Positions 1 to 64,000 of a stretch of 64,000 nt of DNA are shown piece by piece. The translations under genes were made by a program, and so were the position numbers. Every line of letters starts with the position of its first letter. Positions within the stretch are counted from its first letter, which is position 1. Origin of the DNA: Cellulomonas pakistanensis (GTDB lineage Bacteria; Actinomycetota; Actinomycetes; Actinomycetales; Cellulomonadaceae). Where the stretch lies: contig NZ_BONO01000018.1 of NCBI RefSeq assembly GCF_016862755.1, positions 1 to 64,000 of the forward strand, in the 5' to 3' direction. The notes under the pieces were generated by a model. That model worked only from the letters and a program-made list of their open reading frames with translations, made no database searches and was not told the origin of the DNA.

Positions 1-8
1 GGCCGCGG

Positions 9-33
9 GCCGGACGGTGGATACCCGTCCGGC
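9..33 (-). terminator. Hairpin downstream of the giant IPT/TIG gene
   Basis: A perfect 9-bp stem (GCCGGACGG at 9-17, CCGTCCGGC at 25-33) with a 7-nt loop lies 38 nt beyond the stop codon of the minus-strand surface protein. There is no clear T-tract, as is common for actinobacterial terminators. Confidence 0.5.
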
Positions 34-70
34 GCCGCGGCCGCCGGTGGTGCGCGGACCGCGCGGGGAC

Positions 71-3000
71 TCAGCCCGCGTCGCCCCGTCGGGCCGCGAG
101 CCGCCGGAGGGCGACCCGCCGCACCAGGAGCAGCCCCAGGCCCCAGAGGAGCAGACCCGCGGCCCACCACGGCGCCTCGCGCCCGATGTCGCTGCCGGTG
201 ACGGCGAGCGGATCGGACGGGTCCGCCCCGGCCGGGTCGTCGCCCGGCTCCGCCGCCGCCAGCACCTCGGAGGCGAAGTACGTCACCGGGACGGTGACGG
301 TGCCACCGGGGGTGACGACCACCAGCTCCGCGGCGCCGGGCTCGCAGCCGGGGGCGAGGAACGTCAGCGACGTCCCGTCCGCGGCCACGGTGACCTCCTC
401 GGCCGGCACGACCTGCCCGCAGACGACCACCGAGGTGTCGCCCGGGACGAAGCCGCCGCCGCCCACGGTGACCGGGGTGCCGCCGCCGGCGTCGAGGTCG
501 CCGGGCTCGACGTCCGTGACGACCGGCGCCTCCGGCACCGCCGCGGCCTGCGCGTCGTACTCGTAGCCGAGCGTCAGCGCGTCCACGCCGGCCACCGCGA
601 CGACGAGCGGCACGACGCCCTCCTCGCCGGGCGGGGTGACGACGACCAGCGCGGTGTCGGACAGCACCGTCACCGACTCGGCGGCGGTGCCGCCGAACGT
701 CACCGTCGTCGGCCCGGCCGTGAACCCGCTGCCGGTGATCAGCATCGTCTGCCCGCCGGTGGTCGGGCCGACCCGCGGCGAGTAGTACAGGACCCGGAGC
801 GCGGAGCCGCCGAGCGGCGCCTGGTAGGTGAACGCCCCCGGGAGGACGCCCGTGCCCGCGGCGTTGGTCACGGCGACGTCGACCGCCCCCGCGCCGTGCG
901 CCGGCGTGGTGACGACGACCTCGGTGGCCGTCGGCGTGCCGACGATCGTCGCGGGCACCCCGCCGAACGTCACCTCCGTGACGGTGTCCAGGCCGGCGCC
1001 GGTGAGAGTCACCGTCGTGCCGCCCCCGGTCGGGCCCGCAGCCGGGGTCAGGCCCCCGACGAACGGCCCGCCGGCCGGCACGTACCCGAACCCGCCGGCG
1101 CGGACCGCGTCGGCGCCGGGCAGCTCCACCACCACGTCCGCCGTGCCGGCGGCGCCGGCCGGGGTGACGACCGTCAGGCCGCCGGGGACGACCGTCAGGC
1201 CGGTGGCCGGGACGCCGCCGATCAGGACGCGGGTGGCGGCGCCGAGCCCGAAGCCCGAGATCGTCACCGTGGTGCCGCCCGCGACCGGGCCCTGCGCCGG
1301 GGAGATCCCGGTGACGACCGGAGCGGCGTAGGTCAGCGTGCCCGCGGTCACGTCCCCCGCGGGGAAGGTGATCACGACGGGCGCGCGACCGGCGACCTCG
1401 CTCGCCGGCAGCGTGCCGGAGATGACGGTGCCGTCGGCCGAGACCACCGCGTCGGCGACGAGCACGCCGCCGACCGTGAGGCCGGTGGCGCCGCCCAGGC
1501 CCGACCCGGTCACCCGGACGGGGACCCCGCCCGCGGTCGGCGCGGCCGCCGGGCTCACCGAGGTGACCGCGGAGCCGGTGCCGTCCGCGACGTAGGTGAG
1601 GTCGCCCGCGGGCACCTCGCCGCCGCCGGGGTAGGTGATGACGACCGCCGCCGGACCCGACTCGTCGCCCGCGGGCGCCGTGAAGGTGATCGACGTGCCG
1701 TCGTCCGCCACGACGACGTCCGCCGCCCCGACGCCGCCGACCGTCACCCCGGTGGCCCCGGTGAGCCCGGTGCCCTCGATGGTGACCGTCGAGCCGCCGC
1801 CGAGCGGGACCTCCGCCGGCACCAGGCCGGCCACGTCCGCGTCGGAGCCGTCGGCCTCGTAGGTGAGCACGCCGTCGAGGGCCAGGTCCGCCCCGGGCTG
1901 CACCAGCACCAGGTCGACCGCACCCGGCGCGTGCGCCGGCGTCGTGAAGGTCACCGACGTCGCGGTCACCCCCGTCGGCGTCACGGACTCGCCGTCCACC
2001 AGCACCGCCGTGACGGCACCCAGGTCGGTGCCGGTCAGCGTCACGGACGTCCCGCCGGACTGCGGCACCCGCGCGGGGTCCACGCCGTCGACGGCCGGGA
2101 GCGCGTAGGTCACCGTGCCCGCGGGCAGCGTCGTCCCCGCCGGGAACTCCAGCTGCACCGGGGCGGCACCCGTCGCCTCGGACGGCGGGAGCGTGACGGT
2201 GACCTCGGCGCCCGAGACCACCGTGAAGTCCACGGGGGTGCCGTCGACGGTCACGCCCGAGACGTTCCCCAGGCCGGTGCCGGTCACCGTGACCGTGCCG
2301 CCCGCCGTGGGGACCGTCGCCGGGTCGAGCCCGTCGACCGTCGAGGCCGAGCCGTCGTCCTCGTAGGTGAGCTCGCCCGCGGGCACCGCACCGTCGGACG
2401 GGTAGGTGATCACGACGTCCGCCGGCCCCACCGCCGCGCCCGGGGGCGCCGTGAAGGAGATGGACGTGCCGTCCTCCGCGACCACGACGTCCGTCGCCGG
2501 CTCGCCGCCCACCGTGACCCCGGTGGCCCCGGTCAGACCGGAACCCCCGATCGTCACCGTCGCGCCACCCGCCAGCGGCACCGTGGCCGGGTCGAGCCCG
2601 TCCACCAGCGCGTCGGACCCGTCGGCCTCGTAGGTGAAGACGCCGCCCAGCGTGACGTCCGCACCCGGCTGCACCAGCACCAGGTCCACCACGCCCGGCG
2701 CGTGCGCCGGCGTCGTGAACGTGACCGTCGTGGCGGTCACCTCCGTCGGCGTGACGGAGACCCCGTCGACCAGCACCGCCGTCACGGCACCCAGGTCCGT
2801 GCCCGCCAGCGTCACCGACGTCCCGCCCGACTGCGGACCCACGGCCGGGTCCACCTCGTCGACCGCCGAGGCGACGTACTCCAGCGCCCCCGCGAGCACC
2901 GTGGCGCCCGCCGGGGAGCCGAGCACGACGGCGGCCTCGCCCGCGGCGTCCGCCGGCGGGATCGTCACGGTGATCTCGGTGCCGCTCTGCGACGCGATGT

Positions 3001-6000
3001 CGACCGGCACGCCGCCGACCGTCACCGTCGCGACCCCGTCGAGGCCCGTGCCCGTGAGGGTCAGCGTGCCGCCGCCGGCGGTCGGGCTGGTCGCCGGGTC
3101 GAGCCCGTCGACCGTGGCGCCGGTGCCGTCGTCCACGTACGTGAAGCCGTCCGCGAGGGTGGCGTCCGGGCCGGGCAGCTGCACGACCACGTCGGCCGGG
3201 CCGACGGTGCCGGCCGGCGTCGTGACGGTGAGGCTCGTCCCGTCGGGGTCGACCACCAGGCCGACGCCCGGGGCGCCGCCGACCAGCACGCCGGTGGCGC
3301 CGGCGAGGCCGGTGCCGGTGACGGTGACGGTCGTGCCGCCGCCGGTCCCGCCCTCGGCCGGGGCGACCGCGGTGACGGCCGGGGCCACGTAGGTCAGCTC
3401 GCCGGCCGGGACGGTGCCCTCCGGGAAGACCACGACCACGTCCGCCGCGCCCGGGGCGTCGGCCGGGGGCAGCACCGCGGTGACCGAGGTGCCGTCGGCC
3501 GAGGCCGTGACGTCCGTCGCCGCGACGCCGCCCACGGTGAGGCCCGTGGCGCCGGCCAGGCCGGTGCCGGTGACCGTGACGGGCACGCCGCCCGCGGTCG
3601 GGGCGGTCGCCGGCTCGAGGCCGGTGACCGTCGCGCCGGAGCCGTCCTCGAGGTAGGTGAACCCGTCGGCGAGCGTGGCGTCCGGCCCGGGCAGCGCGAC
3701 GACCACGTCCACCGGCCCCGCCGCGCCGGGCGGGGTGGTGACGGTGATCGCGGTGCCGTCCGCGGCGACGTCGACGACGTCCGCCGCGACCCCGCCGAAC
3801 GTGACCCCCGTGGCGCCGGCCAGCCCGGTGCCGGTGAGGGTGACCGTCTCGCCGCCGGCCGCGAGGCCGGTCGCCGGGTCGACCGCGTCGAGGGCGGGCG
3901 CGACGTACCCGAGCGCGCCCGCGTCGACCGTGCCGGCCGGGAACGTCAGGACGACGTCCGCGGGGCCGGCGGCGTCGGCCGCGGGGATCGTCACGGTGAC
4001 GGACGTGCCGTCCTCCGCCACGACCAGGTCGTCGGCCGGGTTCCCGCCGATCGTCACGGCCGCCACCGCGCCGAGGCCGGTGCCGGTGACGGTCAGCGTG
4101 CCGCCGCCCGCGGTGGGGCTGGTGGCCGGGTCGAGGGCGTCGACCGTGGCGCCGGTGCCGTCGTCCAGGTAGGTGAAGGCGTCCGCGAGGGCGGCGTCCG
4201 CGCCGGTCAGCTCGACCACCACGTCGACCGTGCCGGGCGCCTGGGCGGGCGTCAGGACGGTGATCCCGGTGCCGTCCGGCTCCACCGCGGTGATCGTGGC
4301 CGCCTCGCCGCCGAACGTCACGCCGCCGGCCCCGGTGAGGCCGGTGCCGGTGAGCGTCACGGTCGTGCCGCCCGCCTGCGTGCCCTCGGCCGGGTCGACC
4401 GCGGTGAGCGTCGGCGCCACGTAGGCGACCTGGCCGGCGACGACGGAGCCCGCCTGGAAGATCAGCGTGACGGTGGCCGGACCGGCGAACTCCGACGGCG
4501 GCGCCGTCACGGCGACCGACGTCCCGTCCTCGGCCACCGCCAGGCCGTCCGCGAGGACGCCCCCGACGGTGACGCCGGTGACGGCCCCGAGGCCGGTGCC
4601 GGTGACCGTGATCGTGGTGCCGCCCGTCGTGGGCAGCTCGGCCGGCGCGAGGTCGGTGACCTCGGCGTCCGAGCCGTCGTCGAGGTACAGGTAGCCGTCC
4701 GCGACCGCCGCGTCGGCGCCGGGCAGCGTGACGACCACGTCGGCCGCGCCCGGCGTGCCGGCCGGGGCCGTGACGGTGATCGTGGTGCCGTCCGGGGCGA
4801 CGTCCACGACGTCGGCCGGCTCGCCGCCGATCGTCACGCCGGTCGCCGCGCCGAGGCCGGTTCCGGTGAGGACGACCTGGTTGCCGCCCGAGCTCACGCC
4901 GAACGCGGGCTGCACGCCGGTGACCGCCGGCTCGACGAGGGTGATCTCGCCGGCCGGGACCGTGCCGCCCGGGAAGACCAGCACGACGTCCTGCGGGCCG
5001 CCGTCCTCCGTGGCCGGCACGGTGCCGGTCACGGCGCCGTCGGTGACGTCGAGGCCCGGGACGGGCACCCCACCGACGGTGAGGCCGGTCGCGCCCCCGA
5101 GGCCGGCGCCGGTGACGGTGACCGTGCCGCCGGACGTCGGCAGCTCGGCCGGCGTCACGCCGTCGACCACCGCGCCCGCGCCGTCCTCGAGGTAGGTGAA
5201 GGTCAGGCCGGCCGGGTCCGCGCCCGGCAGGGTGACCGCCACCGTGACGTCGCCCGCCCCCTGCGCGGGCGACGTCACGGTGATCTCCCCCGGGCCGACG
5301 ACGGCCAGGTCGGTGGCGGGCACGCCGCCGAAGGTCACGCCGGTCGCGGCCTCGAGGCCGGTCCCGGTGAGCGTGACCGTGGTGCCGCCGGAGGTCGGGC
5401 CCTCGGCGGGGTCCAGGGCGTCGAGCGTCGGCGCCACGTAGGTGACGACGCCGGCGTCGACGGTGCCCAGCGGGAACGCGACGACCACGTCGGCCGCGCC
5501 CGCCGCCTCGCTGGGCGGGGTGGTGAACGTGAGGCTCGTGCCGTCCGGGGCCACGACGACGTCGGCCGCCGCGGCACCGCCGACGGTCACGCCGGTGGCG
5601 CCCGTCAGGTTCGTGCCGGTGAGCGTCACGGTCGTGCCGCCCGCGGTCGGCACCTCGTCGGGCGCCAGGCCGGCGACCGTCGCGTCCGTGCCGTCCGCGA
5701 GGTAGGTGAACCCGTTCGGCAGCCACGAGTCGCCGCCGGCGTTCGTGACCGTGATCGTCACCGGGCCGGCCGCGTGCGGCGGGGTGGTGACGGTGAGCTC
5801 GGTGTCGCTGACGACGTCGAGGCCGGTGCCGGCGACGCCGTCGAACAGCACCTCGTCGACCGTCGTGAAGCCCTCGCCGGTCAGCGTGACCACCGTGCCG
5901 CCGGCGACCGGGCCCTGCGCCGGGTCGACGGCGGAGACGGTCGCGACGTCCTCGGCCAGGTAGGCGAAGCCGTCGGCCGCGACGCCGTCGACGCCCGGCA

Positions 6001-8458
6001 GGGTCACGACGACGTCCACCAGGCCCGGCGCGTGCGCCGGCGTGGTGACCGTCAGCTCGGTGTCGCCGACGACGTCCAGGTCCGTGCCGGGGACGCCGTC
6101 GAAGGTGACCTCCGTGGCGCCGGCCAGGCCGGTGCCGGTGATCGTCACCGTCTCGCCGCCGAGCTCGGTGCCCTGCGCGGGCTCCAGCGCGACGGTCGGG
6201 GCGACGTACACCAGCGGGCCCGCGGCGACCTCGCCGCCCGGGAACACGAGGGTCACGTCGACCAGGCCCGCCTCGGCGGCGGCCGGGATCGTGCCGGAGA
6301 CGGAGGTGCCGTCGGCCGCGACCTCGAGGTCGTCGACCGCGACGCCGCCGACCAGCAGACCGGTGGCGGCGCCGAGGCCGGCGCCGGTGACGGTCAGCGT
6401 GCCGCCGCCCGCGGTCGGGCTGGTGGCCGGGTCGAGGCCGGTCACCGTCGCGGCGGTGCCGTCGTCGAGGTAGGTGAAGGCACCCGCCGCGGCGGCGTCG
6501 GCGCCGGGGGCCGTGACGACCACGTCCACCGGGCCGGGCGCGTGCGCCGGGGCGGTCACGGTGAGCGACGTGGCGGTCTGCGCGATGATGGTGGCCGGCA
6601 GGCCGTCGAACGTCACGCCGGTGGCGGGGCCGAAGCCCGTGCCGGTGATCGTGACGGCGGTGCCGCCCGCGGCCGGGCCCTCGTCCGGGGTCACGGCGGT
6701 GATCGCCGGCGCCACGGAGGTGACGTCGCCCGCGGCCCGCGTGCCCGCCGGGAACTGCACGACGACGGACGTGGCACCCGCGGTCTCGGTCGCCGGCACG
6801 GTGGCGGTGATCCCCGTGGGGGTCGCCGTGACGCCCGTGGCCGGGACGCCCCCGACCGTGACGCCGGTCGCGCCGCCGAGGCCGGTCCCGGTGATCGTGA
6901 CGGTGGTGCCGCCCGAGGTCGGGACCTGCGCCGGGGTGATGCCGGCGAACGTCGCGCCGGAGCCGTCCTCGAGGTAGGTGAACGGGTCGGCGGCCGTCGT
7001 GGTGCCGGACGGGTTGGTGACCGCCACCGCGACCGGCCCGGCCGCGTGCGGGGGCGTGGTCACGGTGAGCGAGGTGGCCGTCCGCGCGGTGACCGTGCCG
7101 GGCGTGCCGCCGAAGGTCACGGCGGTGGCGTTGCCCAGGTTGGTGCCCGTGAGCGTGACGGCGGTGCCGCCGGCGGCCGGGCCCTCGGCGGGCGTGATCG
7201 TCGCGACCGTCGGGTTGGTCGGCAGGACGAAGGTGTAGGCGTCCGCGGCGGTGGCGTCCGCGCCGGGCAGCGTGACCGTCACCGGGACCGTGCCCGCGGC
7301 GCGCGCCGGGGTGACCGCGGTGACCGACGTCGGCGTGCTCGCCGTGACGGTGCCCGCGACGCCGCCGAAGCCGACTCCGGTGGCGCCGGCCAGGCCGGTG
7401 CCGGTGATCGTCACGGTCGTGCCGCCGGCGGTCGTGCCCTGCGGCGGGTCGACCGACGTGATCGTCGGCGCGACGTAGGTGAACGACCCCGCCGCGACGT
7501 CGCCGGTCGGCCGGGCGACGACGACCGGGACGGCGCCCGCGGTCTCCGAGGCGGGCGCGACGGCGGTCAGCCGGGTGCCGTCGGGCGACGCGGTGACCGA
7601 CGTGGCCGCGACCCCGCCGAACGTGACGCCGGTGGTGTTCTGCAGGCCGGTGCCGGTGACGGTGACGGTGGTGCCGCCGGACGTCGGGCCCGTGGCGGGG
7701 GCGATCGAGGCGACCGTGGCGTTCGGCGCCTGGCACGAGGCCTGCGCGAGCGCGATGGTGCCGAGGGGGACGTTGACGGTGGTGCCGGTGAGGGACACGG
7801 TCGCCGACAGGCCGAGGTCCACCAGGACCGCGGCGGACGAGGCGCTCGTGCCCGTCGTGGTGGTGACCTGGCGGGCGGTGGCGTTGAGGCGGGCGCCCGC
7901 CAGGCCCAGCACGTTGACGTTCGCGCCGGCCGCGACCGTCGGCGTCGCCGCGTTCAGCGTCACCGCCTGGCCCAGCAGGCGCAGGTTCGCCACGTTCGCC
8001 GCGGCGGTCGGCGCGGCGCCCGCGGGGCACGTGGCCGTCGCGCTCACGGCGTCCACCGCGACGGCGCTGAGGCCGAGCACCCCGATGTTCACGCCGGCGA
8101 CCTCGGAGGTCGCCGAGGAGCCGGCGGCCGTCCGCGTGGCCGTCGTGTTCGTGACGCTGCCCGCGGTCGTGACCCCCAGCCCGCCGACGCCGAGGTTGAG
8201 CAGGCCGCTCTGGCTGGTGCCCCCGCCGGCCGGCGCGACGGCCGTGCCGAGCGTGGTGCTCAGGCCGACGAGCGGGATGTTGACCAGCGGCGGGATGCTG
8301 ATGCCCGCGTTGAGGTTGATCGCCACGCTCGTGGCGCTGGCGTCCCCCGGCGCCGCGTACGCGGCGGTCGGGGCGAACAGGATCGCTCCTGAGGCCAACA
8401 AGGCCGCGGTCGCTCCTGCGACCAGCTTCCGGGCATGCTGCAGCGCACCCACCATCAT
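71..8458 (-). CDS. Giant cell-wall-anchored IPT/TIG repeat protein
   Basis: This 2,795-residue protein is exported and probably covalently attached to the wall. Residues 1-35 form a signal peptide ending in AYA. Residues 36-245 are a Thr/Ala/Gly-rich domain resembling choice-of-anchor P proteins. From about 250 onward I count 29 immunoglobulin-like IPT/TIG repeats, each opening with a variant of 'PxxGPxxGGTxVTxTGTGL'. Many repeats are joined by short acidic linkers such as YLDDGTGATV. The C terminus has LAVTG at about 2751, then a Trp/Leu-rich membrane segment and an Arg-rich tail, which is the LAXTG sorting signal of class E sortases. The start chosen is the first ATG of an ATG-ATG pair preceded by GGGGGGACG. 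The reading frame extends upstream to a GTG at 8725, but that extension lacks a signal peptide at its front. The role is unknown; adhesion or surface coating is an inference. Confidence 0.9.
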   Translation of the reverse strand: MMVGALQHARKLVAGATAALLASGAILFAPTAAYAAPGDASATSVAINLNAGISIPPLVNIPLVGLSTTLGTAVAPAGGGTSQSGLLNLGVGGLGVTTAGSVTNTTATRTAAGSSATSEVAGVNIGVLGLSAVAVDAVSATATCPAGAAPTAAANVANLRLLGQAVTLNAATPTVAAGANVNVLGLAGARLNATARQVTTTTGTSASSAAVLVDLGLSATVSLTGTTVNVPLGTIALAQASCQAPNATVASIAPATGPTSGGTTVTVTGTGLQNTTGVTFGGVAATSVTASPDGTRLTAVAPASETAGAVPVVVARPTGDVAAGSFTYVAPTITSVDPPQGTTAGGTTVTITGTGLAGATGVGFGGVAGTVTASTPTSVTAVTPARAAGTVPVTVTLPGADATAADAYTFVLPTNPTVATITPAEGPAAGGTAVTLTGTNLGNATAVTFGGTPGTVTARTATSLTVTTPPHAAGPVAVAVTNPSGTTTAADPFTYLEDGSGATFAGITPAQVPTSGGTTVTITGTGLGGATGVTVGGVPATGVTATPTGITATVPATETAGATSVVVQFPAGTRAAGDVTSVAPAITAVTPDEGPAAGGTAVTITGTGFGPATGVTFDGLPATIIAQTATSLTVTAPAHAPGPVDVVVTAPGADAAAAGAFTYLDDGTAATVTGLDPATSPTAGGGTLTVTGAGLGAATGLLVGGVAVDDLEVAADGTSVSGTIPAAAEAGLVDVTLVFPGGEVAAGPLVYVAPTVALEPAQGTELGGETVTITGTGLAGATEVTFDGVPGTDLDVVGDTELTVTTPAHAPGLVDVVVTLPGVDGVAADGFAYLAEDVATVSAVDPAQGPVAGGTVVTLTGEGFTTVDEVLFDGVAGTGLDVVSDTELTVTTPPHAAGPVTITVTNAGGDSWLPNGFTYLADGTDATVAGLAPDEVPTAGGTTVTLTGTNLTGATGVTVGGAAAADVVVAPDGTSLTFTTPPSEAAGAADVVVAFPLGTVDAGVVTYVAPTLDALDPAEGPTSGGTTVTLTGTGLEAATGVTFGGVPATDLAVVGPGEITVTSPAQGAGDVTVAVTLPGADPAGLTFTYLEDGAGAVVDGVTPAELPTSGGTVTVTGAGLGGATGLTVGGVPVPGLDVTDGAVTGTVPATEDGGPQDVVLVFPGGTVPAGEITLVEPAVTGVQPAFGVSSGGNQVVLTGTGLGAATGVTIGGEPADVVDVAPDGTTITVTAPAGTPGAADVVVTLPGADAAVADGYLYLDDGSDAEVTDLAPAELPTTGGTTITVTGTGLGAVTGVTVGGVLADGLAVAEDGTSVAVTAPPSEFAGPATVTLIFQAGSVVAGQVAYVAPTLTAVDPAEGTQAGGTTVTLTGTGLTGAGGVTFGGEAATITAVEPDGTGITVLTPAQAPGTVDVVVELTGADAALADAFTYLDDGTGATVDALDPATSPTAGGGTLTVTGTGLGAVAAVTIGGNPADDLVVAEDGTSVTVTIPAADAAGPADVVLTFPAGTVDAGALGYVAPALDAVDPATGLAAGGETVTLTGTGLAGATGVTFGGVAADVVDVAADGTAITVTTPPGAAGPVDVVVALPGPDATLADGFTYLEDGSGATVTGLEPATAPTAGGVPVTVTGTGLAGATGLTVGGVAATDVTASADGTSVTAVLPPADAPGAADVVVVFPEGTVPAGELTYVAPAVTAVAPAEGGTGGGTTVTVTGTGLAGATGVLVGGAPGVGLVVDPDGTSLTVTTPAGTVGPADVVVQLPGPDATLADGFTYVDDGTGATVDGLDPATSPTAGGGTLTLTGTGLDGVATVTVGGVPVDIASQSGTEITVTIPPADAAGEAAVVLGSPAGATVLAGALEYVASAVDEVDPAVGPQSGGTSVTLAGTDLGAVTAVLVDGVSVTPTEVTATTVTFTTPAHAPGVVDLVLVQPGADVTLGGVFTYEADGSDALVDGLDPATVPLAGGATVTIGGSGLTGATGVTVGGEPATDVVVAEDGTSISFTAPPGAAVGPADVVITYPSDGAVPAGELTYEDDGSASTVDGLDPATVPTAGGTVTVTGTGLGNVSGVTVDGTPVDFTVVSGAEVTVTLPPSEATGAAPVQLEFPAGTTLPAGTVTYALPAVDGVDPARVPQSGGTSVTLTGTDLGAVTAVLVDGESVTPTGVTATSVTFTTPAHAPGAVDLVLVQPGADLALDGVLTYEADGSDADVAGLVPAEVPLGGGSTVTIEGTGLTGATGVTVGGVGAADVVVADDGTSITFTAPAGDESGPAAVVITYPGGGEVPAGDLTYVADGTGSAVTSVSPAAAPTAGGVPVRVTGSGLGGATGLTVGGVLVADAVVSADGTVISGTLPASEVAGRAPVVITFPAGDVTAGTLTYAAPVVTGISPAQGPVAGGTTVTISGFGLGAATRVLIGGVPATGLTVVPGGLTVVTPAGAAGTADVVVELPGADAVRAGGFGYVPAGGPFVGGLTPAAGPTGGGTTVTLTGAGLDTVTEVTFGGVPATIVGTPTATEVVVTTPAHGAGAVDVAVTNAAGTGVLPGAFTYQAPLGGSALRVLYYSPRVGPTTGGQTMLITGSGFTAGPTTVTFGGTAAESVTVLSDTALVVVTPPGEEGVVPLVVAVAGVDALTLGYEYDAQAAAVPEAPVVTDVEPGDLDAGGGTPVTVGGGGFVPGDTSVVVCGQVVPAEEVTVAADGTSLTFLAPGCEPGAAELVVVTPGGTVTVPVTYFASEVLAAAEPGDDPAGADPSDPLAVTGSDIGREAPWWAAGLLLWGLGLLLVRRVALRRLAARRGDAG

Positions 8459-8601
8459 CCGTCCCCCCTGCAGCGACGAGGCCGTCGCCACGAATGTCGT
8501 GTTGCCTGCATCACACACAGCGCCGCGCCACCTGGCGAATCGGGAAAACGCGGTCCGCCCGGTCACCGACGTCGCAAATCGGACAAAAACGCGGCAACAT
8601 C

Positions 8602-8615
8602 CCCGTACGTACGGG
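8602..8615. promoter_or_regulatory. 14-bp perfect palindrome, possible operator
   Basis: CCCGTACGTACGGG is perfectly self-complementary and lies about 145 bp upstream of the surface-protein start, in the gap before the GH26-like gene. A dimeric repressor site is one possibility; no regulator can be assigned. Confidence 0.35.
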
Positions 8616-8659
8616 CTCGTAGGTTCCGCGTCGTCCCTGGTCACCCGCCCGGGCCTCGC

Positions 8660-8678
8660 GATGCATAACGAATGCATC
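8660..8678. promoter_or_regulatory. Inverted repeat GATGCAT-N5-ATGCATC
   Basis: A 7-bp inverted repeat with a 5-nt centre lies in the same gap. The string TGCATCAC occurs here (8673-8680) and again at 8507-8514, about 50 bp from the surface-protein start. The repeated half-site fits protein binding upstream of the surface-protein gene, but no factor is identified. Confidence 0.3.
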
Positions 8679-8741
8679 ACGATCACCCGGCGGGACCGGG
8701 ACTTGATACTCCGAACGGGTGGCACGAGGGTGCCGTGCGTC

Positions 8742-10682
8742 TCACCCCGCGGTGGTCAGCACCTGCTCCGGGCCGACGGTCGTGCCGGCCGCGTTGGTCG
8801 CGACGACGCGGTACCGGTAGCTGGTGCCGGGCGCGAGCCCCGAGAGCGCCACGGTGCCCGCGCGCTCCCACGTCGCCGCGGGGAACGCCACGTCCGCCGT
8901 GCGCGCGGACCAGCCCGTCCCCCACTCGACGCGCACCGTCGTGTCCAGGCCGCGCGGGTGCACCCGCAGCTGCGCCGTCGCACCGGTGCGAGTGACGCCG
9001 GTCGCCGCGAGCGCCCGCACCGTCGGCGGGCCCGGGGTGTCGAACGTGCGGGTCAGGACCGTCGTGCCGGCGGCCGTCGTCGCCGTGGCGGTCCAGGTGT
9101 ACCGCGTCCCGGGACGCAGCCCGGTCAGGTCGTGACCGACCTCCTGCGCGACGGTCGACGCCGCGAGCGCACGCTCCACCCGGCCGCTCTCGGTCCCGCC
9201 CTCGGGCGCCCACGCGATCCGGACGGTGCCCGCCAGCCCCTCGGGATCCACCCACGCGCGCACGCGGGCCGACGTGCCGGTGACGTCCCGCTCGGCCCCG
9301 GTCACCGCCGGCCGCGGCGCGACCACGAGCGCGCGGGAGTCCGTGGCGGTGCGACCCGCGGCGTCGGTGACGGTCAGCCGGGCCGTGCGCGCGCCCGCGG
9401 CGTACGTGTGCGCGACGGCGCCCGGGTGCCCGGTGCCGGTGCGCGTGGTGCCGTCGCCCAGGTCGAGCGTCCACCGGACCACGCCGGTGCCGGCGGCCGA
9501 CGCACCGCCGGTGCTGCGGGACAGGTCGAACGTGACCGCGAGCGGCGCGGGGCCGACCGTGGCGGACGCGCGGAGGTCCGCGGTCGGCGCGGCGTTCGCC
9601 GCCGGGCCCGCCACGGCGGCGGCGTACGCGGAGCGGGCCGTCGCCGAGCCGGCGAGCGCCCACGGGCACGTGCCGGTGCCCTCGAACGACGAGGCCACGT
9701 CCAGGCCGGGCCACGCACCCAGCCAGTCGACCGCCTCGGTCAGCCACGCCGCGCGCCGGGCGGGGTCGGCGGGGTCCGCCGAGGTGCCGAACTCGGCCAG
9801 CACGGCCTGCTTCCCGCGCGCCTCGGCCCACCGCCGGAACGGCGTCGCGACCTCCGCGAGCGACCGCCACGCGGCCGGCTTGCCCGGGGCGCAGCCGTAC
9901 CAGTTGTAGGCGTCCAGCCCGACCCGGTCCACGACGTCGTCCCCCGGGTAGAACGCGTCGGCGCCGGCCGTCGAGGGCGCCGAGCCGAAGCTGCCGGGCG
10001 TCACCACCCACGTCCAGCGCACGTCCCGGACACCCGCCTCGCGGAACACCTGCACGTACCGGCGCCAGGCCGCGCGGAACTCCGCAGCCGTGCCCCAGCC
10101 CTCGGCGATGTCGGCCTCGTGGTGCAGCGTCAGGTACACCGGTACGCCGAGCGCCGCGACGCCCGCGGCCTGCCGGCGGATGTCGGCGTCCACGGCGCCC
10201 GACGCGATCACCGACCACGGGACCACCGAGCCGTCCAGCCGCTTCGGCCAGATCGACAGCATCGGCGTGCGGCCGCGGGCGACCGAGTCGACGACCGGCC
10301 CCGCCGGCTGGGCGTCGTCCCACCGGCTGTACCAGCGGTGCACGTCCAGGCGCCGGCCCAGGGCCTCCTCGAAGCCGGCGACGGCCGCCGCCGCGTCGCG
10401 GGCGGAGCCGCGGTCGACGTGGGCGCCGAGGCGGAAGCCCGGGGCGTCGGCGGCCGAGGTGGCGGCCGTCGGGGCCGCGGCGGTCGCCGGCGCGGCGGCG
10501 GCTGTGGCCGCGGCGGTCGACGTAGTGGCGGCCGTCGGGGCCGCGACGGTCGACGTCGCGGCGGCGGTCGCCGGCGCGGACGCCGCGGTGGCGTGCGCGG
10601 CGGACGGGACGGCGAGCGTGAGCGCGGCCGCGAGGACGGCGGCGAGCGCGGCGCCCCTGCGGGCGCGGGTCGGTGCGGACAT
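8742..10682 (-). CDS. Secreted GH26-like glycanase with PKD and FN3-like domains
   Basis: The 646-residue product begins with a signal peptide ending near SAAHA (about residue 31), followed by an Ala/Thr-rich linker to about residue 80. Residues 80-360 resemble glycoside hydrolase family 26 (beta-mannanase and related endoglycanases). The putative acid/base is E189 in TLHHEAD, the putative nucleophile is E297 in LAEFGTS, and LDAYNWYG lies between them. A PKD-like domain (about 370-460) and two fibronectin-III-like domains (about 465-645) follow, probably for wall or polysaccharide contact. An AGGGGGA ribosome site precedes the ATG at 10682. The substrate is not determined by sequence; mannan or a mixed-linkage glucan is plausible. 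It is transcribed divergently from the permease at 11305. Confidence 0.85.
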   Translation of the reverse strand: MSAPTRARRGAALAAVLAAALTLAVPSAAHATAASAPATAAATSTVAAPTAATTSTAAATAAAAPATAAAPTAATSAADAPGFRLGAHVDRGSARDAAAAVAGFEEALGRRLDVHRWYSRWDDAQPAGPVVDSVARGRTPMLSIWPKRLDGSVVPWSVIASGAVDADIRRQAAGVAALGVPVYLTLHHEADIAEGWGTAAEFRAAWRRYVQVFREAGVRDVRWTWVVTPGSFGSAPSTAGADAFYPGDDVVDRVGLDAYNWYGCAPGKPAAWRSLAEVATPFRRWAEARGKQAVLAEFGTSADPADPARRAAWLTEAVDWLGAWPGLDVASSFEGTGTCPWALAGSATARSAYAAAVAGPAANAAPTADLRASATVGPAPLAVTFDLSRSTGGASAAGTGVVRWTLDLGDGTTRTGTGHPGAVAHTYAAGARTARLTVTDAAGRTATDSRALVVAPRPAVTGAERDVTGTSARVRAWVDPEGLAGTVRIAWAPEGGTESGRVERALAASTVAQEVGHDLTGLRPGTRYTWTATATTAAGTTVLTRTFDTPGPPTVRALAATGVTRTGATAQLRVHPRGLDTTVRVEWGTGWSARTADVAFPAATWERAGTVALSGLAPGTSYRYRVVATNAAGTTVGPEQVLTTAG

Positions 10683-11072
10683 GCGGTTCCCCCTGCGTGC
10701 GGGCGCGCGCGGGCGCCCGGGCGTGCGGTGCTGCCCGGCCCCGCCGGTGGCGGGCCGGTGGCGCGCGGGCGTCGGTGCCGGCGCGGACTGCCGCGACGGG
10801 TCGCGGCGCGCGGTGGTGTGGGAGCGGTGCGGGAGTGGTGCGACGGTGCGGTCGGCGCGGCGACTGCTGCCACGCCTGCTGCCGCGGTCTCGTCACGCGG
10901 CGTCGCCCGGGAGCCGGGCGGGGACGGCGGGCCGGGCCCGCACGTCCACCATCGACAACGCGCACGACGCCCTGAGCCCTCCCCGCGCGCGTGTGCACCC
11001 GGTCACACCCGCGCCACGGCCACCGCGCCCGCCCGCCGCGCCCGCCGCCGCGCCTCTCCCCGACCCGCGAGT

Positions 11073-11131
11073 GGGCACCGGACGCGTCGAGCGGGCAACC
11101 ACGGGATGCCCACTCGACGCGTCAGGTGCCC
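11073..11131. repeat. Palindromic repeat, 25-bp arms
   Basis: Arms 11073-11097 and 11107-11131 match at 23 of 25 positions around a 9-nt loop, with GACGCGTCGAG and its complement at the core. It resembles the neighbouring element at 11166-11210 in size and in a TCGAG/CTCGA core, but in sequence it is only a distant relative. Confidence 0.75.
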
Positions 11132-11165
11132 GGTCGGCGTGGCGACCCGCCGCCGAGGGAGTACG

Positions 11166-11210
11166 CGACACGTCGGGAGAGCATCCCGTGGGTGCTCGTC
11201 CGACGTGTCG
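11166..11210. repeat. Palindromic repeat, ACACGTCG family copy 1
   Basis: Arms 11166-11186 and 11190-11210 pair at 18 of 21 positions with a 3-nt loop. The outer part (CGACACGTCGG and complement) and the inner GAGCATCC resemble the element at 51778-51818, so these look like two copies of one interspersed palindrome. Confidence 0.75.
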
Positions 11211-11291
11211 GCTACGCGTTCGGCGCGCACGCCAGGCACCGGCGGCACCGCCGGCGCCGACGCTCGCCGCGCGACCGCGCGTGCCCGCGCC

Positions 11292-11297
11292 GATACT
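11292..11297 (+). promoter_or_regulatory. -10-like hexamer of a leaderless start
   Basis: GATACT ends 7 nt before the GTG at 11305, and no ribosome-binding site precedes that GTG. Transcription starting at the GTG itself would give a leaderless mRNA. Confidence 0.4.
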
Positions 11298-11304
11298 CGG
11301 CCGG

Positions 11305-12636
11305 GTGACCACCGACACCGCCACCGAGAGGTCTCCCGGCCTGCGCCGGGCCGTGACCGGGCCGCTGCTGTTCCTGTTCATCCTGGGCGACGTGCTCGGC
11401 GCCGGCGTGTACGCGCTGGTCGGCGAGCTCGGCGCGGAGGCCGGCGGCGCGATCTGGCTGCCGCTGCTGGTCGCGCTGGGCATGGCGCTGCTGACCGCGG
11501 CGTCCTACGCCGAGCTCGTCACCAAGTACCCGAAGGCCGGCGGCTCCGCGGTGTTCGCGCAGCGGGCGTACAAGAGCCCGCTGGTGTCCTTCCTCGTCGG
11601 GTTCTGCATGCTCGCGGCGGGCGTGACGTCGGCGGCGGGCCTGTCCCTGGCGTTCGGGGGCGACTACCTGTCGGTGTTCCTCGACCTGCCCGCCGTCCCG
11701 GTCGCCCTGGTGTTCCTGGCCCTCGTGGCGGCGCTGAACATGCGCGGGATCCAGGAGTCGCTGCGCGCCAACGTCGTCATGACCGCGATCGAGCTGTCGG
11801 GCCTGGTGCTCGTGGTGATCCTCGGCGCGGTCGTGCTCGGCCGCGGCGACGGCGACCCGGGCCGCGTGCTCGAGCTGCCCGCCGAGACGTCCTGGGCCGC
11901 GGCGATCCTGGGCGGCGCGCTGATCGCCTTCTACTCGTTCGTCGGCTTCGAGACCTCCGCGAACCTCGCCGAGGAGGTCACGGACGTCCGCCGGGTCTAC
12001 CCGCGGGCGCTGTTCGGCGCGCTGATCGCCGCGGGCGTGGTCTACCTGCTCGTCGGCCTGGTGGCGCCGGCCGTCGTCGCCCCGGAGGACCTGGCCGCGT
12101 CGTCCGGCCCGCTGCTGGAGGTGGTGCGCGTCGCCGGCGGCGTCCCGCTCGAGGTGTTCTCCGCGGTCGCGCTGGTCGCCGTCGCCAACGGCGCGCTGCT
12201 CACGATGATCATGGCCAGCCGCCTCACCTACGGCATGGCGAAGGAGGGGCTGCTGCCCCCGGTGCTGGGCCGCGTGCTGCCGGGCCGGCGCACGCCGTGG
12301 GTCGCCATCGTCGTGACCACGGTCGTCGCGATGGTGCTGGCCGCGACCGGCGAGCTGGTCGACCTGGCGTCGACCGTCGTCCTGCTGCTGCTGTTCGTCT
12401 TCCTCAGCACCAACGTCGCGGTGCTGGTGCTGCGCAGGGACCGCGTCGAGCACGAGCACTTCCGGGCCTGGACCGCGCTGCCCGTGCTCGCGATCGTCAC
12501 CTGCCTGGTGCTGCTGACCCAGCAGGAGGCGCGGCACTGGGCCCTGGCGGGGGTGCTGCTCGCGGTCGGCCTGGTGCTCCACCTGGTGACGCGCCGGTCG
12601 AGCCGCCGGGCGGTCGAGGACGCACCGACGCGCTGA
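11305..12636 (+). CDS. APC-superfamily amino acid permease
   Basis: The 443-residue protein is almost entirely hydrophobic, with about 12 predicted membrane helices. The first helix contains the GDVLGAGVYALVG loop typical of amino acid/polyamine/organocation transporters, and the YSFVGFETSANLAEEV stretch in the middle is also family-typical. It probably moves an amino acid or amine by proton exchange or symport; specificity cannot be read from sequence. The GTG at 11305 was chosen because the preceding GATACT box suits a leaderless transcript. An in-frame GTG at 11281 would add eight residues. A hairpin follows the stop codon. Confidence 0.85.
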   Translation: MTTDTATERSPGLRRAVTGPLLFLFILGDVLGAGVYALVGELGAEAGGAIWLPLLVALGMALLTAASYAELVTKYPKAGGSAVFAQRAYKSPLVSFLVGFCMLAAGVTSAAGLSLAFGGDYLSVFLDLPAVPVALVFLALVAALNMRGIQESLRANVVMTAIELSGLVLVVILGAVVLGRGDGDPGRVLELPAETSWAAAILGGALIAFYSFVGFETSANLAEEVTDVRRVYPRALFGALIAAGVVYLLVGLVAPAVVAPEDLAASSGPLLEVVRVAGGVPLEVFSAVALVAVANGALLTMIMASRLTYGMAKEGLLPPVLGRVLPGRRTPWVAIVVTTVVAMVLAATGELVDLASTVVLLLLFVFLSTNVAVLVLRRDRVEHEHFRAWTALPVLAIVTCLVLLTQQEARHWALAGVLLAVGLVLHLVTRRSSRRAVEDAPTR

Positions 12637-12657
12637 CCTGCACCGACGCACCGCGCC

Positions 12658-12683
12658 GCCGGGACGGGGACGTCCGTCCCGGC
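12658..12683 (+). terminator. Hairpin after the permease gene
   Basis: A perfect 10-bp stem (GCCGGGACGG and CCGTCCCGGC) with a 6-nt loop begins 22 nt after the permease stop codon. Confidence 0.55.
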
Positions 12684-12757
12684 GACGCGGAATAGATCCG
12701 CGCACGCCCTCGTTGGGGCGCAAGTACATGCAAACGCATCGACTTGAGGAGCGCGAG

Positions 12758-13957
12758 ATGCAGTTCGGAGTCTTCACGGTCAGCGACATCACCCCTGACC
12801 CGCACACGGGCCGCGCGCCCGACGACACCGAGCGCGTCCGGTCGATCCTGACGATCGCCCAGCACGCGGAGGAGGTCGGCCTCGACGTCTTCGCGACGGG
12901 CGAGCACCACAACCCGCCGTTCGTCGCGTCGTCCCCGACCACGATGCTCGGCTACCTGGCCGGCCGCACGAAGGACATCGTGCTGTCCACGGCCACCACG
13001 CTGATCACGACCAACGACCCGGTCCGGCTGGCCGAGGAGTACGCGATGCTCCAGGTCATCTCCGACGGCCGGATGGACCTCATGATGGGCCGCGGCAACA
13101 CCGGCCCGGTCTACCCCTGGTTCGGCCAGGACGTCCGCCAGGGCATCCCGCTGGCGATCGAGAACTACGCCCTGCTGCGCCGCCTCTGGACCGAGGAGGT
13201 CGTCGACTGGGAGGGCAAGTTCCGCACCCCGCTGCAGGGCTTCACCTCGACCCCGCGGCCGCTGGACGGCATCCCGCCGTTCGTGTGGCACGGCTCGATC
13301 CGCAGCCCCGAGATCGCCGAGCAGGCCGCCTACTACGGCGACGGCTTCTTCCACAACAACATCTTCTGGCCGATGAGCCACACCAAGCAGATGGTGCAGT
13401 TCTACCGGCAGCGGTTCGAGTACTACGGCCACGGCCGGGCGGACCAGGCGATCGTCGGGCTGGGCGGCCAGGTGTTCATGCGGAAGAACTCGCAGGACGC
13501 GGTGGACGAGTTCCGCCCGTACTTCGACAACGCGCCGGTCTACGGCCACGGCCCCTCGCTGGAGGACTTCTCCGCGCAGACGCCGCTGACCGTCGGCTCG
13601 CCGCAGCAGGTGATCGACCGGTACGCCGCGATGCGGCACGACGTCGGGCACTACCAGCGCCAGCTGTTCCTCATCGACCACGCGGGCCTGCCGCTCAAGA
13701 CGGTCCTCGAGCAGCTCGACATCCTCGGCGGCGAGGTCGTGCCGGTGCTCCGCAAGGAGATGGAGTCCGACCGCCCGGCCGACGTCCCGTCCGGCCCCCC
13801 GACGCACGCCGAGCGCCTCGCGAAGGCCCGCGCCGCCGGCGCGGTGCACGAGCAGACCGTCGCCGCGGCCGACCACTGGACCGGGCGGACGGCCGAGGAC
13901 GACGCCGCGGCCGCCGACGCGGTCGCCGGCCGCCAGGGCGCCGCGTTCGGTCTCTGA
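12758..13957 (+). CDS. FMN-dependent luciferase-like monooxygenase (CE1758 family)
   Basis: The 399-residue protein starts MQFGVFTVSDITPDP and carries EEVGLDVFATGEHHNPPF and GRGNTGPVYPWFG. These are characteristic of the bacterial luciferase fold and of the CE1758 subgroup. Such enzymes use reduced FMN and O2; the substrate of this subgroup is not established to my knowledge. A GAGGA ribosome site lies 7 nt before the ATG. An in-frame ATG at 12728 exists but would add residues absent from the family. The gene for its partner flavin reductase follows 88 nt later, so the two are very likely co-transcribed. The C-terminal 60 residues are Ala/Asp-rich. Confidence 0.88.
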   Translation: MQFGVFTVSDITPDPHTGRAPDDTERVRSILTIAQHAEEVGLDVFATGEHHNPPFVASSPTTMLGYLAGRTKDIVLSTATTLITTNDPVRLAEEYAMLQVISDGRMDLMMGRGNTGPVYPWFGQDVRQGIPLAIENYALLRRLWTEEVVDWEGKFRTPLQGFTSTPRPLDGIPPFVWHGSIRSPEIAEQAAYYGDGFFHNNIFWPMSHTKQMVQFYRQRFEYYGHGRADQAIVGLGGQVFMRKNSQDAVDEFRPYFDNAPVYGHGPSLEDFSAQTPLTVGSPQQVIDRYAAMRHDVGHYQRQLFLIDHAGLPLKTVLEQLDILGGEVVPVLRKEMESDRPADVPSGPPTHAERLAKARAAGAVHEQTVAAADHWTGRTAEDDAAAADAVAGRQGAAFGL

Positions 13958-14045
13958 GGAACACCCCCGCCCGGTGGCGGGTTACCGCCACCGGGCACCC
14001 GCAGCACCCGCACCACCCACGCAGGACCTCGAAGGAGCACCTCCC

Positions 14046-14666
14046 ATGACCGAGCGCCACATCGTCGCGCTGTCGGCCGGCCTCGGCCGGCCGTCCTCCA
14101 CCCGCCTGCTCGCCGACCGCCTCGCCGAGGCGACCGCGACCGAGCTCGCCGACCGCGGGCAGCGCCCGGAGGTCCGCGTCGTCGAGCTGCGCGACCACGC
14201 GCACGACATCGTCAACGCGATGCTGACGGGCGTGCCGAGCCCGGAGCTCGCCGAGGTGATCGAGGCCGTCACCGGCGCCGACGCGCTGATCGCCGTGACC
14301 CCGCTCTTCACGACGACCTACTCGGGCCTGTTCAAGTCGTTCGTCGACGTCCTGGACAAGGACTCGCTGGTGGGCCTGCCCGTGCTGCTCGGCGCGACCG
14401 GCGGCACCGCCCGGCACTCGCTGGCGCTCGAGTACTCGATCCGCCCGCTGTTCACCTACCTGCGGGCCGACGTCGCGACGACGTCCGTGTTCGCGGCGAC
14501 GGACGACTGGGCCGCCGGCGCCACCGCCGACGAGCCCAGCCCGCTGCCGGCCCGCATCCGCCGCGCGGGAGCCGAGCTCGCGACGACGGTCGCCGCCCGG
14601 GGCCCGCGCGGCCCGCAGGACCCGTTCGCCGGCGCGCCGTCCTTCGCTGACCTGCTCGGCGGCTGA
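14046..14666 (+). CDS. NAD(P)H-dependent FMN reductase (CE1759 family)
   Basis: The 206-residue flavodoxin-fold protein begins IVALSAGLGRPSSTRLLADRL, the FMN-phosphate loop of NADPH-dependent FMN reductases. It keeps TPLFTTTYSGLFKSFVD and GATGGTARHSL from the CE1759 group. It should supply FMNH2 to the monooxygenase encoded just upstream. An AAGGAG site precedes the ATG by 9 nt. A long perfect hairpin follows the stop codon. Confidence 0.88.
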   Translation: MTERHIVALSAGLGRPSSTRLLADRLAEATATELADRGQRPEVRVVELRDHAHDIVNAMLTGVPSPELAEVIEAVTGADALIAVTPLFTTTYSGLFKSFVDVLDKDSLVGLPVLLGATGGTARHSLALEYSIRPLFTYLRADVATTSVFAATDDWAAGATADEPSPLPARIRRAGAELATTVAARGPRGPQDPFAGAPSFADLLGG

Positions 14667-14680
14667 CGCCGCGGGTGCAC

Positions 14681-14727
14681 GAGACACGCCGGGGGTGCCC
14701 TCACGGAGGGCACCCCCGGCGTGTCTC
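14681..14727. terminator. Bidirectional terminator with a perfect 22-bp stem
   Basis: Arms 14681-14702 and 14706-14727 are exactly complementary over 22 bp with a 3-nt loop. The element lies between the convergent stop codons of the FMN reductase and the phytochrome, so it can end transcription in both directions. Confidence 0.8.
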
Positions 14728-14732
14728 CTACG

Positions 14733-16982
14733 TCAGGCGCGGGCCAGGAGGACCACCGTGGCGTCGTCGTCGGAGGACGGGTCGCGCAGCCGGGCGACCA
14801 GGCCGTCCAGGTCGCCCGCCGCCGGGCGGCCGACGTCCGCCAGCGTCCGGTCGAGCGCGACGCGCAGCGACTCGCGACGCCGCTCGATCACCCCGTCGGT
14901 GAGCAGGAGCAGCGCGTCCCCGGGCTCGAGGGTGGTCCGGCCGGCGGCGGGTTCCTCGGTCAGCATCCCGATCAGCGGCGCCCCGCGCACCGGCTCCCAC
15001 GCCGCCGTCCCGTCCGCGCGCACGACGAGCGGCGGCAGGTGGCCGGCGCCCGCGTGCTCCACCTCGCCCGTCGCGGGGTCGAGGACGGCGACCGCCATCG
15101 TGGCCATCTGGCCCGGCAGCGTCCACCGCGCCAGCGCCCCGACCCGGGACAGCACGACGCCGGGCGGTGCGGCGTCGAGCAGGTACGCGCGGGTCGCGTT
15201 CCGCAGCTGGCCCATCGCCGCCGCCGTGGCGAGCCCGTGCCCGGTCACGTCGCCGATCGTCAACGCCAGCCGCCCGTCGGCGAGCCGCAGCACGTCGTAC
15301 CAGTCCCCGCCGACCTGGCCGGTCCCGGCCGGCTCGTACCGGGCGTCGACGACCCAGCCCGGCACGAGCGGCAGCGACGTCGGGAGCAGCGTGCGCTGGA
15401 TCGCCCGCGCCGCCTGCACCTCGGCCCGTCCGCGGCGGAACAGCGCCTCGACCAGGTAGGTCCGCAGGTCGGCGGCGTTCTGCACGTGCTGGTCGTCCCA
15501 GGGCAGGGACCGGCCGCGCACCTGCTCGCGCCACAGGTCGAACGACTGCCGCGGGCTCAGCCGCACGCCGTCGCCCTCGGGCACGGCGAGCACCTTGTGG
15601 TGCGGGTCGCCGCCCCAGTCGACCGTGCGGACCACCTCGCCGCGCAGCCAGACGACCGTGCCGCCGTCGGGCAGCGCCAGGGCGACGGCGCCGGCGATCC
15701 CCGGGGCGTCCGGCGCCCCCGGCAGCTCGGCCAGCCGGTCGGTGGCGAGCACCTCGTCGACCGACGCCGCCCAGGCCGCGACGGCGCGGCACGCCTCGGG
15801 CCCCGGGACCTCGCCCGCGGTCAGCACGTCGTCCCCGACGCTCACGACGACCCCGTCGGCCGGGACCAGCGTCAGCAGGTCGTCCGTCCGGGTCAGCGCC
15901 TGCGCGAGCCGGACGTCCTCGTCGCGGCTCGCGGCGACCAGGCGCGCGAGCACGCCCGACGCGCGGCGGGACTCCTCGAGCGCGTCCTCCTCGACCTGCG
16001 CGACCAGGCGGGCCGACAACGCGACGCCGAGGAACTCCGCGGCGGCGCGGACGCCGTACGACGGCGCGTGCGGGCCGGAGTAGTGGTGGCACGCCACCAT
16101 GCCCCAGAGCTTCCCGTCCCGGAGCAGCGAGATCGACATGGACGCGCGCACGCCCATGTTGCGCAGGTACTCGCAGTGGATCGGCGACACGGAGCGCAGC
16201 GTCGCGAAGGTGAGGTCGAGCGGCCGGCCGGACAGCGGCTCCGCCGTCGGCACGACCGGCACCGGCGTGTAGTCGACGTCGGAGATGAGCCGGATCCAGC
16301 TCTTCTCGTACATGGCGCGCGCCTGGGCGGGGATGTCGGAGGCCGGGTAGTGCAGCCCGAGGAACGGCTCCAGGTCCCGGCGCCTCGCCTCGGCCACGAC
16401 CTCGCCGTTGTAGTCCGCGTCGAACCGGTAGATCATCACGCGGTCGAAGCCGGTCAGCCGGCGCACGTGCCGGGCGGCGATGTCGTACAGCTCGGTGAGC
16501 TCGCCCGCGCGGTTGAGGTCGGCGATCGCGTCGCGGACGCTCTCGTAGGTGGTGCCGTAGGTGAGCGGCCGCGGCCCGTCCGCGGGCTCCAGCTCCACGA
16601 CGAACACCGGGCCGGGGTCGGCGAGCGTCGCGGGCGGCGGGCGGTGCACGACGACGTCGAGCTGCACGGTGCCGTCCGCGGTCGCGATCTCGACCAGGCC
16701 GGGGTTGCGCGTGCGGTTGTCCGGCACCGCGGCGAGCTGCTCGAGGACGACCCGCGCGGCCGGGACGCCGAGCACGTCGCCGAGCGGCGCGCCGAGCACG
16801 GCGTCGACCGGCCGGCCGAGCACGGTGGCGACGTTCGCGGAGGCCTGCAGCACGACGGCGCCGTCGTCCTGGACCACCAGCAGCACCCCGCGCGGCTGCA
16901 CGGACCCGGGGATGTGGATCGGCTCGCGCGCGCAGTTGTCGAGGCCGATCGGCTCGCCGGGCGCCACGAAGGTCTCGCTCAA
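14733..16982 (-). CDS. Bacteriophytochrome-PP2C/SpoIIE phosphatase fusion
   Basis: The 749-residue cytosolic photoreceptor carries a complete photosensory core. An N-terminal PAS domain has the biliverdin-binding Cys (C17, in NCAREPIHIPGSVQP). A GAF domain (about 145-325) has PASDIP (D216), H269 in SPIHC and CHHYSG at 298-303. A PHY domain (about 340-515) has the tongue motif PRQSF at 477-481. Instead of a histidine kinase, the output (about 530-749) is an RsbU/SpoIIE-type PP2C phosphatase with metal-binding GGDWYD and GDVTGHG. Light would therefore control Ser/Thr dephosphorylation, as in partner-switching sigma-factor control; this is inferred from the family. The start is TTG at 16982, preceded by GGAAGGGGACGCG. 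No heme oxygenase gene is present to make biliverdin. Confidence 0.92.
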   Translation of the reverse strand: MSETFVAPGEPIGLDNCAREPIHIPGSVQPRGVLLVVQDDGAVVLQASANVATVLGRPVDAVLGAPLGDVLGVPAARVVLEQLAAVPDNRTRNPGLVEIATADGTVQLDVVVHRPPPATLADPGPVFVVELEPADGPRPLTYGTTYESVRDAIADLNRAGELTELYDIAARHVRRLTGFDRVMIYRFDADYNGEVVAEARRRDLEPFLGLHYPASDIPAQARAMYEKSWIRLISDVDYTPVPVVPTAEPLSGRPLDLTFATLRSVSPIHCEYLRNMGVRASMSISLLRDGKLWGMVACHHYSGPHAPSYGVRAAAEFLGVALSARLVAQVEEDALEESRRASGVLARLVAASRDEDVRLAQALTRTDDLLTLVPADGVVVSVGDDVLTAGEVPGPEACRAVAAWAASVDEVLATDRLAELPGAPDAPGIAGAVALALPDGGTVVWLRGEVVRTVDWGGDPHHKVLAVPEGDGVRLSPRQSFDLWREQVRGRSLPWDDQHVQNAADLRTYLVEALFRRGRAEVQAARAIQRTLLPTSLPLVPGWVVDARYEPAGTGQVGGDWYDVLRLADGRLALTIGDVTGHGLATAAAMGQLRNATRAYLLDAAPPGVVLSRVGALARWTLPGQMATMAVAVLDPATGEVEHAGAGHLPPLVVRADGTAAWEPVRGAPLIGMLTEEPAAGRTTLEPGDALLLLTDGVIERRRESLRVALDRTLADVGRPAAGDLDGLVARLRDPSSDDDATVVLLARA

Positions 16983-17088
16983 CGCGTCCCCTTCCGTCGG
17001 TGATCCCGACCGGGGCGGCCGAGCAGTCCGCGCGCGGCAGCGCGGACCGCCTCGACCCTCGCAAACGGGGACGACACTGGCAAGTAGG

Positions 17089-17466
17089 TCAGGCGACCCA
17101 CAGCGCGGTCAGGCCCAGCCCGGCCGCCGCTGCGGCCACCGCGAGCAGCATCGTGCCCGCCAGGTTGGCCAGCGCCCGGGCGCGGTCGCCGGTCTGCGCC
17201 AGCCGCACGGTCTCGACCGCCGCCGCGGAGAACGTCGTGTACCCGCCGCAGAACCCCGTCGCCAGCAGCAGCTGCCAGGTGGCGGGCAGGCCGAGGTGCA
17301 GGTGCGCGCCCACGACCAGGCCGATCAGCAGCGAGCCCGTGACGTTGATCGTGATCGTCGCGACCGGCAGCACGGTCCGCCCGCGGGCGCGGATCGCGCC
17401 GTCCACCCAGAACCGGGTCGCGGCGCCGAGGCCCCCGAGGACGGCGACGAGCAGGGCGTGGGTCAC
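17089..17466 (-). CDS. crcB: Fluoride channel CrcB (second of pair)
   Basis: The 125-residue membrane protein has four hydrophobic helices and the Fluc-family signatures GAATRFWVDG, NVTGSLLIG and GFCGGYTTFSAAAVE. It exports fluoride. Its GTG start overlaps the stop codon of the preceding crcB (GTGA), so the two are translated together. Tandem crcB genes in Gram-positive bacteria often encode the two halves of a heterodimeric dual-topology channel. No fluoride riboswitch was recognised upstream of the pair. Confidence 0.9.
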   Translation of the reverse strand: MTHALLVAVLGGLGAATRFWVDGAIRARGRTVLPVATITINVTGSLLIGLVVGAHLHLGLPATWQLLLATGFCGGYTTFSAAAVETVRLAQTGDRARALANLAGTMLLAVAAAAAGLGLTALWVA

Positions 17467-17996
17467 GGACGCGCACCGGCCCCGCGTGCTCGGCGGTCCG
17501 CCACCGCCCCGACCGCCGCCACGCCGCCCGCCGCGAGCAGCACGCCGCCCACCAGCGTCACCGTCGCGTAGGCGAGGGCGGTGCCGGCCTCCCCCGCCGC
17601 GAGCAGCCGCTCGGTCTCCAGCGCCAGCGAGCTGAACGTCGTGAACCCGCCGAGCAGGCCGGTGCCGAGCGCCAGGCGCACCCGCTGCACGGCCGGCGTC
17701 TCGGGACCGCGCCGGCCGAGCGCCTCGAGCAGCACACCGAGCAGCAGAGCGCCCGCGAGGTTGGCCGCCAGCGTGCCGACCGGCCAGCCGTGCTGGGCCG
17801 GCAGCGCCTGGGCGAGCCCGTACCGGCCGAGCGACCCGGCGGCGCCGCCGAGCGCGACCAGCAGCGCGAGTCCCGCGCGGTGGTGCGCGGGGCGCGGGTC
17901 GCGGGGCGGGGTGCCGGGCGTGGTCGTGGGGGCCTCCGGGGCGGTGCGCGGACGGGAGCGGGCCGGGCCGGGTCGGCGGGTGCGCGCCGGGGTCAT
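17463..17996 (-). CDS. crcB: Fluoride channel CrcB (first of pair)
   Basis: The 177-residue CrcB/Fluc homologue has GGAAGSLGRYGL, NLAGALLLG and GLLGGFTTFSSLALE. It is longer than the second copy because of a basic, Pro/Thr-rich cytosolic N-terminal extension of about 40 residues. The ATG at 17996 is preceded by GCAGG. It probably pairs with the 125-residue paralogue encoded in overlap downstream. Confidence 0.88.
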   Translation of the reverse strand: MTPARTRRPGPARSRPRTAPEAPTTTPGTPPRDPRPAHHRAGLALLVALGGAAGSLGRYGLAQALPAQHGWPVGTLAANLAGALLLGVLLEALGRRGPETPAVQRVRLALGTGLLGGFTTFSSLALETERLLAAGEAGTALAYATVTLVGGVLLAAGGVAAVGAVADRRARGAGARP

Positions 17997-18048
17997 CCTG
18001 CCGCACGGCCCCGCCGTCCCGCCGCACCGCCGCCGTCGGGCGGGCGGC

Positions 18049-18663
18049 TCAGCCCCCGCGTGCCCGGTACGTCAGCGCCGCGAGCACCCGCGGGCTGACG
18101 TCCGGCCCGCCGACGCCCAGCGCGCGGTAGACCGCCGTGAGGTGGTTCTCCACCGATCGGGGCGACAGCCCGAGCGCACGCCCGACGGCGCCGTTCGACA
18201 GGCCCTGGGCGACGAGCGCGAGCACCGCGCGCCGCGCCGGCGTCAGGGCCGGCAGGTCGTCCCCGGCCGGGGACACCCCGAGCACGACCTGGCCGTCCGC
18301 CGCCGCGACCACCGCCCGGGCGAGCGCGGCCGGGTCGGGGCAGCGCCGCCGGGAGACGTGGCTCCACGACCCCGGCGCCCGGTCGCGGAGCGCCAGCGCG
18401 ACGTCCGCCGCGCCACCGCCGGTCAGCAGCAGCACCGCGAGCTCGGGGTCCCGCTCCTGGAGCAGCAGCCCGAGCTCGACCCCGGTGCCGTCCGCCAGGT
18501 CCTCCTCGACCACCAGCACGTCGACGGTGCGCGGCTCCACGCGGTCGAGCGCCGCGCGGCGGCCCGGCAGGCGGTGCACCACGGTGATCCGGTCGTCCGC
18601 CTCGATCCCCTGGGCGAGCGCGGCGCGCGGCAGCGCCTCGTCGACGACGAGGGCGACCCGCAC
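18049..18663 (-). CDS. Atypical LuxR/NarL-type response regulator
   Basis: The 204-residue protein has an N-terminal receiver-like domain (about 1-125) and a C-terminal LuxR helix-turn-helix (about 140-190, LTPARRAVLALVAQGLSNG and SPRSVENHLTAVYRALGV). The acidic pocket (D8, E9) is present, but the position that aligns with the phospho-accepting Asp is E53 (VDVLVVEEDL). I find no conserved lysine loop either, so control by phosphorylation is doubtful. No histidine kinase is adjacent. The start is uncertain. GTG 18663 has a GGGCGG-like site and fits the domain boundary. GTG 18690 would be leaderless, because TACGGT lies 7 nt before it. It is transcribed divergently from the holin-like gene at 18838. 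Confidence 0.75.
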   Translation of the reverse strand: MRVALVVDEALPRAALAQGIEADDRITVVHRLPGRRAALDRVEPRTVDVLVVEEDLADGTGVELGLLLQERDPELAVLLLTGGGAADVALALRDRAPGSWSHVSRRRCPDPAALARAVVAAADGQVVLGVSPAGDDLPALTPARRAVLALVAQGLSNGAVGRALGLSPRSVENHLTAVYRALGVGGPDVSPRVLAALTYRARGG

Positions 18664-18837
18664 CGTCCGCCCGCCGCCGCCCACGTCCACGCAGCGCACC
18701 GTACGCCGGGTCACCACCACGCAGCCGACCGGCGGTCGGGCCCCCGTGGTGACTAGGGTGGAGCGACTGCTGAGCCCGGACGGGGCCCGGCCGCGACGCG
18801 GCGGCCGGCCCGACCCGGTCGCGACGAGGAGGGCACC

Positions 18838-19293
18838 GTGACGGACGCCGAGGAGCCGCGCCGGAGCCTGTTCGGCCGGTTCGCCGAGCCGCTGGCCGAG
18901 CGCACCCGCGAGCGGATCGAGCAGGTGGAGGACAAGGTCCGCCGGTCCGTCCAGGCCGAGATCGACGCGGCCACCCGAGCGCTGCGCGCCCGGGCCGTCG
19001 AGGCCCGACCCAGCGCGATCGCGTTCGCGGCGGCACTGCTGCTGGCGGTCTTCGGGCTCGCGCTGCTGGTCACCGCCGCGGTCGTCGGGCTGGCGGCGGT
19101 GGTCCCCCTGTGGCTGGCAGCCGTCCTGGTCGGGGTCGTGCTGCTGGGCGCAGCCGCCGGTTCCGCCGCCTGGGGCCGGCGCCGGCTCCCCGAGCGCCCG
19201 CGGCTCGCGCCGCCCGAGCCGGCGCCGGTCCGCGACCCCGACCCCGGTCCCTCCCGCGAGGCCCGACCCTCCGCCGACCCCTGGTCCGGCTGA
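18838..19293 (+). CDS. Phage-holin-superfamily III-like membrane protein
   Basis: The 151-residue protein has a charged, helical N terminus (about 1-55), two membrane helices (about 58-80 and 85-110) and a Pro/Arg/Asp-rich tail. This is the layout of chromosomal holin-superfamily III proteins found next to DUF3618 genes in actinobacteria. It is a membrane protein of unknown function and not evidence of a prophage. GAGGAGGG precedes the GTG start. A TAGGGT box at 18754-18759 may be its -10. Confidence 0.65.
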   Translation: MTDAEEPRRSLFGRFAEPLAERTRERIEQVEDKVRRSVQAEIDAATRALRARAVEARPSAIAFAAALLLAVFGLALLVTAAVVGLAAVVPLWLAAVLVGVVLLGAAAGSAAWGRRRLPERPRLAPPEPAPVRDPDPGPSREARPSADPWSG

Positions 19294-19399
19294 CCACCAC
19301 CCACCCGGCGCGGGCGGCGCGCACGCGCCCCACCTGCGCAGATCACCGAGACGGGCCAGACTGGGGCGGAACGTCCCCCCGTCCACGAAGGAGCACCGG

Positions 19400-19828
19400 A
19401 TGACGACGACATCGGGCAGCGGGTCCGGCCCGGACCAGCAGTCGATCGGCCAGCTCATCAGCCGGCTCAGCGAGCAGGCCGCCCGGCTGGTGCGCGCCGA
19501 GATCGACCTGGCCAAGGCGGAGCTCGCCGAGAAGGCCAAGGCCGCGGGGATCGGGATCGGCCTGCTCGCCGGCGCCGCGTTCTTCGGGTTCTTCACGTTC
19601 GCCGTGCTGATCACCACGGTGATCCTCGCCATCAGCGAGGGCCTCGCTCCCTGGCTCGCGGCGCTGATCGTGCTGGTGGTCCTCGCGATCATCACCGGCG
19701 CTCTCGCGCTGGTCGGCGTGAAGAGCCTGCAGAAGGGCACCCCGCCGACGCCCGAGAAGGCCGTCGCCGGCCTGAAGCAGGACGCCGAGACCGTGCAGAA
19801 GTCCGTCAAGGAGGGTCTGAGCCGATGA
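19400..19828 (+). CDS. Phage_holin_3_6-family membrane protein
   Basis: The 142-residue protein has an amphipathic segment (SRLSEQAARLVRAEIDLAKA), two membrane helices at about 50-75 and 83-110, and a polar C terminus. It matches the Phage_holin_3_6 pattern of actinobacterial chromosomal proteins. Its last codons overlap the DUF3618 start by ATGA. GAAGGAGC provides the ribosome site. The function is unknown, possibly envelope stress or envelope structure. Confidence 0.75.
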   Translation: MTTTSGSGSGPDQQSIGQLISRLSEQAARLVRAEIDLAKAELAEKAKAAGIGIGLLAGAAFFGFFTFAVLITTVILAISEGLAPWLAALIVLVVLAIITGALALVGVKSLQKGTPPTPEKAVAGLKQDAETVQKSVKEGLSR

Positions 19829-20097
19829 GCGACTCCCCCAAGCCGTCGATCACCGCCCTCGAGACCGAGGTCGCGCTCACGCGCGCGGAGCTCGCGGGCA
19901 CCGCCGACGCCCTCGCCGAGCGGCTGAACCCGAAGCGCCAGGTCGCGGACGCCCGCTCGGCCGCGGAGAAGATCTGGCGCGACGCGGTGGGCAGCGACCC
20001 GGCCGCGGACCCGGCGAACCGGAACCGGGCGCGCGGCATCCTCGCGGGCGCCGTCGGCGCCCTCGCCCTCGTGGTGGTGCTGGCCGTCCGGCGCTGA
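19825..20097 (+). CDS. DUF3618 protein
   Basis: The 90-residue product has the DUF3618 N-terminal pattern (ALETEVALTRAELAGTADALAERLNPK), a short linker and a single C-terminal membrane helix ending in RR. It overlaps the holin-like gene by 4 nt, and this pairing is conserved in actinobacteria. The function is unknown. Confidence 0.8.
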   Translation: MSDSPKPSITALETEVALTRAELAGTADALAERLNPKRQVADARSAAEKIWRDAVGSDPAADPANRNRARGILAGAVGALALVVVLAVRR

Positions 20098-20122
20098 GCC
20101 GCTGCTCGGCACGACCAGGGCT

Positions 20123-20153
20123 GAGCCCGTCCGCGACGACGCCGGGCGGGCTC
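20123..20153. terminator. Hairpin between convergent DUF3618 and ogt
   Basis: Arms 20123-20133 and 20143-20153 (GAGCCCGTCCG against CGGGCGGGCTC) pair at 10 of 11 positions around a 9-nt loop, between two convergent stop codons. Confidence 0.5.
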
Positions 20154-20161
20154 GGCCCGTC

Positions 20162-20746
20162 TCAGCCGCGGGCCTCGTGGGCGAGCAGGAGCCGCTTCAC
20201 GTCCAGCCCGAAGTAGTAGCCGCCCAGGGTGCCGCCGCTGCGCAGCACCCGGTGGCAGGGGACGAACGGCGCGACGAGGTTCCGCGCGCACGCCGAGCCC
20301 GCCGCGCGCACGGCGGTCGGGCTGCCCGCGGCGGCGGCGAGCTCGGCGTAGGTGACGGTCGAGCCCGGGGGGACGGCGCGCATCGCGGACCAGGCACGCT
20401 GCTGGAACGGGCCGCCGGGCTGCGCGACCGGGACGACGTCCAGCGCGCCGGGGTCCCCCGCGGCGTACCGCGCGACGGCCCCGACGACGGCGGCGGGGCC
20501 CGCGCCCCGGGTGGCGAGCGCGGCCGGGTCCAGCACCTCGTGACCCCGCACGGCGAGGTCCAGCGGCAGGCGCGCGGCCGTAGCGGCGAGCGAGCCGAAG
20601 CCGGCGGCGCGCACGACGCCGTCGTCGGTGAGCAGCACCGCCAGGTCGCCGGCCGGCGAGGGCAGCACCGCGGCGAGCAGCGGCGCGGCGGGGTCGAGCA
20701 CGGCGGTGTCGAGCACGGCGGCGGCGGGAGCGGCGGTGTCGGTCAT
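20162..20746 (-). CDS. ogt: Methylated-DNA-protein cysteine methyltransferase
   Basis: The 194-residue protein removes alkyl groups from O6-alkylguanine to its own cysteine. The C-terminal domain has GPFQQRAWSAMRAVPPGSTVTY, ACARNLVAPFVPCHRVL (acceptor Cys in PCHRV) and GGTLGGYYFGLDVKRLLLAHE. The N-terminal third is a divergent, Ala-rich methyltransferase N domain. ATG 20746 was chosen because AGGATGG lies just upstream; the open frame extends 23 residues further with no family similarity. It lies downstream of bldC on the same strand. Confidence 0.9.
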   Translation of the reverse strand: MTDTAAPAAAVLDTAVLDPAAPLLAAVLPSPAGDLAVLLTDDGVVRAAGFGSLAATAARLPLDLAVRGHEVLDPAALATRGAGPAAVVGAVARYAAGDPGALDVVPVAQPGGPFQQRAWSAMRAVPPGSTVTYAELAAAAGSPTAVRAAGSACARNLVAPFVPCHRVLRSGGTLGGYYFGLDVKRLLLAHEARG

Positions 20747-20889
20747 GGCACCATCCTGCGCCCTCGCGGCGGCCGTCGACCGGCGGTGGTCGGACATCGC
20801 AGCGCGGCGCACCACGCGCGTGTCGGGGCCGGAGCCGCCGTCGACCGGGGCCGCGACGGGCCCCGGCGACCCGTCACCGCGCGGTGGCG

Positions 20890-21099
20890 TCAGACGTCGT
20901 CGCCGCGCTGCCCCGGCACGCCGCCGAGCAGCTCGCGGACCTCGGTCTCGCGGTACCGGCGGTGGCCGCCGAGCGTGCGGATCGACGACAGCTTGCCGGA
21001 CTTGGCCCAGCGGGTGACCGTCTTCGGGTCGACGCGGAACAGGCTCGCGACCTCGGACGGGGTCAGCAGGATCTCGTTCTCGGTGTGGGGGGCAGTCAC
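20890..21099 (-). CDS. bldC: Developmental regulator BldC (MerR-like HTH)
   Basis: The 69-residue protein is nearly identical over its core to Streptomyces BldC: LLTPSEVASLFRVDPKTVTR, then WAKSGKLSSIRTLGGHRRYRE. BldC binds DNA as head-to-tail oligomers on direct repeats and controls developmental and physiological genes in Streptomyces. GTG 21099 follows CCGGAGGTCTGAC and gives the usual length. The 734-bp divergent gap upstream suggests complex control. Confidence 0.93.
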   Translation of the reverse strand: MTAPHTENEILLTPSEVASLFRVDPKTVTRWAKSGKLSSIRTLGGHRRYRETEVRELLGGVPGQRGDDV

Positions 21100-21284
21100 G
21101 TCAGACCTCCGGGTGCCCTCGTCGTGACGGCCGGCCGGGCGACCCGCCGTCGTGGCAGAAATCTTGGTCGTCGGTGCCGGCGGCCCGCTCGGGCCGTGCT
21201 GATCCGGCATCGGTGACGTCATCGCGCTCGACCCCCCTCGCGGCCCCCACCGTGACGACCTTGTCACGATCGACTGTCCGACAA

Positions 21285-21312
21285 CTAGTACCAACGTCCC
21301 ATTCCGGGACAA
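21285..21312 (-). promoter_or_regulatory. Possible bldC promoter
   Basis: On the minus strand TTGTCC (21312-21307) and TACTAG (21290-21285) are separated by 16 nt. A transcript from here would have a 5' leader of about 180 nt. The inverted repeat GTCCC-N5-GGGAC lies across the spacer and the -35 box. Confidence 0.35.
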
Positions 21313-21456
21313 GTGGTAACTATGAGGACACTCTAGGTCGTTCCGGGCGTGACTGCCCGTCGAGCGGCTCGCCCGAACGGGCGGTACCAGCGGCGACGCG
21401 CCTCACCCGCACGGGTGGGTGACGCCGGCGACCGCACCCGCGGCAACGCCCGGACC

Positions 21457-21479
21457 GGGACGTTTGTCCCAGTTTGTCC
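21457..21479. repeat. Inverted and direct repeats of GTCC motifs
   Basis: GGGAC-GTTT-GTCCC at 21457-21470 is followed by a second GTTTGTCC. The two GTTTGTCC copies (21462-21469 and 21472-21479) are exactly 10 bp apart, about one helical turn. The spacing is reminiscent of BldC-type direct-repeat operators, but the link is speculative. Confidence 0.35.
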
Positions 21480-21833
21480 GTCGCCGCCGGAGCCCCACCC
21501 GTCGTCCTCGACCCATGCTCCCGGCCGCGTCCACGCCCCCGCCAGTGGCAAAGATCACATTCGCCCGGGTCGAGCACCCCGGACCTCGGTCCCGGAAGCC
21601 GTCCCGAACGGGGAGCGCCCGTCGGGGCACGTCGCGACGCGTGCGGCCCGCCCGGTCCCGCCGGGGCGCGGCGCGCCACGGACGGCGCCGGGCGTGCGAG
21701 TCACTCCCCCGGCGAGTGGTCGGAATGCCGGGAGACCATGTAGCGTTGCGTCACGAACAGACTATTCAGCATCCCGGGGCCGCACGTGTGAGCACGGAGC
21801 CGCCCCGCTTCCACGTTAGAGGGGGTCGATGCC

Positions 21834-22025
21834 ATGGGGCGCGGCCGTCAGAAGGCTAAGCAGACGAAGGTGGCTCGGGAGCTGAAGTACTTCAGCCCGG
21901 ACACCAACTACCGGGCGCTGGAGCAGGAGCTCACCGGCCACCGGAACGACCTCGTCACCGACAGCCGACAGGACTCCGACGACGAGGGTGACGACTACCC
22001 CCCTCGCTGGGCGGACGAGCGCTGA
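21834..22025 (+). CDS. DUF3073 small protein
   Basis: The 63-residue protein (MGRGRQKAKQTKVARELKYF, then an Asp-rich C terminus and PPRWADE) is the conserved actinobacterial DUF3073 family. It has a basic N terminus and an acidic C terminus and no membrane segment. The function is unknown. AGAGGGGG lies upstream of the ATG. Confidence 0.9.
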   Translation: MGRGRQKAKQTKVARELKYFSPDTNYRALEQELTGHRNDLVTDSRQDSDDEGDDYPPRWADER

Positions 22026-22369
22026 ATACCCGGGCCGGCAGCCGCCTCGCGTGGCACCGGCCCCGCCGCTGACGCGCAGCGGCCACCAGCACCACGAGCC
22101 GGGCCTCCCGCGCACCGTCCCCGACGGCCGCCGGGCGGGCCCGGCTCGTGCGCTGCCCCTGCCCCTCGGGTCGCGGCCGCCGGGTTGATTGCCCGGCCTG
22201 CCCGGCCCCGACCGGCCCCGCCCGGCCCGCCCGCGCCCCGGTCCGTGCGTACCCCGGCCCACGCGCGCCGGGGTCCCGCCGACCCGGGCCGACGGGTGTC
22301 CCGGCCGTCGCGCTCTCGGGCGACCCCGCCGCCCGGCGGGGCGCGCCGTCGGCCCGGGTGCGGTCCCGC
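22026..22369. other. GC-rich convergent gap, no gene seen
   Basis: This 344-bp gap between the stop codons of DUF3073 and purM is dominated by CCGGCC/GGCCCG runs. Apart from the hairpin at 22324-22341, I see nothing I can support in it. Confidence 0.5.
22324..22341 (-). terminator. Hairpin downstream of purM
   Basis: CCCCGCC (22324-22330) and GGCGGGG (22335-22341) form a stem with a 4-nt loop, 29 nt beyond the purM stop codon. Confidence 0.45.
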
Positions 22370-23485
22370 TCAGGCCGTGCGGTACTCCCCGCTGAGCCGG
22401 ACGGCGCCGCCCTGCACGCCCTTCGTGCCGGCGACCAGGTCCGGCCCGCCCTCCGCGTCCGCGGCGGTCAGGTCCCGCACCTCGCCGAGCCGCCAGGCCG
22501 TGAGCCCGAGCTCGGCCGCGTGCCGCTCGACGGCGTCCGCGCCGGCCGGGTCGACGATCGCGACCATGCCGACGCCCAGGTTGAGCGTGCGTTCGAGGTC
22601 CGTCCAGGGCACCGCGCCGGCGGCCTGCACCAGCGAGAACACCGGCGGCAGCGTCCACGACCCGCGCGGGACGTCCGCGACCAGGCCGGCCGGCAGCACG
22701 CGCGCGACGTTCGCGGCGAGCCCGCCGCCGGTGACGTGGCTGAACGCGTGCACCGCGCCGCCGGCGCGCTGGACCAGCGCGAGGCAGTCGGACGCGTAGA
22801 CGCGGGTCGGCTCGAGCAGCTCCTCGCCGAGGGTGCGCCCGAGCTCGGGCACGTGCCGGTCGAGCGACCAGCCCGCGTGCGCGACGACCCGGCGGACCAG
22901 CGAGTAGCCGTTGGAGTGCAGGCCGGACGACCCGAGCGCGACCAGCACGTCGCCGGCGCGGACCCGCTCCGGGCCCAGCAGGGCGTCGGCCTCGACCACG
23001 CCGGTCGCGGCGCCTGCGACGTCGTACTCGTCCGGGCCCAGCAGGCCGGGGTGCTCCGCGGTCTCGCCGCCCACCAGCGCGGTGCCGGCGACCGAGCAGG
23101 CCGCCGCGATGCCCCGCACCACGTCCGCGATCCGCTCCGGGACGACCCGGCCGCACGCGATGTAGTCCGTCATGAACAGCGGCCTCGCGCCCACCACGAC
23201 GATGTCGTCGACGACCATGCCGACCAGGTCGAACCCGATGGTGTCGTGCACGTCCAGGGCCTGCGCGATCGCGACCTTGGTGCCGACGCCGTCGGTGGAG
23301 GTGGCGAGCAGCGGGCGGCGGTAGCCCACCAGCGCCGACGCGTCGAACAGCCCGGCGAACCCGCCGACCCCGCCCAGCACCTGCGGCCCGTGCGTCGCGC
23401 GCACGGCGTCCTTCATCAGCTCGACGGCCTTGTCGCCGGCCTCGGTGTCGACGCCGGCGGCGGCGTAGGTGATGCCCTCGGTCAC
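22370..23485 (-). CDS. purM: Phosphoribosylformylglycinamidine cyclo-ligase
   Basis: The 371-residue enzyme closes the imidazole ring of AIR in de novo purine synthesis, using ATP. The glycine-rich start ITYAAAGVDTEAGDKAVELM, the nucleotide-binding STDGVGTK, and GGETAEHPG and SSGLHSNGYSLVR are diagnostic. The GTG start overlaps the purF stop codon (GTGA), so the two genes are translationally coupled. Confidence 0.96.
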   Translation of the reverse strand: MTEGITYAAAGVDTEAGDKAVELMKDAVRATHGPQVLGGVGGFAGLFDASALVGYRRPLLATSTDGVGTKVAIAQALDVHDTIGFDLVGMVVDDIVVVGARPLFMTDYIACGRVVPERIADVVRGIAAACSVAGTALVGGETAEHPGLLGPDEYDVAGAATGVVEADALLGPERVRAGDVLVALGSSGLHSNGYSLVRRVVAHAGWSLDRHVPELGRTLGEELLEPTRVYASDCLALVQRAGGAVHAFSHVTGGGLAANVARVLPAGLVADVPRGSWTLPPVFSLVQAAGAVPWTDLERTLNLGVGMVAIVDPAGADAVERHAAELGLTAWRLGEVRDLTAADAEGGPDLVAGTKGVQGGAVRLSGEYRTA

Positions 23486-25050
23486 GGGTGCTCCAGCGCG
23501 TTCGAGCCACCCGTGCCCGGCACGAGGGTGGCGAGCTTGTCCTCCGGTGCGCCGAGCGGCAGCTCGTTCTGCTCCAGCAGGTGCTTGCCGAGCCGGTCCT
23601 GGGACGGCAGCTCGATGGGGTACTTCCCGGAGAAGCACGCGGTGCACAGCTGCGCCGCGGGCTGCTCGGTGGCGGCGATCATGCCGTCCATGGAGATGTA
23701 GCCGAGCGAGTCCGCGCCCAGGGAGGACCCGATCTCCTCGACGGCCAGGCCGTTCGCGATCAGCTCGGCGCGGGACGCGAAGTCGATGCCGTAGAAGCAC
23801 GGCCACTTCACCGGCGGGCTGCTGATCCGCACGTGCACCTCGGCGGCGCCCGCCTCGCGGAGCATCCGGATCAGCGCGCGCTGGGTGTTGCCTCGCACGA
23901 TCGAGTCGTCGACGACGACCAGCCGCTTGCCGCGGATGACCTCGCGCAGCGGGTTGAGCTTGAGGCGGATGCCGAGCTGGCGCAGCGTCTGCGACGGCTG
24001 GATGAACGTCCGCCCGACGTACGCGTTCTTGGTCAGGCCCTGCCCGAACGGGATGCCGGACGCCTGCGCGTAGCCGACCGCCGCGGGCGTGCCGGACTCC
24101 GGCACGGGGATGACCAGGTCGGCCTCGACCGGGTGCTCCTTCGCGAGCCGGCGGCCCATCTCGACGCGCGCGGCGTGCACGGAGCGGCCGGCGATCGTCG
24201 TGTCCGGCCGGGCCAGGTACACGTACTCGAACACGCAGCCCGCGCGCTGCTGCTTCTCGGTGAACCGCTGGGTGCGCAGGCCGTCGGCGTCGATCGCGAC
24301 GAGCTCGCCCGGCTCGATCTCCCGGACGAACGACGCGCCCACGATGTCGAGCGCCGGCGTCTCCGAGGCGACGACCCAGCCGCGCTCCAGCCGGCCGAGC
24401 ACCAGCGGGCGGACGCCCTGCGGGTCACGAGCCGCGTACAGGGTGTGCTCGTCCATCCACACCAGGCTGAAGGCGCCGCGCAGCCGCGGGAGCACCTCCA
24501 TCGCCGTGGCCTCGAGCGTGTGGTCCTGGTCGCCGGCGAACAGCGCCGTCACCAGCGCGGTGTCGGTGGTGTTGCCGCGCGCGAGCTCGCCGCGCCGCTG
24601 CGCGCCGTACCGCTCCGCCACCAGGTCGACCAGCTCGGCCGTGTTGGTGAGGTTGCCGTTGTGCGCGAGGGCGACCGTGCCGGCGGCCGTCGCGCCGAGC
24701 GTCGGCTGCGCGTTCTCCCACGTGCTGCCGCCGGTCGTCGAGTAGCGCGCGTGCCCGACCGCGATGTGGCCGTGCAGGGCGTTGAGCGCGGTCTCGTCGA
24801 AGACCTGGGACACGAGCCCCATGTCCTTGTAGACCAGCAGCTGCTCGCCGTTCGACGTCGCGATGCCGGCGGACTCCTGCCCGCGGTGCTGCAGGGCGTA
24901 GAGGCCGAAGTAGGTGAGCTTCGCGACCTCCTCGCCGGGAGCCCAGACCCCGAAGACGCCGCATGCGTCCTGGGGTCCCTTCTCGTTCGGCAGGAGGTCG
25001 TGGTTGAGCAGTCCGTCTCCGCGGGGGGCCACGACTCCATGGTGACACAT
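23482..25050 (-). CDS. purF: Amidophosphoribosyltransferase
   Basis: The enzyme makes 5-phosphoribosylamine from PRPP and glutamine, the first committed step of purine synthesis. After a short propeptide (DLLPNEKGPQDA) comes the N-terminal nucleophile Cys (C30 from ATG 25050) in ACGVFGVW. The PRPP loop VVVDDSIVRGNT and LCTACFSGKYP, a ligand segment of the Bacillus-type Fe-S form, are present. The start is uncertain. ATG 25050 lacks a good ribosome site, while GTG 25032 gives VAPRGDGLLNHDLLP, close to the usual family start. purM follows with a 4-nt overlap. Confidence 0.95.
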   Translation of the reverse strand: MCHHGVVAPRGDGLLNHDLLPNEKGPQDACGVFGVWAPGEEVAKLTYFGLYALQHRGQESAGIATSNGEQLLVYKDMGLVSQVFDETALNALHGHIAVGHARYSTTGGSTWENAQPTLGATAAGTVALAHNGNLTNTAELVDLVAERYGAQRRGELARGNTTDTALVTALFAGDQDHTLEATAMEVLPRLRGAFSLVWMDEHTLYAARDPQGVRPLVLGRLERGWVVASETPALDIVGASFVREIEPGELVAIDADGLRTQRFTEKQQRAGCVFEYVYLARPDTTIAGRSVHAARVEMGRRLAKEHPVEADLVIPVPESGTPAAVGYAQASGIPFGQGLTKNAYVGRTFIQPSQTLRQLGIRLKLNPLREVIRGKRLVVVDDSIVRGNTQRALIRMLREAGAAEVHVRISSPPVKWPCFYGIDFASRAELIANGLAVEEIGSSLGADSLGYISMDGMIAATEQPAAQLCTACFSGKYPIELPSQDRLGKHLLEQNELPLGAPEDKLATLVPGTGGSNALEHP

Positions 25051-25091
25051 GCCACGCGACGCGCCGTCCGGCGGACCGGGCGGCGGAGGGG

Positions 25092-25541
25092 TCAGCGGCG
25101 GCTGCGCCGGTCCGCGAGCAGCGCGGCGCCCGCGCCGGCGAACCCGCCCACGACCGCGCCGATCAGCGCCGAGATCGCCCGCGCCCCGCCCTGGCCGCCG
25201 AGCACGCTGATGAACGCCTGCGGGTCGGAGCCGGCGAGGCCGCTCGACGGGCTCGCGAGCAGCGCCGCCACGAGGCCCACCAGGCCGCCGAGCAGGACGC
25301 CGGCGGTGATGAACGCGCCGATCTTCGGGGCGCGGCGGACGCGAGCGGGCTCGGCGACGCTCGCGAGGGTCGCCTCGTCGGGGACCGGGCGCTCGGCAGG
25401 CGCGTCGGGAGCCGCGGGGACCGCGGGCGCGTCGGGCACCTCGCGCGCCGCGTCCTGCGGCGCGGCCGCGCGCCCGTCCGGGGCGGGGGCGTCGGCGCCC
25501 CGCTCGTCGTCGGGTCGCCCGGGTTCGGTCGTGTCGGCCAC
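25092..25541 (-). CDS. Small membrane protein, unknown function
   Basis: The 149-residue product has a Pro/Ala/Asp-rich cytosolic half (1-70) and two hydrophobic helices at about 75-95 and 118-142 (ALIGAVVGGFAGAGAALLAD). I do not recognise a family. GTG 25541 has TAGGAT 6 nt upstream and no ribosome site, so a leaderless transcript is likely. It lies 41 nt upstream of purF on the same strand and may be co-transcribed with purF-purM. Confidence 0.65.
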   Translation of the reverse strand: MADTTEPGRPDDERGADAPAPDGRAAAPQDAAREVPDAPAVPAAPDAPAERPVPDEATLASVAEPARVRRAPKIGAFITAGVLLGGLVGLVAALLASPSSGLAGSDPQAFISVLGGQGGARAISALIGAVVGGFAGAGAALLADRRSRR

Positions 25542-25547
25542 CCGCAG

Positions 25548-25553
25548 ATCCTA
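25548..25553 (-). promoter_or_regulatory. -10-like TAGGAT, leaderless
   Basis: On the minus strand TAGGAT lies 6 nt before the GTG at 25541. It is paired with the plus-strand box at 25600-25605 in a 71-bp divergent gap. Confidence 0.45.
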
Positions 25554-25599
25554 GGTCGTCCCGCACGACCGCCCCGCACGAGCACCGCGCACGACCGCC

Positions 25600-25605
25600 T
25601 AGGCT
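25600..25605 (+). promoter_or_regulatory. -10-like TAGGCT, leaderless
   Basis: TAGGCT lies 7 nt before the ATG at 25613. No ribosome site lies between them. Confidence 0.5.
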
Positions 25606-25612
25606 CGGGGCG

Positions 25613-26272
25613 ATGGACACCGCCGGCGCCCCCGCAGCGCGGTACCCGTCGACGATCGCCGCGGCGGTCGAGCACGAGCTCGTGATCAAGAGGTCCCGTT
25701 TCGTCGCCCTCGTGCAGCCGGTGTCGTCCGTCGCCGAGGCCGACGCCGTCGTCGCGGGCGTCCGGAAGCGGTACTGGGACGCCCGGCACCACTGCGTCGC
25801 CCTGTCCGTGGGGCCGCTCGCCGAGCAGCAGCGGTCCACCGACGACGGCGAGCCGTCCGGCACCGCCGGGGTGCCGATGCTCGAGGTGCTGCGTCGCCGG
25901 GAGCTCACCGACGTGGTCGCCGTCGTCACGCGGTACTTCGGCGGGGTGCTGCTCGGCGCGGGCGGCCTCGTCCGCGCCTACTCCACCGCGACGTCCGAGG
26001 CGCTGGACCGCGCCCGGCTCGTCCGGCGCAGCGCGGCGGTGCGGGTGACGGTCGACGCGCCGCACGCCGACGCCGGGCGGCTGCACGGCGTCCTCCGCGA
26101 CTGGGCCGAGGCGCACGAGGCGTCCCTGGACGACGTGGCGTACGGCGCCGAGGCGCGTTTCACGCTCCTGGTGCCCCCTGCGCACCTGGACGCGTTCGAC
26201 GCGGCCCTCGCGGCGGCCACCGCGGGCACCCTGGCGGCGACGCGCGGCGCGACGGTCGTCCTGTCCCGCTGA
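25613..26272 (+). CDS. YigZ/IMPACT-family protein
   Basis: The 219-residue protein has the UPF0029 N-terminal domain: KRSRFVALVQPVSSVAEADA, then ARHHCVAL, STDDGEPSGTAGVPML and VTRYFGGVLLGAGGLVRAYS. A DUF1949-like C-terminal domain follows. The family is widespread; eukaryotic IMPACT regulates the kinase GCN2, but the bacterial role is not settled. The ATG is probably the transcript start (TAGGCT box 7 nt upstream). Confidence 0.9.
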   Translation: MDTAGAPAARYPSTIAAAVEHELVIKRSRFVALVQPVSSVAEADAVVAGVRKRYWDARHHCVALSVGPLAEQQRSTDDGEPSGTAGVPMLEVLRRRELTDVVAVVTRYFGGVLLGAGGLVRAYSTATSEALDRARLVRRSAAVRVTVDAPHADAGRLHGVLRDWAEAHEASLDDVAYGAEARFTLLVPPAHLDAFDAALAAATAGTLAATRGATVVLSR

Positions 26273-26280
26273 CCCGTGCG

Positions 26281-26309
26281 CCGACGTCGGGGGTTGCGCC
26301 CGAGGTCGG
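26281..26309. terminator. Hairpin between convergent YigZ and SCP-like genes
   Basis: CCGACGTCGGG (26281-26291) and CCCGAGGTCGG (26299-26309) pair at 10 of 11 positions around a 7-nt loop, 8 nt after the YigZ stop codon. Confidence 0.55.
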
Positions 26310-26354
26310 CAATTGCGCCCGCCCTCGTCCGGCCGGAACCGACGACCTCGGCGG

Positions 26355-26741
26355 CTACCGGCGCGCGCGGGTCGCCTGCAGCGGGAGGTAGTCCGCCAGG
26401 TCGGCGCGCTCGCCCGAGGCGTGCACCCGGCCGGCGGCCAGCGCCGCGTGCCAGGACTCCGTCCCCGTCGCCAGCGCGAGCCAGGTCTGCGGGTCCGTCT
26501 CGACGACGTTCGGCGGGGTGCCGCGGGTGTGCCGGGGGCCCTCGACGGCCTGCACGGCGCCGTCCGGCGGGACCCGGACCTCGACGGTGTGGCCCGGGGC
26601 GACGTCGGCGAGCTCCTCGAGCGTGAACCGGACGGCGGTGCGGCGGGCGGTCACGTCGGTCGGGTCCGCGCGCCAGGCGGCGACGGCGGCCCGGCCGACC
26701 GCGGGGTCGGTGCGGCGGCGGGGTGGCATGGCGTCCATCAT
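26355..26741 (-). CDS. Sterol-carrier-family small protein
   Basis: The 128-residue protein has [20 protein letters not shown], then [20 protein letters not shown] and [19 protein letters not shown], typical of an actinobacterial SCP-like family related to the MDMPI C-terminal domain. It is probably a soluble hydrophobic-ligand or helper protein; the substrate is unknown. The start could be ATG 26741 or ATG 26729. Confidence 0.75.
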
Positions 26742-26791
26742 CCCCGGTCGCGACGGGGGTCGCCGCGCGGGACCTGGCAGGATCGGCTCCC

Positions 26792-26932
26792 ATGAGCCGC
26801 ACCCCCGCCGAGCACCCGACCACCGCCGAGCAGCGGAGGCGCGGCTCGCGGGCGGCCCTGTGGGGGACGCTCGGCGCGGTCGTCGCCGGCCTCGCGGCGG
26901 TCGGCACCGTGATCGCGCTCGCCGTGCGCTGA
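26792..26932 (+). CDS. 46-residue single-pass membrane protein
   Basis: A short polar N terminus with RRRGSRA is followed by one hydrophobic helix ([20 protein letters not shown]) that ends the protein. CAGGA lies 11 nt before the ATG. I do not recognise a family. It is kept because frame, ribosome site and a clean membrane helix agree. Confidence 0.55.
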
Positions 26933-26950
26933 CCCGCCCTGCCGCCGGGG

Positions 26951-28000
26951 TCAGCGCACCGGGCGGCCCTGCTGGAACCGGTGGTACGCGACCGTCGCGC
27001 GGCGCACCCGGTTCCGCTCGGCGGCGGCGAGCGCCGCGTCCGACCGGCGCTCCTGGTACGCCGCCTCGCGCGCCAGCCGCCGCCAGGAGTCGAGCCGGCG
27101 TGCGGGCAGGGTGCCGTCCTCGACGGCGGCGAGCACCGCGCAGCCCGGCTCGGTGCGGTGCTCGCAGTCGGCGAACCGGCAGTCCCCGGCGAGCTCCGCC
27201 ACGTCCGCGAACGTCGCGTCCAGCGCCGCGGCGTCCGCGACCAGGCCCACGCCCCGCAGCCCCGGGGTGTCGATCAGGCAGGCGCCGCCGGGCAGCGGCA
27301 CGAGCTCGCGGTGCACCGTGGTGTGCCGGCCGCGGCCGTCGGACCGGCGCTCGCCGGTGGCCATGACCTCCGCGCCGGCGAGCGCGTTCACCAGCGTCGA
27401 CTTCCCCGCGCCGGACGGTCCCACCACGACCAGCGTCCGCCCCGGCCCGAGCAGCGCCCGCACCGGGTCCAGCCCTGTCCCGGCGGTGACGCTGACGGCG
27501 TGCACGTCGGCGCCGATCGCCAGCGCGCGCACCTCGTCGGCCATGCCCTCGGGGTCCGGCACGAGGTCGGCCTTGGTCAGCACGACGACCGGGGTCGCGC
27601 CCGACCGCCAGGCGAGGGTCAGCAGCCGCTCGACGCGGCCCGGGCTCGGGTCGGGGTCGAGGTGCTCGACGACCAGCACCACGTCGACGTTCGCGGCGAG
27701 CACCTGCGCGCGCGACGTGCGGTCGGCTCCGTCCCGGACCACCGCCGCGCGGCGCGGGCGGAGCGCCACGAGCGTCGGCGCGCCGTCCGGTCCCGCGCCC
27801 AGCACGGCGTCGTCGCCCACCGCGGGCGGGACGGCCTCCCCGGGGACGCCGTCCGCGTCGAGCAGCGGGACCAGCCCCTCCCCGTGCAGGGGCACCCGGA
27901 CGGGCTCCTCGACCGCCGGAGCGTCGCCGGGCAGCACGAGCACCGCGCCGCGGTCGACGCGCACGACCCGCCCGCCGAGGGCGGCACCGCCTGTGTCCAT
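26951..28000 (-). CDS. rsgA: Ribosome small-subunit-dependent GTPase A
   Basis: The 349-residue circularly permuted GTPase matures the 30S ribosomal subunit. An OB-like N-terminal domain is followed by the G domain in the order G4 (TKAD), G1 ([14 protein letters not shown]), G2 ([12 protein letters not shown]) and G3 (DTPGLRG). The zinc knuckle ([14 protein letters not shown]) completes the family. ATG 28000 has TAGCGT 7 nt upstream and no ribosome site, so it is probably leaderless. Confidence 0.94.
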
Positions 28001-28007
28001 GCGCACG

Positions 28008-28013
28008 ACGCTA
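28008..28013 (-). promoter_or_regulatory. -10-like TAGCGT before rsgA
   Basis: On the minus strand TAGCGT lies 7 nt before the rsgA ATG, the same spacing as the other leaderless candidates in this window. Confidence 0.45.
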
Positions 28014-28165
28014 GGCAGCCGAGGCACGCCACGGCGACAGGTTTTTCCGCCCCGAGGCTCGGGTGAGATCCCGCGGGACCGGTCACACGCGGCGCGGGGC
28101 CGCCGATGACCCCGCTGCGGCCGATGCAGCCACGCGTCGGCACCTCGCCCCCTCCAGGAGTACCC

Positions 28166-28633
28166 GTGCCCCGCTCCCCCCGCCGCGCCGCCCTGGCGCT
28201 GGCCCTCGCCGCCACCCTCACGACCGGGACCGCGGGCGCCGCGCTCGCCGGCCCGAAGGCGCCCGCGCCCAAGCCCCCCGCGAAGGTCACCAAGGTCGTC
28301 AAGGTCGCCGCGCAGGTGACGCTCCGCGTGACCCCGGTGGCGAGCACCCCGCAGGCGACCGACCACCGCGCCGTCGTCACCGTGAAGGCGCCGAAGACCG
28401 TCGTCACGGGCAGCTACCAGCTGCTCGACGGCGGCACGGTCGTCGGCTCCGGCGCCCTCGTGTCGGGCGCCGCCGGCGTCCCGCTCGACCTGGCGCCCGG
28501 CACCCACCGCCTGACCGCCGTCTACAGCGGCACCGCGAAGGTCAACGGGGCCGGCTCGAAGGTCGTCGTCGTGCCGGTCCCCGTCCCGGTCGCGGAGCCG
28601 GACGCCGAGCCCGTCGCCCCGGCCGAGGGCTGA
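28166..28633 (+). CDS. Secreted single Ig-like domain protein
   Basis: The 155-residue product has a signal peptide (basic RSPRR, Leu/Ala core, cleavage near AALAG), a Lys/Pro/Ala-rich stretch and one Ig-like domain (about 48-135: SYQLLDGGTVVGSG, then PGTHRLTAVYSG). This resembles bacterial Ig-like domain 3 proteins. A short Pro/Glu/Ala-rich tail has no sorting signal. GTG 28166 was chosen because CCAGGAG lies 5 nt upstream and the signal peptide then starts properly. The function is unknown. Confidence 0.75.
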   Translation: MPRSPRRAALALALAATLTTGTAGAALAGPKAPAPKPPAKVTKVVKVAAQVTLRVTPVASTPQATDHRAVVTVKAPKTVVTGSYQLLDGGTVVGSGALVSGAAGVPLDLAPGTHRLTAVYSGTAKVNGAGSKVVVVPVPVPVAEPDAEPVAPAEG

Positions 28634-28688
28634 GACGCCACGGGGCCGCTCCCGCCGCGCGTCGCGGCGGGAGCGGCCCCGTGGCGTC
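28634..28688. terminator. Bidirectional terminator with a perfect 26-bp stem
   Basis: Arms 28634-28659 and 28663-28688 are exactly complementary over 26 bp with a 3-nt loop. The element fills the gap between the stop codons of the Ig-like gene and purL. Confidence 0.85.
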
Positions 28689-28692
28689 GGGC

Positions 28693-31107
28693 TCAGCCGA
28701 AGTAGCGCGGCAGCGTGCCCTCGTGCGCCTCGCGGGCCTCGTCCAGGGGCAGCGTGAACAGGCCCGTGACCTCGACGGCCGGCGCGTGCACGTGCTGCTC
28801 CGGCGACTCCTGCGTCGGGGCGCCGGCGCCGGGGGTGCAGGTCTCGGCGGTGACGCCGATCGCCAGCGCCGGGACGCCCTGCGCGGTGCACAGGTCCTCG
28901 AACCGCACCGCCTCCGAGCGCGGCACGGCCACGACGGCGCGCGCGGTGGACTCGGAGAACAGCGCCTCGAACGGCGTCACGCCGTCGCGCTCGCACAGCG
29001 CGGCCAGGTCGACCTGCACGCCGACGCCGTACCGCAGCGACGACTCGACGAGCGCCTGGGCCAGCCCGCCCTCGGACAGGTCGTGCGCGGCGTCGACCAG
29101 GTCGTCGCGGGACGCCCGGACCAGCACGGTCGCGAGCCGGCGCTCGGCCTCCAGGTCGACGCGCGGCGGGGTGCCACCGAGCTGGTCGTGCGCGACCTCC
29201 GCCCACGCGGAGCCGTCGAGCTCCGGCCGGGTCGTGCCGAGCAGGTAGATCGACTGCCCGGCCGTGGTCCAGCCGGACGGGGTGGCCTCCGCGACGTCGT
29301 CGATCACGCCGAGCACGCCGACGACGGGCGTCGGGTGGATCGCGGAGTCGATCTTCCCGGGCTCGCCGGTGCCGTTGTAGAGCGAGACGTTGCCGCCGGT
29401 GACCGGGGTGCCGAGCACGGCGCACGCGTCCGCGAGGCCCTCGATCGCCTGCACCAGCTGCCACATCGACGCCGGGTCCTCGGGGCTGCCGAAGTTGAGG
29501 CAGTCGGTCACGGCGAGCGGCTTCGCGCCCGAGGCGGCGACGTTCCGGTACGCCTCGGCCAGCGCGAGCTGCGCGCCGGCGTACGGGTCGAGCTTGGCGT
29601 ACCGGCCGTTGGCGTCGGTCGCCAGCGCCACACCCAGGCCGGTCGCCTCGTCGACCCGGACCACGCCGGCGTCGTCGGGCTGTGCGAGCGCGGTGTTGCC
29701 CTGCACGAACCGGTCGTACTGGTCGGTCACCCACGCCTTGGAGGCGAGGTTCGGCGACGCGAGGAGCGCGAGCACCGTGGCGCGCAGCGCCGGGCCGCCC
29801 TCGGGGCGGGCGTACCGCTCGGCGCCCTCGGGCGTGCTGACCGAGTCGGCGACCAGGCCGTCCTGCCAGTCCGGGCGCGCGTACGGGCGGTCGTAGACCG
29901 GGCCCTCGTGCGCGACGGTCCGCGGGTCGACGTCGACGATCCGCTGGCCGTGGTGGTCGATGGTGAGGCGGCCGGTGCCGGTGACCTCGCCGATGACCGC
30001 GGTCTCGACGTCCCACCTCGACGTGATCGCCAGGAACTCGTCGAGCTTCTCCGGCGTGACGACCGCCATCATGCGCTCCTGCGACTCCGACATGAGGATC
30101 TCGCCGGCGGTCAGCGTGGGGTCGCGCAGCAGCACGTTCTCGAGGTCGACGTGCATGCCGCCGTCGCCGTTGGACGCGAGCTCGGAGGTGGCGCAGGAGA
30201 TGCCGGCCGCGCCGAGGTCCTGGATGCCCTCGACCACGCGGGCCGCGTACAGCTCCAGGCAGCACTCGATGAGCACCTTCTCCATGAACGGGTCGCCGAC
30301 CTGGACCGACGGGCGCTTCGACGGCTTGGTGTCGTCGAAGGTCTCGGAGGCGAGGATCGACGCGCCGCCGATGCCGTCGCCGCCGGTGCGGGCGCCGAAC
30401 AGCACGACCTTGTTGCCCACGCCCGACGCGTTGGCCAGGTGGATGTCCTCGTGCCGCAGGACGCCGAGGCACAGCGCGTTCACCAGCGGGTTGCCCTGGT
30501 ACGAGGCGTCGAACACGAGCTCGCCGCCGATGTTCGGCAGGCCGAGCGAGTTGCCGTAGCCGCCGACGCCGGACACGACGCCGTGCACCACGCGCGCGGT
30601 GTCCGGGTGGTCGACCGCGCCGAACCGCAGCTGGTCCATGACCGCGACCGGCCGCGCGCCCATCGAGATGATGTCGCGGACGATGCCGCCGACGCCGGTC
30701 GCGGCGCCCTGGTACGGCTCGACGTACGACGGGTGGTTGTGCGACTCGACCTTGAACGTCACCGCCCAGCCGTCGCCGATGTCGACGACGCCGGCGTTCT
30801 CGCCGATGCCGACCAGCAGGTGCTCGGTCATCTCCGGGGTGACCCGCTCGCCGAACTTCCGCAGGTGCGTCTTGCTCGACTTGTACGAGCAGTGCTCGGA
30901 CCACATCACCGAGTACATGGCGAGCTCGGCGGCCGTGGGCCGGCGGCCGAGGATGTCGCGGATCCGCTGGTACTCGTCGGGCTTGAGGCCGAGCTCGGCG
31001 AACGGCTGCTCCTGGTCCGGGGTGGCCGCGGCGGCGTCGACGGTGTCGGACGCGTGGCCCGAGGTCGGCTCGGCGGGGTGCTGCGAGGCAGTGGGCGCGC
31101 TGGTCAT
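28693..31107 (-). CDS. purL: Phosphoribosylformylglycinamidine synthase II
   Basis: The 804-residue ATP-dependent subunit makes FGAM from FGAR. It is the small-PurL form that works with PurS and PurQ, both encoded at 51.9-52.8 kb. Motifs include [49 protein letters not shown] and [11 protein letters not shown]. The N terminus carries about 40 non-conserved residues. ATG 31107 follows GAGGGATTCG. Confidence 0.96.
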
Positions 31108-31316
31108 CGAATCCCTCGGGCTGGGGGCCCGCTGCGCGGCGGTCGGGGGACCGGGCCGGCGGTGGCGGGCGGGCATCGGCAGACGTGACCCAGGTTACCC
31201 GCGCGCGGACGGGCGCCCGTACGCCCGGCGGACGCGCCCGACCGGGACCGCCGCACTCCGCCGGGTGGCGCGGCGGTCTCCGCACGAGGGTGGAGGCGCG
31301 GGGCCCCTCGGGTTCC

Positions 31317-31322
31317 TAGCCT
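31317..31322 (+). promoter_or_regulatory. -10-like TAGCCT, leaderless
   Basis: TAGCCT lies 6 nt before the GTG at 31329, with no ribosome site in between. Confidence 0.45.
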
Positions 31323-31328
31323 GGGCGG

Positions 31329-31841
31329 GTGACCGTTCCCCCGGCCGGGGCCGATGGCTCCGGCGCCACCGTGCTGACGTACCCGCGGAACGACGTCGTC
31401 TGGACGTACGTCGTCCTGGTGGGCGGCGGAGTCGCGCTCGGCGTCGTGCTGCACCTGCTGCGCGGCTGGCTGCTCTCGCTGGACGTCCTGCCGTGGCGCG
31501 GCGTCGTCGTGACGGTGGACCGCGTCGTCGACGGCTGGGGCGCCTGGGGGCCGATCGCGCTCGTCGCGGCGGGCGCCCTGCTCGGCGCGCTGCTCGCCGC
31601 GGCGGAGGTCGACAAGGAGCCCCGCGTCGAGGTGAGCCGCGAGCGGGTCGTGGTCGTCCGGGGGAAGAGCCGGCGCACCTACCTCCGGGACGACGTGCGC
31701 GAGGCCCTCCGGGAGGACGGGGCGCTGGTGCTGCTCGCGACCAACGGCACGGAGCTCGCGCGCGTGCGGACCGGCATCCCGGCCGCGGACCTGGAGCGGG
31801 CGTTCCGCGACGCCGGGTACGCCTGGGACCCCCACGCCTGA
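31329..31841 (+). CDS. YqeB-like membrane protein
   Basis: The 170-residue protein has two membrane helices (about 25-50 and 72-92) and a soluble C-terminal domain (about 95-165) beginning VDKEPRVEVSRERVVVVRG. The layout resembles the YqeB family, whose function is unknown; the assignment is tentative. It probably starts at a leaderless GTG. The lipoprotein gene follows 46 nt later on the same strand. Confidence 0.6.
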   Translation: MTVPPAGADGSGATVLTYPRNDVVWTYVVLVGGGVALGVVLHLLRGWLLSLDVLPWRGVVVTVDRVVDGWGAWGPIALVAAGALLGALLAAAEVDKEPRVEVSRERVVVVRGKSRRTYLRDDVREALREDGALVLLATNGTELARVRTGIPAADLERAFRDAGYAWDPHA

Positions 31842-31887
31842 ACCGCGGGGCGGGCCCCCACCGCCGGCGAGCCGCCACAATGGCCGC

Positions 31888-32718
31888 GTGACCCGACGCT
31901 CCCCCCGGACCCTCGCGGCCGCCGTCGCGCTCGGGGCGCTGCTCGCCGGGTGCACCGCGGGCGGGGACAGCGGCCCGGCACCGGCCCCCGCGACGGATGC
32001 GGCGACGGACGAGGCGACGGCCGGCCCGGAGCCCGCCGCCGCCTCTGCCGTCCGAGCCGACGGGACCCCCGTGGCGTCCGGTGGCGTGACCCTGTCCGTG
32101 CTCGCCCCCGCGGGTCCCGCCGCGAGCGCGCCGGCCGAGGACGACGCCGTCCTGCTGACCGTCGCGGTGCCCGCCGAGGACTCCGGGCCGGCGCTCGTCA
32201 CCGTGGCGACGCTGGCCGCGCCGGAGGGCGGGTCGGTCGAGGTGCTGGACGACCTGTCCGCCCTGGTCCGCGACGCCGGCGGTGCGGTGCTCGGCGGGCT
32301 GACGGCGCCGCTGCTGGACGACGCCGCGGGGCGCACCGTGCGCGTCCGCACCGCGGACGACGGCACCGTGACCTGGCTCGTCGAGGGCGCGGAGGGGTCG
32401 GGCGCCTCGGGCGGGTCGGTCACCGCGACGTTCGCCGCGACCGCCGTGCTGTCCGCCACCTGGCGGGACCTGGCCGACGAGGGCGGGCGCTCGCTGGCCG
32501 TCGAGCCGGCGGCGTGGGCGCGGCGGGGCAGCCTCGCGGCCGAGGAGGCGGTGCGGGCGGCACTGGTCGCGGCGGAGCCGGAGGCGGACGGGCAGAACGT
32601 GCGGGACCAGCTCACCTGCCACCTGATCGGCGCCCCCGACAAGGCGACGTGGAACCTGGAGCCGTGGCGGCCGGACGTCGGGCTGCTGGAGACGATCGCG
32701 GCGCTCTGCAACCCGTGA
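31888..32718 (+). CDS. DUF2599-type lipoprotein
   Basis: The 276-residue product has a lipoprotein signal peptide with lipobox LLAGC (C22), a Pro/Ala/Thr-rich linker, a beta-rich middle and a C-terminal segment DQLTCHLIGAPDKATWNLEP, then WRPD and CNP at the end. That C-terminal pattern is the DUF2599 signature. It is an outer-face membrane-anchored protein of unknown role. CACAAT 6 nt before the GTG is a possible -10 of a leaderless transcript. Confidence 0.75.
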   Translation: MTRRSPRTLAAAVALGALLAGCTAGGDSGPAPAPATDAATDEATAGPEPAAASAVRADGTPVASGGVTLSVLAPAGPAASAPAEDDAVLLTVAVPAEDSGPALVTVATLAAPEGGSVEVLDDLSALVRDAGGAVLGGLTAPLLDDAAGRTVRVRTADDGTVTWLVEGAEGSGASGGSVTATFAATAVLSATWRDLADEGGRSLAVEPAAWARRGSLAAEEAVRAALVAAEPEADGQNVRDQLTCHLIGAPDKATWNLEPWRPDVGLLETIAALCNP

Positions 32719-32800
32719 GGCGTTCGCCCGCCGCCGCGGCGGGCGACGACGATGCGCGCGCCCGCATGCCGGACGCCGCGTCCCGGCGCGTGGTCGGTTG

Positions 32801-32810
32801 TTGCTACAGT
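32801..32810 (+). promoter_or_regulatory. Extended -10 before the Cys-rich leader ORF
   Basis: TTGCTACAGT contains TGC-TACAGT, an extended -10 pattern, ending 10 nt before the leader ATG. No good -35 is visible. Confidence 0.45.
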
Positions 32811-32820
32811 CATCGGCATC

Positions 32821-32898
32821 ATGCGCCACACGACCCCCGCCGCACGCACCCGCGCCTGTCGACCCGCGTCGACCGCCGCGTGCTGTTGTCGTCGCTGA
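32821..32898 (+). CDS. Cys-rich leader peptide (attenuator uORF)
   Basis: ATG 32821 opens a 25-codon frame ending in ...STAACCCRR-stop, with a further Cys at residue 13. Tandem Cys codons just before the stop are the mark of cysteine-responsive attenuator uORFs described in mycobacteria and relatives, where translation through the Cys run reports cysteine supply. Transcription probably begins a few nucleotides upstream. A 261-nt leader then runs to the ABC substrate-binding protein at 33160, which would be the controlled operon. Its length is below usual gene-calling limits. Confidence 0.7.
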   Translation: MRHTTPAARTRACRPASTAACCCRR

Positions 32899-33001
32899 GC
32901 GCCCCGCGTCCCTGACGCCCGCGCGTCCCTGACGCGCCGCGGCCCGCGCCCCCGAACGCCGCCGCCACCGCGCCGACCCGCGCCCCCGCGCCCCGGGAAT
33001 T

Positions 33002-33028
33002 CCCGACCCCACGGTCGGGTTCCACCGT
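33002..33028 (+). promoter_or_regulatory. Possible attenuator hairpins in the ABC operon leader
   Basis: CCCGACC (33002-33008) pairs with GGTCGGG (33013-33019). ACGGT (33011-33015) can instead pair with ACCGT (33024-33028). The two hairpins overlap and exclude each other, between the Cys-rich uORF and the first operon gene. The stems are short, so this is only a candidate switch. Confidence 0.35.
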
Positions 33029-33159
33029 CGGGGGACGCGCGAGCCCGCGAGCACCGCCCCGGCAGCCCGCCCCGGCAGCCCGCCCCGGGCGGCGCCGCAC
33101 CGAGCCCCACCCCCACCGCGCCGCACCCGCCGCGCGGCCCTCCTGGAAGGACACCACCC

Positions 33160-34686
33160 GTGCGCACCCGTCGCTCCCGCCGCGCCCCGCTCGGCGCCGC
33201 CCTGGCCGTCACCGCCGCCCTGGCGCTGGCCGCCTGCGGCACGGGCTCCGGCTCCGGCGACGACTCCGCCGCCCCGGGCTCGCCCGACGCCTCGGCCGAG
33301 ATCGTCATCGGCTCCACCAACGAGCCCACCGGGCTCGTCCGCAACGTCGGCGGCTCGTCCGGCGTCTCGCAGACCATGACCCGCAACGTCTACGAGGGCC
33401 TCACCTCGGTGGACGTCGACGGCGAGGTCGTCCCGACGCTGGCCGAGTCCTGGGACGTGTCCGAGGACGGCCTGACGTACACGTTCCACCTGCAGCCGGA
33501 CGTGACCTTCCACGACGGCACCCCGCTGACCGCGGACGACGTGGTGTGGAGCATCTCCGAGGCGATCGGCCCGGAGTCGAAGTCCGCCCGCAAGAGCGAC
33601 CTGCTCGTCATCCAGCAGGCCACCGCGGTCGACGACGCCACCGTGCAGCTCGACCTGTCCCGCCCGTCGCAGGGCCTGACGTTCTACCTCGCCTCCGTGA
33701 CGATCGTGCGGGACGGCGACACCGAGCTCACCAGCGACAACGGCACCGGCCCCTACCGGTTCGTCGAGTGGGTGCAGGGCGACCACCTGACCATCGAGCA
33801 GTACGACGGCTACTGGGGCGAGCCCGCCCAGAACGCCGGCGTGACGTTCCGGTTCTTCCAGGACACGACCGCGCTGAACAACGCGCTGCTCACCGGCGAC
33901 CTCGACCTGGTCATCGCCGAGGACTCCCCCGACCAGCTCGTGCAGTTCGAGGACAACCCCGACTTCACGATCACCGAGGGCACCTCGACCACCAAGCAGA
34001 TCTGGGCGTTCAACGACCGCGAGGCGCCGTTCAGCGACGTCCGCGTCCGCCAGGCGCTCTACAAGGCGATCGACCGCGAGGCGATCCTGTCGGCGGTGTG
34101 GGACGGCTACGGCCAGGTCATCGGCTCGATGGTCCCGCCGACCGACCCGTGGTTCGTCGACCAGGCCGATGTGCACGCCTACGACCCGGACGCCGCCGAG
34201 GCACTCCTGGCCGAGGCCGGCGTGACCGACCTGTCGATCTCCGTGGACTACATCCCGGACGGCACCACCGAGGCGATCCTCGCGCTGCTGACGAAGAACC
34301 TCGCCGACGTGGGCGTCACGCTGACCCCGAACCCGATCGACGACGCCACCTGGTACCAGAAGGTCTACACGGACCACGACTTCCAGACGACGCTCATGGG
34401 GCACGTGAACCCGCGCGACGTCCTCTGGTACGCGAACCCCGACTTCTACTGGGGCTACGACAACCCGCAGGTCCAGGAGTGGGTCACGGCGGCCGACCAG
34501 GCCCCGACCGCCGAGGAGCAGGTCGAGCTGCTGACGCAGGTCAACGAGACGATCGGCGAGGAGGCGGCGTCCGCCTGGCTGTACCTGGACCCGCAGATCC
34601 GCGTCGCCCGCTCCGACGTGACCGGCTTCCCCGTCGACCAGGTGACCGAGTCCTTCTACGTCGCCGACATCGTCCGGGAGTCCTGA
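33160..34686 (+). CDS. Peptide ABC transporter substrate-binding lipoprotein
   Basis: The 508-residue family-5 solute-binding protein (Opp/Dpp/Nik type) has a lipobox LALAAC (C26). Family motifs are SWDVSEDGLTYTFHLQPDVT, FHDGTPLTADDVVWS, NGTGPYRFVEW and FSDVRVRQALYKAIDREAIL. It captures the ligand outside the membrane for the permeases and ATPases encoded next. The ligand is unknown; the upstream Cys-rich uORF suggests a sulfur-containing peptide or thiol compound. GGAAGGA precedes the GTG start. Confidence 0.92.
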   Translation: MRTRRSRRAPLGAALAVTAALALAACGTGSGSGDDSAAPGSPDASAEIVIGSTNEPTGLVRNVGGSSGVSQTMTRNVYEGLTSVDVDGEVVPTLAESWDVSEDGLTYTFHLQPDVTFHDGTPLTADDVVWSISEAIGPESKSARKSDLLVIQQATAVDDATVQLDLSRPSQGLTFYLASVTIVRDGDTELTSDNGTGPYRFVEWVQGDHLTIEQYDGYWGEPAQNAGVTFRFFQDTTALNNALLTGDLDLVIAEDSPDQLVQFEDNPDFTITEGTSTTKQIWAFNDREAPFSDVRVRQALYKAIDREAILSAVWDGYGQVIGSMVPPTDPWFVDQADVHAYDPDAAEALLAEAGVTDLSISVDYIPDGTTEAILALLTKNLADVGVTLTPNPIDDATWYQKVYTDHDFQTTLMGHVNPRDVLWYANPDFYWGYDNPQVQEWVTAADQAPTAEEQVELLTQVNETIGEEAASAWLYLDPQIRVARSDVTGFPVDQVTESFYVADIVRES

Positions 34687-34690
34687 CACC

Positions 34691-35647
34691 GTGCGCGCGG
34701 CACTGCTGCGGATCGGCGCCCTGCTGATCTCCCTCGTCCTGGCGAGCGTCGTCGTGTTCGTCGTCCTCCGGCTGCTGCCGGGCGACGCCGCGGGCGCGAC
34801 CCTCGGCGTGGGCACCACCACGGACCAGCTCGACCAGCTCCGCTCCGAGCTCGGGACCGACCAGCCGGTGGTGACGCAGTACGTGCAGTGGCTCGGCCAG
34901 GTCGTCCGCGGGGACCTCGGCACGTCCTTCGTGTCGAGGCTCGCCGTGGCCGACCTCATCACCCAGAAGCTGCCCATCACGGTGCCGCTCAGCCTGTCCG
35001 CGTTCGTCCTGGCCGTGCTCGTGTCGGTGCCCCTCGGCGTGATCGCCGCGGTGCACCGGCGCGGGCCGGTCGGGGTCGCGGTGTCGGCGGTGTCCCAGCT
35101 CGGCGTCGCGGTGCCGGTGTTCTGGGTGGGCGTGCTGCTGGTGCTCGTCCTCGCCCTGCAGGCGCGCTGGCTGCCGGCCGGCGGGTTCCCCCGCACCGGC
35201 TGGGACGACCCGGCGGCCGCGGTCCGGTCGCTGGTGCTGCCGGTCGTCACCGTGGCGATCGCGATGTCGGCGGTCATGGTCCGATACGTGCGGTCCGCGA
35301 CCCTCGACGTGCTGGACCAGGACTACCTGCGCACCGCCCGGTCCCTCGGCTACGGCCGCTGGCACGCGCTGGCCCGGCACGGCCTGCGCAACGCGGCGGT
35401 GCCCGTCGTGTCGATCCTCGGCATCGAGCTGGCGACCTCGCTGCTCGGCGCCGTGGTGATCGAGAACGTGTTCGCGCTGCCCGGGCTGGGCACGCTGCTG
35501 CTCGACTCGGTGACCTCCCGCGACCTGCCGGTCGTGCAGGCGCTCGTCCTCGGGCTCACGGCGGTCGTGCTGATCATGAACGCGCTGGTCGACCTCGGGC
35601 AGCGCGCGATCGACCCGCGGCTGCGAGCGAAGGAGGTCGCGGCGTGA
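34691..35647 (+). CDS. ABC transporter permease, DppB type
   Basis: The 318-residue inner-membrane permease has about six helices, the N-terminal LRLLPGDAAG and the coupling loop DYLRTARSLGYGRWHALARH followed by GLRNAAVP. It begins 4 nt after the substrate-binding gene and overlaps the next permease by GTGA. Confidence 0.93.
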   Translation: MRAALLRIGALLISLVLASVVVFVVLRLLPGDAAGATLGVGTTTDQLDQLRSELGTDQPVVTQYVQWLGQVVRGDLGTSFVSRLAVADLITQKLPITVPLSLSAFVLAVLVSVPLGVIAAVHRRGPVGVAVSAVSQLGVAVPVFWVGVLLVLVLALQARWLPAGGFPRTGWDDPAAAVRSLVLPVVTVAIAMSAVMVRYVRSATLDVLDQDYLRTARSLGYGRWHALARHGLRNAAVPVVSILGIELATSLLGAVVIENVFALPGLGTLLLDSVTSRDLPVVQALVLGLTAVVLIMNALVDLGQRAIDPRLRAKEVAA

Positions 35648-36564
35648 CCGGCGAGCTGACCACCACGACCCCCGTGGCGCGGGGCGTCGACGCGCCCGCG
35701 GCCGCCCCGGGGACGCCGGGCGGGTCCGGGGGCCGGGCCCGCGGCGCCCGGCGGCTGCCGCCGTCGCTCGTCGTCGGCGCCGTCCTGGTCGGCCTGGTCG
35801 CCGTCGTCGGCCTCGTGTCCCTGGTCTGGACCCCCTACGCGCTCGACGACACCGGCACCGGCGAGCGGCTCGCCGGCCCGAGCGCGGCGCACTGGGGCGG
35901 CACCGACCGCCTCGGCCGCGACCTGCTGAGCCAGCTGATGACCGGCGCGGGCAACGCGCTGGTCGTCGCCGCCGCGTCCATGCTGGTCGCCGGCGTGCTC
36001 GGCGTCGCGGTCGGCGTGCTGGCCGGCGCCACCCGGCGCTGGGTCGACGTCACGCTGCTGTCGGGCGTCGACCTGCTCATCGCCTTCCCCACGCTGCTGC
36101 TCGCGATGCTCATCGTGACGGTGCGCGGCGCCTCGCTGTCGTCGGCGATCTGGGCCATCGGCATCTCCGGGGCCGCCGTCATCGCCCGGGTCACCCGGGT
36201 CAACGTCGCGCGCGTGCTGCGCGAGGACTACGTCACCGCCGCGCACGCCGCGGGCACCGGCTGGTGGGGCGTCGTGCTGCGGCACGTCGTGCCGAACGTC
36301 TGGCCGACCCTGCTCGTGCAGCTCATGCTGCTCGGCGGCGGCGCCGTGCTCGCCGAGGCGTCGCTGTCCTACCTGGGCCTCGGCGCCCCGCCGCCCAACG
36401 CGTCCTGGGGCCGCCTGCTCCAGGAGGCGCAGTCGACGATGCTCGTGCAGCCGTGGGGCGCGATCCTGCCCGGCCTCGCGATCGTCGTGGCGGTGCTCGG
36501 CCTCAACCTGCTCGGCGACGGCATCCGCGAGCGCACCGATCCGAACCTGCGAGGTGACCGATGA
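35644..36564 (+). CDS. ABC transporter permease, DppC type
   Basis: The 306-residue second permease has HWGGTDRLGRDLLSQLMTGA after the first helix, and DYVTAAHAAGTGWWGVVLRH with VVPNVWPTLLVQ as the ATPase-coupling loop. It ends with LLGDGIRERTDPNLRG. The N terminus carries about 40 Pro/Gly/Ala-rich residues. Both ends overlap neighbouring genes by 4 nt. Confidence 0.93.
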   Translation: MTGELTTTTPVARGVDAPAAAPGTPGGSGGRARGARRLPPSLVVGAVLVGLVAVVGLVSLVWTPYALDDTGTGERLAGPSAAHWGGTDRLGRDLLSQLMTGAGNALVVAAASMLVAGVLGVAVGVLAGATRRWVDVTLLSGVDLLIAFPTLLLAMLIVTVRGASLSSAIWAIGISGAAVIARVTRVNVARVLREDYVTAAHAAGTGWWGVVLRHVVPNVWPTLLVQLMLLGGGAVLAEASLSYLGLGAPPPNASWGRLLQEAQSTMLVQPWGAILPGLAIVVAVLGLNLLGDGIRERTDPNLRGDR

Positions 36565-37424
36565 GCGCGCTGCTCGAGGTCCAGGACCTGACCGTCACCA
36601 CCTCGACCGGGCGCCGCATCCTCGACGGGGTGTCGTGGTCGCTCGACGCGGGCGGGCGGCTCGGCGTCGTCGGCGAGTCGGGCTCCGGCAAGTCGATGAC
36701 CGCCCTGGCCGTGCTGGGGCTGCTCCCCGACGGGATGCGGGCCACCGGCCGGGTCCTGCTGGACGGCGAGGACCTGCTCGCGCTGCCGCCGCGGCGGCTC
36801 GCGCGGGTCCGGGGCGGCCAGGTCGCGATGGTGTTCCAGGAGCCGCTCACCGCGCTCGACCCGCTCATGACCGTCGGGCGGCAGATCACCGGCCCGCTGC
36901 GCCTGCACCGCGGCCTGCGCGGCGCTGCGGCCCGCGAGGAGGCCGCCCGGCTGGCGCGGCTCGTGCACCTCGACGACACCGAGCGGATCCTCGGCTCCTA
37001 CCCGTGGCAGCTGTCCGGCGGGCAGCGGCAGCGCGTCGCCCTGGCGATGGCGCTGGCCTGCGAGCCGCGGGTGCTGCTGGCCGACGAGCCCACCACCGCG
37101 CTCGACGTCACCGTGCAGGCCGAGGTGCTCGACCTGCTCGACCACCTCGTGGACCGGACCGGCGTCGCGCTGGTGCTCGTCACGCACGACCTGCCCGTGG
37201 TCGCCCGGGTGGCGCGGGACCTGGTCGTCATGCGCGACGGCCGCGTCGTCGAGCACACCTCGGTCGCCGCGGCGCTGGCCGGGGGCGAGGCGGCGTACAC
37301 GCGGGAGCTCGTCGGGGCGGCGCGAGCCGTGACCGGGCTGCCGGGCGGCGGTCCCGCGGCCGGCGCTGCCGGGGTCGCGGCGGCGGCCGCGCGCCGGCCC
37401 GCGCCCGAGGAGGAGACCCGATGA
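36561..37424 (+). CDS. ABC transporter ATPase, DppD type
   Basis: The 287-residue ATPase has Walker A GESGSGKS, the signature LSGGQRQRVALAMAL, Walker [17 protein letters not shown] and the switch His in LVTHDLPVV. The C-terminal oligopeptide-transporter extension is shortened and Ala-rich, without the Cys motif of some family members. It overlaps dppC- and dppF-like genes by ATGA at each end. Confidence 0.93.
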   Translation: MSALLEVQDLTVTTSTGRRILDGVSWSLDAGGRLGVVGESGSGKSMTALAVLGLLPDGMRATGRVLLDGEDLLALPPRRLARVRGGQVAMVFQEPLTALDPLMTVGRQITGPLRLHRGLRGAAAREEAARLARLVHLDDTERILGSYPWQLSGGQRQRVALAMALACEPRVLLADEPTTALDVTVQAEVLDLLDHLVDRTGVALVLVTHDLPVVARVARDLVVMRDGRVVEHTSVAAALAGGEAAYTRELVGAARAVTGLPGGGPAAGAAGVAAAAARRPAPEEETR

Positions 37425-38212
37425 CCGTCCCCACCCCCGCTCCGGCCCCCGCGTCCGCCGCCCCCGTCCTCGAGGCCGTCGACGTGGTGCGCACCTTCGG
37501 CGCGACCCGGGCGCTCGACGGCGTCTCGGTGCGGGTCGAGGCCGGCCGCAGCATCGGGATCGTCGGCGAGTCCGGCTCCGGCAAGTCGACCCTGCTGCGC
37601 CAGCTGCTCGCGCTCGACACCCCCACCTCCGGCGAGGTCCGGTACCGCGGCGAGCCCGTGACGCGGCGGGACCGCGGCCTGCTGCGCCGGCTGCGCGCCG
37701 ACGTCCAGCCGGTGTTCCAGGACCCGCGCTCGTCGCTCGACCCGCGGATGCGGGTGGGCGCCGTGGTCGCCGAGCCGCTGCGCTCGCTGAAGGTCCCGGG
37801 CGACCACCGCGCCCGGGTGGCCGAGGTGCTGGCGTCGGTCGGCCTCGACCCCGACACTGCCGCGCGGTACCCGGCGCAGTTCTCCGGCGGGCAGCGGCAG
37901 CGCATCGCGATCGCCCGGGCGCTCGCGCCGCGGCCGTCGGTGCTGGTCGCCGACGAGCCGGTGTCCGCGCTCGACGTGTCCGTCCGCGGCCAGGTGGTCG
38001 ACCTGCTGCAGCGGCTCGCCGCCGAGCACGGGCTGACGCTCGTGCTGGTGTCGCACGACATCGCGATCGTCGGGCGGCTGTGCGAGCGGACCGTGGTGCT
38101 GCACCACGGCCGGGTCGTCGAGGAGGGCCCGACGGGCGCGCTGCTGGCGGACCCGCAGGAGGCGTACACGCGGCGCCTGCTCGCGGCGGTGCCGCAGCTC
38201 CCGGGGGCCTGA
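37421..38212 (+). CDS. ABC transporter ATPase, DppF type
   Basis: The 263-residue second ATPase has [70 protein letters not shown] and LVSHDIAIV. It closes the five-gene operon. A large palindromic repeat follows 24 nt later. Confidence 0.93.
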   Translation: MTVPTPAPAPASAAPVLEAVDVVRTFGATRALDGVSVRVEAGRSIGIVGESGSGKSTLLRQLLALDTPTSGEVRYRGEPVTRRDRGLLRRLRADVQPVFQDPRSSLDPRMRVGAVVAEPLRSLKVPGDHRARVAEVLASVGLDPDTAARYPAQFSGGQRQRIAIARALAPRPSVLVADEPVSALDVSVRGQVVDLLQRLAAEHGLTLVLVSHDIAIVGRLCERTVVLHHGRVVEEGPTGALLADPQEAYTRRLLAAVPQLPGA

Positions 38213-38236
38213 CCCCTCGGGCCACCGGCCCGTGCG

Positions 38237-38310
38237 CGCCGAGACCCACTGATCCGGGCCAGACCCACGTCCGCGGGCGTGGGTCTCGGTCGGATCAGTG
38301 GGTCTCGGCG
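38237..38310. repeat. Nested palindromic repeat, GAGACCCACTGATCC family copy 1
   Basis: Outer arms 38237-38256 and 38291-38310 are perfectly complementary over 20 bp. Inside them AGACCCACG (38261-38269) pairs with CGTGGGTCT (38278-38286). It lies between the convergent stop codons of the ABC operon and the acyl-CoA oxidase-like gene, where it can act as a bidirectional terminator. A close copy lies at 51345-51418 inside a coding region. Confidence 0.85.
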
Positions 38311-38341
38311 GCCGGCAGCCCGGGCCGCGGCCGGCCCGGCG

Positions 38342-40474
38342 TCAGCGCGCCGGCTTCGGCTCCGGGACCGGCGCCGTCCCCGACGCCCGCGCCGCGCGCT
38401 GCGCCTCCCGCGCCTCCGCCTGCCGCGCGGCCTCCGCCCCCGTCGCGATCTCGGCGCGCACGTGCTCCGGGCCGTACCCGAACGCGTCGACCAGGTCCTG
38501 CGCGTGCGGCCGGAGCCGGAGCAGCAGCCGCTCGATGTAGGACGTGACCGTGCGCGCGCGCCCGGCGGACAGCCGCCCGTTCACCAGGTACCAGGCCAGG
38601 TTCCGCTCGATGACGGTGAGCCCGAACAGGTCGCGCAGCCAGGTCAGCACCTGCCGGGTGCCGGCGTCCGGCACCACGTCGAGCGCGCGGCTGAACGCCT
38701 CCCACTGCAGCAGCTCGGCGTGCGCGCGGGCGGCCTCGACGAGCTCGTGCTGGTGGGCGTCGAACAGCTCGGCGGCGACCTCCGGCGTGGCGCGGCGGGC
38801 GGGCCGCAGGGCCTGGGCGAGCTCGGCCACCATCGTCGCGACGCGGTCGGCGAGCAGGTCCCGCTGGGCGTCCGGGTCGCGGAGCTGGCCCGCCGAGCGG
38901 CGCGCGTCGCCCGCGTCGACCAGCGTCTGCACCGCGCGGGCCAGCGGCATCCGGTGCAGCGCGGCGTCCGCGGCCTTGCCCGCGACGAGCCGCGCCATCA
39001 CGGCCGGGTCGCCGCCGACCTGGGACGCGTACCGGGCGAGCAGCCGCTTGCCGACGAGCTGGTACAGCACGGTGTTGTCGCCCTCGAACGTCACGTACAC
39101 GTCGAGGTCGGCCCGCAGGGAGGTGAGCCGGTTCGCGGTGAGGAAGCCCGCGCCGCCGCACGCCTCGCGGCAGGTCTGCAGCGTCCGCAGCGCGTGCCAG
39201 GTCGACGTCGGCTTGAGCGCCGCGGCGAGGGTCTCGAGCTCCTCGCGCGAGTCGGGGGTGTCGTCGCGGCCGGAGAACACGTCGTCGAACGCGGCGAGCA
39301 GGTGCTCGTGCGCGAACGTCGCCGCGTACGTCTCGGCGAGCAGGGGCAGCAGCCGGCGGCGGTGCTCGCCGTAGTCGAGCAGCACGACCTCGTCGGTCGG
39401 CGAGGCGCCCGCGAACTGCCGGCGCTGGTTGCCGTACGTCACCGCGACCACCAGGCCGAGCTTCGCCGCGTTGACCGCGGCGCCGTCGAGCGACACGCGG
39501 CCCTGCACCAGGGTGCCGAGCATGGTGAAGAACCGCCGGCCGGGGCTCGCGATCGGCGAGGAGTAGGTGCCGTCCGGCGCGACGGAGCCGTACCGGTCGA
39601 GCAGGTCGGCACGCGGCACCCGCACGTGGTCGAACCAGAGGCGGCCGTTGTCGATCCCGTTGAGCCCGCCCTTCAGCCCGTCGTCCTCGCCGCCGACGCC
39701 CGGGAGGAACTCCCCGGTCGCGGCGTCGCGGATCGGTACGTGGAACGCGTGCACGCCGTGGTCGACCGGCCGCGGGTCGTCCGGTCCCTGGGTGACGAGC
39801 TGGGCGAACACCACCGCGGCGGTGCCGTGCTGGCCGGCGTTGCCGAGGTAGTCCTTCCACGCCGCCCGGAACGGCGTGTGGATGACGAACTCCTCGGTCG
39901 CCGGGTCGTAGGTCGCGGTGGTGCCGATGCTGGCGACGTCCGAGCCGTGGCCGGTCTCCGTCATCGCGAAGGCGCCCGGGACGTCGACCGACATCGCGCC
40001 GGGCAGCAGGCGGTCGTGGTGCCGCTCCGTGCCGAGGTGCAGGATCGCCGAGGCGTACAGGCCCCACTGCACCCCGGCCTTGATCTGCAACGACGGGTCG
40101 GCGGCGACGAGCTCCTCGAACCGGGCCAGGCTGCCGCCGTGGTCGTCGGCGCCGCCGAGCCGCTCCGGGAAGGCGCGCAGCACCTCGCCCTCGCGCGCGA
40201 GGGTCCGGAGCTGGTCGAGCACCCGGGCGCGGTGCTCCGGCACGGTCAGCCCCTCGACGCGCTGGAACCGCGGCTGGGCGACCACGTCGCGCGCGCCCCG
40301 GCGCAGGTCGGCGTACCGGCCGAGCAGCACGTCGGTCAGCCGGTCCACGTCGACGCGGGGGTCGGCGGACGTGCGCCCGCGCGCGTGCCCGGCGCCGGTG
40401 GGCCGGACGGTCGCGGTCGGGGTCGTCACCGCCGGGCCGGGGGTGGTGGCCGGGGTCGGTGCGGTCGTGGTCAT
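38342..40474 (-). CDS. Acyl-CoA oxidase/dehydrogenase-like flavoenzyme
   Basis: The 710-residue protein belongs to the FAD-dependent acyl-CoA dehydrogenase/oxidase superfamily. FAMTETGHGSDVASIGTTAT and TFEGDNTVLYQLVGKRLL (FAD and catalytic-base region) are closest to the acyl-CoA oxidase branch. It also has the long C-terminal helical domain of about 200 residues found there. It should catalyse the first oxidation of fatty acyl-CoA. It lies next to a TetR regulator and divergent thiolase, FabG and MaoC genes. In the similar Mycobacterium locus the acyl-CoA dehydrogenase is FadE5, which is shorter. The first 40 residues are Thr/Pro/Ala-rich. Confidence 0.88.
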   Translation of the reverse strand: MTTTAPTPATTPGPAVTTPTATVRPTGAGHARGRTSADPRVDVDRLTDVLLGRYADLRRGARDVVAQPRFQRVEGLTVPEHRARVLDQLRTLAREGEVLRAFPERLGGADDHGGSLARFEELVAADPSLQIKAGVQWGLYASAILHLGTERHHDRLLPGAMSVDVPGAFAMTETGHGSDVASIGTTATYDPATEEFVIHTPFRAAWKDYLGNAGQHGTAAVVFAQLVTQGPDDPRPVDHGVHAFHVPIRDAATGEFLPGVGGEDDGLKGGLNGIDNGRLWFDHVRVPRADLLDRYGSVAPDGTYSSPIASPGRRFFTMLGTLVQGRVSLDGAAVNAAKLGLVVAVTYGNQRRQFAGASPTDEVVLLDYGEHRRRLLPLLAETYAATFAHEHLLAAFDDVFSGRDDTPDSREELETLAAALKPTSTWHALRTLQTCREACGGAGFLTANRLTSLRADLDVYVTFEGDNTVLYQLVGKRLLARYASQVGGDPAVMARLVAGKAADAALHRMPLARAVQTLVDAGDARRSAGQLRDPDAQRDLLADRVATMVAELAQALRPARRATPEVAAELFDAHQHELVEAARAHAELLQWEAFSRALDVVPDAGTRQVLTWLRDLFGLTVIERNLAWYLVNGRLSAGRARTVTSYIERLLLRLRPHAQDLVDAFGYGPEHVRAEIATGAEAARQAEAREAQRAARASGTAPVPEPKPAR

Positions 40475-40526
40475 GCGGACTCCCTCGGTCGGTACGTCGT
40501 CGTCGACGCACGGTGCGGGTGGTGCC

Positions 40527-41240
40527 TCAGTCGTGCGGGTCGTGCCTGTCGTGCTGCTCGTGCCTGTCGTGCTCGTCGGGCGCGGCGGCGGGTCGCGCCG
40601 CCTGCTCGCGGGTGCGCACGCCGACCGGGCCGGCCCACAGCCAGGCGGCGACGCGGGTGGCGACGTCCTCGCGGTCGGCCCCGGGGGCGCCCGCCTCGGC
40701 GAGCCAGCGCTCCCCCGCCCCGCGGACGAACCCGACGGCGCCGGCGGCCCACAGCCGCGTCCAGCCGGCGTCGTCGCCGGACGCCGCGCCCGGGCCGAGC
40801 GCGCGCACGAACGGCGCGGCGACCAGCTCGGTCACGGACTCGAGGAAGTGGCCGACCGAGCCGCCGCGGGTCACGAACGCGTACACGTGCGGCGACGACT
40901 CGATCATCGACAGGTAGGTGTCGACCATCCCGCGCAGGGCGTCCCGAGGGCCGGTCGCCCCCGCCGCGGCGGCGTCGAGCGCGTCCCGGATGTCGGTGAC
41001 CACGGCGGCGGCGACCGCGAGCTGCAGGCCGTCCTTGTCCGTGAAGTACCGGTACACGATCGACTTGGAGGTACCCGCCGCGGCCGCGATGTCGTCCATC
41101 GACACGTCCGGCCCGCCGTGGTGCACCACCCGGCGGGCGACGCGCACGAGCTCGGCGCGGCGGGCCTCGCGGTGGTCCTCCCAGCGCGTGGACCGGCCGT
41201 CGTCCGTCGCCGTCGACGGGGCTCGGGTGATCGGGCTCAC
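40527..41240 (-). CDS. TetR-family regulator of the fatty-acid module
   Basis: The 237-residue repressor has a TetR DNA-binding domain: VSMDDIAAAAGTSKSIVYRY with FTDKDGL. An all-helical ligand-binding domain follows, and the protein ends in an unusual His/Asp-rich tail (DEHDRHEQHDRHDPHD) encoded by a short tandem repeat near 40541-40575. GTG 41240 was chosen; no ribosome site is evident. The start codon lies inside an 11-bp-arm inverted repeat (41236-41267) shared with the divergent thiolase promoter, which points to autoregulation and control of the beta-oxidation genes. The inducer is probably an acyl-CoA, by family analogy. Confidence 0.85.
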   Translation of the reverse strand: MSPITRAPSTATDDGRSTRWEDHREARRAELVRVARRVVHHGGPDVSMDDIAAAAGTSKSIVYRYFTDKDGLQLAVAAAVVTDIRDALDAAAAGATGPRDALRGMVDTYLSMIESSPHVYAFVTRGGSVGHFLESVTELVAAPFVRALGPGAASGDDAGWTRLWAAGAVGFVRGAGERWLAEAGAPGADREDVATRVAAWLWAGPVGVRTREQAARPAAAPDEHDRHEQHDRHDPHD

Positions 41241-41267
41241 AGAACCGACGGTATCAGGTACTGTGAG
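41236..41267. promoter_or_regulatory. Putative TetR operator between tetR and thiolase genes
   Basis: CTCACAGAACC (41236-41246) and GGTACTGTGAG (41257-41267) are inverted with one mismatch around a 10-nt centre. The site overlaps the TetR start codon and lies about 100 bp before the thiolase ATG. Confidence 0.65.
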
Positions 41268-41369
41268 TTTCGGGCACCGTTGCGACAAGGGACCGAGGTC
41301 CCGACTTCGGACGCGACGGCCAGCACCGACCGGCACCACCCTGATCGACGACGATGCGGGAGGACCCCG

Positions 41370-42719
41370 ATGGCAGCCACACCCAGCTCACCCCCGGCAC
41401 CCACGACCGGCGCTCCCCGCGCCGTGGTGGTCGGCGGCAACCGGATCCCGTTCGCGCGGGCCGGCGGGCCGTACGCCCGGGTGAGCAACCTCGACATGCT
41501 CACGGCCGCGCTCGACGGGCTCGTCGCCCGGTTCGGGCTGCAGGACGAGGTCCTGGGCGAGGTCGTCGCGGGCGCGGTGCTCAAGCACAGCCGCGACTTC
41601 AACCTGACCCGGGAGGCGGTGCTCGGCTCGCCGCTGTCCGCCCGCACCCCGGCGTACGACCTGCAGCAGGCCTGCGCGACCGGGCTGGAGGCGGTCGTGT
41701 CGATCGCCAACAAGATCCGGCTCGGCCAGGTCGAGTCCGGCGTGGCCGGGGGCGTCGACTCCGCGTCCGACGTGCCGATCGCGGTCAGCGAGGGCCTGCG
41801 CCGGACCCTGCTCACGCTCTCGCGGGCCAGGACGGTCCCGCAGCGGCTGAAGGCCGCCGCGGCGCTCCGGCCCGGCGACCTCAAGCCCGCCACGCCGCGC
41901 ACCGACGAGCCGCGCACCGGCCTGTCGATGGGCGAGCACCAGGCGTTCACCACCGCGCAGTGGGGCATCTCCCGCCAGGCGCAGGACGAGATCGCGTTCG
42001 CCAGCCACCAGCGGCTCGCCGCCGCGTACGAGGCCGGGTTCTTCGACGACCTGGTGACGCCGTACCGCGGGCTGGTGCGCGACCAGAACCTGCGCGCCGA
42101 CACCTCGCTGGAGAAGCTCGGGAAGCTCAAGCCGGTGTTCGGCACCCGGCTCGACACCCCGGCGACGATGACGGCCGGCAACTCGACCCCGCTGACCGAC
42201 GGCGCGTCCACGGTGCTGCTGGCCTCGGAGGGCTGGGCCCAGGCGCGCGGACTCACCCCGCTCGCCGCGGTGGTCGACGCCGAGACCGCCGCCGTCGACT
42301 TCGTGCACGGCGAGGACGGCCTGCTCATGGCGCCGGTGTACGCGGTGCCGCGGCTGCTCGCCCGGCAGGGGCTCGGCCTCGGCGACCTCGACTACGTGGA
42401 GATCCACGAGGCGTTCGCGTCCACCGTGCTCACCACGCTCGCCGCGTGGGAGGACAAGGAGTTCTGCCTGTCCCGGCTCGGCCTGGACGACGCGCTCGGC
42501 ACCGTCGACCGCGAGCGCCTCAACGTGCACGGGTCGTCGCTCGCGGCGGGGCACCCGTTCGCCGCGACCGGCGGCCGGATCGTCGCGTCCGTCGCCAAGA
42601 CCCTGCACCGGCGCCGCGCCGAGCTGCTCGCCGCCGGCGAGGACCGGCCGGTCCGCGCGCTGGTGTCCGTGTGCGCCGCCGGCGGGCTCGGCGTCGCGGC
42701 GATCCTGGAGGCGGTGTGA
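41370..42719 (+). CDS. Acetyl-CoA C-acyltransferase (thiolase)
   Basis: The 449-residue thiolase catalyses the last step of beta-oxidation or its reversal. Catalytic residues are in DLQQACATGLEAVVSIANK (nucleophile Cys), AAGHPFAATGGR (His) and SVCAAGGLGVAAI (second Cys). It resembles FadA2/FadI-type thiolases. GGGAGGACCCCG precedes the ATG. Its stop codon overlaps the next ATG by one base (TGATG). By synteny it corresponds to fadA2 of the mycobacterial htdX-fabG4-fadA2 locus. Confidence 0.93.
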   Translation: MAATPSSPPAPTTGAPRAVVVGGNRIPFARAGGPYARVSNLDMLTAALDGLVARFGLQDEVLGEVVAGAVLKHSRDFNLTREAVLGSPLSARTPAYDLQQACATGLEAVVSIANKIRLGQVESGVAGGVDSASDVPIAVSEGLRRTLLTLSRARTVPQRLKAAAALRPGDLKPATPRTDEPRTGLSMGEHQAFTTAQWGISRQAQDEIAFASHQRLAAAYEAGFFDDLVTPYRGLVRDQNLRADTSLEKLGKLKPVFGTRLDTPATMTAGNSTPLTDGASTVLLASEGWAQARGLTPLAAVVDAETAAVDFVHGEDGLLMAPVYAVPRLLARQGLGLGDLDYVEIHEAFASTVLTTLAAWEDKEFCLSRLGLDDALGTVDRERLNVHGSSLAAGHPFAATGGRIVASVAKTLHRRRAELLAAGEDRPVRALVSVCAAGGLGVAAILEAV

Positions 42720-44083
42720 TGGGAGGCGACACCTACCTCGACCTGGTCAACAGCGGGTTCACCGCCAAGGTCGCGAAGCAGCTCGGCCTGCCCCGGCCCG
42801 CGCGGCTCCGCCGGTACCGCGCCGGCGCCCCGCTCGTCGACGGGCCGGTGCTGGTGCTCGGCGAGGGCGGCGACGCCGACACGCTCGCGCAGTTCCTGTC
42901 CGGCACCTCCCCCGAGCACAAGGGCTGGGACCTGGACGTCCGCCGGCACGCCGGCGAGGGCACCCGGTTCGCGGCCGTCGTGCTCGCACTGACCGACGTG
43001 GCGCACCCGCGGGACCTGGCCGAACCGCTGCTGACGCTGGCGCCGGTGCTCAGGACGCTCGCGCCGGGCGGCCGGGTCGTCACGGTGTCCCGCGCTCCGT
43101 CCCCCGACCAGGCGCCCGCGCTCGCCGCCGCGCGCCAGGGCGTCGACGGGGCCCTGCGGTCGATCGCCAAGGAGCTGCGCGCCGGGGCGACCGGCAACGG
43201 CGTGGTCCTGGCCGACGACGTGCCGGTCACCGCGCCCGCCGTGCTCGGCGCGCTCCGGTTCCTGCTCTCCGCCCGGTCGGCGTACGTCGACGGTCAGCTG
43301 CTGCCGGTCGACTCCGCCGCCGGCGCGCTGCCCGCGGACTGGGAGCGGCCGCTCGAGGGCCGGGTCGCCGTGGTGACAGGCGCGGCGCGCGGCATCGGCG
43401 AGGCCATCGCGACCACGCTCGCGCGGGACGGCGCCACGGTCGTGGCCGTCGACGTCCCCGCCGCGGGCGAGGCGCTGGCCGCGGTCGCCAACCGGGTGCG
43501 CGGCACCGCGCTGCAGCTCGACGTCACGGCCGACGACGCCGGGGGCCGCATCCTCGAGCACGCGCTCGGGCGGCACGGGCGGCTCGACGTCATGGTGCAC
43601 AACGCGGGCATCACGCGCGACAAGCTGCTCGCCAACATGACGCCCGACCGGTGGGAGTCCGTGATCGCGGTGAACATCGCGGCGCAGCTCCGGATCAACG
43701 AGGCGCTGCTGACCTCCGGCGACTTCACCGACGCCCCGCGGATCGTGTCGCTGGCGTCGACCTCCGGGATCGCGGGCAACCGCGGGCAGTCGAACTACGC
43801 CGCGTCGAAGGGCGGGGTCATCGGCATGGTGCAGGCGACCGCGCCGCTGCTCGCCGCGTTCGGCGGCACCGCCAACGCCGTCGCCCCCGGGTTCATCGAG
43901 ACCGAGATGACCGCGCGGATGCCGGCGGTCACCCGGCAGGTGGCGCGGCGGCTGTCGTCGCTGCAGCAGGGCGGGCTGCCGGTCGACGTCGCCGAGGCCG
44001 TGGCGTTCCTCGCGTCGCCGCAGGCCGGCGGGGTCGTCGGGCAGGTGCTGCGGGTGTGCGGGCAGAGCATGGTGGGCCGGTGA
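42719..44083 (+). CDS. High-molecular-weight 3-oxoacyl reductase (FabG4 type)
   Basis: The 454-residue protein has a flavodoxin-like N-terminal domain (about 1-205) fused to a short-chain dehydrogenase/reductase domain (about 208-454) with VVTGAARGIGEA, VHNAGITRDKLL and the catalytic SNYAASKGGV. The length matches mycobacterial FabG4, an NADH-dependent beta-ketoacyl-CoA reductase. It sits between thiolase and MaoC genes in one operon, consistent with C4-or-longer acyl-CoA interconversion. Confidence 0.92.
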   Translation: MGGDTYLDLVNSGFTAKVAKQLGLPRPARLRRYRAGAPLVDGPVLVLGEGGDADTLAQFLSGTSPEHKGWDLDVRRHAGEGTRFAAVVLALTDVAHPRDLAEPLLTLAPVLRTLAPGGRVVTVSRAPSPDQAPALAAARQGVDGALRSIAKELRAGATGNGVVLADDVPVTAPAVLGALRFLLSARSAYVDGQLLPVDSAAGALPADWERPLEGRVAVVTGAARGIGEAIATTLARDGATVVAVDVPAAGEALAAVANRVRGTALQLDVTADDAGGRILEHALGRHGRLDVMVHNAGITRDKLLANMTPDRWESVIAVNIAAQLRINEALLTSGDFTDAPRIVSLASTSGIAGNRGQSNYAASKGGVIGMVQATAPLLAAFGGTANAVAPGFIETEMTARMPAVTRQVARRLSSLQQGGLPVDVAEAVAFLASPQAGGVVGQVLRVCGQSMVGR

Positions 44084-45120
44084 CGGCGGTCGAGTCGCCG
44101 GCGCGGGGTGCAGGGGCCGGCGGCGCTGCGGGCGGTGGCGGCGCGGCGGGCGGCGGGTCCGCCGGCCGGCGGGTGCTCGCGCTCGCCGAGTCGCCCGGGC
44201 TCGGCGGGCTGTACGCGCGGGCCGGGCTCGCCTCGGGCCGCGCGGCGGTCGGCGGGCCGGTGAGGCGGGCGCTGGGCGGGGTGCCGGGGATCCCGGCGGG
44301 CCCGGGCGACGAGGGCCCGCGCGCGGCCCCGGCGCTGCCGCCGGTCGAGCACCGGCTCGGCGGCGTCGTCCCCGACCCGGCGCGGCTCACCGCGTACCAG
44401 CACCTGGTCGGCGAGCCGGCGTCGGACGTGCTGCCCGCGGGCTTCGTGCACGTGCTCGCGTTCCCCGTCGGCATCGCGCTGATCGTCCGGCCGGACTTCC
44501 CGATGCCGCCGCTCGGCATCGTCCACCTCGCCAACCGGGTCGAGCAGCGGTCGCCCCTGCGGGTCGGCGACGCCCTCGACATCCGGGCCTGGGCCGAGGA
44601 CCTGCGGCCGCACCGCAAGGGTGCGCAGGTCGAGCTGGTCGCCGAGGTGCGCCGCGCGGGCGCGCCCGCCGACGGGCCGGCGGCCTGGCGCGGGGTGTCG
44701 ACCTACCTCGCCCCGGGGGTGCGGGTGCCGGGCGCCGTGCCCGAGGAGGTCGCGCGACCGGAGTTCGAGGCACCGGTCCCCACCGGGCGGTGGGCGTTCG
44801 ACGCCGGGGCGGGCCGCCGGTACGCCGCCGTGTCCGGCGACGCCAACCCGATCCACCTGCACCCGCTCACCGCGCGGGCGCTCGGCTTCCCTCGGGCGAT
44901 CGCGCACGGGATGCTCACCGCCGCGCGGGCGCTCGCCGACGTCGGGGCGCGCCGCGGGGAGTCCTACGACTGGGACGTCGAGTTCGCCTCCCCCGTGCTG
45001 CTGCCGTCGACGCCGGTGGTGCGGGTCGCCCCGGCCGGGGACCGGGCGTGGTCCGTGACGGCGTGGGACGCGAAGCGGCGGCGGCCGCACCTGACGGCGG
45101 AGGTGCGGGCTCGGGCGTGA
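44080..45120 (+). CDS. MaoC-family 3-hydroxyacyl dehydratase (HtdX-like)
   Basis: The 346-residue double-hotdog enzyme carries the hydratase-2 motif near the C terminus: YAAVSGDANPIHLHPLTARA, then GFPRAIAHGML. The N-terminal half is the degenerate hotdog. The first 35 residues are Gly/Ala-rich. It hydrates or dehydrates acyl-CoA between the FabG and oxidase steps. The GTG start overlaps the fabG stop codon. Confidence 0.9.
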   Translation: MTAVESPARGAGAGGAAGGGGAAGGGSAGRRVLALAESPGLGGLYARAGLASGRAAVGGPVRRALGGVPGIPAGPGDEGPRAAPALPPVEHRLGGVVPDPARLTAYQHLVGEPASDVLPAGFVHVLAFPVGIALIVRPDFPMPPLGIVHLANRVEQRSPLRVGDALDIRAWAEDLRPHRKGAQVELVAEVRRAGAPADGPAAWRGVSTYLAPGVRVPGAVPEEVARPEFEAPVPTGRWAFDAGAGRRYAAVSGDANPIHLHPLTARALGFPRAIAHGMLTAARALADVGARRGESYDWDVEFASPVLLPSTPVVRVAPAGDRAWSVTAWDAKRRRPHLTAEVRARA

Positions 45121-45150
45121 GGCCGGCGCGGTCCGGCGGGTGCGCGGCGC

Positions 45151-45417
45151 CTAGGTGAACAGGGCGCGGAGCATCCGCCGGATCGGGCCGCCGCGGGTCA
45201 GGCGCTCGTACTCGGCGCGCCAGTAGGCCTGCTCCTCGGTGGCGCGGCGGATCTCCGCCTCGAGGCGCTCGTACTCCTGGCGCTGACGATCGTGGGCGCG
45301 CTGCCACAGGTCGCCGCCCTCGGACAGCCGGGCGATGTACTCGCGCGCCTCTGCCGCGAACTCGGGGCTCACCCGGCGCCGCCGACCGCCCGGGGGACGC
45401 TGCTGGTCGACCGTCAT
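45151..45417 (-). CDS. Small charged coiled-coil protein
   Basis: The 88-residue product has a basic N terminus and a long Glu/Arg-rich helix (DRQRQEYERLEAEIRRATEE) that could form a coiled coil, then a basic C terminus. I do not recognise a family. Its ATG overlaps the stop codon of the upstream gene (ATGA), so the pair is translationally coupled. Confidence 0.65.
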   Translation of the reverse strand: MTVDQQRPPGGRRRRVSPEFAAEAREYIARLSEGGDLWQRAHDRQRQEYERLEAEIRRATEEQAYWRAEYERLTRGGPIRRMLRALFT

Positions 45418-45836
45418 GGCTCCGCTCCCTCGCGCTCGCTGATCTGCTCCCACGCTACTGTCGCGAGCGCCGAGCGGACAGGGTCGTCCGCGGCGGTGGC
45501 CAGCGCCTTGAGCACGGGCCGGAACGCCTCGTCGTCCGCGCCACCCAGGCGCGCCGTCACCCATGTGTACGCCTCCCACCACTGCGCGAGGTTCCGCTCC
45601 ACGACCTGCGCGTGGTGGGCGACGGCCGCCGCACGCTCCGCTCCGCGCCGCGCGTCCTCCGCGACCGCCCGGTCCGCCCGGATCCGCGCGCGGGCCGCTA
45701 CGAGACCCAGCACCGCGGCGAGCACCGCCGCCAGCGCCGCGGGCCCCGGGGACAGCAGGAACTCCGCCAGCCACTCGGCCGTGCCGAGCGCCGGCGCCGC
45801 CTGCGCCACCGCCGCACCGACCGTCCCCGCCGCCAT
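45414..45836 (-). CDS. Membrane protein with cytosolic helical domain
   Basis: The 140-residue product has one hydrophobic helix (about 30-50) and an Arg/Ala-rich helical soluble part with WWEAYTWVTARLGG. No family is recognised. ATG 45836 was chosen because TAGCGT lies 7 nt upstream, giving a leaderless transcript; the frame could start 9 nt earlier at GTG 45845. It probably acts with the overlapping coiled-coil protein. Confidence 0.65.
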   Translation of the reverse strand: MAAGTVGAAVAQAAPALGTAEWLAEFLLSPGPAALAAVLAAVLGLVAARARIRADRAVAEDARRGAERAAAVAHHAQVVERNLAQWWEAYTWVTARLGGADDEAFRPVLKALATAADDPVRSALATVAWEQISEREGAEP

Positions 45837-45843
45837 GCCGACC

Positions 45844-45849
45844 ACGCTA
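45844..45849 (-). promoter_or_regulatory. -10-like TAGCGT, leaderless
   Basis: On the minus strand TAGCGT lies 7 nt before the ATG at 45836. The divergent gene at 45914 has GAGGCT 6 nt before its own ATG. Confidence 0.45.
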
Positions 45850-45913
45850 GGGCCGCCCGATCCGCTGATCGCCGTCGTCCACAGCCCCGGTTCCGAGGTG
45901 CGAGGCTGGCTCC

Positions 45914-46537
45914 ATGCCCGCGCCGCGCACCGACCTCCTCGAGCCCTACCCCGGCCCCGTCGAGCCCGAGGGCGACTACGACCGCCTCCTGCTCGACGGC
46001 CTCGACCTGGCCGGCGCCGACGCGGAGAGCGCCCGGTTCATCGAGTGCCTGCTGCGGGGGTGCGACCTGGACGGGGCGGAGCTCGACCACGCGCACCTCG
46101 TCGACACCACGCTGGCCGAGTGCCGGGCGGGGATGCTCCGCGCGCGCTCCGGCACCTGGCGCGACGTCACGCTCGAGGGCTGCCGGCTCGGCGCGCTCGA
46201 GGCGTTCGGCGGCTCGTGGGACCGGGTCGTCGTCGAGGGCGGCAAGATCGACTACCTGAACCTGCGCGACGCCCGGCTGCAGGACGTCCGCCTGGTCGGC
46301 TGCACCATCGGCGACCTGGACCTCGCGGGCGTGCGCGCCGCCCGGGTCCGGCTGGAGGACTGCCGGGTCGGCCGGCTCGACGTCACCCGGGCCCAGCTGA
46401 AGGACGTCGACCTGCGCGGCGCGGATCTGCGGGGCATCGACGGCACGGCCGGCCTGAAGGGGGCGACGATCAGCCAGGCGCAGCTGGTCGACCTGGCCGG
46501 CGCGCTCGCGGCGCACCTGGGCGTCGTCGTCCGCTGA
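45914..46537 (+). CDS. Pentapeptide-repeat protein
   Basis: The 207-residue soluble protein consists mostly of A(D/N)LXX-type pentapeptides (LDGLDLAGADAESARFIECL, LLRGCDLDGAELDHAHL, KDVDLRGADLRG), predicted to fold as a right-handed quadrilateral beta-helix. Some relatives mimic DNA and protect gyrase, but nothing here shows that role. A GAGGCT box 6 nt before the ATG suggests a leaderless start. Confidence 0.85.
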   Translation: MPAPRTDLLEPYPGPVEPEGDYDRLLLDGLDLAGADAESARFIECLLRGCDLDGAELDHAHLVDTTLAECRAGMLRARSGTWRDVTLEGCRLGALEAFGGSWDRVVVEGGKIDYLNLRDARLQDVRLVGCTIGDLDLAGVRAARVRLEDCRVGRLDVTRAQLKDVDLRGADLRGIDGTAGLKGATISQAQLVDLAGALAAHLGVVVR

Positions 46538-46563
46538 CCGGGCGCACCGCGCGCGGACCCGCA

Positions 46564-46600
46564 GCAGGTGCGGCGGCCACGCGCCCGCACCCGCACCTGC
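46564..46600. terminator. Hairpin after the pentapeptide gene
   Basis: GCAGGTGCGG (46564-46573) and CCGCACCTGC (46591-46600) form a perfect 10-bp stem with a 17-nt loop, between convergent genes. Confidence 0.5.
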
Positions 46601-46615
46601 CGCACCCCCGGTGAT

Positions 46616-46661
46616 CCGGCGCCGGGCCGACCCGCCCCCTGCGCGGGCCGCCCGGCGCCGG
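46616..46661. terminator. Second hairpin in the convergent gap
   Basis: CCGGCGCCGGG (46616-46626) and CCCGGCGCCGG (46651-46661) form a perfect 11-bp stem just before the stop codon of the minus-strand aminotransferase gene. Confidence 0.5.
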
Positions 46662-46665
46662 GGCC

Positions 46666-48045
46666 TCAGTCCTCGACGGCCGGCCCGCAGGCCGCCGCGG
46701 CGGTCGCCGCGATCGCGTCGATGCCGGTCACCGCCGGCCGCGGCCGGGTGTCCCCCGCCACGGTCCAGCACCCGTCGACCACCTCGTACGAGGCAGCCGG
46801 GCCCTCGCCGACGTAGGCGCGCAGGCCCGCGAGCAGCCGGTCGACGGTCTCGGTCGTCGTGCCGACGCCGACGGACGCGCGGATGGCGCCGCCCGTGACG
46901 CCCACCCGGGCCAGCAGCGGGTGCGCGCAGAACCGGCCGTCCCGCACGCCGATGCCGTGCTCGGCGGACAGGTACGCCGCGACCAGGCCGGAGTCGTGGT
47001 CGCCGAGCGTGAACGCCACGACGCCGACCGGGTCGGCGGAGTCGGACCACAACCGCAGGACCCGCGCCCCGGGGATCGCCGCGAGCCCGTCGACGAGCCG
47101 CTCGCGGAGCGCGCGCTCGTGCTCGTCCAGCGCCCCGGCGGGCAGCTCCGCGAGCGCGTCGCACGCCTCGGCCAGCGCGACGGCGCCGAGCACGTTCGGC
47201 GACCCGCCCTCGTGCCGCGCCGGGGCGGGCTGCCACAGCGTCCGGTCGGTGCGGACGTCGCGGACGGCGCCGCCGCCGGCCAGGTACGGCGTGCCGGCGT
47301 CGAGCCAGTCGCGGCGGCCGACCAGGGCGCCGGCGCCGAACGGCGCGTAGGTCTTGTGCCCGGAGAACGCGACGTAGTCGACGCCGCTGGCCGCGAGCGA
47401 GAACGCGCGGTGCGGCAGCAGCTGCGCGCCGTCGACCGCCACCCGAGCGCCGGCCTCCTGCGCGAGCGCGACCACGGAGGCGATCGGCAGCGCCTCGCCC
47501 GTGACGTTCGACGCGCCCGTCAGCGTGACCAGCGCGTACGGCTGCCGGGCGAGCTCCGTGCGGAGCGCCGTCAGCGTCTCCGCGACGGTGGGGGCCGACG
47601 GCAGGATCGTCGCCGTGCGCCCGGAGCCGCGGACCGAGCGCACCCAGGGCAGCAGGTTCGCGTGGTGCTCGACGTCGAGGACCAGCACGCGGCCGCCGTC
47701 GGGCACGCAACCGGCCAGCAGGTTGAGCGCGTCGGTGGTGTTCCGCGTGACGACGGCGACGTCGTCGGGTCGCGCGCCCACGAACCGGGCCACGGTCGCG
47801 CGCGACGCCTCGTACAGCGCCGTCGACACCTGGGACAGGTAGCCCGCGCCGCGGTGCACGGACGCGTACAGCGGCAGCACCTCGACGACGCGGGCGGCGA
47901 CGGACTCGAGGGCCGGCGCGGACGCGGCGTAGTCGAGGTTGGCGTACGGCACGGACCGGCCGTCGACGAGGGGGACGCGCGTGTCCCCGCCGACGACGGG
48001 CAGCAGGGCGGTGGCGGCGCACGCGGTGGTGGCGGTGACGGACAT
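46666..48045 (-). CDS. Cysteine-desulfurase-like class V aminotransferase
   Basis: The 459-residue PLP enzyme has NLDYAASAPALESV near the start, TRNTTDALNLLAG, DVEHHANLLPW, VDGAQLLPHR and the PLP-lysine motif AFSGHKTYAPFGAGAL. It is a SufS/CsdA-like fold protein. I do not see the typical active-site Cys loop with confidence, so a desulfurase, a lyase or another PLP reaction on a sulfur amino acid all remain possible. A SAM-IV-type riboswitch precedes it, tying it to sulfur or methionine metabolism. The ribosome site CGGGGG is 7 nt before the ATG and can be sequestered by GTGGGGGCCC-side pairing (48053-48074). Confidence 0.85.
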   Translation of the reverse strand: MSVTATTACAATALLPVVGGDTRVPLVDGRSVPYANLDYAASAPALESVAARVVEVLPLYASVHRGAGYLSQVSTALYEASRATVARFVGARPDDVAVVTRNTTDALNLLAGCVPDGGRVLVLDVEHHANLLPWVRSVRGSGRTATILPSAPTVAETLTALRTELARQPYALVTLTGASNVTGEALPIASVVALAQEAGARVAVDGAQLLPHRAFSLAASGVDYVAFSGHKTYAPFGAGALVGRRDWLDAGTPYLAGGGAVRDVRTDRTLWQPAPARHEGGSPNVLGAVALAEACDALAELPAGALDEHERALRERLVDGLAAIPGARVLRLWSDSADPVGVVAFTLGDHDSGLVAAYLSAEHGIGVRDGRFCAHPLLARVGVTGGAIRASVGVGTTTETVDRLLAGLRAYVGEGPAASYEVVDGCWTVAGDTRPRPAVTGIDAIAATAAAACGPAVED

Positions 48046-48052
48046 GGGACTA

Positions 48053-48074
48053 CCCCCGAGCGGATCGGTGGGGG
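48053..48074 (-). promoter_or_regulatory. Ribosome-site-sequestering stem below the SAM-IV element
   Basis: The minus-strand ribosome site GGGGG (48057-48053) is complementary to CCCCC (48074-48070), with a 12-nt loop. Pairing would hide the ribosome site of the downstream gene, a plausible expression platform for translational control. Confidence 0.4.
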
Positions 48075-48126
48075 CCCGACGGACCGGGCGACCCCGCGCT
48101 TGCCGGTCACCGGTCGGTGCACGGCC

Positions 48127-48207
48127 AGGTCGTCACCCGGGGCACCCCGCCGCGGTGGGAGGGTTGCCGGCCAGCGAGCCGGGGCTTCGCGCTGGCGCTC
48201 ATGACCT
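48127..48207 (-). ncRNA. SAM-IV riboswitch
   Basis: Read on the minus strand from 48207, the RNA has GGTCATGAGCGCCAGCGCGA, AGCCCCGGCTCGCTGG, CCGGCAACCCTCCCACCGCG and GGGGTGCCCCGGGTGACGAC, which follow the SAM-IV consensus closely, including the GGCAACCCTCC core. The ends AGGTCA and TGACGACCT close the first stem. It should bind S-adenosylmethionine and lower expression of the cysteine-desulfurase-like gene whose ATG is at 48045. A TTGACA promoter lies immediately upstream. Confidence 0.85.
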
Positions 48208-48213
48208 GCTCCG

Positions 48214-48243
48214 AGGATGGAGCGGTTCCCGCGGGGGTGTCAA
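48214..48243 (-). promoter_or_regulatory. Promoter of the SAM-IV-controlled transcript
   Basis: On the minus strand TTGACA (48243-48238) and CATCCT (48219-48214) are 18 nt apart. Initiation 7 nt downstream would begin the RNA at about 48207, exactly where the riboswitch begins. Confidence 0.6.
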
Positions 48244-48322
48244 CCGCGGTCCACGACGCGACACGGGCGCGCGCCGGCGCGGGCGGGCCGCCATCCTGGT
48301 CCCGGTGATGGCGTAGCATCGC

Positions 48323-48416
48323 CGGACCATCCAGAGCGGCCGAGAGATCTGGCTCGTCGACGCCGCAGCAACCCGCGGACCCCGGGGTCCGGCCGAGGGT
48401 GCTTCCGCCAGGTCCG
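48323..48416 (+). ncRNA. SAM-I (S-box) riboswitch
   Basis: CGGACC (48323-48328) and GGTCCG (48411-48416) close the first stem. Inside are ATCCAGAGCGGCCGAGAGAT with the kink-turn GAG/GAGA, TGGCTCGTCGACGCCGCAGC, CAGCAACC and GGTGCTTCCGCCA, the hallmark order of the S-box. It should sense S-adenosylmethionine and control DUF1737-rhodanese-metZ. The ribosome site AGGAGAGG starts 5 nt after the aptamer, which suits translational control. TAGCAT at 48314-48319 may be the -10. Confidence 0.9.
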
Positions 48417-48429
48417 ATGGAGGAGAGGC

Positions 48430-48639
48430 ATGACCGACACCGACGACCGCCTGCGCTACCGCCTGCTGACGGGGCCCGACGACCGCTCGTTCTGCGAGCG
48501 GGTCAGCGCCGCCCTGGCCGAGGGCTACGAGCTGCACGGCGGGCCCGCCGCCACCTTCGACGGGGAGCGCGTGATCGTCGCGCAGGCCGTCGTGCTGCCG
48601 GCCACCGCGGCCCCGGGCAACCCGGTGCGCCCGCTGTGA
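48430..48639 (+). CDS. DUF1737 small protein
   Basis: The 69-residue product (RLRYRLLTGPDDRSFCERVS, ALAEGYELHGGPAATFDGER, VIVAQAVV) matches DUF1737, a small soluble family of unknown function often found in short operons. It is the first gene behind the SAM-I riboswitch. AGGAGAGG precedes the ATG, and the stop codon overlaps the rhodanese GTG. Confidence 0.85.
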   Translation: MTDTDDRLRYRLLTGPDDRSFCERVSAALAEGYELHGGPAATFDGERVIVAQAVVLPATAAPGNPVRPL

Positions 48640-49061
48640 CCGCGCCGTACGCGGGCGACCTGACCCCGCACGAGGCCTGGGACCTGCTGCTGACCGACGA
48701 GCGGGCCGTCCTCGTGGACGTCCGCACGGAGGGCGAGTGGCAGACGATCGGCGTGCCGGACACCGCCGACGCCGGCGAGGGCCGCACCGCGTTCATCCAG
48801 TGGACCGACGCGTTCGGCCGCCCGAACCCGGCGTTCCTCGACGAGCTCGCCGACGCCGGCGTGACCACCGAGGACCCGCGCCCCGTGGTGTTCCTCTGCC
48901 GCTCGGGAGTGCGCTCGGTCGCCGCCGCCGTCACCGCGACCGCGGCGGGGCTCGGCCCGGCCTACAACGTCCTGACCGGCTTCGAGGGCGACGTCGGCCC
49001 GGACGGGCGCCGGGGCCACCAGGGCTGGCGCGCCGCCGGCCTGCCGTGGCGGGAGGCGTGA
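48636..49061 (+). CDS. Rhodanese-domain sulfurtransferase
   Basis: The 141-residue single-domain rhodanese has VLVDVRTEGEWQTIGVPDTA and the active-site loop VVFLCRSGVRSVAAA, with the persulfide-forming Cys. Placement between a SAM riboswitch and metZ suggests that it delivers or traps sulfane sulfur for homocysteine synthesis; this is inference. GTGA overlaps join it to both neighbours. Confidence 0.92.
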   Translation: MTAPYAGDLTPHEAWDLLLTDERAVLVDVRTEGEWQTIGVPDTADAGEGRTAFIQWTDAFGRPNPAFLDELADAGVTTEDPRPVVFLCRSGVRSVAAAVTATAAGLGPAYNVLTGFEGDVGPDGRRGHQGWRAAGLPWREA

Positions 49062-50311
49062 CCGGGGCTCCCGGACCGGCCGACTGGCGCGACGACCGGC
49101 TCCCCCGGGAGTCCCTGCGCCCCGACACGCTCGCCGTCCGCGGCGGGGCGGTGCGGACGCCGTTCCAGGAGACGTCCGAGGCCCTGTTCCTCACCCAGGG
49201 CTACGTGTACGCACGCGCCGCCGACGCCGAGGCCGCGTTCGCCGGCGAGGCCGACCGGTTCCTGTACTCCCGCTACGGCAACCCGACGGTGTCCACGTTC
49301 GAGGAGCGGCTCCGGCTGCTCGAGGGCGCCGAGGCCTGCTACGCCACGGCGTCCGGCATGTCGGCGGTGTTCACGGCGCTGGCCGCGCTGGTCCGGTCGG
49401 GCTCGCGGGTGGTCGCCGCGCGGGCGCTGTTCGGGTCGTCGGTCGTGATCTTCGACGAGATCCTCGCGAAGTGGGGCGTGCGCACCGACTACGTCGACGG
49501 GCACGTCCCGGCGCAATGGGAGGAGGCGCTGTCGACCCCGGCGGACGTGGTGTTCTTCGAGACGCCGTCCAACCCGATGCAGGACCTGGTCGACATCGCG
49601 ACGGTCAGCCGGCTCGCGCACGCCGCGGGCGCCGTCGTCGTCGTGGACAACGTGTTCGCGACGCCGGTGCTGTCCCGGCCGCTCGACCTCGGCGCGGACG
49701 TCGTCGTGTACTCGGCGACCAAGCACATCGACGGCCAGGGGCGGGTGCTCGGCGGGGCCATCCTCGGCACCGACGAGTTCGTGCACGGGCCGGTGCAGAC
49801 GCTGATCCGCAACACCGGGCCGTCGCTGTCGGCGTTCAACGCGTGGGTGCTGCTCAAGGGCCTGGAGACGCTCTCCCTGCGGGTCCGGCACCAGACCGCC
49901 TCCGCGCTCACGCTGGCGACCCGGCTCGAGCAGCACCCGGCGGTCGCCCGGGTGCGGTACCCGTACCTGCCGTCGCACCCGCAGCACGCGCTGGCGCTCG
50001 CGCAGCAGTCGGGCGGCGGCACGGTGGTGACGCTCGACCTGCGCGTGCCGGAGGGGTCGACGCCCGCGGAGGCCACGGCGCTGACGTTCGGCGTGCTGGA
50101 CGCGCTGCGGGTCATCGACATCTCGAACAACCTCGGCGACGCGAAGTCCCTCGTCACGCACCCGGCGACGACCACGCACCGCAAGCTCGGCCCGGCCGGG
50201 CGCGCGGCGGTCGGGATCGCGGAGTCGACGGTGCGGCTGTCCGTCGGGCTGGAGGACGTCGACGACCTGGCCGACGACCTGGAGCAGGCCCTGGGGACGC
50301 CGGGCGGCTGA
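49058..50311 (+). CDS. metZ: O-succinylhomoserine sulfhydrylase
   Basis: The 417-residue gamma-family PLP enzyme makes homocysteine from an activated homoserine and sulfide. Motifs are LFLTQGYVYARAADAEAAF, YSRYGNPTVSTFEERLRLLE, ETPSNPMQDLVDIATVSRLA, VVVYSATKHIDGQGRVLGG (PLP Lys) and DAKSLVTHPATTTH. These fit MetZ better than MetY or MetB. The GTG start overlaps the rhodanese stop codon. The SAM-I riboswitch upstream fits feedback by methionine. Confidence 0.94.
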   Translation: MTGAPGPADWRDDRLPRESLRPDTLAVRGGAVRTPFQETSEALFLTQGYVYARAADAEAAFAGEADRFLYSRYGNPTVSTFEERLRLLEGAEACYATASGMSAVFTALAALVRSGSRVVAARALFGSSVVIFDEILAKWGVRTDYVDGHVPAQWEEALSTPADVVFFETPSNPMQDLVDIATVSRLAHAAGAVVVVDNVFATPVLSRPLDLGADVVVYSATKHIDGQGRVLGGAILGTDEFVHGPVQTLIRNTGPSLSAFNAWVLLKGLETLSLRVRHQTASALTLATRLEQHPAVARVRYPYLPSHPQHALALAQQSGGGTVVTLDLRVPEGSTPAEATALTFGVLDALRVIDISNNLGDAKSLVTHPATTTHRKLGPAGRAAVGIAESTVRLSVGLEDVDDLADDLEQALGTPGG

Positions 50312-50366
50312 CGGCGCCCGACCGGCGGCGACCGGAGACCGGGCGTCCGCGCACGTCGGGGCGCCG
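50312..50366. terminator. Imperfect hairpin after metZ
   Basis: CGGCGCCCGAC (50312-50322) pairs with GTCGGGGCGCCG (50355-50366) with a single bulge, directly after the metZ stop codon and between convergent genes. Confidence 0.35.
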
Positions 50367-50374
50367 ACCGGGCG

Positions 50375-50827
50375 TCAGGGGTGCGTGCCCTCCGGGGCCG
50401 GCCGGCGCGCGCGGTCGGGCTCCGGGCGCCAGCGGGTCCACGCGGTCAGCGCGGCCGCGGTCAGCGGCAGGCCGGCCAGGAGCGCCGACCAGCCGAGCAC
50501 CGCCGGGGCGATCGCCACCGCGACGCCGCCGGTGGCGAGGACGGCGCCGACCACGGTCGTCGCCACCGCGGTGATCGCGGCCGCCACGGCGAGCGCCCGG
50601 CCGCGGCGCGCGTCACCTCGCGGCGGCAGCCGGCGCGCGACCGCCAGCACGCTTGCGCCGAGCAGGGTGCCCAGCAGCGCGGCGGGCACGACGCCCAGCA
50701 GGAGCATCAGCACCGCGTAGCCGAGGAACCCGGCGCGGGCCTCGGGGTCGCCCGTCCACGCGAGCGCGGCCAGCCACACGGCCAGGAGCAGCACGCCCAG
50801 GACCGACCAGTGCCACGCCCGCGTCAT
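50375..50827 (-). CDS. Four-helix membrane protein, unknown function
   Basis: The 150-residue protein has four hydrophobic segments (about 5-25, 35-63, 80-101 and 105-128) and a Pro/Arg-rich C-terminal tail. No family is recognised. ATG 50827 has TACGGT 6 nt upstream and no ribosome site, so it is likely leaderless. Confidence 0.65.
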   Translation of the reverse strand: MTRAWHWSVLGVLLLAVWLAALAWTGDPEARAGFLGYAVLMLLLGVVPAALLGTLLGASVLAVARRLPPRGDARRGRALAVAAAITAVATTVVGAVLATGGVAVAIAPAVLGWSALLAGLPLTAAALTAWTRWRPEPDRARRPAPEGTHP

Positions 50828-50833
50828 GCGCCC

Positions 50834-50839
50834 ACCGTA
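50834..50839 (-). promoter_or_regulatory. -10-like TACGGT, leaderless
   Basis: On the minus strand TACGGT lies 6 nt before the ATG at 50827. Confidence 0.45.
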
Positions 50840-50870
50840 CCGACGCCCGGGCCGCGGCCCCGCCGCCGGG

Positions 50871-51575
50871 TCAGGCGACCAGGGCGCGCAGCTCGTCCTC
50901 GACGGTCGGGCCGCCGGCCAGCGGGTGCAGCACCACGCCGTCGACGCCCGCGCGCCGGGCCACCTCGCCGACCTCGGCCACCAGCCGGTCCGCGGTCGTG
51001 ACGACGCGGGTGCCGGCGGGCGCCCACGACAGCCCGGCGAGGGCGTCCAGGTACTCCAGGTGCGAGCGCTTGCGGCGGGCGGTGCGCTCGTCGCCCGCGA
51101 GCACGACCTCCAGGTCGAGCAGCACCCGGACCTCGGACCGGTCGCGCCCGGCCTCGGCCAGCGCGTCCTCCACCAGCGCGGTCACCCGGGCGAGCGCGCC
51201 GACGGACGGGACGGCGACCGAGAAGCCGAGGCGGATGACGTCGGCGGTCCGGGCGGCGACGGCGATCGCCGACTCCGACCCCGGTCGCGCCTCGACGGTC
51301 CGCACGCCGTAGGCGGGCGCGCCGACGTGCACGACGGGCGCCGGCGCCGAGACCCACTGATCCGGTCGAGCGGCCCCTCCGCGGGCGTGGGTCTCGGCGG
51401 GATCAGTGGGTCTCGGCGGGACGGGTCGGGCGCCGGGGTGCGCGGCGCCCGCGGGCGCGGCGCCGGCGGGCGCGGGCGCGGCGGCGACGGGCGCGGCGGC
51501 GGGACGCGCGGGGCGGGCGGTGGGGTGGTGACGGGTGGCGACCGCGGCGGCGCGGTCCAGCACGGGCTGAGCCAT
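50871..51575 (-). CDS. Truncated luciferase-like monooxygenase with a repeat in frame
   Basis: The C-terminal 145 residues (VVHVGAPAYGVRTVEARPGS, ESAIAVAARTADVIRLGFSV and the following helices) resemble the end of a flavin-dependent luciferase-like monooxygenase. The flavin-binding N-terminal barrel of about 200-250 residues is missing. In its place are about 75 Pro/Ala-rich residues, part of which (RPTDPAETHARGGAARPDQW) is translated from the palindromic repeat at 51345-51418. GAGGA precedes ATG 51575. It is probably a decayed or deletion-fused gene without flavin activity. A Cys-rich leader ORF upstream suggests that the intact ancestor served sulfur scavenging. Confidence 0.6.
   Translation of the reverse strand: MAQPVLDRAAAVATRHHPTARPARPAAAPVAAAPAPAGAAPAGAAHPGARPVPPRPTDPAETHARGGAARPDQWVSAPAPVVHVGAPAYGVRTVEARPGSESAIAVAARTADVIRLGFSVAVPSVGALARVTALVEDALAEAGRDRSEVRVLLDLEVVLAGDERTARRKRSHLEYLDALAGLSWAPAGTRVVTTADRLVAEVGEVARRAGVDGVVLHPLAGGPTVEDELRALVA
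51345..51418. repeat. Nested palindromic repeat, GAGACCCACTGATCC family copy 2
   Basis: Arms 51345-51363 and 51400-51418 are perfectly complementary over 19 bp and nearly identical to the copy at 38237-38310. The inner TCCGCGGGCGTGGGTCTCGG is shared too. This copy lies inside the open reading frame of the truncated monooxygenase. Confidence 0.85.
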
Positions 51576-51645
51576 GGGGGTGTCCTCGGGTGAGGCGGGG
51601 TGCGCGGCGAGGGCCGTCCGGCCGCGGGCGCGCGAGGTCGTCAGC

Positions 51646-51675
51646 TCAGCGACAACACACCCGGCTCAGGAACAC
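51646..51675 (-). CDS. Leaderless Cys-rich leader peptide (attenuator uORF)
   Basis: On the minus strand GTG 51675 opens a nine-codon frame, V-F-L-S-R-V-C-C-R-stop. TAGGCT lies 6 nt before the GTG, so the transcript probably starts on the start codon. Tandem Cys codons before the stop match cysteine-responsive attenuator ORFs. The stop codon is 70 nt upstream of the truncated monooxygenase ATG. Confidence 0.65.
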   Translation of the reverse strand: MFLSRVCCR

Positions 51676-51681
51676 GCGGGC

Positions 51682-51687
51682 AGCCTA
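51682..51687 (-). promoter_or_regulatory. -10-like TAGGCT before the leader ORF
   Basis: On the minus strand TAGGCT is separated from the leader GTG by 6 nt, identical in sequence to the boxes before 25613 and 62512. Confidence 0.5.
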
Positions 51688-51777
51688 ACCGGGGCGCGAC
51701 CAGCGGGTCTGCCCGGTGTCCACATCCCGGGCGCACGTGACCCGGCGCGCCGGTGCGGCACCGCGACCGTGCGGGGA

Positions 51778-51818
51778 ACACGTCGAGCGAGCATCCGCCG
51801 GACGCTCGCTCGACGTGT
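51778..51818. repeat. Palindromic repeat, ACACGTCG family copy 2
   Basis: Arms 51778-51796 and 51800-51818 pair at 18 of 19 positions with a 3-nt loop; the outer 15 bp are perfect. It lies 42 nt beyond the purQ stop codon and can serve as its terminator. It resembles 11166-11210. Confidence 0.75.
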
Positions 51819-51860
51819 CGGTCGCCCGCTCGGCGCTCGGGGCGCCGCCGGCGCCGCGGC

Positions 51861-52556
51861 TCAGGAGACGAGCGAGCGCATCACCGAGGTGAAGAACCGC
51901 AGGCCGTCCGTGCCGGACCGCGGGCCGCGCGCGCCGTCGGGGCCGAAGCCGGCCTCGACCGCGTGCTCGGGGTGCGGCATGAGGCCGACGACGTTGCCCT
52001 TCGCGTTGCTGATGCCGGCGATCCCGCGGCGCGAGCCGTTCGGGTTGGTGTCCTCGTAGCGGAACACGACCCGGCCCTCGCCCTCGAGCTCGTCGAGGGT
52101 GCTCTCGTCGGCGACGTACTGGCCGTCCTGGTTCTTGAGCGGGATCGTGATCCGCTCGCCCGCGGCGTACTCGCCGGTCCAGGCCGTGTCGGTGGACTCG
52201 ACGGACAGCACCTGCTCGCGGCACACGAAGTGCAGGTGGTCGTTCTTGATCATCGAGCCGGGCAGCAGGTGCGCCTCGGTGAGGACCTGGAAGCCGTTGC
52301 AGATGCCGAGCACGGGCATGCCCTTGCCGGCGGCCTCGACGACCTCGCCCATGACGGGGGCGAACCGGCTGATGGCGCCGGCGCGCAGGTAGTCGCCGTA
52401 GGAGAACCCGCCGGGCAGCACCACGGCGTCGACGCCGCGCAGGTCCGCGTCGGCGTGCCAGAGCGCGACGGGCTCGCCACCGGCGAGGCGCACGGCGCGC
52501 GCGGCGTCGCGGTCGTCCAGCGTGCCCGGGAAGGTGACGACGCCGATCCTCGTCAT
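51861..52556 (-). CDS. purQ: Phosphoribosylformylglycinamidine synthase, glutaminase subunit
   Basis: The 231-residue class I glutamine amidotransferase supplies ammonia to Pur[18 protein letters not shown], the nucleophile motif [20 protein letters not shown] and the His-Glu pair in [11 protein letters not shown] are present. The ATG overlaps the purS stop codon by one base (TGATG). Confidence 0.96.
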
Positions 52557-52843
52557 CAGGCCAGGTTCCCCGACGCGATCGTCGCCGCGGCGTCGGCCTC
52601 GGCGTCGGCGACGCGGACGACGTCCTCGATCACCGGGTTGGAGAGCACCTGCTCGGCGGCGGCGGCCGCGGCGGCCAGCACCTCGGGCGTCACCGGCCCG
52701 TCGACCTCGAGCTCGAACCGCTTGCCCTGGCGGACGCTGGTGAACTGGCCGAAGCCGAGCCGCGGCAGCGCCCCGGCGACGGCCTTGCCCTGCGGATCGA
52801 GGATCTCCGGCTTGGGCATCACATCGACGACGACTCGTCCCAC
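52556..52843 (-). CDS. purS: Phosphoribosylformylglycinamidine synthase subunit PurS
   Basis: The 95-residue protein has the PurS pattern [20 protein letters not shown] followed by LPRLGF and [13 protein letters not shown]. It bridges PurQ and PurL in the FGAM synthase complex; purL lies about 21 kb away at 28.7-31.1 kb. AGGGAG precedes the GTG start. Confidence 0.95.
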
Positions 52844-52921
52844 GGGTGAGCTCCCTGGTTCGCGGCGGTGGGGGTGGTCACAGCCTACCGACCCCGCGGG
52901 GCGCCCCGTGCGCGCGGGGCG

Positions 52922-53359
52922 TCAGGCGGCGCGCACCACCCCGACGTGCGCGTTCCCGCCCCCGGTCAGGTACGCCATGATCGCCGGGTTGTCCGAGGTG
53001 GCGAGGTCCGTCGAGTACCCGACGACCACCACGGCCCAGCCGCGGTCGAGCAGGGCGTCCAGCCACGCGTCGTCGTGCTCGGCCGCCAGCTCGATCTCGT
53101 CGCCGACCCACAGGGTGGCCCAGCCGCCCGCCGCGGTCAGGGACGCGCGGTAGTCGTCGACCTCGGCGAGCGTCTCGCCGGCCGTGTCGCCGAGGCCCAG
53201 CGCCGCCGCGTACCGCTCCAGCCGCCGCACCACGCCCGGCTCGCGGCGGGTGGGGTGGACGACCCAGCAGGCGACCGGGCGGCCGTCCCGGGGGTGGTAC
53301 CCGAGCGCGGTGCGGCCGGCGATGCCGTGGGGGGCGAGGACGTGCAGGTCGGTGGCCAT
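52922..53359 (-). CDS. Hypothetical soluble protein
   Basis: The 145-residue product (MATDLHVLAPHGIAGRTALG; later WATLWVGDEIELAAEHDDAW and GWAVVVVGYSTDLATSDNPA) is Ala/Asp-rich, without membrane segments or a recognised family. The codon pattern and lack of competing frames support a real gene. ATG 53359 is the likely start; the open frame extends 27 codons further. Confidence 0.6.
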   Translation of the reverse strand: MATDLHVLAPHGIAGRTALGYHPRDGRPVACWVVHPTRREPGVVRRLERYAAALGLGDTAGETLAEVDDYRASLTAAGGWATLWVGDEIELAAEHDDAWLDALLDRGWAVVVVGYSTDLATSDNPAIMAYLTGGGNAHVGVVRAA

Positions 53360-53436
53360 ATGAGCCGGGACGTTACGACCCGGTAGCCCGGCTGTCCCGG
53401 GACCTCTGGGTGGTAGCACCCACCGCTCCCCGGCCA

Positions 53437-53466
53437 CCACCCGAACGGTCGACGCCGACCGGGTGG
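53437..53466 (-). terminator. Hairpin downstream of the amidohydrolase
   Basis: CGGTCG and CGACCG form a 6-bp inner stem with a 4-nt loop, flanked by CCACC and GGTGG with a bulge, about 100 nt beyond the amidohydrolase stop codon. Confidence 0.35.
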
Positions 53467-53564
53467 GTGGGCGTCACCCGGGGGCTCACCAGCCCGCCGG
53501 CGCACCCGCGGACCGACGCGGGTCCTGCGTCCCCGCCGCCGCGCCCTGCGGCGCCGACCTGCGC

Positions 53565-55049
53565 TCAGAACCCCCGGTGCGTCCACCGCCCCGTGAGCAG
53601 CGTCCCGGCCACCGGCATCTCCCGCAGCGGCGCCCCCGCGGCCAGCGGGTCCGCGTCCAGCACGGCGAGGTCCGCCGGCGCGCCGACGGCGAGCGTCAGC
53701 GGCTGGCCGTCGACCGACGACCGCAGGGCGGTCACCAGGTCCAGCCGCTGCTCGGGGTGCCAGGGCTCGCGCCCGTCCCGCGCCCGCTCCACCGCCGCCG
53801 ACACCGCGACCCAGGGGTCCAGCGGCGCGACCGGTGCGTCGGAGCCGAGCACGAGCTCCACGCCCGCGGCGGCCAGCGACGCGAGCGCGAACGCCCGACC
53901 GGTGCGCCCGGCCCAGTGCCGGTCGGCGACGTCCCGGTCGTCCATCGCGTGCTCGGGCTGCACGGACGCCACGACGCCGAGCTCGGCGAACCGGGCCACG
54001 TCGGCGTCGGTCAGCAGCTGGGCGTGCTCGACGGACCCGCGGGCCCCGGACGCCGCGAACGCGTCGAGCGCGAGGGTGTTCGCGTGGTCGCCGATCGCGT
54101 GGATCGCGCAGGTCAGACCCTTGCGGGTGGCGTGCGCCATGAGCGGGACCAGGTGCTCCGGCGGCACGGACAGCACGCCGTACGCGTCCGCGCCGGTCAG
54201 GCCCGGGTACGGGTCGTGGCAGAACGCGGTCCGGGTGTTCAGCGAGCCGTCGGTGACGACCTTGAGCGGCCCCTGCTGCAGCAGCCCACCGGTGCCGACG
54301 ACGACGTCCCCGGTGCGCAGCTCCTCGGCGAGGACCCGGTCCAGGTACGGCTCCCAGACGCCCGCGCGGACCCGCAGCGCGTCGTTGCCCGCGGCGATCC
54401 GGCGCCGCCACGGCGCGAGGTTCTCGGTGATCTCCAGGTCGAGGACGCCGACCACCCCACGGGCCGCCGCGGCCCGGGACGCGTCGGCGACCCAGGCGTC
54501 CGCGACGTCGTCGGCCACGTGGTCGACCACGCTGGTCAGCGGCAGCCACTCGGCCTCGCGGAGCAGCCCGGTCGGGTGCCCGGCGACGCCGGCGTACCGG
54601 AGGCCGGCGGTGCTGAACCAGGCGCAGTGCAGGTCGCCCGACACGAGGACCACCGGCACGTCGCCGACCGCGGCGTCCAGCAGCTCCGCGGTCGGGGCGT
54701 CGGGCCACAGTCCGTCGCGGAACCCGTAGCCGACGAGCGCGGTGCCCGGGGTGAGCGGCCGCGCCGCGAGCCGGTCCAGGACGATCCGGACGGCGTGCGC
54801 CGCCGAGGTCGCCTGCGACACGTCGAGCCGCTGCCGGGCGAGCGCCCACTGCGTCATGTGGGTGTGCGCGTCCCACAGGCCCGGCATGACCGTGCGGCCG
54901 CCGAGGTCGACCCGCTCGGCGCCGGCGCCCGCGCCGCGCGCGAGGTCGGGGCCGACGGCGTGCACCCGGCCGTCGCGCAGCAGCACGTCGACGGTGCTCG
55001 GGGCGCCCACCAGGCGGGCGTTCGTGAGGACGAGGGCGGCGGTGGTCAC
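53565..55049 (-). CDS. Amidohydrolase 3-family protein (YtcJ-like)
   Basis: The 494-residue metal-dependent hydrolase has VMPGLWDAHTHMTQWALARQ near the N terminus, HAIGDHANTLALDAF, SVEHAQLLTDADVARF and LGSDAPVAPLDPWV, the metal and substrate motifs of the YtcJ/exoenzyme amidohydrolase group. No signal peptide is present, so it is cytosolic. The substrate is unknown; N-acylated or formamide-type compounds are typical. The GTG at 55049 is the start. Confidence 0.88.
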   Translation of the reverse strand: MTTAALVLTNARLVGAPSTVDVLLRDGRVHAVGPDLARGAGAGAERVDLGGRTVMPGLWDAHTHMTQWALARQRLDVSQATSAAHAVRIVLDRLAARPLTPGTALVGYGFRDGLWPDAPTAELLDAAVGDVPVVLVSGDLHCAWFSTAGLRYAGVAGHPTGLLREAEWLPLTSVVDHVADDVADAWVADASRAAAARGVVGVLDLEITENLAPWRRRIAAGNDALRVRAGVWEPYLDRVLAEELRTGDVVVGTGGLLQQGPLKVVTDGSLNTRTAFCHDPYPGLTGADAYGVLSVPPEHLVPLMAHATRKGLTCAIHAIGDHANTLALDAFAASGARGSVEHAQLLTDADVARFAELGVVASVQPEHAMDDRDVADRHWAGRTGRAFALASLAAAGVELVLGSDAPVAPLDPWVAVSAAVERARDGREPWHPEQRLDLVTALRSSVDGQPLTLAVGAPADLAVLDADPLAAGAPLREMPVAGTLLTGRWTHRGF

Positions 55050-55094
55050 GCGGGGCCTTCCGGTCGGTGTCGGGCGGTCGGGGTCGGGCGGTCG

Positions 55095-55146
55095 GGCGGT
55101 GCGTCGGCCCCAGCCGGGCCGGCGGTGCGTCAGGCCCAGCCGGGCC
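55095..55146. repeat. 26-bp tandem duplication at the end of the PaiB-like gene
   Basis: 55095-55120 and 55121-55146 match at 24 of 26 positions. The stop codon (TCA on the plus strand, 55130-55132) lies in the second copy; the equivalent position in the first copy is not a stop codon. Confidence 0.65.
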
Positions 55147-55882
55147 GGCGGCCGAGCTCGGCGCGCATCTCGGCCGCGAGCGCCGGCTGCGCGTGGTGCG
55201 GGTCGTCGCCCAGGCGCTCGGCGACCCGCTCCGCGACGGCGCGCGGCTTGTCCTGGCTGAGCTTGGCCTTGCCCTGCCAGCGGGTCACGGAGAGGCGGAA
55301 CCCGACGGCGCCGGGCGCGATCCGCCGCGCGTACCCCTCGACGTCCGGCAGCCGCACCGGGTCGGGCATCGGCGCCTCGTACTGGTCCACCGTCGCCGCC
55401 ATCACCGCGTACGAGTCCTCGGCGTCGAGCAGCTCGAGCGTGCCGTACAGGTGCACGGCGACGTAGTTCCAGGTCGGCACCGCCGGCGCGTACCCGTACC
55501 AGCCGGGCGACACGTAGCCGTACGGCCCCTCCACGACGAGCAGGTGCTCGCGCCCGGAGCCGGCCTGGTGCAGCAGCTCGTCGGGCCGGCCGAGGTGGCT
55601 GAGCAGCGTGAGCGGCGCCGCCGGCACGGTGAACCGGTCGGGAAGGCCGTGGGCGTCGCGCGCAGGCCGCGGCGCCGGGGGCTCGGCGGGCGGGACCGGC
55701 GCGCCCCCGGTCCCCGCCGACGGCAGCGGCACGTCCTCGGCCAGGAGCACCGGCACGTGCGACGCGACGGGCCCGTCGTCGGTCACCGAGACCAGCGTCG
55801 CCCAGCCGTGGGCGCGCACCAGGTCACGGACGCGTCCCTCGTCGGTCAGCACGTAGTCGGTCGTGTGGATCACGCGGCCCAT
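55130..55882 (-). CDS. PaiB-like FMN-binding protein
   Basis: The 250-residue protein belongs to the FMN_bind_2/PaiB family: HGWATLVSVTDDGPVASHVP, LLSHLGRPDELLHQ, VVEGPYGYVSPGWYG, PTWNYVAVHLYGTLEL and RWQGKAKLSQDKP. PaiB-like proteins are described as negative regulators or flavin-binding split-barrel proteins; the role here is not known. ATG 55882 follows GGTGG. It is divergent from the second ABC operon. Confidence 0.9.
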   Translation of the reverse strand: MGRVIHTTDYVLTDEGRVRDLVRAHGWATLVSVTDDGPVASHVPVLLAEDVPLPSAGTGGAPVPPAEPPAPRPARDAHGLPDRFTVPAAPLTLLSHLGRPDELLHQAGSGREHLLVVEGPYGYVSPGWYGYAPAVPTWNYVAVHLYGTLELLDAEDSYAVMAATVDQYEAPMPDPVRLPDVEGYARRIAPGAVGFRLSVTRWQGKAKLSQDKPRAVAERVAERLGDDPHHAQPALAAEMRAELGRRPGWA

Positions 55883-56161
55883 CGAACCACCGCGACCCCT
55901 CCCGACGGCACCCGCCGTCTGTGTCACGCACGTAAAACTTTCATTGCCTACTGAACTCTCAGCATCCCGGCTATTGACGGACCCACGGGGTGCAGCGGTT
56001 GACTACCGGCACCGCCGCCGGGCACCCCCACCCGGCCCGCCGGCCCGCGCCGTCCCACCCCGACGCCGCCGCCCCGGCCCCGGCAGAGCCGCCGACCCCG
56101 CTCCCCCGCACCCCCGCCTCCGGCGGCCCCGTGCCGCCGCTCCCCCTGCAGTGGAGGACCC
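55883..56161. other. Divergent promoter region of the second ABC operon
   Basis: This 279-bp gap includes the most AT-rich stretch in the neighbourhood (about 55927-55975), with TTGCCT, GGCTATTGACG and GGTTGACTACC. These look like promoter elements, but the spacing does not single out one. No leader ORF or riboswitch was recognised. Confidence 0.5.
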
Positions 56162-57769
56162 ATGGATACGACCCGGATCCGGCTCGCGGCCGGCGCCGCC
56201 GTGCTGGCGCTCGCCCTGGCCGCGTGCTCCGGCGGCGGCGACGAGTCCGCCGACGACACCGCCACCGGCTCCGGCGGCGCGATCCGCGTCGCCGTGACCG
56301 ACCCGGTGCAGCTCGTCCCCGGCCGGCAGACGATCGCGTTCGACTTCGCGATGGCCGTCTGGGCGCCGCTCACCTGGATCGACGACGCCGGCGAGATGTC
56401 GTACGTCGCCGCCGAGTCCGTCGAGTCCGAGGACGGCGTCACCTGGACGATCACGCTGAAGGACGGCTGGACGTTCCACGACGGCACCCCGGTGACGGCG
56501 CAGTCGTACGTCGACGCGTGGAACGCGGTCGCCTACGGCCCGAACGCGTGGGAGAACTCCGGCCAGCTGGCGAACGTCGTCGGCTACGCGGACCTCAACA
56601 CCGCCGAGGGCGAGCCCGCCACCGAGATGTCCGGCCTCGAGGTCGTGGACGACACGACGTTCACCGTGACGCTCACCGGCGCGGACGGCCAGTTCCCGAT
56701 GCAGCTGTCCCAGGCCCAGACGGCGTTCTACCCGATGCCCGAGTCGGCGTTCGACGACTTCGAGGCGTACAACACGCACCCGGTGGGCAACGGCCCGTTC
56801 GAGGTGGCGACGGACTACGCCGAGAACGAGGAGATGACCGTCACGGCGTACGCCGACTACCAGGGCCTGGAGCCCACGGTCGACGAGATCACGTTCGTGC
56901 CGTACACCGACACGACCACGGCCTACACCGACGTGCAGGCGGGCAACCTCGACATCGCGGGCGTCCCGGTGGCGCGCCAGACGCAGGCGGCGGCCGACTT
57001 CGGCGACCGGCTGTACTCGTTCGAGGCCGCCGGCATCTCCTACCTCGGCCTGCCGCTGTGGGACGAGCGGTACTCCGACGTCCGGGTCCGCCAGGCCATC
57101 TCCATGGCGATCGACCGCGACACCATCAACGACGTCATCTACGGCGGGCTGTTCACCCCGGCCACCGCGCTGACCCCGGCGGTCGAGGCCGGCACGCCCG
57201 AGGGCATCTGCGGCGAGTACTGCGAGTACGACCCGGACGCCGCGAAGGCCCTGCTCGAGGAGGCCGGCGGGTTCGACGGCACGATCGACATCTTCTTCCC
57301 CGGCGGCTCCGGCCTGGACGAGCTGTACACGGCGATCGCCAACCAGCTCCGGCAGAACCTGGGCGTCGACGCGGTCGCGACCCCGAGCACCGACTGGGCC
57401 GAGTTCGCCGGCAAGCGCGAGGCGGGCGACATCGCCGGCCCGTTCTTCTCCCGCTGGGGCGCGCTGTACCCGAGCCAGCAGAACACCCTCCGGGCGTTCT
57501 ACGTCGAGGGCGGCGGCTGCCCGAACTGCATCCCGTACTACGAGCCCGAGGTCACCGACCTCATCGCGGCCGCCGACGCCGAGGTGGACGCGGACGCCGC
57601 GGCCGAGGCCTACGCCGCCGTCCAGGAGCGCATCCTCGAGGACTTCCCGGCCCCGCCGCTGTTCTTCGAGACGTACTCCTACGTGGTGTCCGAGCGGGTC
57701 GCCGAGCTGCCCACCTCGGCCGTCGGCAACCCGACGTTCACCCAGGTCGTCCTCGCCGAGGGCGCATGA
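56162..57769 (+). CDS. Peptide ABC transporter substrate-binding lipoprotein (second system)
   Basis: The 535-residue family-5 solute-binding protein has lipobox LALAAC (C22), FHDGTPVTAQSYVDAWNAV, NGPFEVATDY and YSDVRVRQAISMAIDRDTIN. Four extra cysteines (GICGEYC and GGGCPNC) could form disulfides. It is the first gene of an operon with a peptidase and a serine hydrolase, so its ligand is probably a peptide. GTGGAGGACCC precedes the ATG. Confidence 0.92.
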   Translation: MDTTRIRLAAGAAVLALALAACSGGGDESADDTATGSGGAIRVAVTDPVQLVPGRQTIAFDFAMAVWAPLTWIDDAGEMSYVAAESVESEDGVTWTITLKDGWTFHDGTPVTAQSYVDAWNAVAYGPNAWENSGQLANVVGYADLNTAEGEPATEMSGLEVVDDTTFTVTLTGADGQFPMQLSQAQTAFYPMPESAFDDFEAYNTHPVGNGPFEVATDYAENEEMTVTAYADYQGLEPTVDEITFVPYTDTTTAYTDVQAGNLDIAGVPVARQTQAAADFGDRLYSFEAAGISYLGLPLWDERYSDVRVRQAISMAIDRDTINDVIYGGLFTPATALTPAVEAGTPEGICGEYCEYDPDAAKALLEEAGGFDGTIDIFFPGGSGLDELYTAIANQLRQNLGVDAVATPSTDWAEFAGKREAGDIAGPFFSRWGALYPSQQNTLRAFYVEGGGCPNCIPYYEPEVTDLIAAADAEVDADAAAEAYAAVQERILEDFPAPPLFFETYSYVVSERVAELPTSAVGNPTFTQVVLAEGA

Positions 57770-59178
57770 GCCACGGCACCCTCCCGGCGGGCTCGCTCGA
57801 GGACGTCCTCGAGCGGGCCCGCCGGGTCCCCCCGATGTCCGGCTTCCCCCCGGTCGACGAGCTGCTGGCCTGGTTCGGCACCCTCGCGGCCGACCACCCG
57901 CGGCTCGTCACGGAGCGGCGGATCGGCACCTCCCGCCTGGGCGAGCCGATCCCGATGTTCTCGATCGGGTCCGGCCAGCGGTCGCACCTGCTGTTCGCGG
58001 GCGTGCACCCGAACGAGCCGATCGGCTTCCGGACGCTCCAGCACCTCGCGGCGGAGCTCGTCGCCGACCCGGACCTGCTCGCGACCTCCGGCGCGACGTG
58101 GCACCTGGTCCCCTGCATCGACCCGGACGGCACCCGGCTCAACGAGTCCTGGTTCGCCGACCCGTCGGACCGCACGGCGTACTCCCGGCGGTTCTACCGC
58201 CCGGCGCCCGCCGAGCAGGTCGAGTGGACGTTCCCGTTCGCCTACAAGGACGCGTACTTCGACGACGTCATCCCCGAGACCCAGGCCCTCATGCGCGTGA
58301 TCGACGACGTGCGGCCGGAGCTCATGGTGAGCCTGCACAACGCGGAGCTGGGCGGCGTCTACTACTACCTGTCCGAGGAGGTGCCGGGAGCCGTCGAGGC
58401 GCTGCACGCCGTCCCCCGCACGCTCGGGCTGCCGCTCGACGTCGGCGAGCCGGAGTCCCCGGCGATCCGGTCGATCGCGCCCGCCGTGTTCCACATGTCC
58501 AGCACCCGCGACGAGTACGACTACCTGGAGCAGCTGGGCATGGCCGCGGCGACGATGGTCGGCGGCGAGTCGTCGAGCGCGTACGCGCGCCGGCACGGCA
58601 CCGTCTCCCTGGTCGCCGAGCTGCCGTACTGGTCGCACCCGCTGGCCGACGACACCACGCCCACGTCCGCGGACTACGCCGACGTCGTGCGCGCCAAGGG
58701 CGAGCGGCTCGTCGACCTCGGCGCGACGCTCACCGCGCTGCTCGAGGACGCGCGCCCGCACCTGACGCTGCGGTCGCCGTTCCTGCGGGCCAGCGAGGCG
58801 TTCGTGCCGATGATGGGCGAGAGCGGCCGGGCCGAGCTGCTGCGGGCCGAGCGCCCGGGGCTGCGCCGCGCCGCGACCGCCGCCGAGGTGTTCAGCAACG
58901 AGGACGTGGTGCGCTGCTTCCGGCTCCGGTTCGGCGGGATGCTGCTGCGCGCCCTGGACGCCGAGGTGCACGCCGGCATCGCCACGGCGCGGGTCCGGCG
59001 GGTCGCCGACCGGGCGCGCGCCGTCTACGACGACTGGGTCGCCGAGGCGGACTCGCTCACCGGCCTCGCGGTGCTGCCGGTCGAGAAGCTGGTCGGCGTG
59101 CAGTACGGCGCCACGCTGGCGATGTCGCGGGTGCTGGCCGGCCGCGGCGGCCCGGCGACCGCGGGCGGCGCCTCGTGA
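57766..59178 (+). CDS. M14-family zinc carboxypeptidase-like enzyme
   Basis: The 470-residue protein lacks a signal peptide, so it is probably cytosolic. It has the M14 zinc ligands H81 and E84 (GVHPNEPIGF) and H191 (SLHNAELGG), substrate-binding DGTRLNESWF, and the possible catalytic Glu in LVAELPYW. A C-terminal helical domain of about 130 residues follows. It should cleave C-terminal residues from imported peptides. The ATG overlaps the substrate-binding protein stop codon. Confidence 0.88.
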   Translation: MSHGTLPAGSLEDVLERARRVPPMSGFPPVDELLAWFGTLAADHPRLVTERRIGTSRLGEPIPMFSIGSGQRSHLLFAGVHPNEPIGFRTLQHLAAELVADPDLLATSGATWHLVPCIDPDGTRLNESWFADPSDRTAYSRRFYRPAPAEQVEWTFPFAYKDAYFDDVIPETQALMRVIDDVRPELMVSLHNAELGGVYYYLSEEVPGAVEALHAVPRTLGLPLDVGEPESPAIRSIAPAVFHMSSTRDEYDYLEQLGMAAATMVGGESSSAYARRHGTVSLVAELPYWSHPLADDTTPTSADYADVVRAKGERLVDLGATLTALLEDARPHLTLRSPFLRASEAFVPMMGESGRAELLRAERPGLRRAATAAEVFSNEDVVRCFRLRFGGMLLRALDAEVHAGIATARVRRVADRARAVYDDWVAEADSLTGLAVLPVEKLVGVQYGATLAMSRVLAGRGGPATAGGAS

Positions 59179-60101
59179 CCCGGTACGCGGTGCGCCGCGC
59201 GGTCGAGCTGCTCATCGTGTTCCTCGGCGTCACGCTGATCATCTACCTGATGGTGTTCGCGCTGCCGGGGGACCCGATCCGGTCGCTGGGCGGCGACCGG
59301 CCGCTGCCGGACAACGTCGTCGCCGAGCTGCGGTCCCGGTACCACCTGGACGAGCCGGTGCTGCAGCAGTACCTCCGCTACATCGGGGGCCTGTTCCAGG
59401 GCGACCTGGGCACCAACTTCAGCGGGCAGTCCGTCGCCGGCCGGATGGAGTCGCGCTGGCCGGTGACGATCACGCTCGCGCTCACCGCGTGGGGCATCCA
59501 GGTCGTCCTCGGCGTGCTGCTCGGGCTGTTCGCCGGCCTCCGCCGCGGCCGGGCGGGCGACCGGCTGGTCCTCGCGGGCACCATCCTCGCGACGAGCATC
59601 CCGGTGTTCGTCGTCGCGGTGACCACGCAGCTCGTGCTCGGCGTGCGGCTCGGCTGGTTCCCCGTGGCGGGCACCTCCGAGGGCTGGCCGACCGCGTACC
59701 TGCTGCCCGCCGTCGTGATCGCGGTGTTCGGCCTGGCGTCGGTCACCCGCGTCATGCGCGGCTCGGTCGTCGACACCCTGCAGTCCGACTTCGTGCGGAG
59801 CCTGCGGGCCCGGGGCCTGCGCGAGCGGCGCGTCGTCGGCGTGCACGTGCTGCGGAACTCCGCGATCCCCGTGCTGACGCTGCTCGCCCTCGACCTGGGG
59901 TTCCTGCTCGGCGGCACGGTCGTCGTGGAGGGCGTGTTCAACCTGCCCGGCGTCGGCCAGCTCCTGTTCCAGGCGATCCGCGCGCACGAGGGCCCGACGG
60001 TCGTCGGCGTCTCCACCGCGCTGATCATCATCTTCCTGCTGACGAACCTGGTCGTGGACCTGCTGTCGTCGGTGCTCGACCCGAGGATCCGCCATGAGTG
60101 A
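59175..60101 (+). CDS. ABC transporter permease, DppB type (second system)
   Basis: The 308-residue permease has VFALPGDPIRSLGGDRPLP, the loop DFVRSLRARGLRERRVVGVH followed by VLRNSAIPVLTLLALD, and GVFNLPGVGQLLFQAI. Its GTG overlaps the peptidase stop codon, and its end overlaps the next permease by 8 nt. Confidence 0.93.
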   Translation: MTRYAVRRAVELLIVFLGVTLIIYLMVFALPGDPIRSLGGDRPLPDNVVAELRSRYHLDEPVLQQYLRYIGGLFQGDLGTNFSGQSVAGRMESRWPVTITLALTAWGIQVVLGVLLGLFAGLRRGRAGDRLVLAGTILATSIPVFVVAVTTQLVLGVRLGWFPVAGTSEGWPTAYLLPAVVIAVFGLASVTRVMRGSVVDTLQSDFVRSLRARGLRERRVVGVHVLRNSAIPVLTLLALDLGFLLGGTVVVEGVFNLPGVGQLLFQAIRAHEGPTVVGVSTALIIIFLLTNLVVDLLSSVLDPRIRHE

Positions 60102-60999
60102 CACCCTCGCCGCCGCCGCGGTCACCGAGACCGACGCCGACCCGGTCGCCGCCCCGCGCGGCGTCTGGCGGACGCTGCGCCGCCGGCCGCTGTTCTGGGT
60201 CTGCGCGAGCGTGCTGGGCGTGCTGCTGCTGGTCGCGGTGCGGCCGTCCTGGTTCGCCGGCTGGTTCGGCCAGCCCGACCCGCGGGCGTGCGACCTGGCC
60301 GACAGCGCGCTGCGCCCGGGCGGGGAGCACGTGTTCGGCACCGACGTGCAGGGCTGCGACGTCTACGCCAACGTCGTCCACGGCACGCAGGCGTCGCTGA
60401 CCGTGGGCGTGCTGGCGACGGCGCTCGCGCTGGCCGTCGCGCTGGTCGTCGGCACCGCCGCCGGGTTCTACGGCGGGATCGCCGACCGGGTGATCGCCCG
60501 GCTGACGGACGTGTTCCTCGGCTTCCCGTTCCTGCTAGGCGCGGTCGTCGTGCTCACCTCCATCGGCACGCGGTCCCCCGTCACGGTCGCCCTGGTGCTC
60601 GCGCTGTTCTCCTGGCCGACCATGGCGCGGCTGGTCCGCGGCTCGGTCCGCGCCGTGCGGGACGCCCCGTACGTCGAGGCCGCGCGGGCGATGGGCCTGC
60701 GCGACCGCCGGATCCTCGCGCGGTACGTGCTGCCGAACTCGATCGGACCCGTGCTGGCCGTCGCGACCACGATGGTCGGCGGCGTCATCGTCTCCGAGTC
60801 GACCCTGACCTTCCTCGGACTGGGCCTGCGCGCCCCGTCGATCTCCTGGGGGCTGCAGCTGTCCAGCGCGCAGACGTTCTTCCAGACCTCGCCGCACATG
60901 CTGCTGTTCCCGGCGATCTTCCTCACCGTGACCGTCCTGGCGGTCATCACGCTCGGCGACGTCCTGCGCGACGTCCTCGACCCGAAGGGCCGCGGCTGA
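60094..60999 (+). CDS. ABC transporter permease, DppC type (second system)
   Basis: The 301-residue permease has HVFGTDVQGCDVYANVVHGT and the coupling loop YVEAARAMGLRDRRILARYV followed by LPNSIGPVLAVATT. It ends with LGDVLRDVLDPKGRG. GDVQGCD replaces the more usual D-x-x-GRD, and an extracytoplasmic loop carries two Cys residues. Confidence 0.93.
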   Translation: MSDTLAAAAVTETDADPVAAPRGVWRTLRRRPLFWVCASVLGVLLLVAVRPSWFAGWFGQPDPRACDLADSALRPGGEHVFGTDVQGCDVYANVVHGTQASLTVGVLATALALAVALVVGTAAGFYGGIADRVIARLTDVFLGFPFLLGAVVVLTSIGTRSPVTVALVLALFSWPTMARLVRGSVRAVRDAPYVEAARAMGLRDRRILARYVLPNSIGPVLAVATTMVGGVIVSESTLTFLGLGLRAPSISWGLQLSSAQTFFQTSPHMLLFPAIFLTVTVLAVITLGDVLRDVLDPKGRG

Positions 61000-61070
61000 C
61001 CGCGCGCACGACGCGCCCGCCCGCACCCGCACCCCGGCACCACCCCGCACCGTCCCGAGAGGCCCACCGC

Positions 61071-62507
61071 ATGCCCGACACGACCGCCACCCTCCGCTCG
61101 ATCGCCCCGTACCTCGCGTCGTGGGTGGACCTGCAGGGCGCGTTCCGCCGCGCCGTCGGCGTCCAGGTGGCGATCCGCTCCGGCGACGAGGTCGTGCTCG
61201 ACCACGCGTGGGGCGCCGCCGACGCCACCACCGGCGAGCCGCTGCGCACGGACCACCTGTTCCGGATCGCCTCGCACTCCAAGTCGTTCACCGCGACCGC
61301 CGTCATGCGGCTCGTCGAGGCCGGCCGGCTGCGGCTGGACGACACCGTGGGCACCCACGTCCCCGGGCTCGCGTCCTCGCCGCTCGCGTCCCGCACCGTG
61401 CGGGAGCTGCTCGGGCACCAGGCCGGCGTGATCCGCGACGGCGAGCGCGGCGACTTCTGGCAGCTCGACGGCCCGTTCCCCGACGAGGACACCCTGCTGG
61501 CCGAGCTGCGCGAGGCCGGCGAGGTGTACGCGGCGAACGAGCACTTCAAGTACTCGAACTACGGGTACGGCATCCTCGGCCTGGTCGTCGAGTCCGTGAC
61601 CGGGGAGCCGTTCCGCGACCACCTGCGCGCGTCGGTGCTCGAGCCGCTCGGCATGGCCGACACCGGCGCCGAGTACGACGAGGCCCTGGCCGACCGGTAC
61701 GCCGCCGGGCACACCGCCCTGCTGGACGCCGACGACCGCCGCGAGCGCATCGAGCACGTCGACACCCGCGCGCTCGCCGCGGCCACCGGGTTCTACTCCA
61801 CCGCCCGGGACATGACGGCGTTCGGCGCCGCGCACTTCCACGGCGACGAGTCCCTGCTGTCCGACGCCGGCAAGCGGCTGCTGCACCGCCAGGAGTCGGT
61901 GGTGCAGGTGCACGGCAAGGAGGTCGGGCGGTACGGCATCGGCCTCGACCTGCACACGATCGGCGACCGCGAGGTGGTCGGCCACTCCGGCGGCTACCCC
62001 GGGCACATCACCCGCACCTACATCGACCCGGCGCAGCGGCTCGTCGTCAGCGTGCTCACCAACGCGATCGACGGCCCGGCCGACCCGATCGCGGTCGGGC
62101 TGATCAAGCTGATCGACCTCGCGCTGAACCCGCCGGCCGACGCCCCGGAGCCCGCCGCCGACGCGCGGCCGCTCGCCGAGTACACCGGCCGGTTCGGCGC
62201 CCTGTGGGGCCTGACCGACATCGCGGAGCTCGGCGGGCGGCTCGTGCTGCTGCACCCCGCCGCGCCGGACCCGGTCGCCGCCTACGACGAGCTGCACGTG
62301 CGCGGCCGGGACGTCCTGGGCACCACCCGGCAGCCCGGCTTCGGGTCGGCCGGCGAGGACGTCGTCGTGGAGCGGGCGGAGGACGGCGGCATCGCCGCCG
62401 TGCGCAACGGCATGACGTCCTGGCCGCTCGAGGAGTTCCGCCGCCGGCGCACCGGGATGACCCGCCGCCGGGAGGCCGGTGCGCCGATCCCTGCGTCCCT
62501 AGGCTGA
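61071..62507 (+). CDS. Beta-lactamase-fold serine hydrolase
   Basis: The 478-residue protein has the class C beta-lactamase/DD-peptidase signatures: S68-H-S-K71 (nucleophile Ser and Lys), Y161-S-N163 and a late GHSGGYPGH (KTG-equivalent). Without a signal peptide it is probably cytosolic, as in D-aminopeptidases and esterases of this fold. An extra C-terminal domain of about 100 residues follows. Lying in a peptide-uptake operon, it may cleave unusual peptides, for example those with D-amino acids; this is inferred. CGAGAGG precedes the ATG. Confidence 0.88.
   Translation: MPDTTATLRSIAPYLASWVDLQGAFRRAVGVQVAIRSGDEVVLDHAWGAADATTGEPLRTDHLFRIASHSKSFTATAVMRLVEAGRLRLDDTVGTHVPGLASSPLASRTVRELLGHQAGVIRDGERGDFWQLDGPFPDEDTLLAELREAGEVYAANEHFKYSNYGYGILGLVVESVTGEPFRDHLRASVLEPLGMADTGAEYDEALADRYAAGHTALLDADDRRERIEHVDTRALAAATGFYSTARDMTAFGAAHFHGDESLLSDAGKRLLHRQESVVQVHGKEVGRYGIGLDLHTIGDREVVGHSGGYPGHITRTYIDPAQRLVVSVLTNAIDGPADPIAVGLIKLIDLALNPPADAPEPAADARPLAEYTGRFGALWGLTDIAELGGRLVLLHPAAPDPVAAYDELHVRGRDVLGTTRQPGFGSAGEDVVVERAEDGGIAAVRNGMTSWPLEEFRRRRTGMTRRREAGAPIPASLG
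62500..62505 (+). promoter_or_regulatory. -10-like TAGGCT, leaderless
   Basis: TAGGCT lies 6 nt before the ATG at 62512, inside the otherwise continuous operon. It could give a separate leaderless transcript of the regulator and ATPase genes. Confidence 0.5.
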
Positions 62508-62511
62508 CCGC

Positions 62512-63030
62512 ATGACCAGCGACGACGCCGTTCCCACCCCCGACCTCGCGATGTCCCCGGACCAGCTCGCGTGGATCGAGCAGTTCGCGCTCACGTGGGA
62601 GGGCACGAACAGCGCCCGGATGGAGGGGCGCGTCGTGGGGCTGCTGATGATCGCCGACCGCCCGTACCTGTCGTCCCAGCAGATCGCGCAGCTGCTGACC
62701 GCGAGCGCCGGGGCCGTGTCCACCGCGACCCGGCGGCTCGTCGAGGTCGGGTTCATCCAGCGGCACGCGATCGCCGGCGACCGGAACCACTACTTCCGCG
62801 TCGAGGACGACATCTGGGGCCGCTGGCTGGCGAGCGAGCGGAACTACCTGCCGCGGCTGCAGCGGGTCCTGGACCAGGGCCTCGCCGCCGAGGGCCCGCT
62901 CGCCGAGGGGCCGGCCCGCCGGCTCCGCAACGCGCGCAACTACATGGAGTGGCTCGCGGGGTACCACCGCAAGATGCTCGCCGACTGGGAGGCCTACCGC
63001 GACGCGCAGGCCGGGACTGGAGAACCGTGA
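62512..63030 (+). CDS. GbsR/MarR-family transcriptional regulator
   Basis: The 172-residue protein has a winged-helix domain (RVVGLLMIADRPYLSSQQIA, then LLTASAGAVSTATRRLVEVG and FIQRHAIAGDRNHYFRVEDD) with the GbsR-type layout, and a long C-terminal helical part with WLAGYHRKMLADWEAYR. It is probably the local repressor, sensing a compound imported or released by the operon. It has its own leaderless-type promoter, and its stop codon overlaps the ATPase GTG. Confidence 0.88.
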   Translation: MTSDDAVPTPDLAMSPDQLAWIEQFALTWEGTNSARMEGRVVGLLMIADRPYLSSQQIAQLLTASAGAVSTATRRLVEVGFIQRHAIAGDRNHYFRVEDDIWGRWLASERNYLPRLQRVLDQGLAAEGPLAEGPARRLRNARNYMEWLAGYHRKMLADWEAYRDAQAGTGEP

Positions 63031-64000
63031 CCACCGAGCCCACCCCCGCCCCCGCGCGCGCGGCGACCGCCGCCGCGGAGCCCGCCCCCGTGCTGTCCCT
63101 GCGCGACCTCACCGTCACGTTCCGCGTGGACCGCGGGACGCCCGACGTGCACGCCGTCCGCGGCGTCTCGTTCGACCTGCACGCCGGCGAGGTGCTGGCC
63201 GTGGTCGGCGAGTCCGGGTCGGGCAAGTCGGTGTCGTCGCTGGCGGTGCTCGGCCTGCTGCCCGGCACCGCCCGGGTCAGCGGGAGCGCGCGGCTCGGCG
63301 ACCTCGAGCTGGTCGGGCTCGACGACCGGGCGCTGTCCGACGTCCGCGGCCGCCGGGTCGCGATGATCTTCCAGGACCCGTCCAACGCCCTCGACCCGGT
63401 GTTCACCATCGGGTTCCAGCTGCGCGAGACGCTGCGCCGGCACCTGCCCGGGCTGTCCCGCGCCGACGCCCGCGCCCGGGCGGTCGAGCTGCTGCGGATG
63501 GTCGAGCTGCCCGACCCGGAGGACCGGCTGGCGTTCTACCCGCACCAGCTCTCCGGCGGCCAGGCCCAGCGGGTGATGATCGCGATGGCCCTCGCCTGCG
63601 ACCCGGAGGTGCTCATCGCGGACGAGCCCACCACCGCGCTCGACGTCACCGTGCAGGCCGAGGTGCTCGACGTGCTGCGCCGGCTCCGCGCACGCACGTC
63701 CGCCGCGATCGTGCTCATCACGCACGACATGGGCGTGGTCGCCGACCTGGCCGACCGGGTCGTCGTCATGCGGCACGGCGAGGTCGTCGAGACCGCGGAC
63801 GTGGCCGACCTGTTCGACGCGCCCGCCGCGGACTACACCCGCACCCTGCTGTCCGCCGTCCCGCGGATCGGCGCCGACGAGCGGCCGAGCGCCGCCGACG
63901 CCGCGGAGCGGCCGGCCCTCAACGTCGAGCACCTGGTCGTCGAGTACCGGAACCGGCGCGGCCGCGTCGTCCGGGCGGTCGACGACGTGACCCTGCGCGT
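63027..64000 (+). CDS. Peptide ABC transporter ATPase (5' part, probable two-domain fusion)
   Basis: The gene is cut by the window end; 324 codons are visible. The first ATPase domain is complete: [75 protein letters not shown] and [16 protein letters not shown]. After a short linker a second domain begins ([20 protein letters not shown]). This suggests a DppD-DppF fusion supplying both ATPases of the second system. The GTG overlaps the regulator stop codon by GTGA. Confidence 0.92.

Follow-up and report, generated by a model that had tools for sequence, protein, structure and literature searches.

Peptide/nickel-type ABC importers belong to the transporters whose ligands are hard to predict. 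In Cellulomonas pakistanensis, a five-gene operon of this type is preceded by a very short reading frame that ends in Cys codons, which raises the question whether the short frame controls the importer and, if so, what the control tells about the imported compound. The operon lies in the window, by which we mean the whole stretch of 64,000 nucleotides that was analysed (contig 18 of the 4.0 Mb genome G000). The regulation of this importer matters because the bacterium appears unable to use sulfate. In our best reading the leader is a cysteine attenuator of a kind known from actinobacteria, placed before an unusual target. That it acts as a cysteine attenuator on an importer of a sulfur compound, whatever the expression platform, we consider probable.

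The short reading frame and the loci that carry it

The initial annotation had described a 25-codon ORF, its last codons reading Cys-Cys-Cys-Arg-Arg, behind the motif TGC-TACAGT, with the stop codon 261 nt before the GTG start (33160) of the gene for the substrate-binding protein (SBP). Sequence, coordinates and distance were all confirmed (Table 1). The Cys codons of the ORF are one TGT and, at the 3' end, TGC TGT TGT followed by the two Arg codons. The hexamer TACAGT occupies positions 32805–32810 and the ATG follows 10 nt downstream, with no Shine-Dalgarno sequence in between. From the spacing, transcription of the leader is predicted to start at approx. 32817–32821, which would imply a 5' UTR of 0–4 nt, and the sequence fits a near-leaderless start. 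Of the 28 leaders, 22 have a hexamer resembling the -10 element, with A at position 2 and T at position 6, located 5–11 nt 5' of their start codon. A strict sigma-70 scan found no -35/-10 pair at the leader, and the basis of the predicted leader promoter is therefore the extended -10 motif with the conservation of this motif. An ATG further 5', at 32752, opens the same frame as well (48 aa); conservation marks 32821 as the start. Directly 5' of the leader, on the same strand, lies a gene for a DUF2599 lipoprotein (31888–32718), and a member of this family is also found upstream in the loci L042, L043 and L052.

Table 1. Positions of the leader, the gap and the ABC operon in the window.
Feature	Position	Strand	Basis
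Extended -10 TGC-TACAGT, predicted leader promoter	32802–32810	+	sequence, conservation in close Cellulomonas loci
Cys leader ORF, MRHTTPAARTRACRPASTAACCCRR, ATG + 24 codons + TGA (25 codons)	32821–32898	+	
Leader-to-SBP gap, 261 nt, 54% C, 31% G, 5% T; proposed Rho-loading/expression-platform region	32899–33159	+	composition
Two hairpins, GCGTC-CCT-GACGC and GCGCGTC-CCT-GACGCGC, with alternative pairing possible	32906–32937	+	
SBP lipoprotein, SBP_bac_5, 508 aa, GTG start, GGAAGGA Shine-Dalgarno	33160–34686	+	domain, sequence
Permease 1, BPD_transp_1	34691–35647	+	domain
Permease 2, BPD_transp_1	35644–36564	+	domain
ATP-binding protein 1, ABC_tran	36561–37424	+	domain
ATP-binding protein 2, ABC_tran	37421–38212	+	domain

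The five ABC genes are contiguous with intergenic spacing of at most 4 bases, and the first of them codes for the SBP, a member of family 5 (peptide/nickel). A draw of 150 genomes of the same family contained 17 loci with an SBP of at least 58% identity, one being the window and one (L021) having 213 nt of upstream sequence. In each of the other 15 loci, whose upstream sequence was long enough, a short ORF with neighbouring Cys codons close to the stop lay 188–395 nt 5' of the SBP match. The Cys runs had diverged (CCCR, CCRCL, CCR, CCCRCSR, CCCCCW, CCCCCC, CCCSC, CCRCC). As the leader peptides differ, the kept feature is the Cys run together with the start context (CATC-ATG or similar), not a protein.

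Among 80 named loci, 20 had a leader with a Cys run, including those of Scrofimicrobium, Actinopolymorpha and five Micromonosporaceae. Leader and importer occur in Cellulomonadaceae, Actinomycetaceae, Micromonosporaceae and Actinopolymorpha. In a phylogeny of 101 SBPs, made without L021 and without eight named loci that duplicated genomes of the 150-genome draw, the 28 rows with a leader were confined to two clades of 30 and 6 rows. A clade of 53 rows (Microbacterium, Streptomyces, Pseudomonadota) and an outgroup of 12 rows were judged to have no leader. Within the 30-row clade four rows had short upstream sequence (L039, L041, L045, L053) and four were without a Cys-run leader. C. telluris (L046) has a one-Cys version that ends SCRG, as read by eye, and no Cys leader was found upstream in L056, L058 and L059 of the same clade. 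The latter three loci (Arcanobacterium, Actinomycetaceae and Brachybacterium) have kept the transporter, with CysD and the Cys leader both missing; perhaps the transporter is expressed constitutively there. Loci with too little upstream sequence were dropped (L021, L039, L041, L045, L053, L062, L068). The close named relatives of the SBP are from Cellulomonas (C. triticagri 93% and C. hominis 94% identity, by best segment), and C. triticagri L040 is the sister of the window SBP on the tree.

Two groups were considered as leader carriers and rejected since the conserved leader was absent, namely the distant SBPs of approx. 40% identity (L026–L038) and the relatives from Microbacterium, Streptomyces and Pseudomonadota. 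Candidates with CC in L026, L027, L030, L031 and L033, and a GTG ORF in L083, were judged to be chance occurrences.

The gap between the leader and the binding protein gene

We propose that the leader would act in cis as a cysteine attenuator, being a short, probably near-leaderless ORF with terminal Cys codons that are mostly the rare TGT. When Cys-tRNA is scarce, a ribosome translating the leader would stall at these codons. When cysteine is ample, the ribosome would exit at the TGA and leave the C-rich, G-poor gap of 261 nt exposed, and Rho would end transcription. Under cysteine shortage the stalled ribosome would block this termination and the five-gene ABC operon would be expressed.

RNA that is rich in C and poor in G is a known signature of Rho loading. 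The excess of C over G (C minus G) amounts to 0.24 for the gap of the window; over the 28 leader gaps it averages 0.17, the lowest value being 0.04. In 82 control intergenic gaps, which derive from crude gene calls, the mean was -0.01 (sd 0.07) and none reached 0.14. Gap lengths across the 28 leaders range from 122 to 395 nt. We favour Rho because the gap is C-rich and G-poor and because such lengths suit a length-tolerant step, and we give Rho-dependent termination as the platform about an even chance.

The cysteine attenuator could also act on translation, with the stalled ribosome freeing the SBP start region from base-pairing, as is reported for mycobacterial polycysteine sORFs (PMC13236596). 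Strong folds of the start region in some Oerskovia-/Jonesia-type loci (L012, L013, L014 and L022, z-scores -3.6 to -4.6) speak for this platform. So does the pairing seen in four Micromonosporaceae (L064, L065, L067, L072), in which the leader stretch GTTGTTGAC, comprising Cys codons and the stop, is complementary enough to a GTCATCAAC-like element further 3' for the two to pair; the platform may thus differ between clades. The start region of the window, however, has a z-score of 0.47, which is not unusual, and the mean over the 28 sequences is -1.0, while the spread of gap lengths better suits a length-tolerant mechanism. We regard a translational platform as possible but doubtful, and Rho-dependent termination as the preferred one.

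An intrinsic terminator is improbable as the platform. No T-run terminator was found in 32899–33250, and with it no trp-type arrangement of terminator and antiterminator. A conserved hairpin after the leader was not found in the 28 sequences (mean z-score -0.77), and an Rfam search of 32600–33400 gave 0 matches at E up to 1. The two hairpins at 32906–32937 are kept in four close Cellulomonas sequences, including the window, and altered in L040; they are weakly supported because the z-score of the region is -0.61.

Sulfur supply of the carriers and the cargo of the transporter

Further Cys leaders were found in the same genomes. The gene cysK (TIGR01136 above cut-off) was present in 8 of 8 genomes tested, and a Cys leader preceded it in every one, the genome of the window included. 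Six of these leaders contain CC, and two, among them that of the window genome, end CRCR. A hairpin opens at the TAG stop of the cysK leader in all eight, with 9–10 of the first 10 arm positions complementary, paired changes between genomes (GCGCTG/CAGCGC, GCATTG/CAATGC, GCGTTG/CAACGC) and fold z-scores from -1.4 to -3.8. A leader candidate at a second cysK-like copy in L198 was judged to be chance.

The window genome has yet another leader, of 35 codons with CRCCRR, which was found as a weak DNA match to the region of the present leader. It stands before an SsuB/SsuA-type operon with genes for an ABC ATPase and an SsuA-like protein. In NCBIfam the ATPase scores best against the aliphatic-sulfonate model, though with 220.6 bits it stays under the cut-off (395); a fragment of the second protein reaches 89.5 bits with the SsuA family model, where 163.5 would be needed. 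The substrate of this operon is a puzzle because the window genome is without detectable sulfite reductase. The cysK and SsuB/SsuA-type leaders are both located on contig 6 of the window genome (loci L191 and L002). At the CysD loci L179–L182 no clear Cys leader was found within 1500 nt, apart from one doubtful ORF at -546 in L182; this search tests little because genes for APS reductase and sulfite reductase precede CysD in the operon. The conservation across genera, the rare codon and the counterparts at cysK and the SsuBA-type operon make induction by cysteine shortage, which the initial annotation had suggested for the transporter, the best reading of the leader.

In the window genome we detected no CysD, APS reductase, sulfite-reductase (NIR_SIR) domain or TIGR00971 sulfate-binding protein. 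Within the window's genus (g1), as sampled in the 150-genome draw, CysD and APS reductase were missing in 3 of 3 transporter carriers and both present in 14 of 14 non-carriers. The genus g20 gave the same picture, with both missing in 2 of 2 carriers and both present in 4 of 4 non-carriers. Every sampled genome of these two genera that had lost sulfate reduction had the transporter, a pattern that may reflect only a few events. Among 32 genomes APS reductase was absent in the same six as CysD (G000, G071, G102, G019, G040, G015) and present in 26, with all detections scoring under the family cut-off. Among 12 genomes searched for NIR_SIR, none was found in G000, G071 and G015; G102, G019 and G040 had lower-scoring copies in long frames, which we take for probable nitrite reductase. 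Sulfate assimilation has apparently been lost in genomes of the C. hominis/denverensis/triticagri type (G000, G071, G102, G150–G154) and in G019 and G040 of g20.

Fifteen genomes of further carriers, L046 not among them, were checked for CysD. It was missing over the cut-off in five Cellulomonas-type and four Actinomycetaceae/Brachybacterium carriers, where missing genes could reflect genome completeness, and present in six carriers from Micromonosporaceae and Actinopolymorpha. Over the whole family the association was weak (CysD missing in 6 of 17 carriers vs 27 of 133 others), and the transporter is therefore not simply a marker of sulfate loss.

What the SBP binds was approached through its closest relatives. 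The label 'peptide' is a guess from the family, because the SBP fails the curated NCBIfam cut-offs for glutathione, dipeptide and nickel (GsiB 137.8 of 594, DppA 114.9 of 1005 and NikA 140.6 of 393 bits). Its best NCBIfam matches were NikA, GsiB and Opp5A, all far under cut-off. The nearest entries in a sequence-profile search of the PDB were AgaA (first), CtaP, AapF and YliB (fourth). With an AlphaFold2 model of the SBP (pLDDT 86.8), Foldseek returned CtaP first and YliB second, the scores of CtaP, YliB, AapF and DppA being close together. YliB, which we take to be GsiB, the glutathione-binding protein of E. coli, is not an equivalog of the SBP, as the score of 137.8 bits against the GsiB cut-off of 594 indicates. 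CtaP (Lmo0135) of Listeria monocytogenes is an Opp-type SBP linked to the uptake of cysteine with high affinity; a predicted SAM riboswitch precedes its gene (PMC10269559). It is the best structure match in the PDB, but with 25% identity and a different regulatory RNA the likeness is one of fold only. The resemblance of the modelled fold to CtaP and YliB does not fix the ligand; it agrees with the proposed regulation.

The leader might sense cysteine while the transporter imports general peptides or a metal chelate, so that cysteine would only signal the amino-acid supply. The breadth of SBP family 5 and the low scores against NikA, GsiB and Opp5A leave room for such a cargo, and most relatives adjoin DUF1684 (PF07920) and most are without the leader. 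DUF1684 adjoins the operon upstream or downstream in many relatives (L060, L063, L064, L065, L067, L072 and further Microbacterium, Streptomyces and alphaproteobacterial loci), and none was seen beside the operon in the Cellulomonas loci; as a clue to the ligand it was dropped. Carriers without sulfate assimilation in Cellulomonas and g20, and CtaP and YliB as the nearest structural neighbours, argue against a cargo free of sulfur, which we consider unlikely. The sulfur-containing ligand of the initial annotation gains support from the closest structures and from the fact that carriers in the window's genus have lost sulfate assimilation. As to the exact ligand, we infer that the transporter would import a reduced-sulfur compound, which may be cystine, a di- or tripeptide containing cysteine, or glutathione, into a host unable to reduce sulfate.

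Codon usage, chance expectation and known Cys leaders

The Cys codons of the 28 leaders are TGT in 82 cases and TGC in 19 (82/101 TGT), and TGT is the majority Cys codon in each of them; the leaders are related, so these counts are not independent. TGT is rare in predicted genes, with 4 of 69 Cys codons in positions 22001–52000 of the window and 18 of 148 in five close Cellulomonas loci. Judged from the sequences, rare TGT codons would suit a sensor that works by stalling, and a working peptide would gain nothing from them. The leader product could be a small Cys-rich protein that is itself active in metal or redox binding, as metals can be bound by Cys clusters and nickel importers are among the transporter family. 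Between groups, however, nothing but the Cys run close to the stop is shared, the TGT bias acts at the level of the codon and not of the protein, and comparable leaders stand before cysK, so that we hold such a function to be very improbable.

In the 64 kb, on either strand, the leader is the sole short ORF that has its ATG within 35 codons of the stop and CCC near the stop. When 1265 other 500-nt stretches of the window were scanned more loosely (ATG, 12–32 codons, CC near the stop), 4 matched, and 0 of 1265 did so once the -10-like hexamer was required as well. The scan criterion was fixed after the leaders had been seen; with it, 25 of the 28 real upstream regions passed for the ORF and 22 for ORF plus hexamer (those that failed have a GTG start or an imperfect -10), compared with 0.8% and 0.17% of dinucleotide shuffles of these regions. 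CCC alone is not rare, as TGYTGYTGY occurs at 745 sites in the window genome, and a DNA-pattern search for all Cys leaders genome-wide was too unspecific. A chance ORF without function, for which these common CCC-coding runs might speak, is ruled out by conservation, the shuffle rate being 0.8% per 500 nt against a leader at 15 of 15 other orthologues, and has a negligible probability.

PMC13236596 describes cysteine genes of M. smegmatis under translation attenuation, citing Canestrari 2020. The mycobacterial attenuators are leaderless polycysteine sORFs (Canestrari et al. 2020, as far as presented in PMC13236596, PMC9094748 and PMC4633059). Like these, the present leader is a short ORF with Cys codons near the stop, located 5' of an operon and kept between species, and by its sequence it is probably near-leaderless. 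Its Cys codons cluster near the stop, and it has been kept with the operon across species with four losses or decays. The mycobacterial targets presented in those sources are cysteine and sulfur genes, e.g. cysA2, whereas the target here is a five-gene importer of the peptide/nickel type; in the same genomes a leader precedes cysK, and a role of the transporter in sulfur supply would follow from our reading.

Cys leader peptides had been predicted earlier, reportedly by Seliverstov et al. in 2005. That year they were proposed for cys operons of Mycobacterium and P. acnes and for cbs of B. longum, with Rho-dependent termination suggested (PMC1262725). Shared with the present case are Cys runs near the stop, the absence of a terminator hairpin and the suggestion of Rho. 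The difference is that biosynthesis operons and no transporter are treated there, and that evidence from codon bias or gene loss is not given in the part available (PMC1262725). Our literature search, with most subscription papers outside its reach, found no account of a Cys leader before a peptide-type importer. New here are the absence of sulfate genes in the window genome and in the transporter carriers of its genus, the structure matches to CtaP and YliB, and the C-rich, G-poor gap.

For importers whose ligands are hard to predict, a conserved Cys leader in genomes that have also lost sulfate assimilation provides an independent and cheap prediction of the ligand class, which would apply to the whole importer subfamily. 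The named Cellulomonas species are predicted not to grow on sulfate, and cysteine attenuation would be extended to transporter operons outside mycobacteria. Tentatively, and with somewhat less than even confidence, we suggest that actinobacteria of the Cellulomonas type in which the entire pathway of sulfate reduction has been lost depend on an Opp-type importer induced by cysteine shortage, a new functional group of family 5 SBPs, as a main sulfur route. The leaders with rare TGT codons before this operon, cysK and the SsuBA-type operon would then form a regulon that senses Cys-tRNA, with a C-rich Rho-loading gap at the operon described here.

Follow-up and report, generated by a model that had tools for sequence, protein, structure and literature searches.

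Two different classes of SAM riboswitch diverge from a single intergenic region, one on each strand, and we consider it probable that they act as two independent SAM-OFF switches on the back-to-back promoters of a conserved sulfur-assimilation locus. In the whole window, the 64,000-nt stretch analysed here, they are the only two Rfam matches, one SAM-IV and one SAM-I (cmscan, Rfam 15). Class membership predicts that the SAM-IV element binds SAM, and the same expectation applies to the SAM-I element. In the proposed mechanism, each transcript would start within a few bases of its riboswitch, and with plentiful SAM each aptamer would fold and shut its own operon off in cis. The two switches would act independently, with the operons linked through their shared promoter region.

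Two SAM riboswitch classes in one divergent region

The SAM-IV element (RF00634) scored 105.9 bits against a gathering threshold of 38 (E 1.8e-18), with all model positions from 1 to 116 aligned. The SAM-I element (RF00162) scored 44.6 bits against 44.4 (E 6.5e-7), a marginal match that exceeds its threshold by 0.2 bits. Both scores were reproduced when cmscan was rerun on the sub-region alone. The claim of an initial annotation that two different SAM classes diverge here between two operons is thus borne out by both thresholds, and its spacing of about 115 bp agrees with the 117 bp that we found between the 5' ends. The pair is not a chance occurrence, because it is conserved and the orthologous elements of relatives score up to 118 bits for SAM-IV and up to 64 bits for SAM-I. 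The SAM-I/IV variant RF01725 was not reported for the plus-strand element; cmscan keeps only the best match of a clan, and this was RF00162.

The SAM-IV element lacks P4 and has the P5 hairpin and 3' tail inside the aligned model, and the tail CGCGG could form PK-2 with the P3 loop CCGCG. These are the features listed for the class, namely P5, a PK-2 between the P3 loop and the 3' tail, and no P4 (PMC6890682). The initial annotation had located the element correctly but had confined it to 48207-48127; this 3' end is too short and omits the P5 hairpin and PK-2 tail at 48126-48091. The element resembles known SAM-IV riboswitches in being full-length, including P5 and the PK-2 tail, in being actinobacterial and in standing 5' of a sulfur-related gene. 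Only its surroundings in the genome set it apart, since it stands back to back with a SAM-I element.

The two aptamers had also been described as unrelated RNA folds. That description is wrong, because Rfam places both in clan CL00012 and they have the SAM-binding core in common. According to the cryo-EM study of SAM-IV (PMC6890682), its data support one ligand-binding pocket common to SAM-I, SAM-I/IV and SAM-IV, while their peripheral architectures are distinct. It is the peripheral elements of SAM-I and SAM-IV that differ (P4, kink-turn, P5 and PK-2).

The genes on either side were identified as before, by the families listed in Table 1. The enzyme behind the SAM-IV falls under every NCBIfam cut-off and is nearest to SufS/CsdA, with 271 bits against the 475 of TIGR01979; we call it SufS-like. 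The Cys of its RFCAHP motif occupies what we take to be the position of the SufS active-site (catalytic) cysteine. In an alignment with the cysteine desulfurase 8kg1, this Cys falls on the Cys of the HHCAQP motif, and the PLP Lys motif SGHK falls on its counterpart in the same protein. On the other side, MetZ exceeds two equivalog cut-offs (NF005870, 717 bits against 618; TIGR01325, 589 bits against 510). Only in the window and in some relatives does a DUF1737 gene separate SAM-I from rhodanese; the majority of relatives have the rhodanese gene directly 3' of SAM-I.

Elsewhere the same genome has two further SAM-IV elements and one further SAM-I, the latter 5' of what reads as metF. The two SAM-IV elements, one on the minus strand (3626-3739) and one on the plus strand (3969-4071), themselves form a second head-to-head pair (L238, contig C14) with a spacing of 229 bp. 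The genes at this pair read as a monooxygenase and FMN/flavin reductases, and its spacer contains a central operator-like motif, GTCTCGCATGCCGGAGC.

Table 1. Features of the divergent region in the window, and gene contexts of mixed SAM-IV/SAM-I pairs at other loci
Feature	Position or locus	Strand	Basis
Class-V PLP enzyme, SufS-like (cysteine-desulfurase-like), 459 aa, behind SAM-IV	46666..48045	-	PF00266, E 1.8e-80
Probable Shine-Dalgarno GGGGG of SufS-like gene, 7 nt before ATG	48053..48057	-	sequence
SAM-IV aptamer RF00634 (P1, P2a/b, P3, PK-1, P5, PK-2 tail)	48091..48206	-	cmscan
Predicted -10 CATCCT, SAM-IV transcript	48214..48219	-	sequence and spacer alignment
Predicted -35 TTGACA, SAM-IV transcript, 18 nt from -10	48238..48243	-	sequence
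Predicted -10 TAGCAT, SAM-I transcript	48314..48319	+	sequence
SAM-I (S-box) aptamer RF00162, without helix P4	48324..48423	+	cmscan
SAM-I P1, 5' strand CCAUC	48327..48331	+	sequence; near-invariant among relatives
SAM-I P2 loop CUGGC (PK-1, one side)	48349..48353	+	complementary to 48407-48411; relatives show compensatory changes
SAM-I GCCAG (PK-1, other side), where P4 would begin	48407..48411	+	
SAM-I P1, 3' strand GAUGG	48416..48420	+	sequence; in 41/41 loci
Shine-Dalgarno GGAGG of DUF1737-rhodanese-metZ operon	48419..48423	+	sequence; its leading GG also closes the 3' strand of P1
DUF1737 small protein, first gene past SAM-I	48430..48639	+	PF08410, E 6.5e-22
Rhodanese-domain protein	48636..49061	+	PF00581
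O-succinylhomoserine sulfhydrylase MetZ	49058..50311	+	NF005870, TIGR01325
SufS-like gene opposite metF(-metE)	L241, L243		
MetN-like ATPase opposite SfnG-like monooxygenase	L242, L244		
Peptide-type binding protein or monooxygenase opposite peptide-type binding protein	L233, L234		
ABC permease opposite sulfurtransferase	L235		
Binding protein opposite flavin monooxygenase	L236, L237		
NCS1-type permease (SAM-IV, 23376-23488 of its contig) opposite MetQ-like (SAM-I)	L245		

The divergent pair is the norm in Cellulomonadaceae

We quantified how often the pair occurs in a complete census of 40 genomes, 34 of them Cellulomonadaceae from 23 genera; the sample is non-random and includes genomes already known to carry the pair. 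A divergent pair was found within 400 bp in 26 of the 34 Cellulomonadaceae genomes and within 5 kb in 29. The proposed search of related genomes thus recovered the same pair, and an arrangement first called unusual is the norm in this family and recurs in two others. No mixed SAM-IV/SAM-I pair in any non-divergent orientation was found in the 40 genomes. When 222 genomes were searched, the two classes were within 1.5 kb of each other in at least 56 Cellulomonadaceae genomes among the matches listed; all of these listed pairs are divergent, and 36 are spaced by 97-129 bp. Overall, the arrangement is old and conserved across most genera of Cellulomonadaceae.

The assignment of class to gene is fixed as well. 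In all 49 homologous loci (41 + 8), SAM-IV precedes the SufS-like gene and SAM-I precedes (DUF1737)-rhodanese-metZ. Among the 41 loci formed by 40 relatives and the window, metZ follows rhodanese in 40, and in the remaining one the contig ends first. In one set of relatives (L099-L105), 0.7-1.5 kb lies between the riboswitches; four of these loci nevertheless keep an operator-like motif close to SAM-I.

Beyond the family, the short-spacing pattern appeared in 13 of 395 other genomes sampled from the order, and two other families account for five of these. A pattern scan of all GTDB species returned 119 stretches, and a core-motif regular expression recognised both aptamer cores in 38 of them. 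The species included many Cellulomonas, Sanguibacter, Paraoerskovia sediminicola and Quadrisphaera granulorum, and four such loci, one of them in an Actinomycetes assembly, were confirmed with Rfam. Chance accounts for the majority of the 119 stretches. The outside matches tested, in Streptomyces, Nocardioides, Microbacterium, Nesterenkonia and others, were also chance, with no Rfam match, and a 247-genome sample of the class gave two matches in other orders that were judged chance from sequence alone. The pattern scans thus appear to place the arrangement within the order Actinomycetales.

The nearest precedent is the tandem SAM-II/SAM-V (PMC11508383), which likewise has two different SAM classes at one locus. 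There, they are on one transcript and the same strand, whereas the present pair occupies both strands and serves two operons. Contiguous or tandem riboswitches (PMC12452182, PMC9481103) also group several sensors for one ligand family, but on the same transcript; PMC12452182 uses none of the words divergent, opposite strand or head-to-head. The riboswitch families are known, but a search of open-licence full texts turned up no account of SAM riboswitches arranged as a divergent pair. The arrangement offers an evolutionarily stable, natural comparison between two related classes of SAM aptamer in one promoter region of one cell, and makes the question of why a genome keeps several sensor classes for one ligand testable by arm swapping.

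The SAM-I element belongs to a P4-less variant

In the cmscan alignment of the window's SAM-I, 3 nt replace the 19 nt of the model at the P4 region, and P2 has a kink-turn-type sequence. Since the P4 hairpin, which has served as one marker of SAM-I rather than SAM-IV (PMC7270179), is missing, we regard the plus-strand element as a P4-less SAM-I variant and not as a canonical one. It shares P1, the kink-turn-type P2, P3, PK-1, the core motifs and a ribosome-binding site in P1 with the S-box family (RF00162). It differs from that family in that, without P4, the PK-1 strand almost directly adjoins P1, as in SAM-IV. In its strand order P3, PK-1, P1 the element thus matches SAM-IV; in its kink-turn-type P2, and in having neither P5 nor PK-2, it matches SAM-I. 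Such a subtype narrows the structural gap between the two classes.

A score only just above 44.4 and a missing P4 could also mean that the SAM-I element is degenerate and non-functional, with the weak score reflecting decay. We consider this highly improbable. The P4 hairpin was absent from all 78 distinct SAM-I cores that we collected, in which P3 and P1 are 12-14 nt apart; these cores are relatives' elements, some of them from outside the pair. The 5-bp PK-1 is complete in 65 of the 78 and occurs in the compensatory types CUGGC:GCCAG, CCGGC:GCCGG and GUGGC:GCCAC. Moreover, P1 and the Shine-Dalgarno are conserved among relatives, and the bit scores of the orthologues argue against decay in the same way.

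Output of the two arms

Direct occlusion of the ribosome site by SAM-I is a known mechanism in actinobacteria. In our data, the 3' strand of P1, GATGG, continues into the Shine-Dalgarno GATGGAGG. Of 41 loci, 40 have a Shine-Dalgarno that starts within P1, and 39 have the start codon 4-11 nt past P1. Because P1 holds the first bases of the ribosome-binding site, a SAM-stabilised P1 would block translation directly. The overlap itself is seen in the sequence, and the repressive effect of SAM is inferred from the riboswitch family. A ribosome-binding site within P1 has already been described for SAM-I riboswitches (PMC2258182).

For the SAM-IV arm, no intrinsic terminator-like site was found, and the start codon of the SufS-like gene is 45 nt past the aptamer, so that control of this arm is presumably translational as well. 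The GGGGG Shine-Dalgarno has a possible pairing partner in the CCCCC (minus-strand sense) at 48070-48074. We rejected a switch between the PK-2 tail (GCGCGGGG) and this kind of C-rich anti-Shine-Dalgarno: blocking the tail lowered the predicted Shine-Dalgarno accessibility by more than 0.1 in 0 of 37 leaders. A selected hairpin that sequesters the Shine-Dalgarno in this arm was likewise set aside as weak, with pairing only slightly above that of shuffles (median percentile 0.34).

Promoters and a candidate operator between the riboswitches

The predicted promoter boxes are positioned regularly among the relatives. The minus-strand -35 TTGACA is 31-33 nt from the 5' end of SAM-IV in 30 of 33 short-spacing loci, and a TAnnnT-type box lies 9-10 nt before SAM-I in most of them. 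In the window, the -10 CATCCT of the SAM-IV transcript was not listed by the promoter consensus scan, and a plus-strand -35 was not recognisable in the spacer.

Between the promoter boxes, the spacers of relatives contain a 17-bp imperfect palindrome with the consensus GTCTCGCATGNCGGGAC (one relative's spacer reads GTCTCGCATGACGGGAC). It starts 52-54 nt from SAM-IV in most spacers and is significant in 32 of 41 (p<0.01, leave-one-out). It was also present, at p=0.002 each, in three SAM-IV/SAM-IV spacers outside the training set, including that of the other pair in the same genome. Measured from either predicted start, the centre of the palindrome is about 60 bp upstream, and a site near -60 would be in the usual position for an activator. 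Because the palindrome is equidistant from both starts, the spacers suggest that one DNA-binding regulator serves both promoters in most relatives, which would explain the rigid spacer geometry. The motif is a candidate operator, hitherto unrecognised, at which a sulfur regulator may bind. The best copy in the window is weak and degenerate (p=0.03), and we therefore claim no operator there.

Six further matches from a scan for the operator in seven genomes were examined, five of which (L257-L259, L261, L262) were near no RNA family over its cut-off. At the sixth (L260), an operator-like motif, GTCTCGGATCGCGGGAC (~2278-2295), stands ~50 bp upstream of another SAM-I (2345-2437), outside the pair.

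Why two classes at one locus

We favour two independent SAM-OFF switches, and several further readings can be weighed against the same observations. One of them adds to the two different-class switches a single activator at the operator GTCTCGCATGNCGGGAC that drives both sulfur operons, gives the operons separate SAM shut-off points, and treats the P4-less SAM-I as topologically intermediate between SAM-I and SAM-IV. We regard this combination as rather unlikely; if true, it would represent an undescribed regulatory module of the order Actinomycetales. Another, which takes up the different SAM thresholds suggested by the initial annotation, is that selection for unequal SAM dose-responses brought the two classes together, so that the operons are shut off at different SAM levels. 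In favour of this reading, the class-gene assignment was never swapped in the homologous loci, and two more families have mixed pairs at other gene pairs. Nevertheless, vertical inheritance of one ancestral locus accounts for the fixed assignment in Cellulomonadaceae, and SAM-IV/SAM-IV divergent pairs occur in the same genomes, the window's own included. Selection for different dose-responses is therefore doubtful to us.

Class mixing could instead have been selected because it avoids a long inverted repeat, since two same-class elements head to head would form a large palindrome that is open to recombination, deletion and sense-antisense pairing. In the census, divergent pairs within 400 bp comprised 34 mixed, 4 SAM-IV/SAM-IV and 0 SAM-I/SAM-I, where a within-genome shuffle of the labels expected 21.4 mixed (p=1e-4, for loci that are not independent). 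Collapsed to gene contexts, the counts became ~7 mixed, 4 SAM-IV/SAM-IV and 0 SAM-I/SAM-I, too few for the excess to be significant, and some of the mixed contexts were found through targeted search. Because the loci are not independent, we do not claim a preference for mixed over same-class pairs despite the nominal p value, and avoidance of inverted repeats strikes us as quite unlikely.

Mixed pairs at other genes

In the two other families, mixed pairs stand at other genes, confirmed with Rfam at five loci and found by genome search at the remainder; the gene identities in Table 1 were read from protein sequences without a family search. The mixed pairs have several different gene contexts, and therefore the arrangement recurs at several gene pairs. 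At L245, the SAM-IV before an NCS1-type permease, with SAM-I on the MetQ-like gene opposite, is a possible clue to the substrate of the transporter. At L234 (aptamer 2916-3008, minus strand), and similarly at L233, the Shine-Dalgarno occluded by SAM-I is that of a small ORF ending in ...FCLTGSSGCR-stop. This ORF precedes an ABC binding-protein gene and looks like a Cys-containing leader peptide, so these two loci may combine SAM sensing with peptide attenuation.
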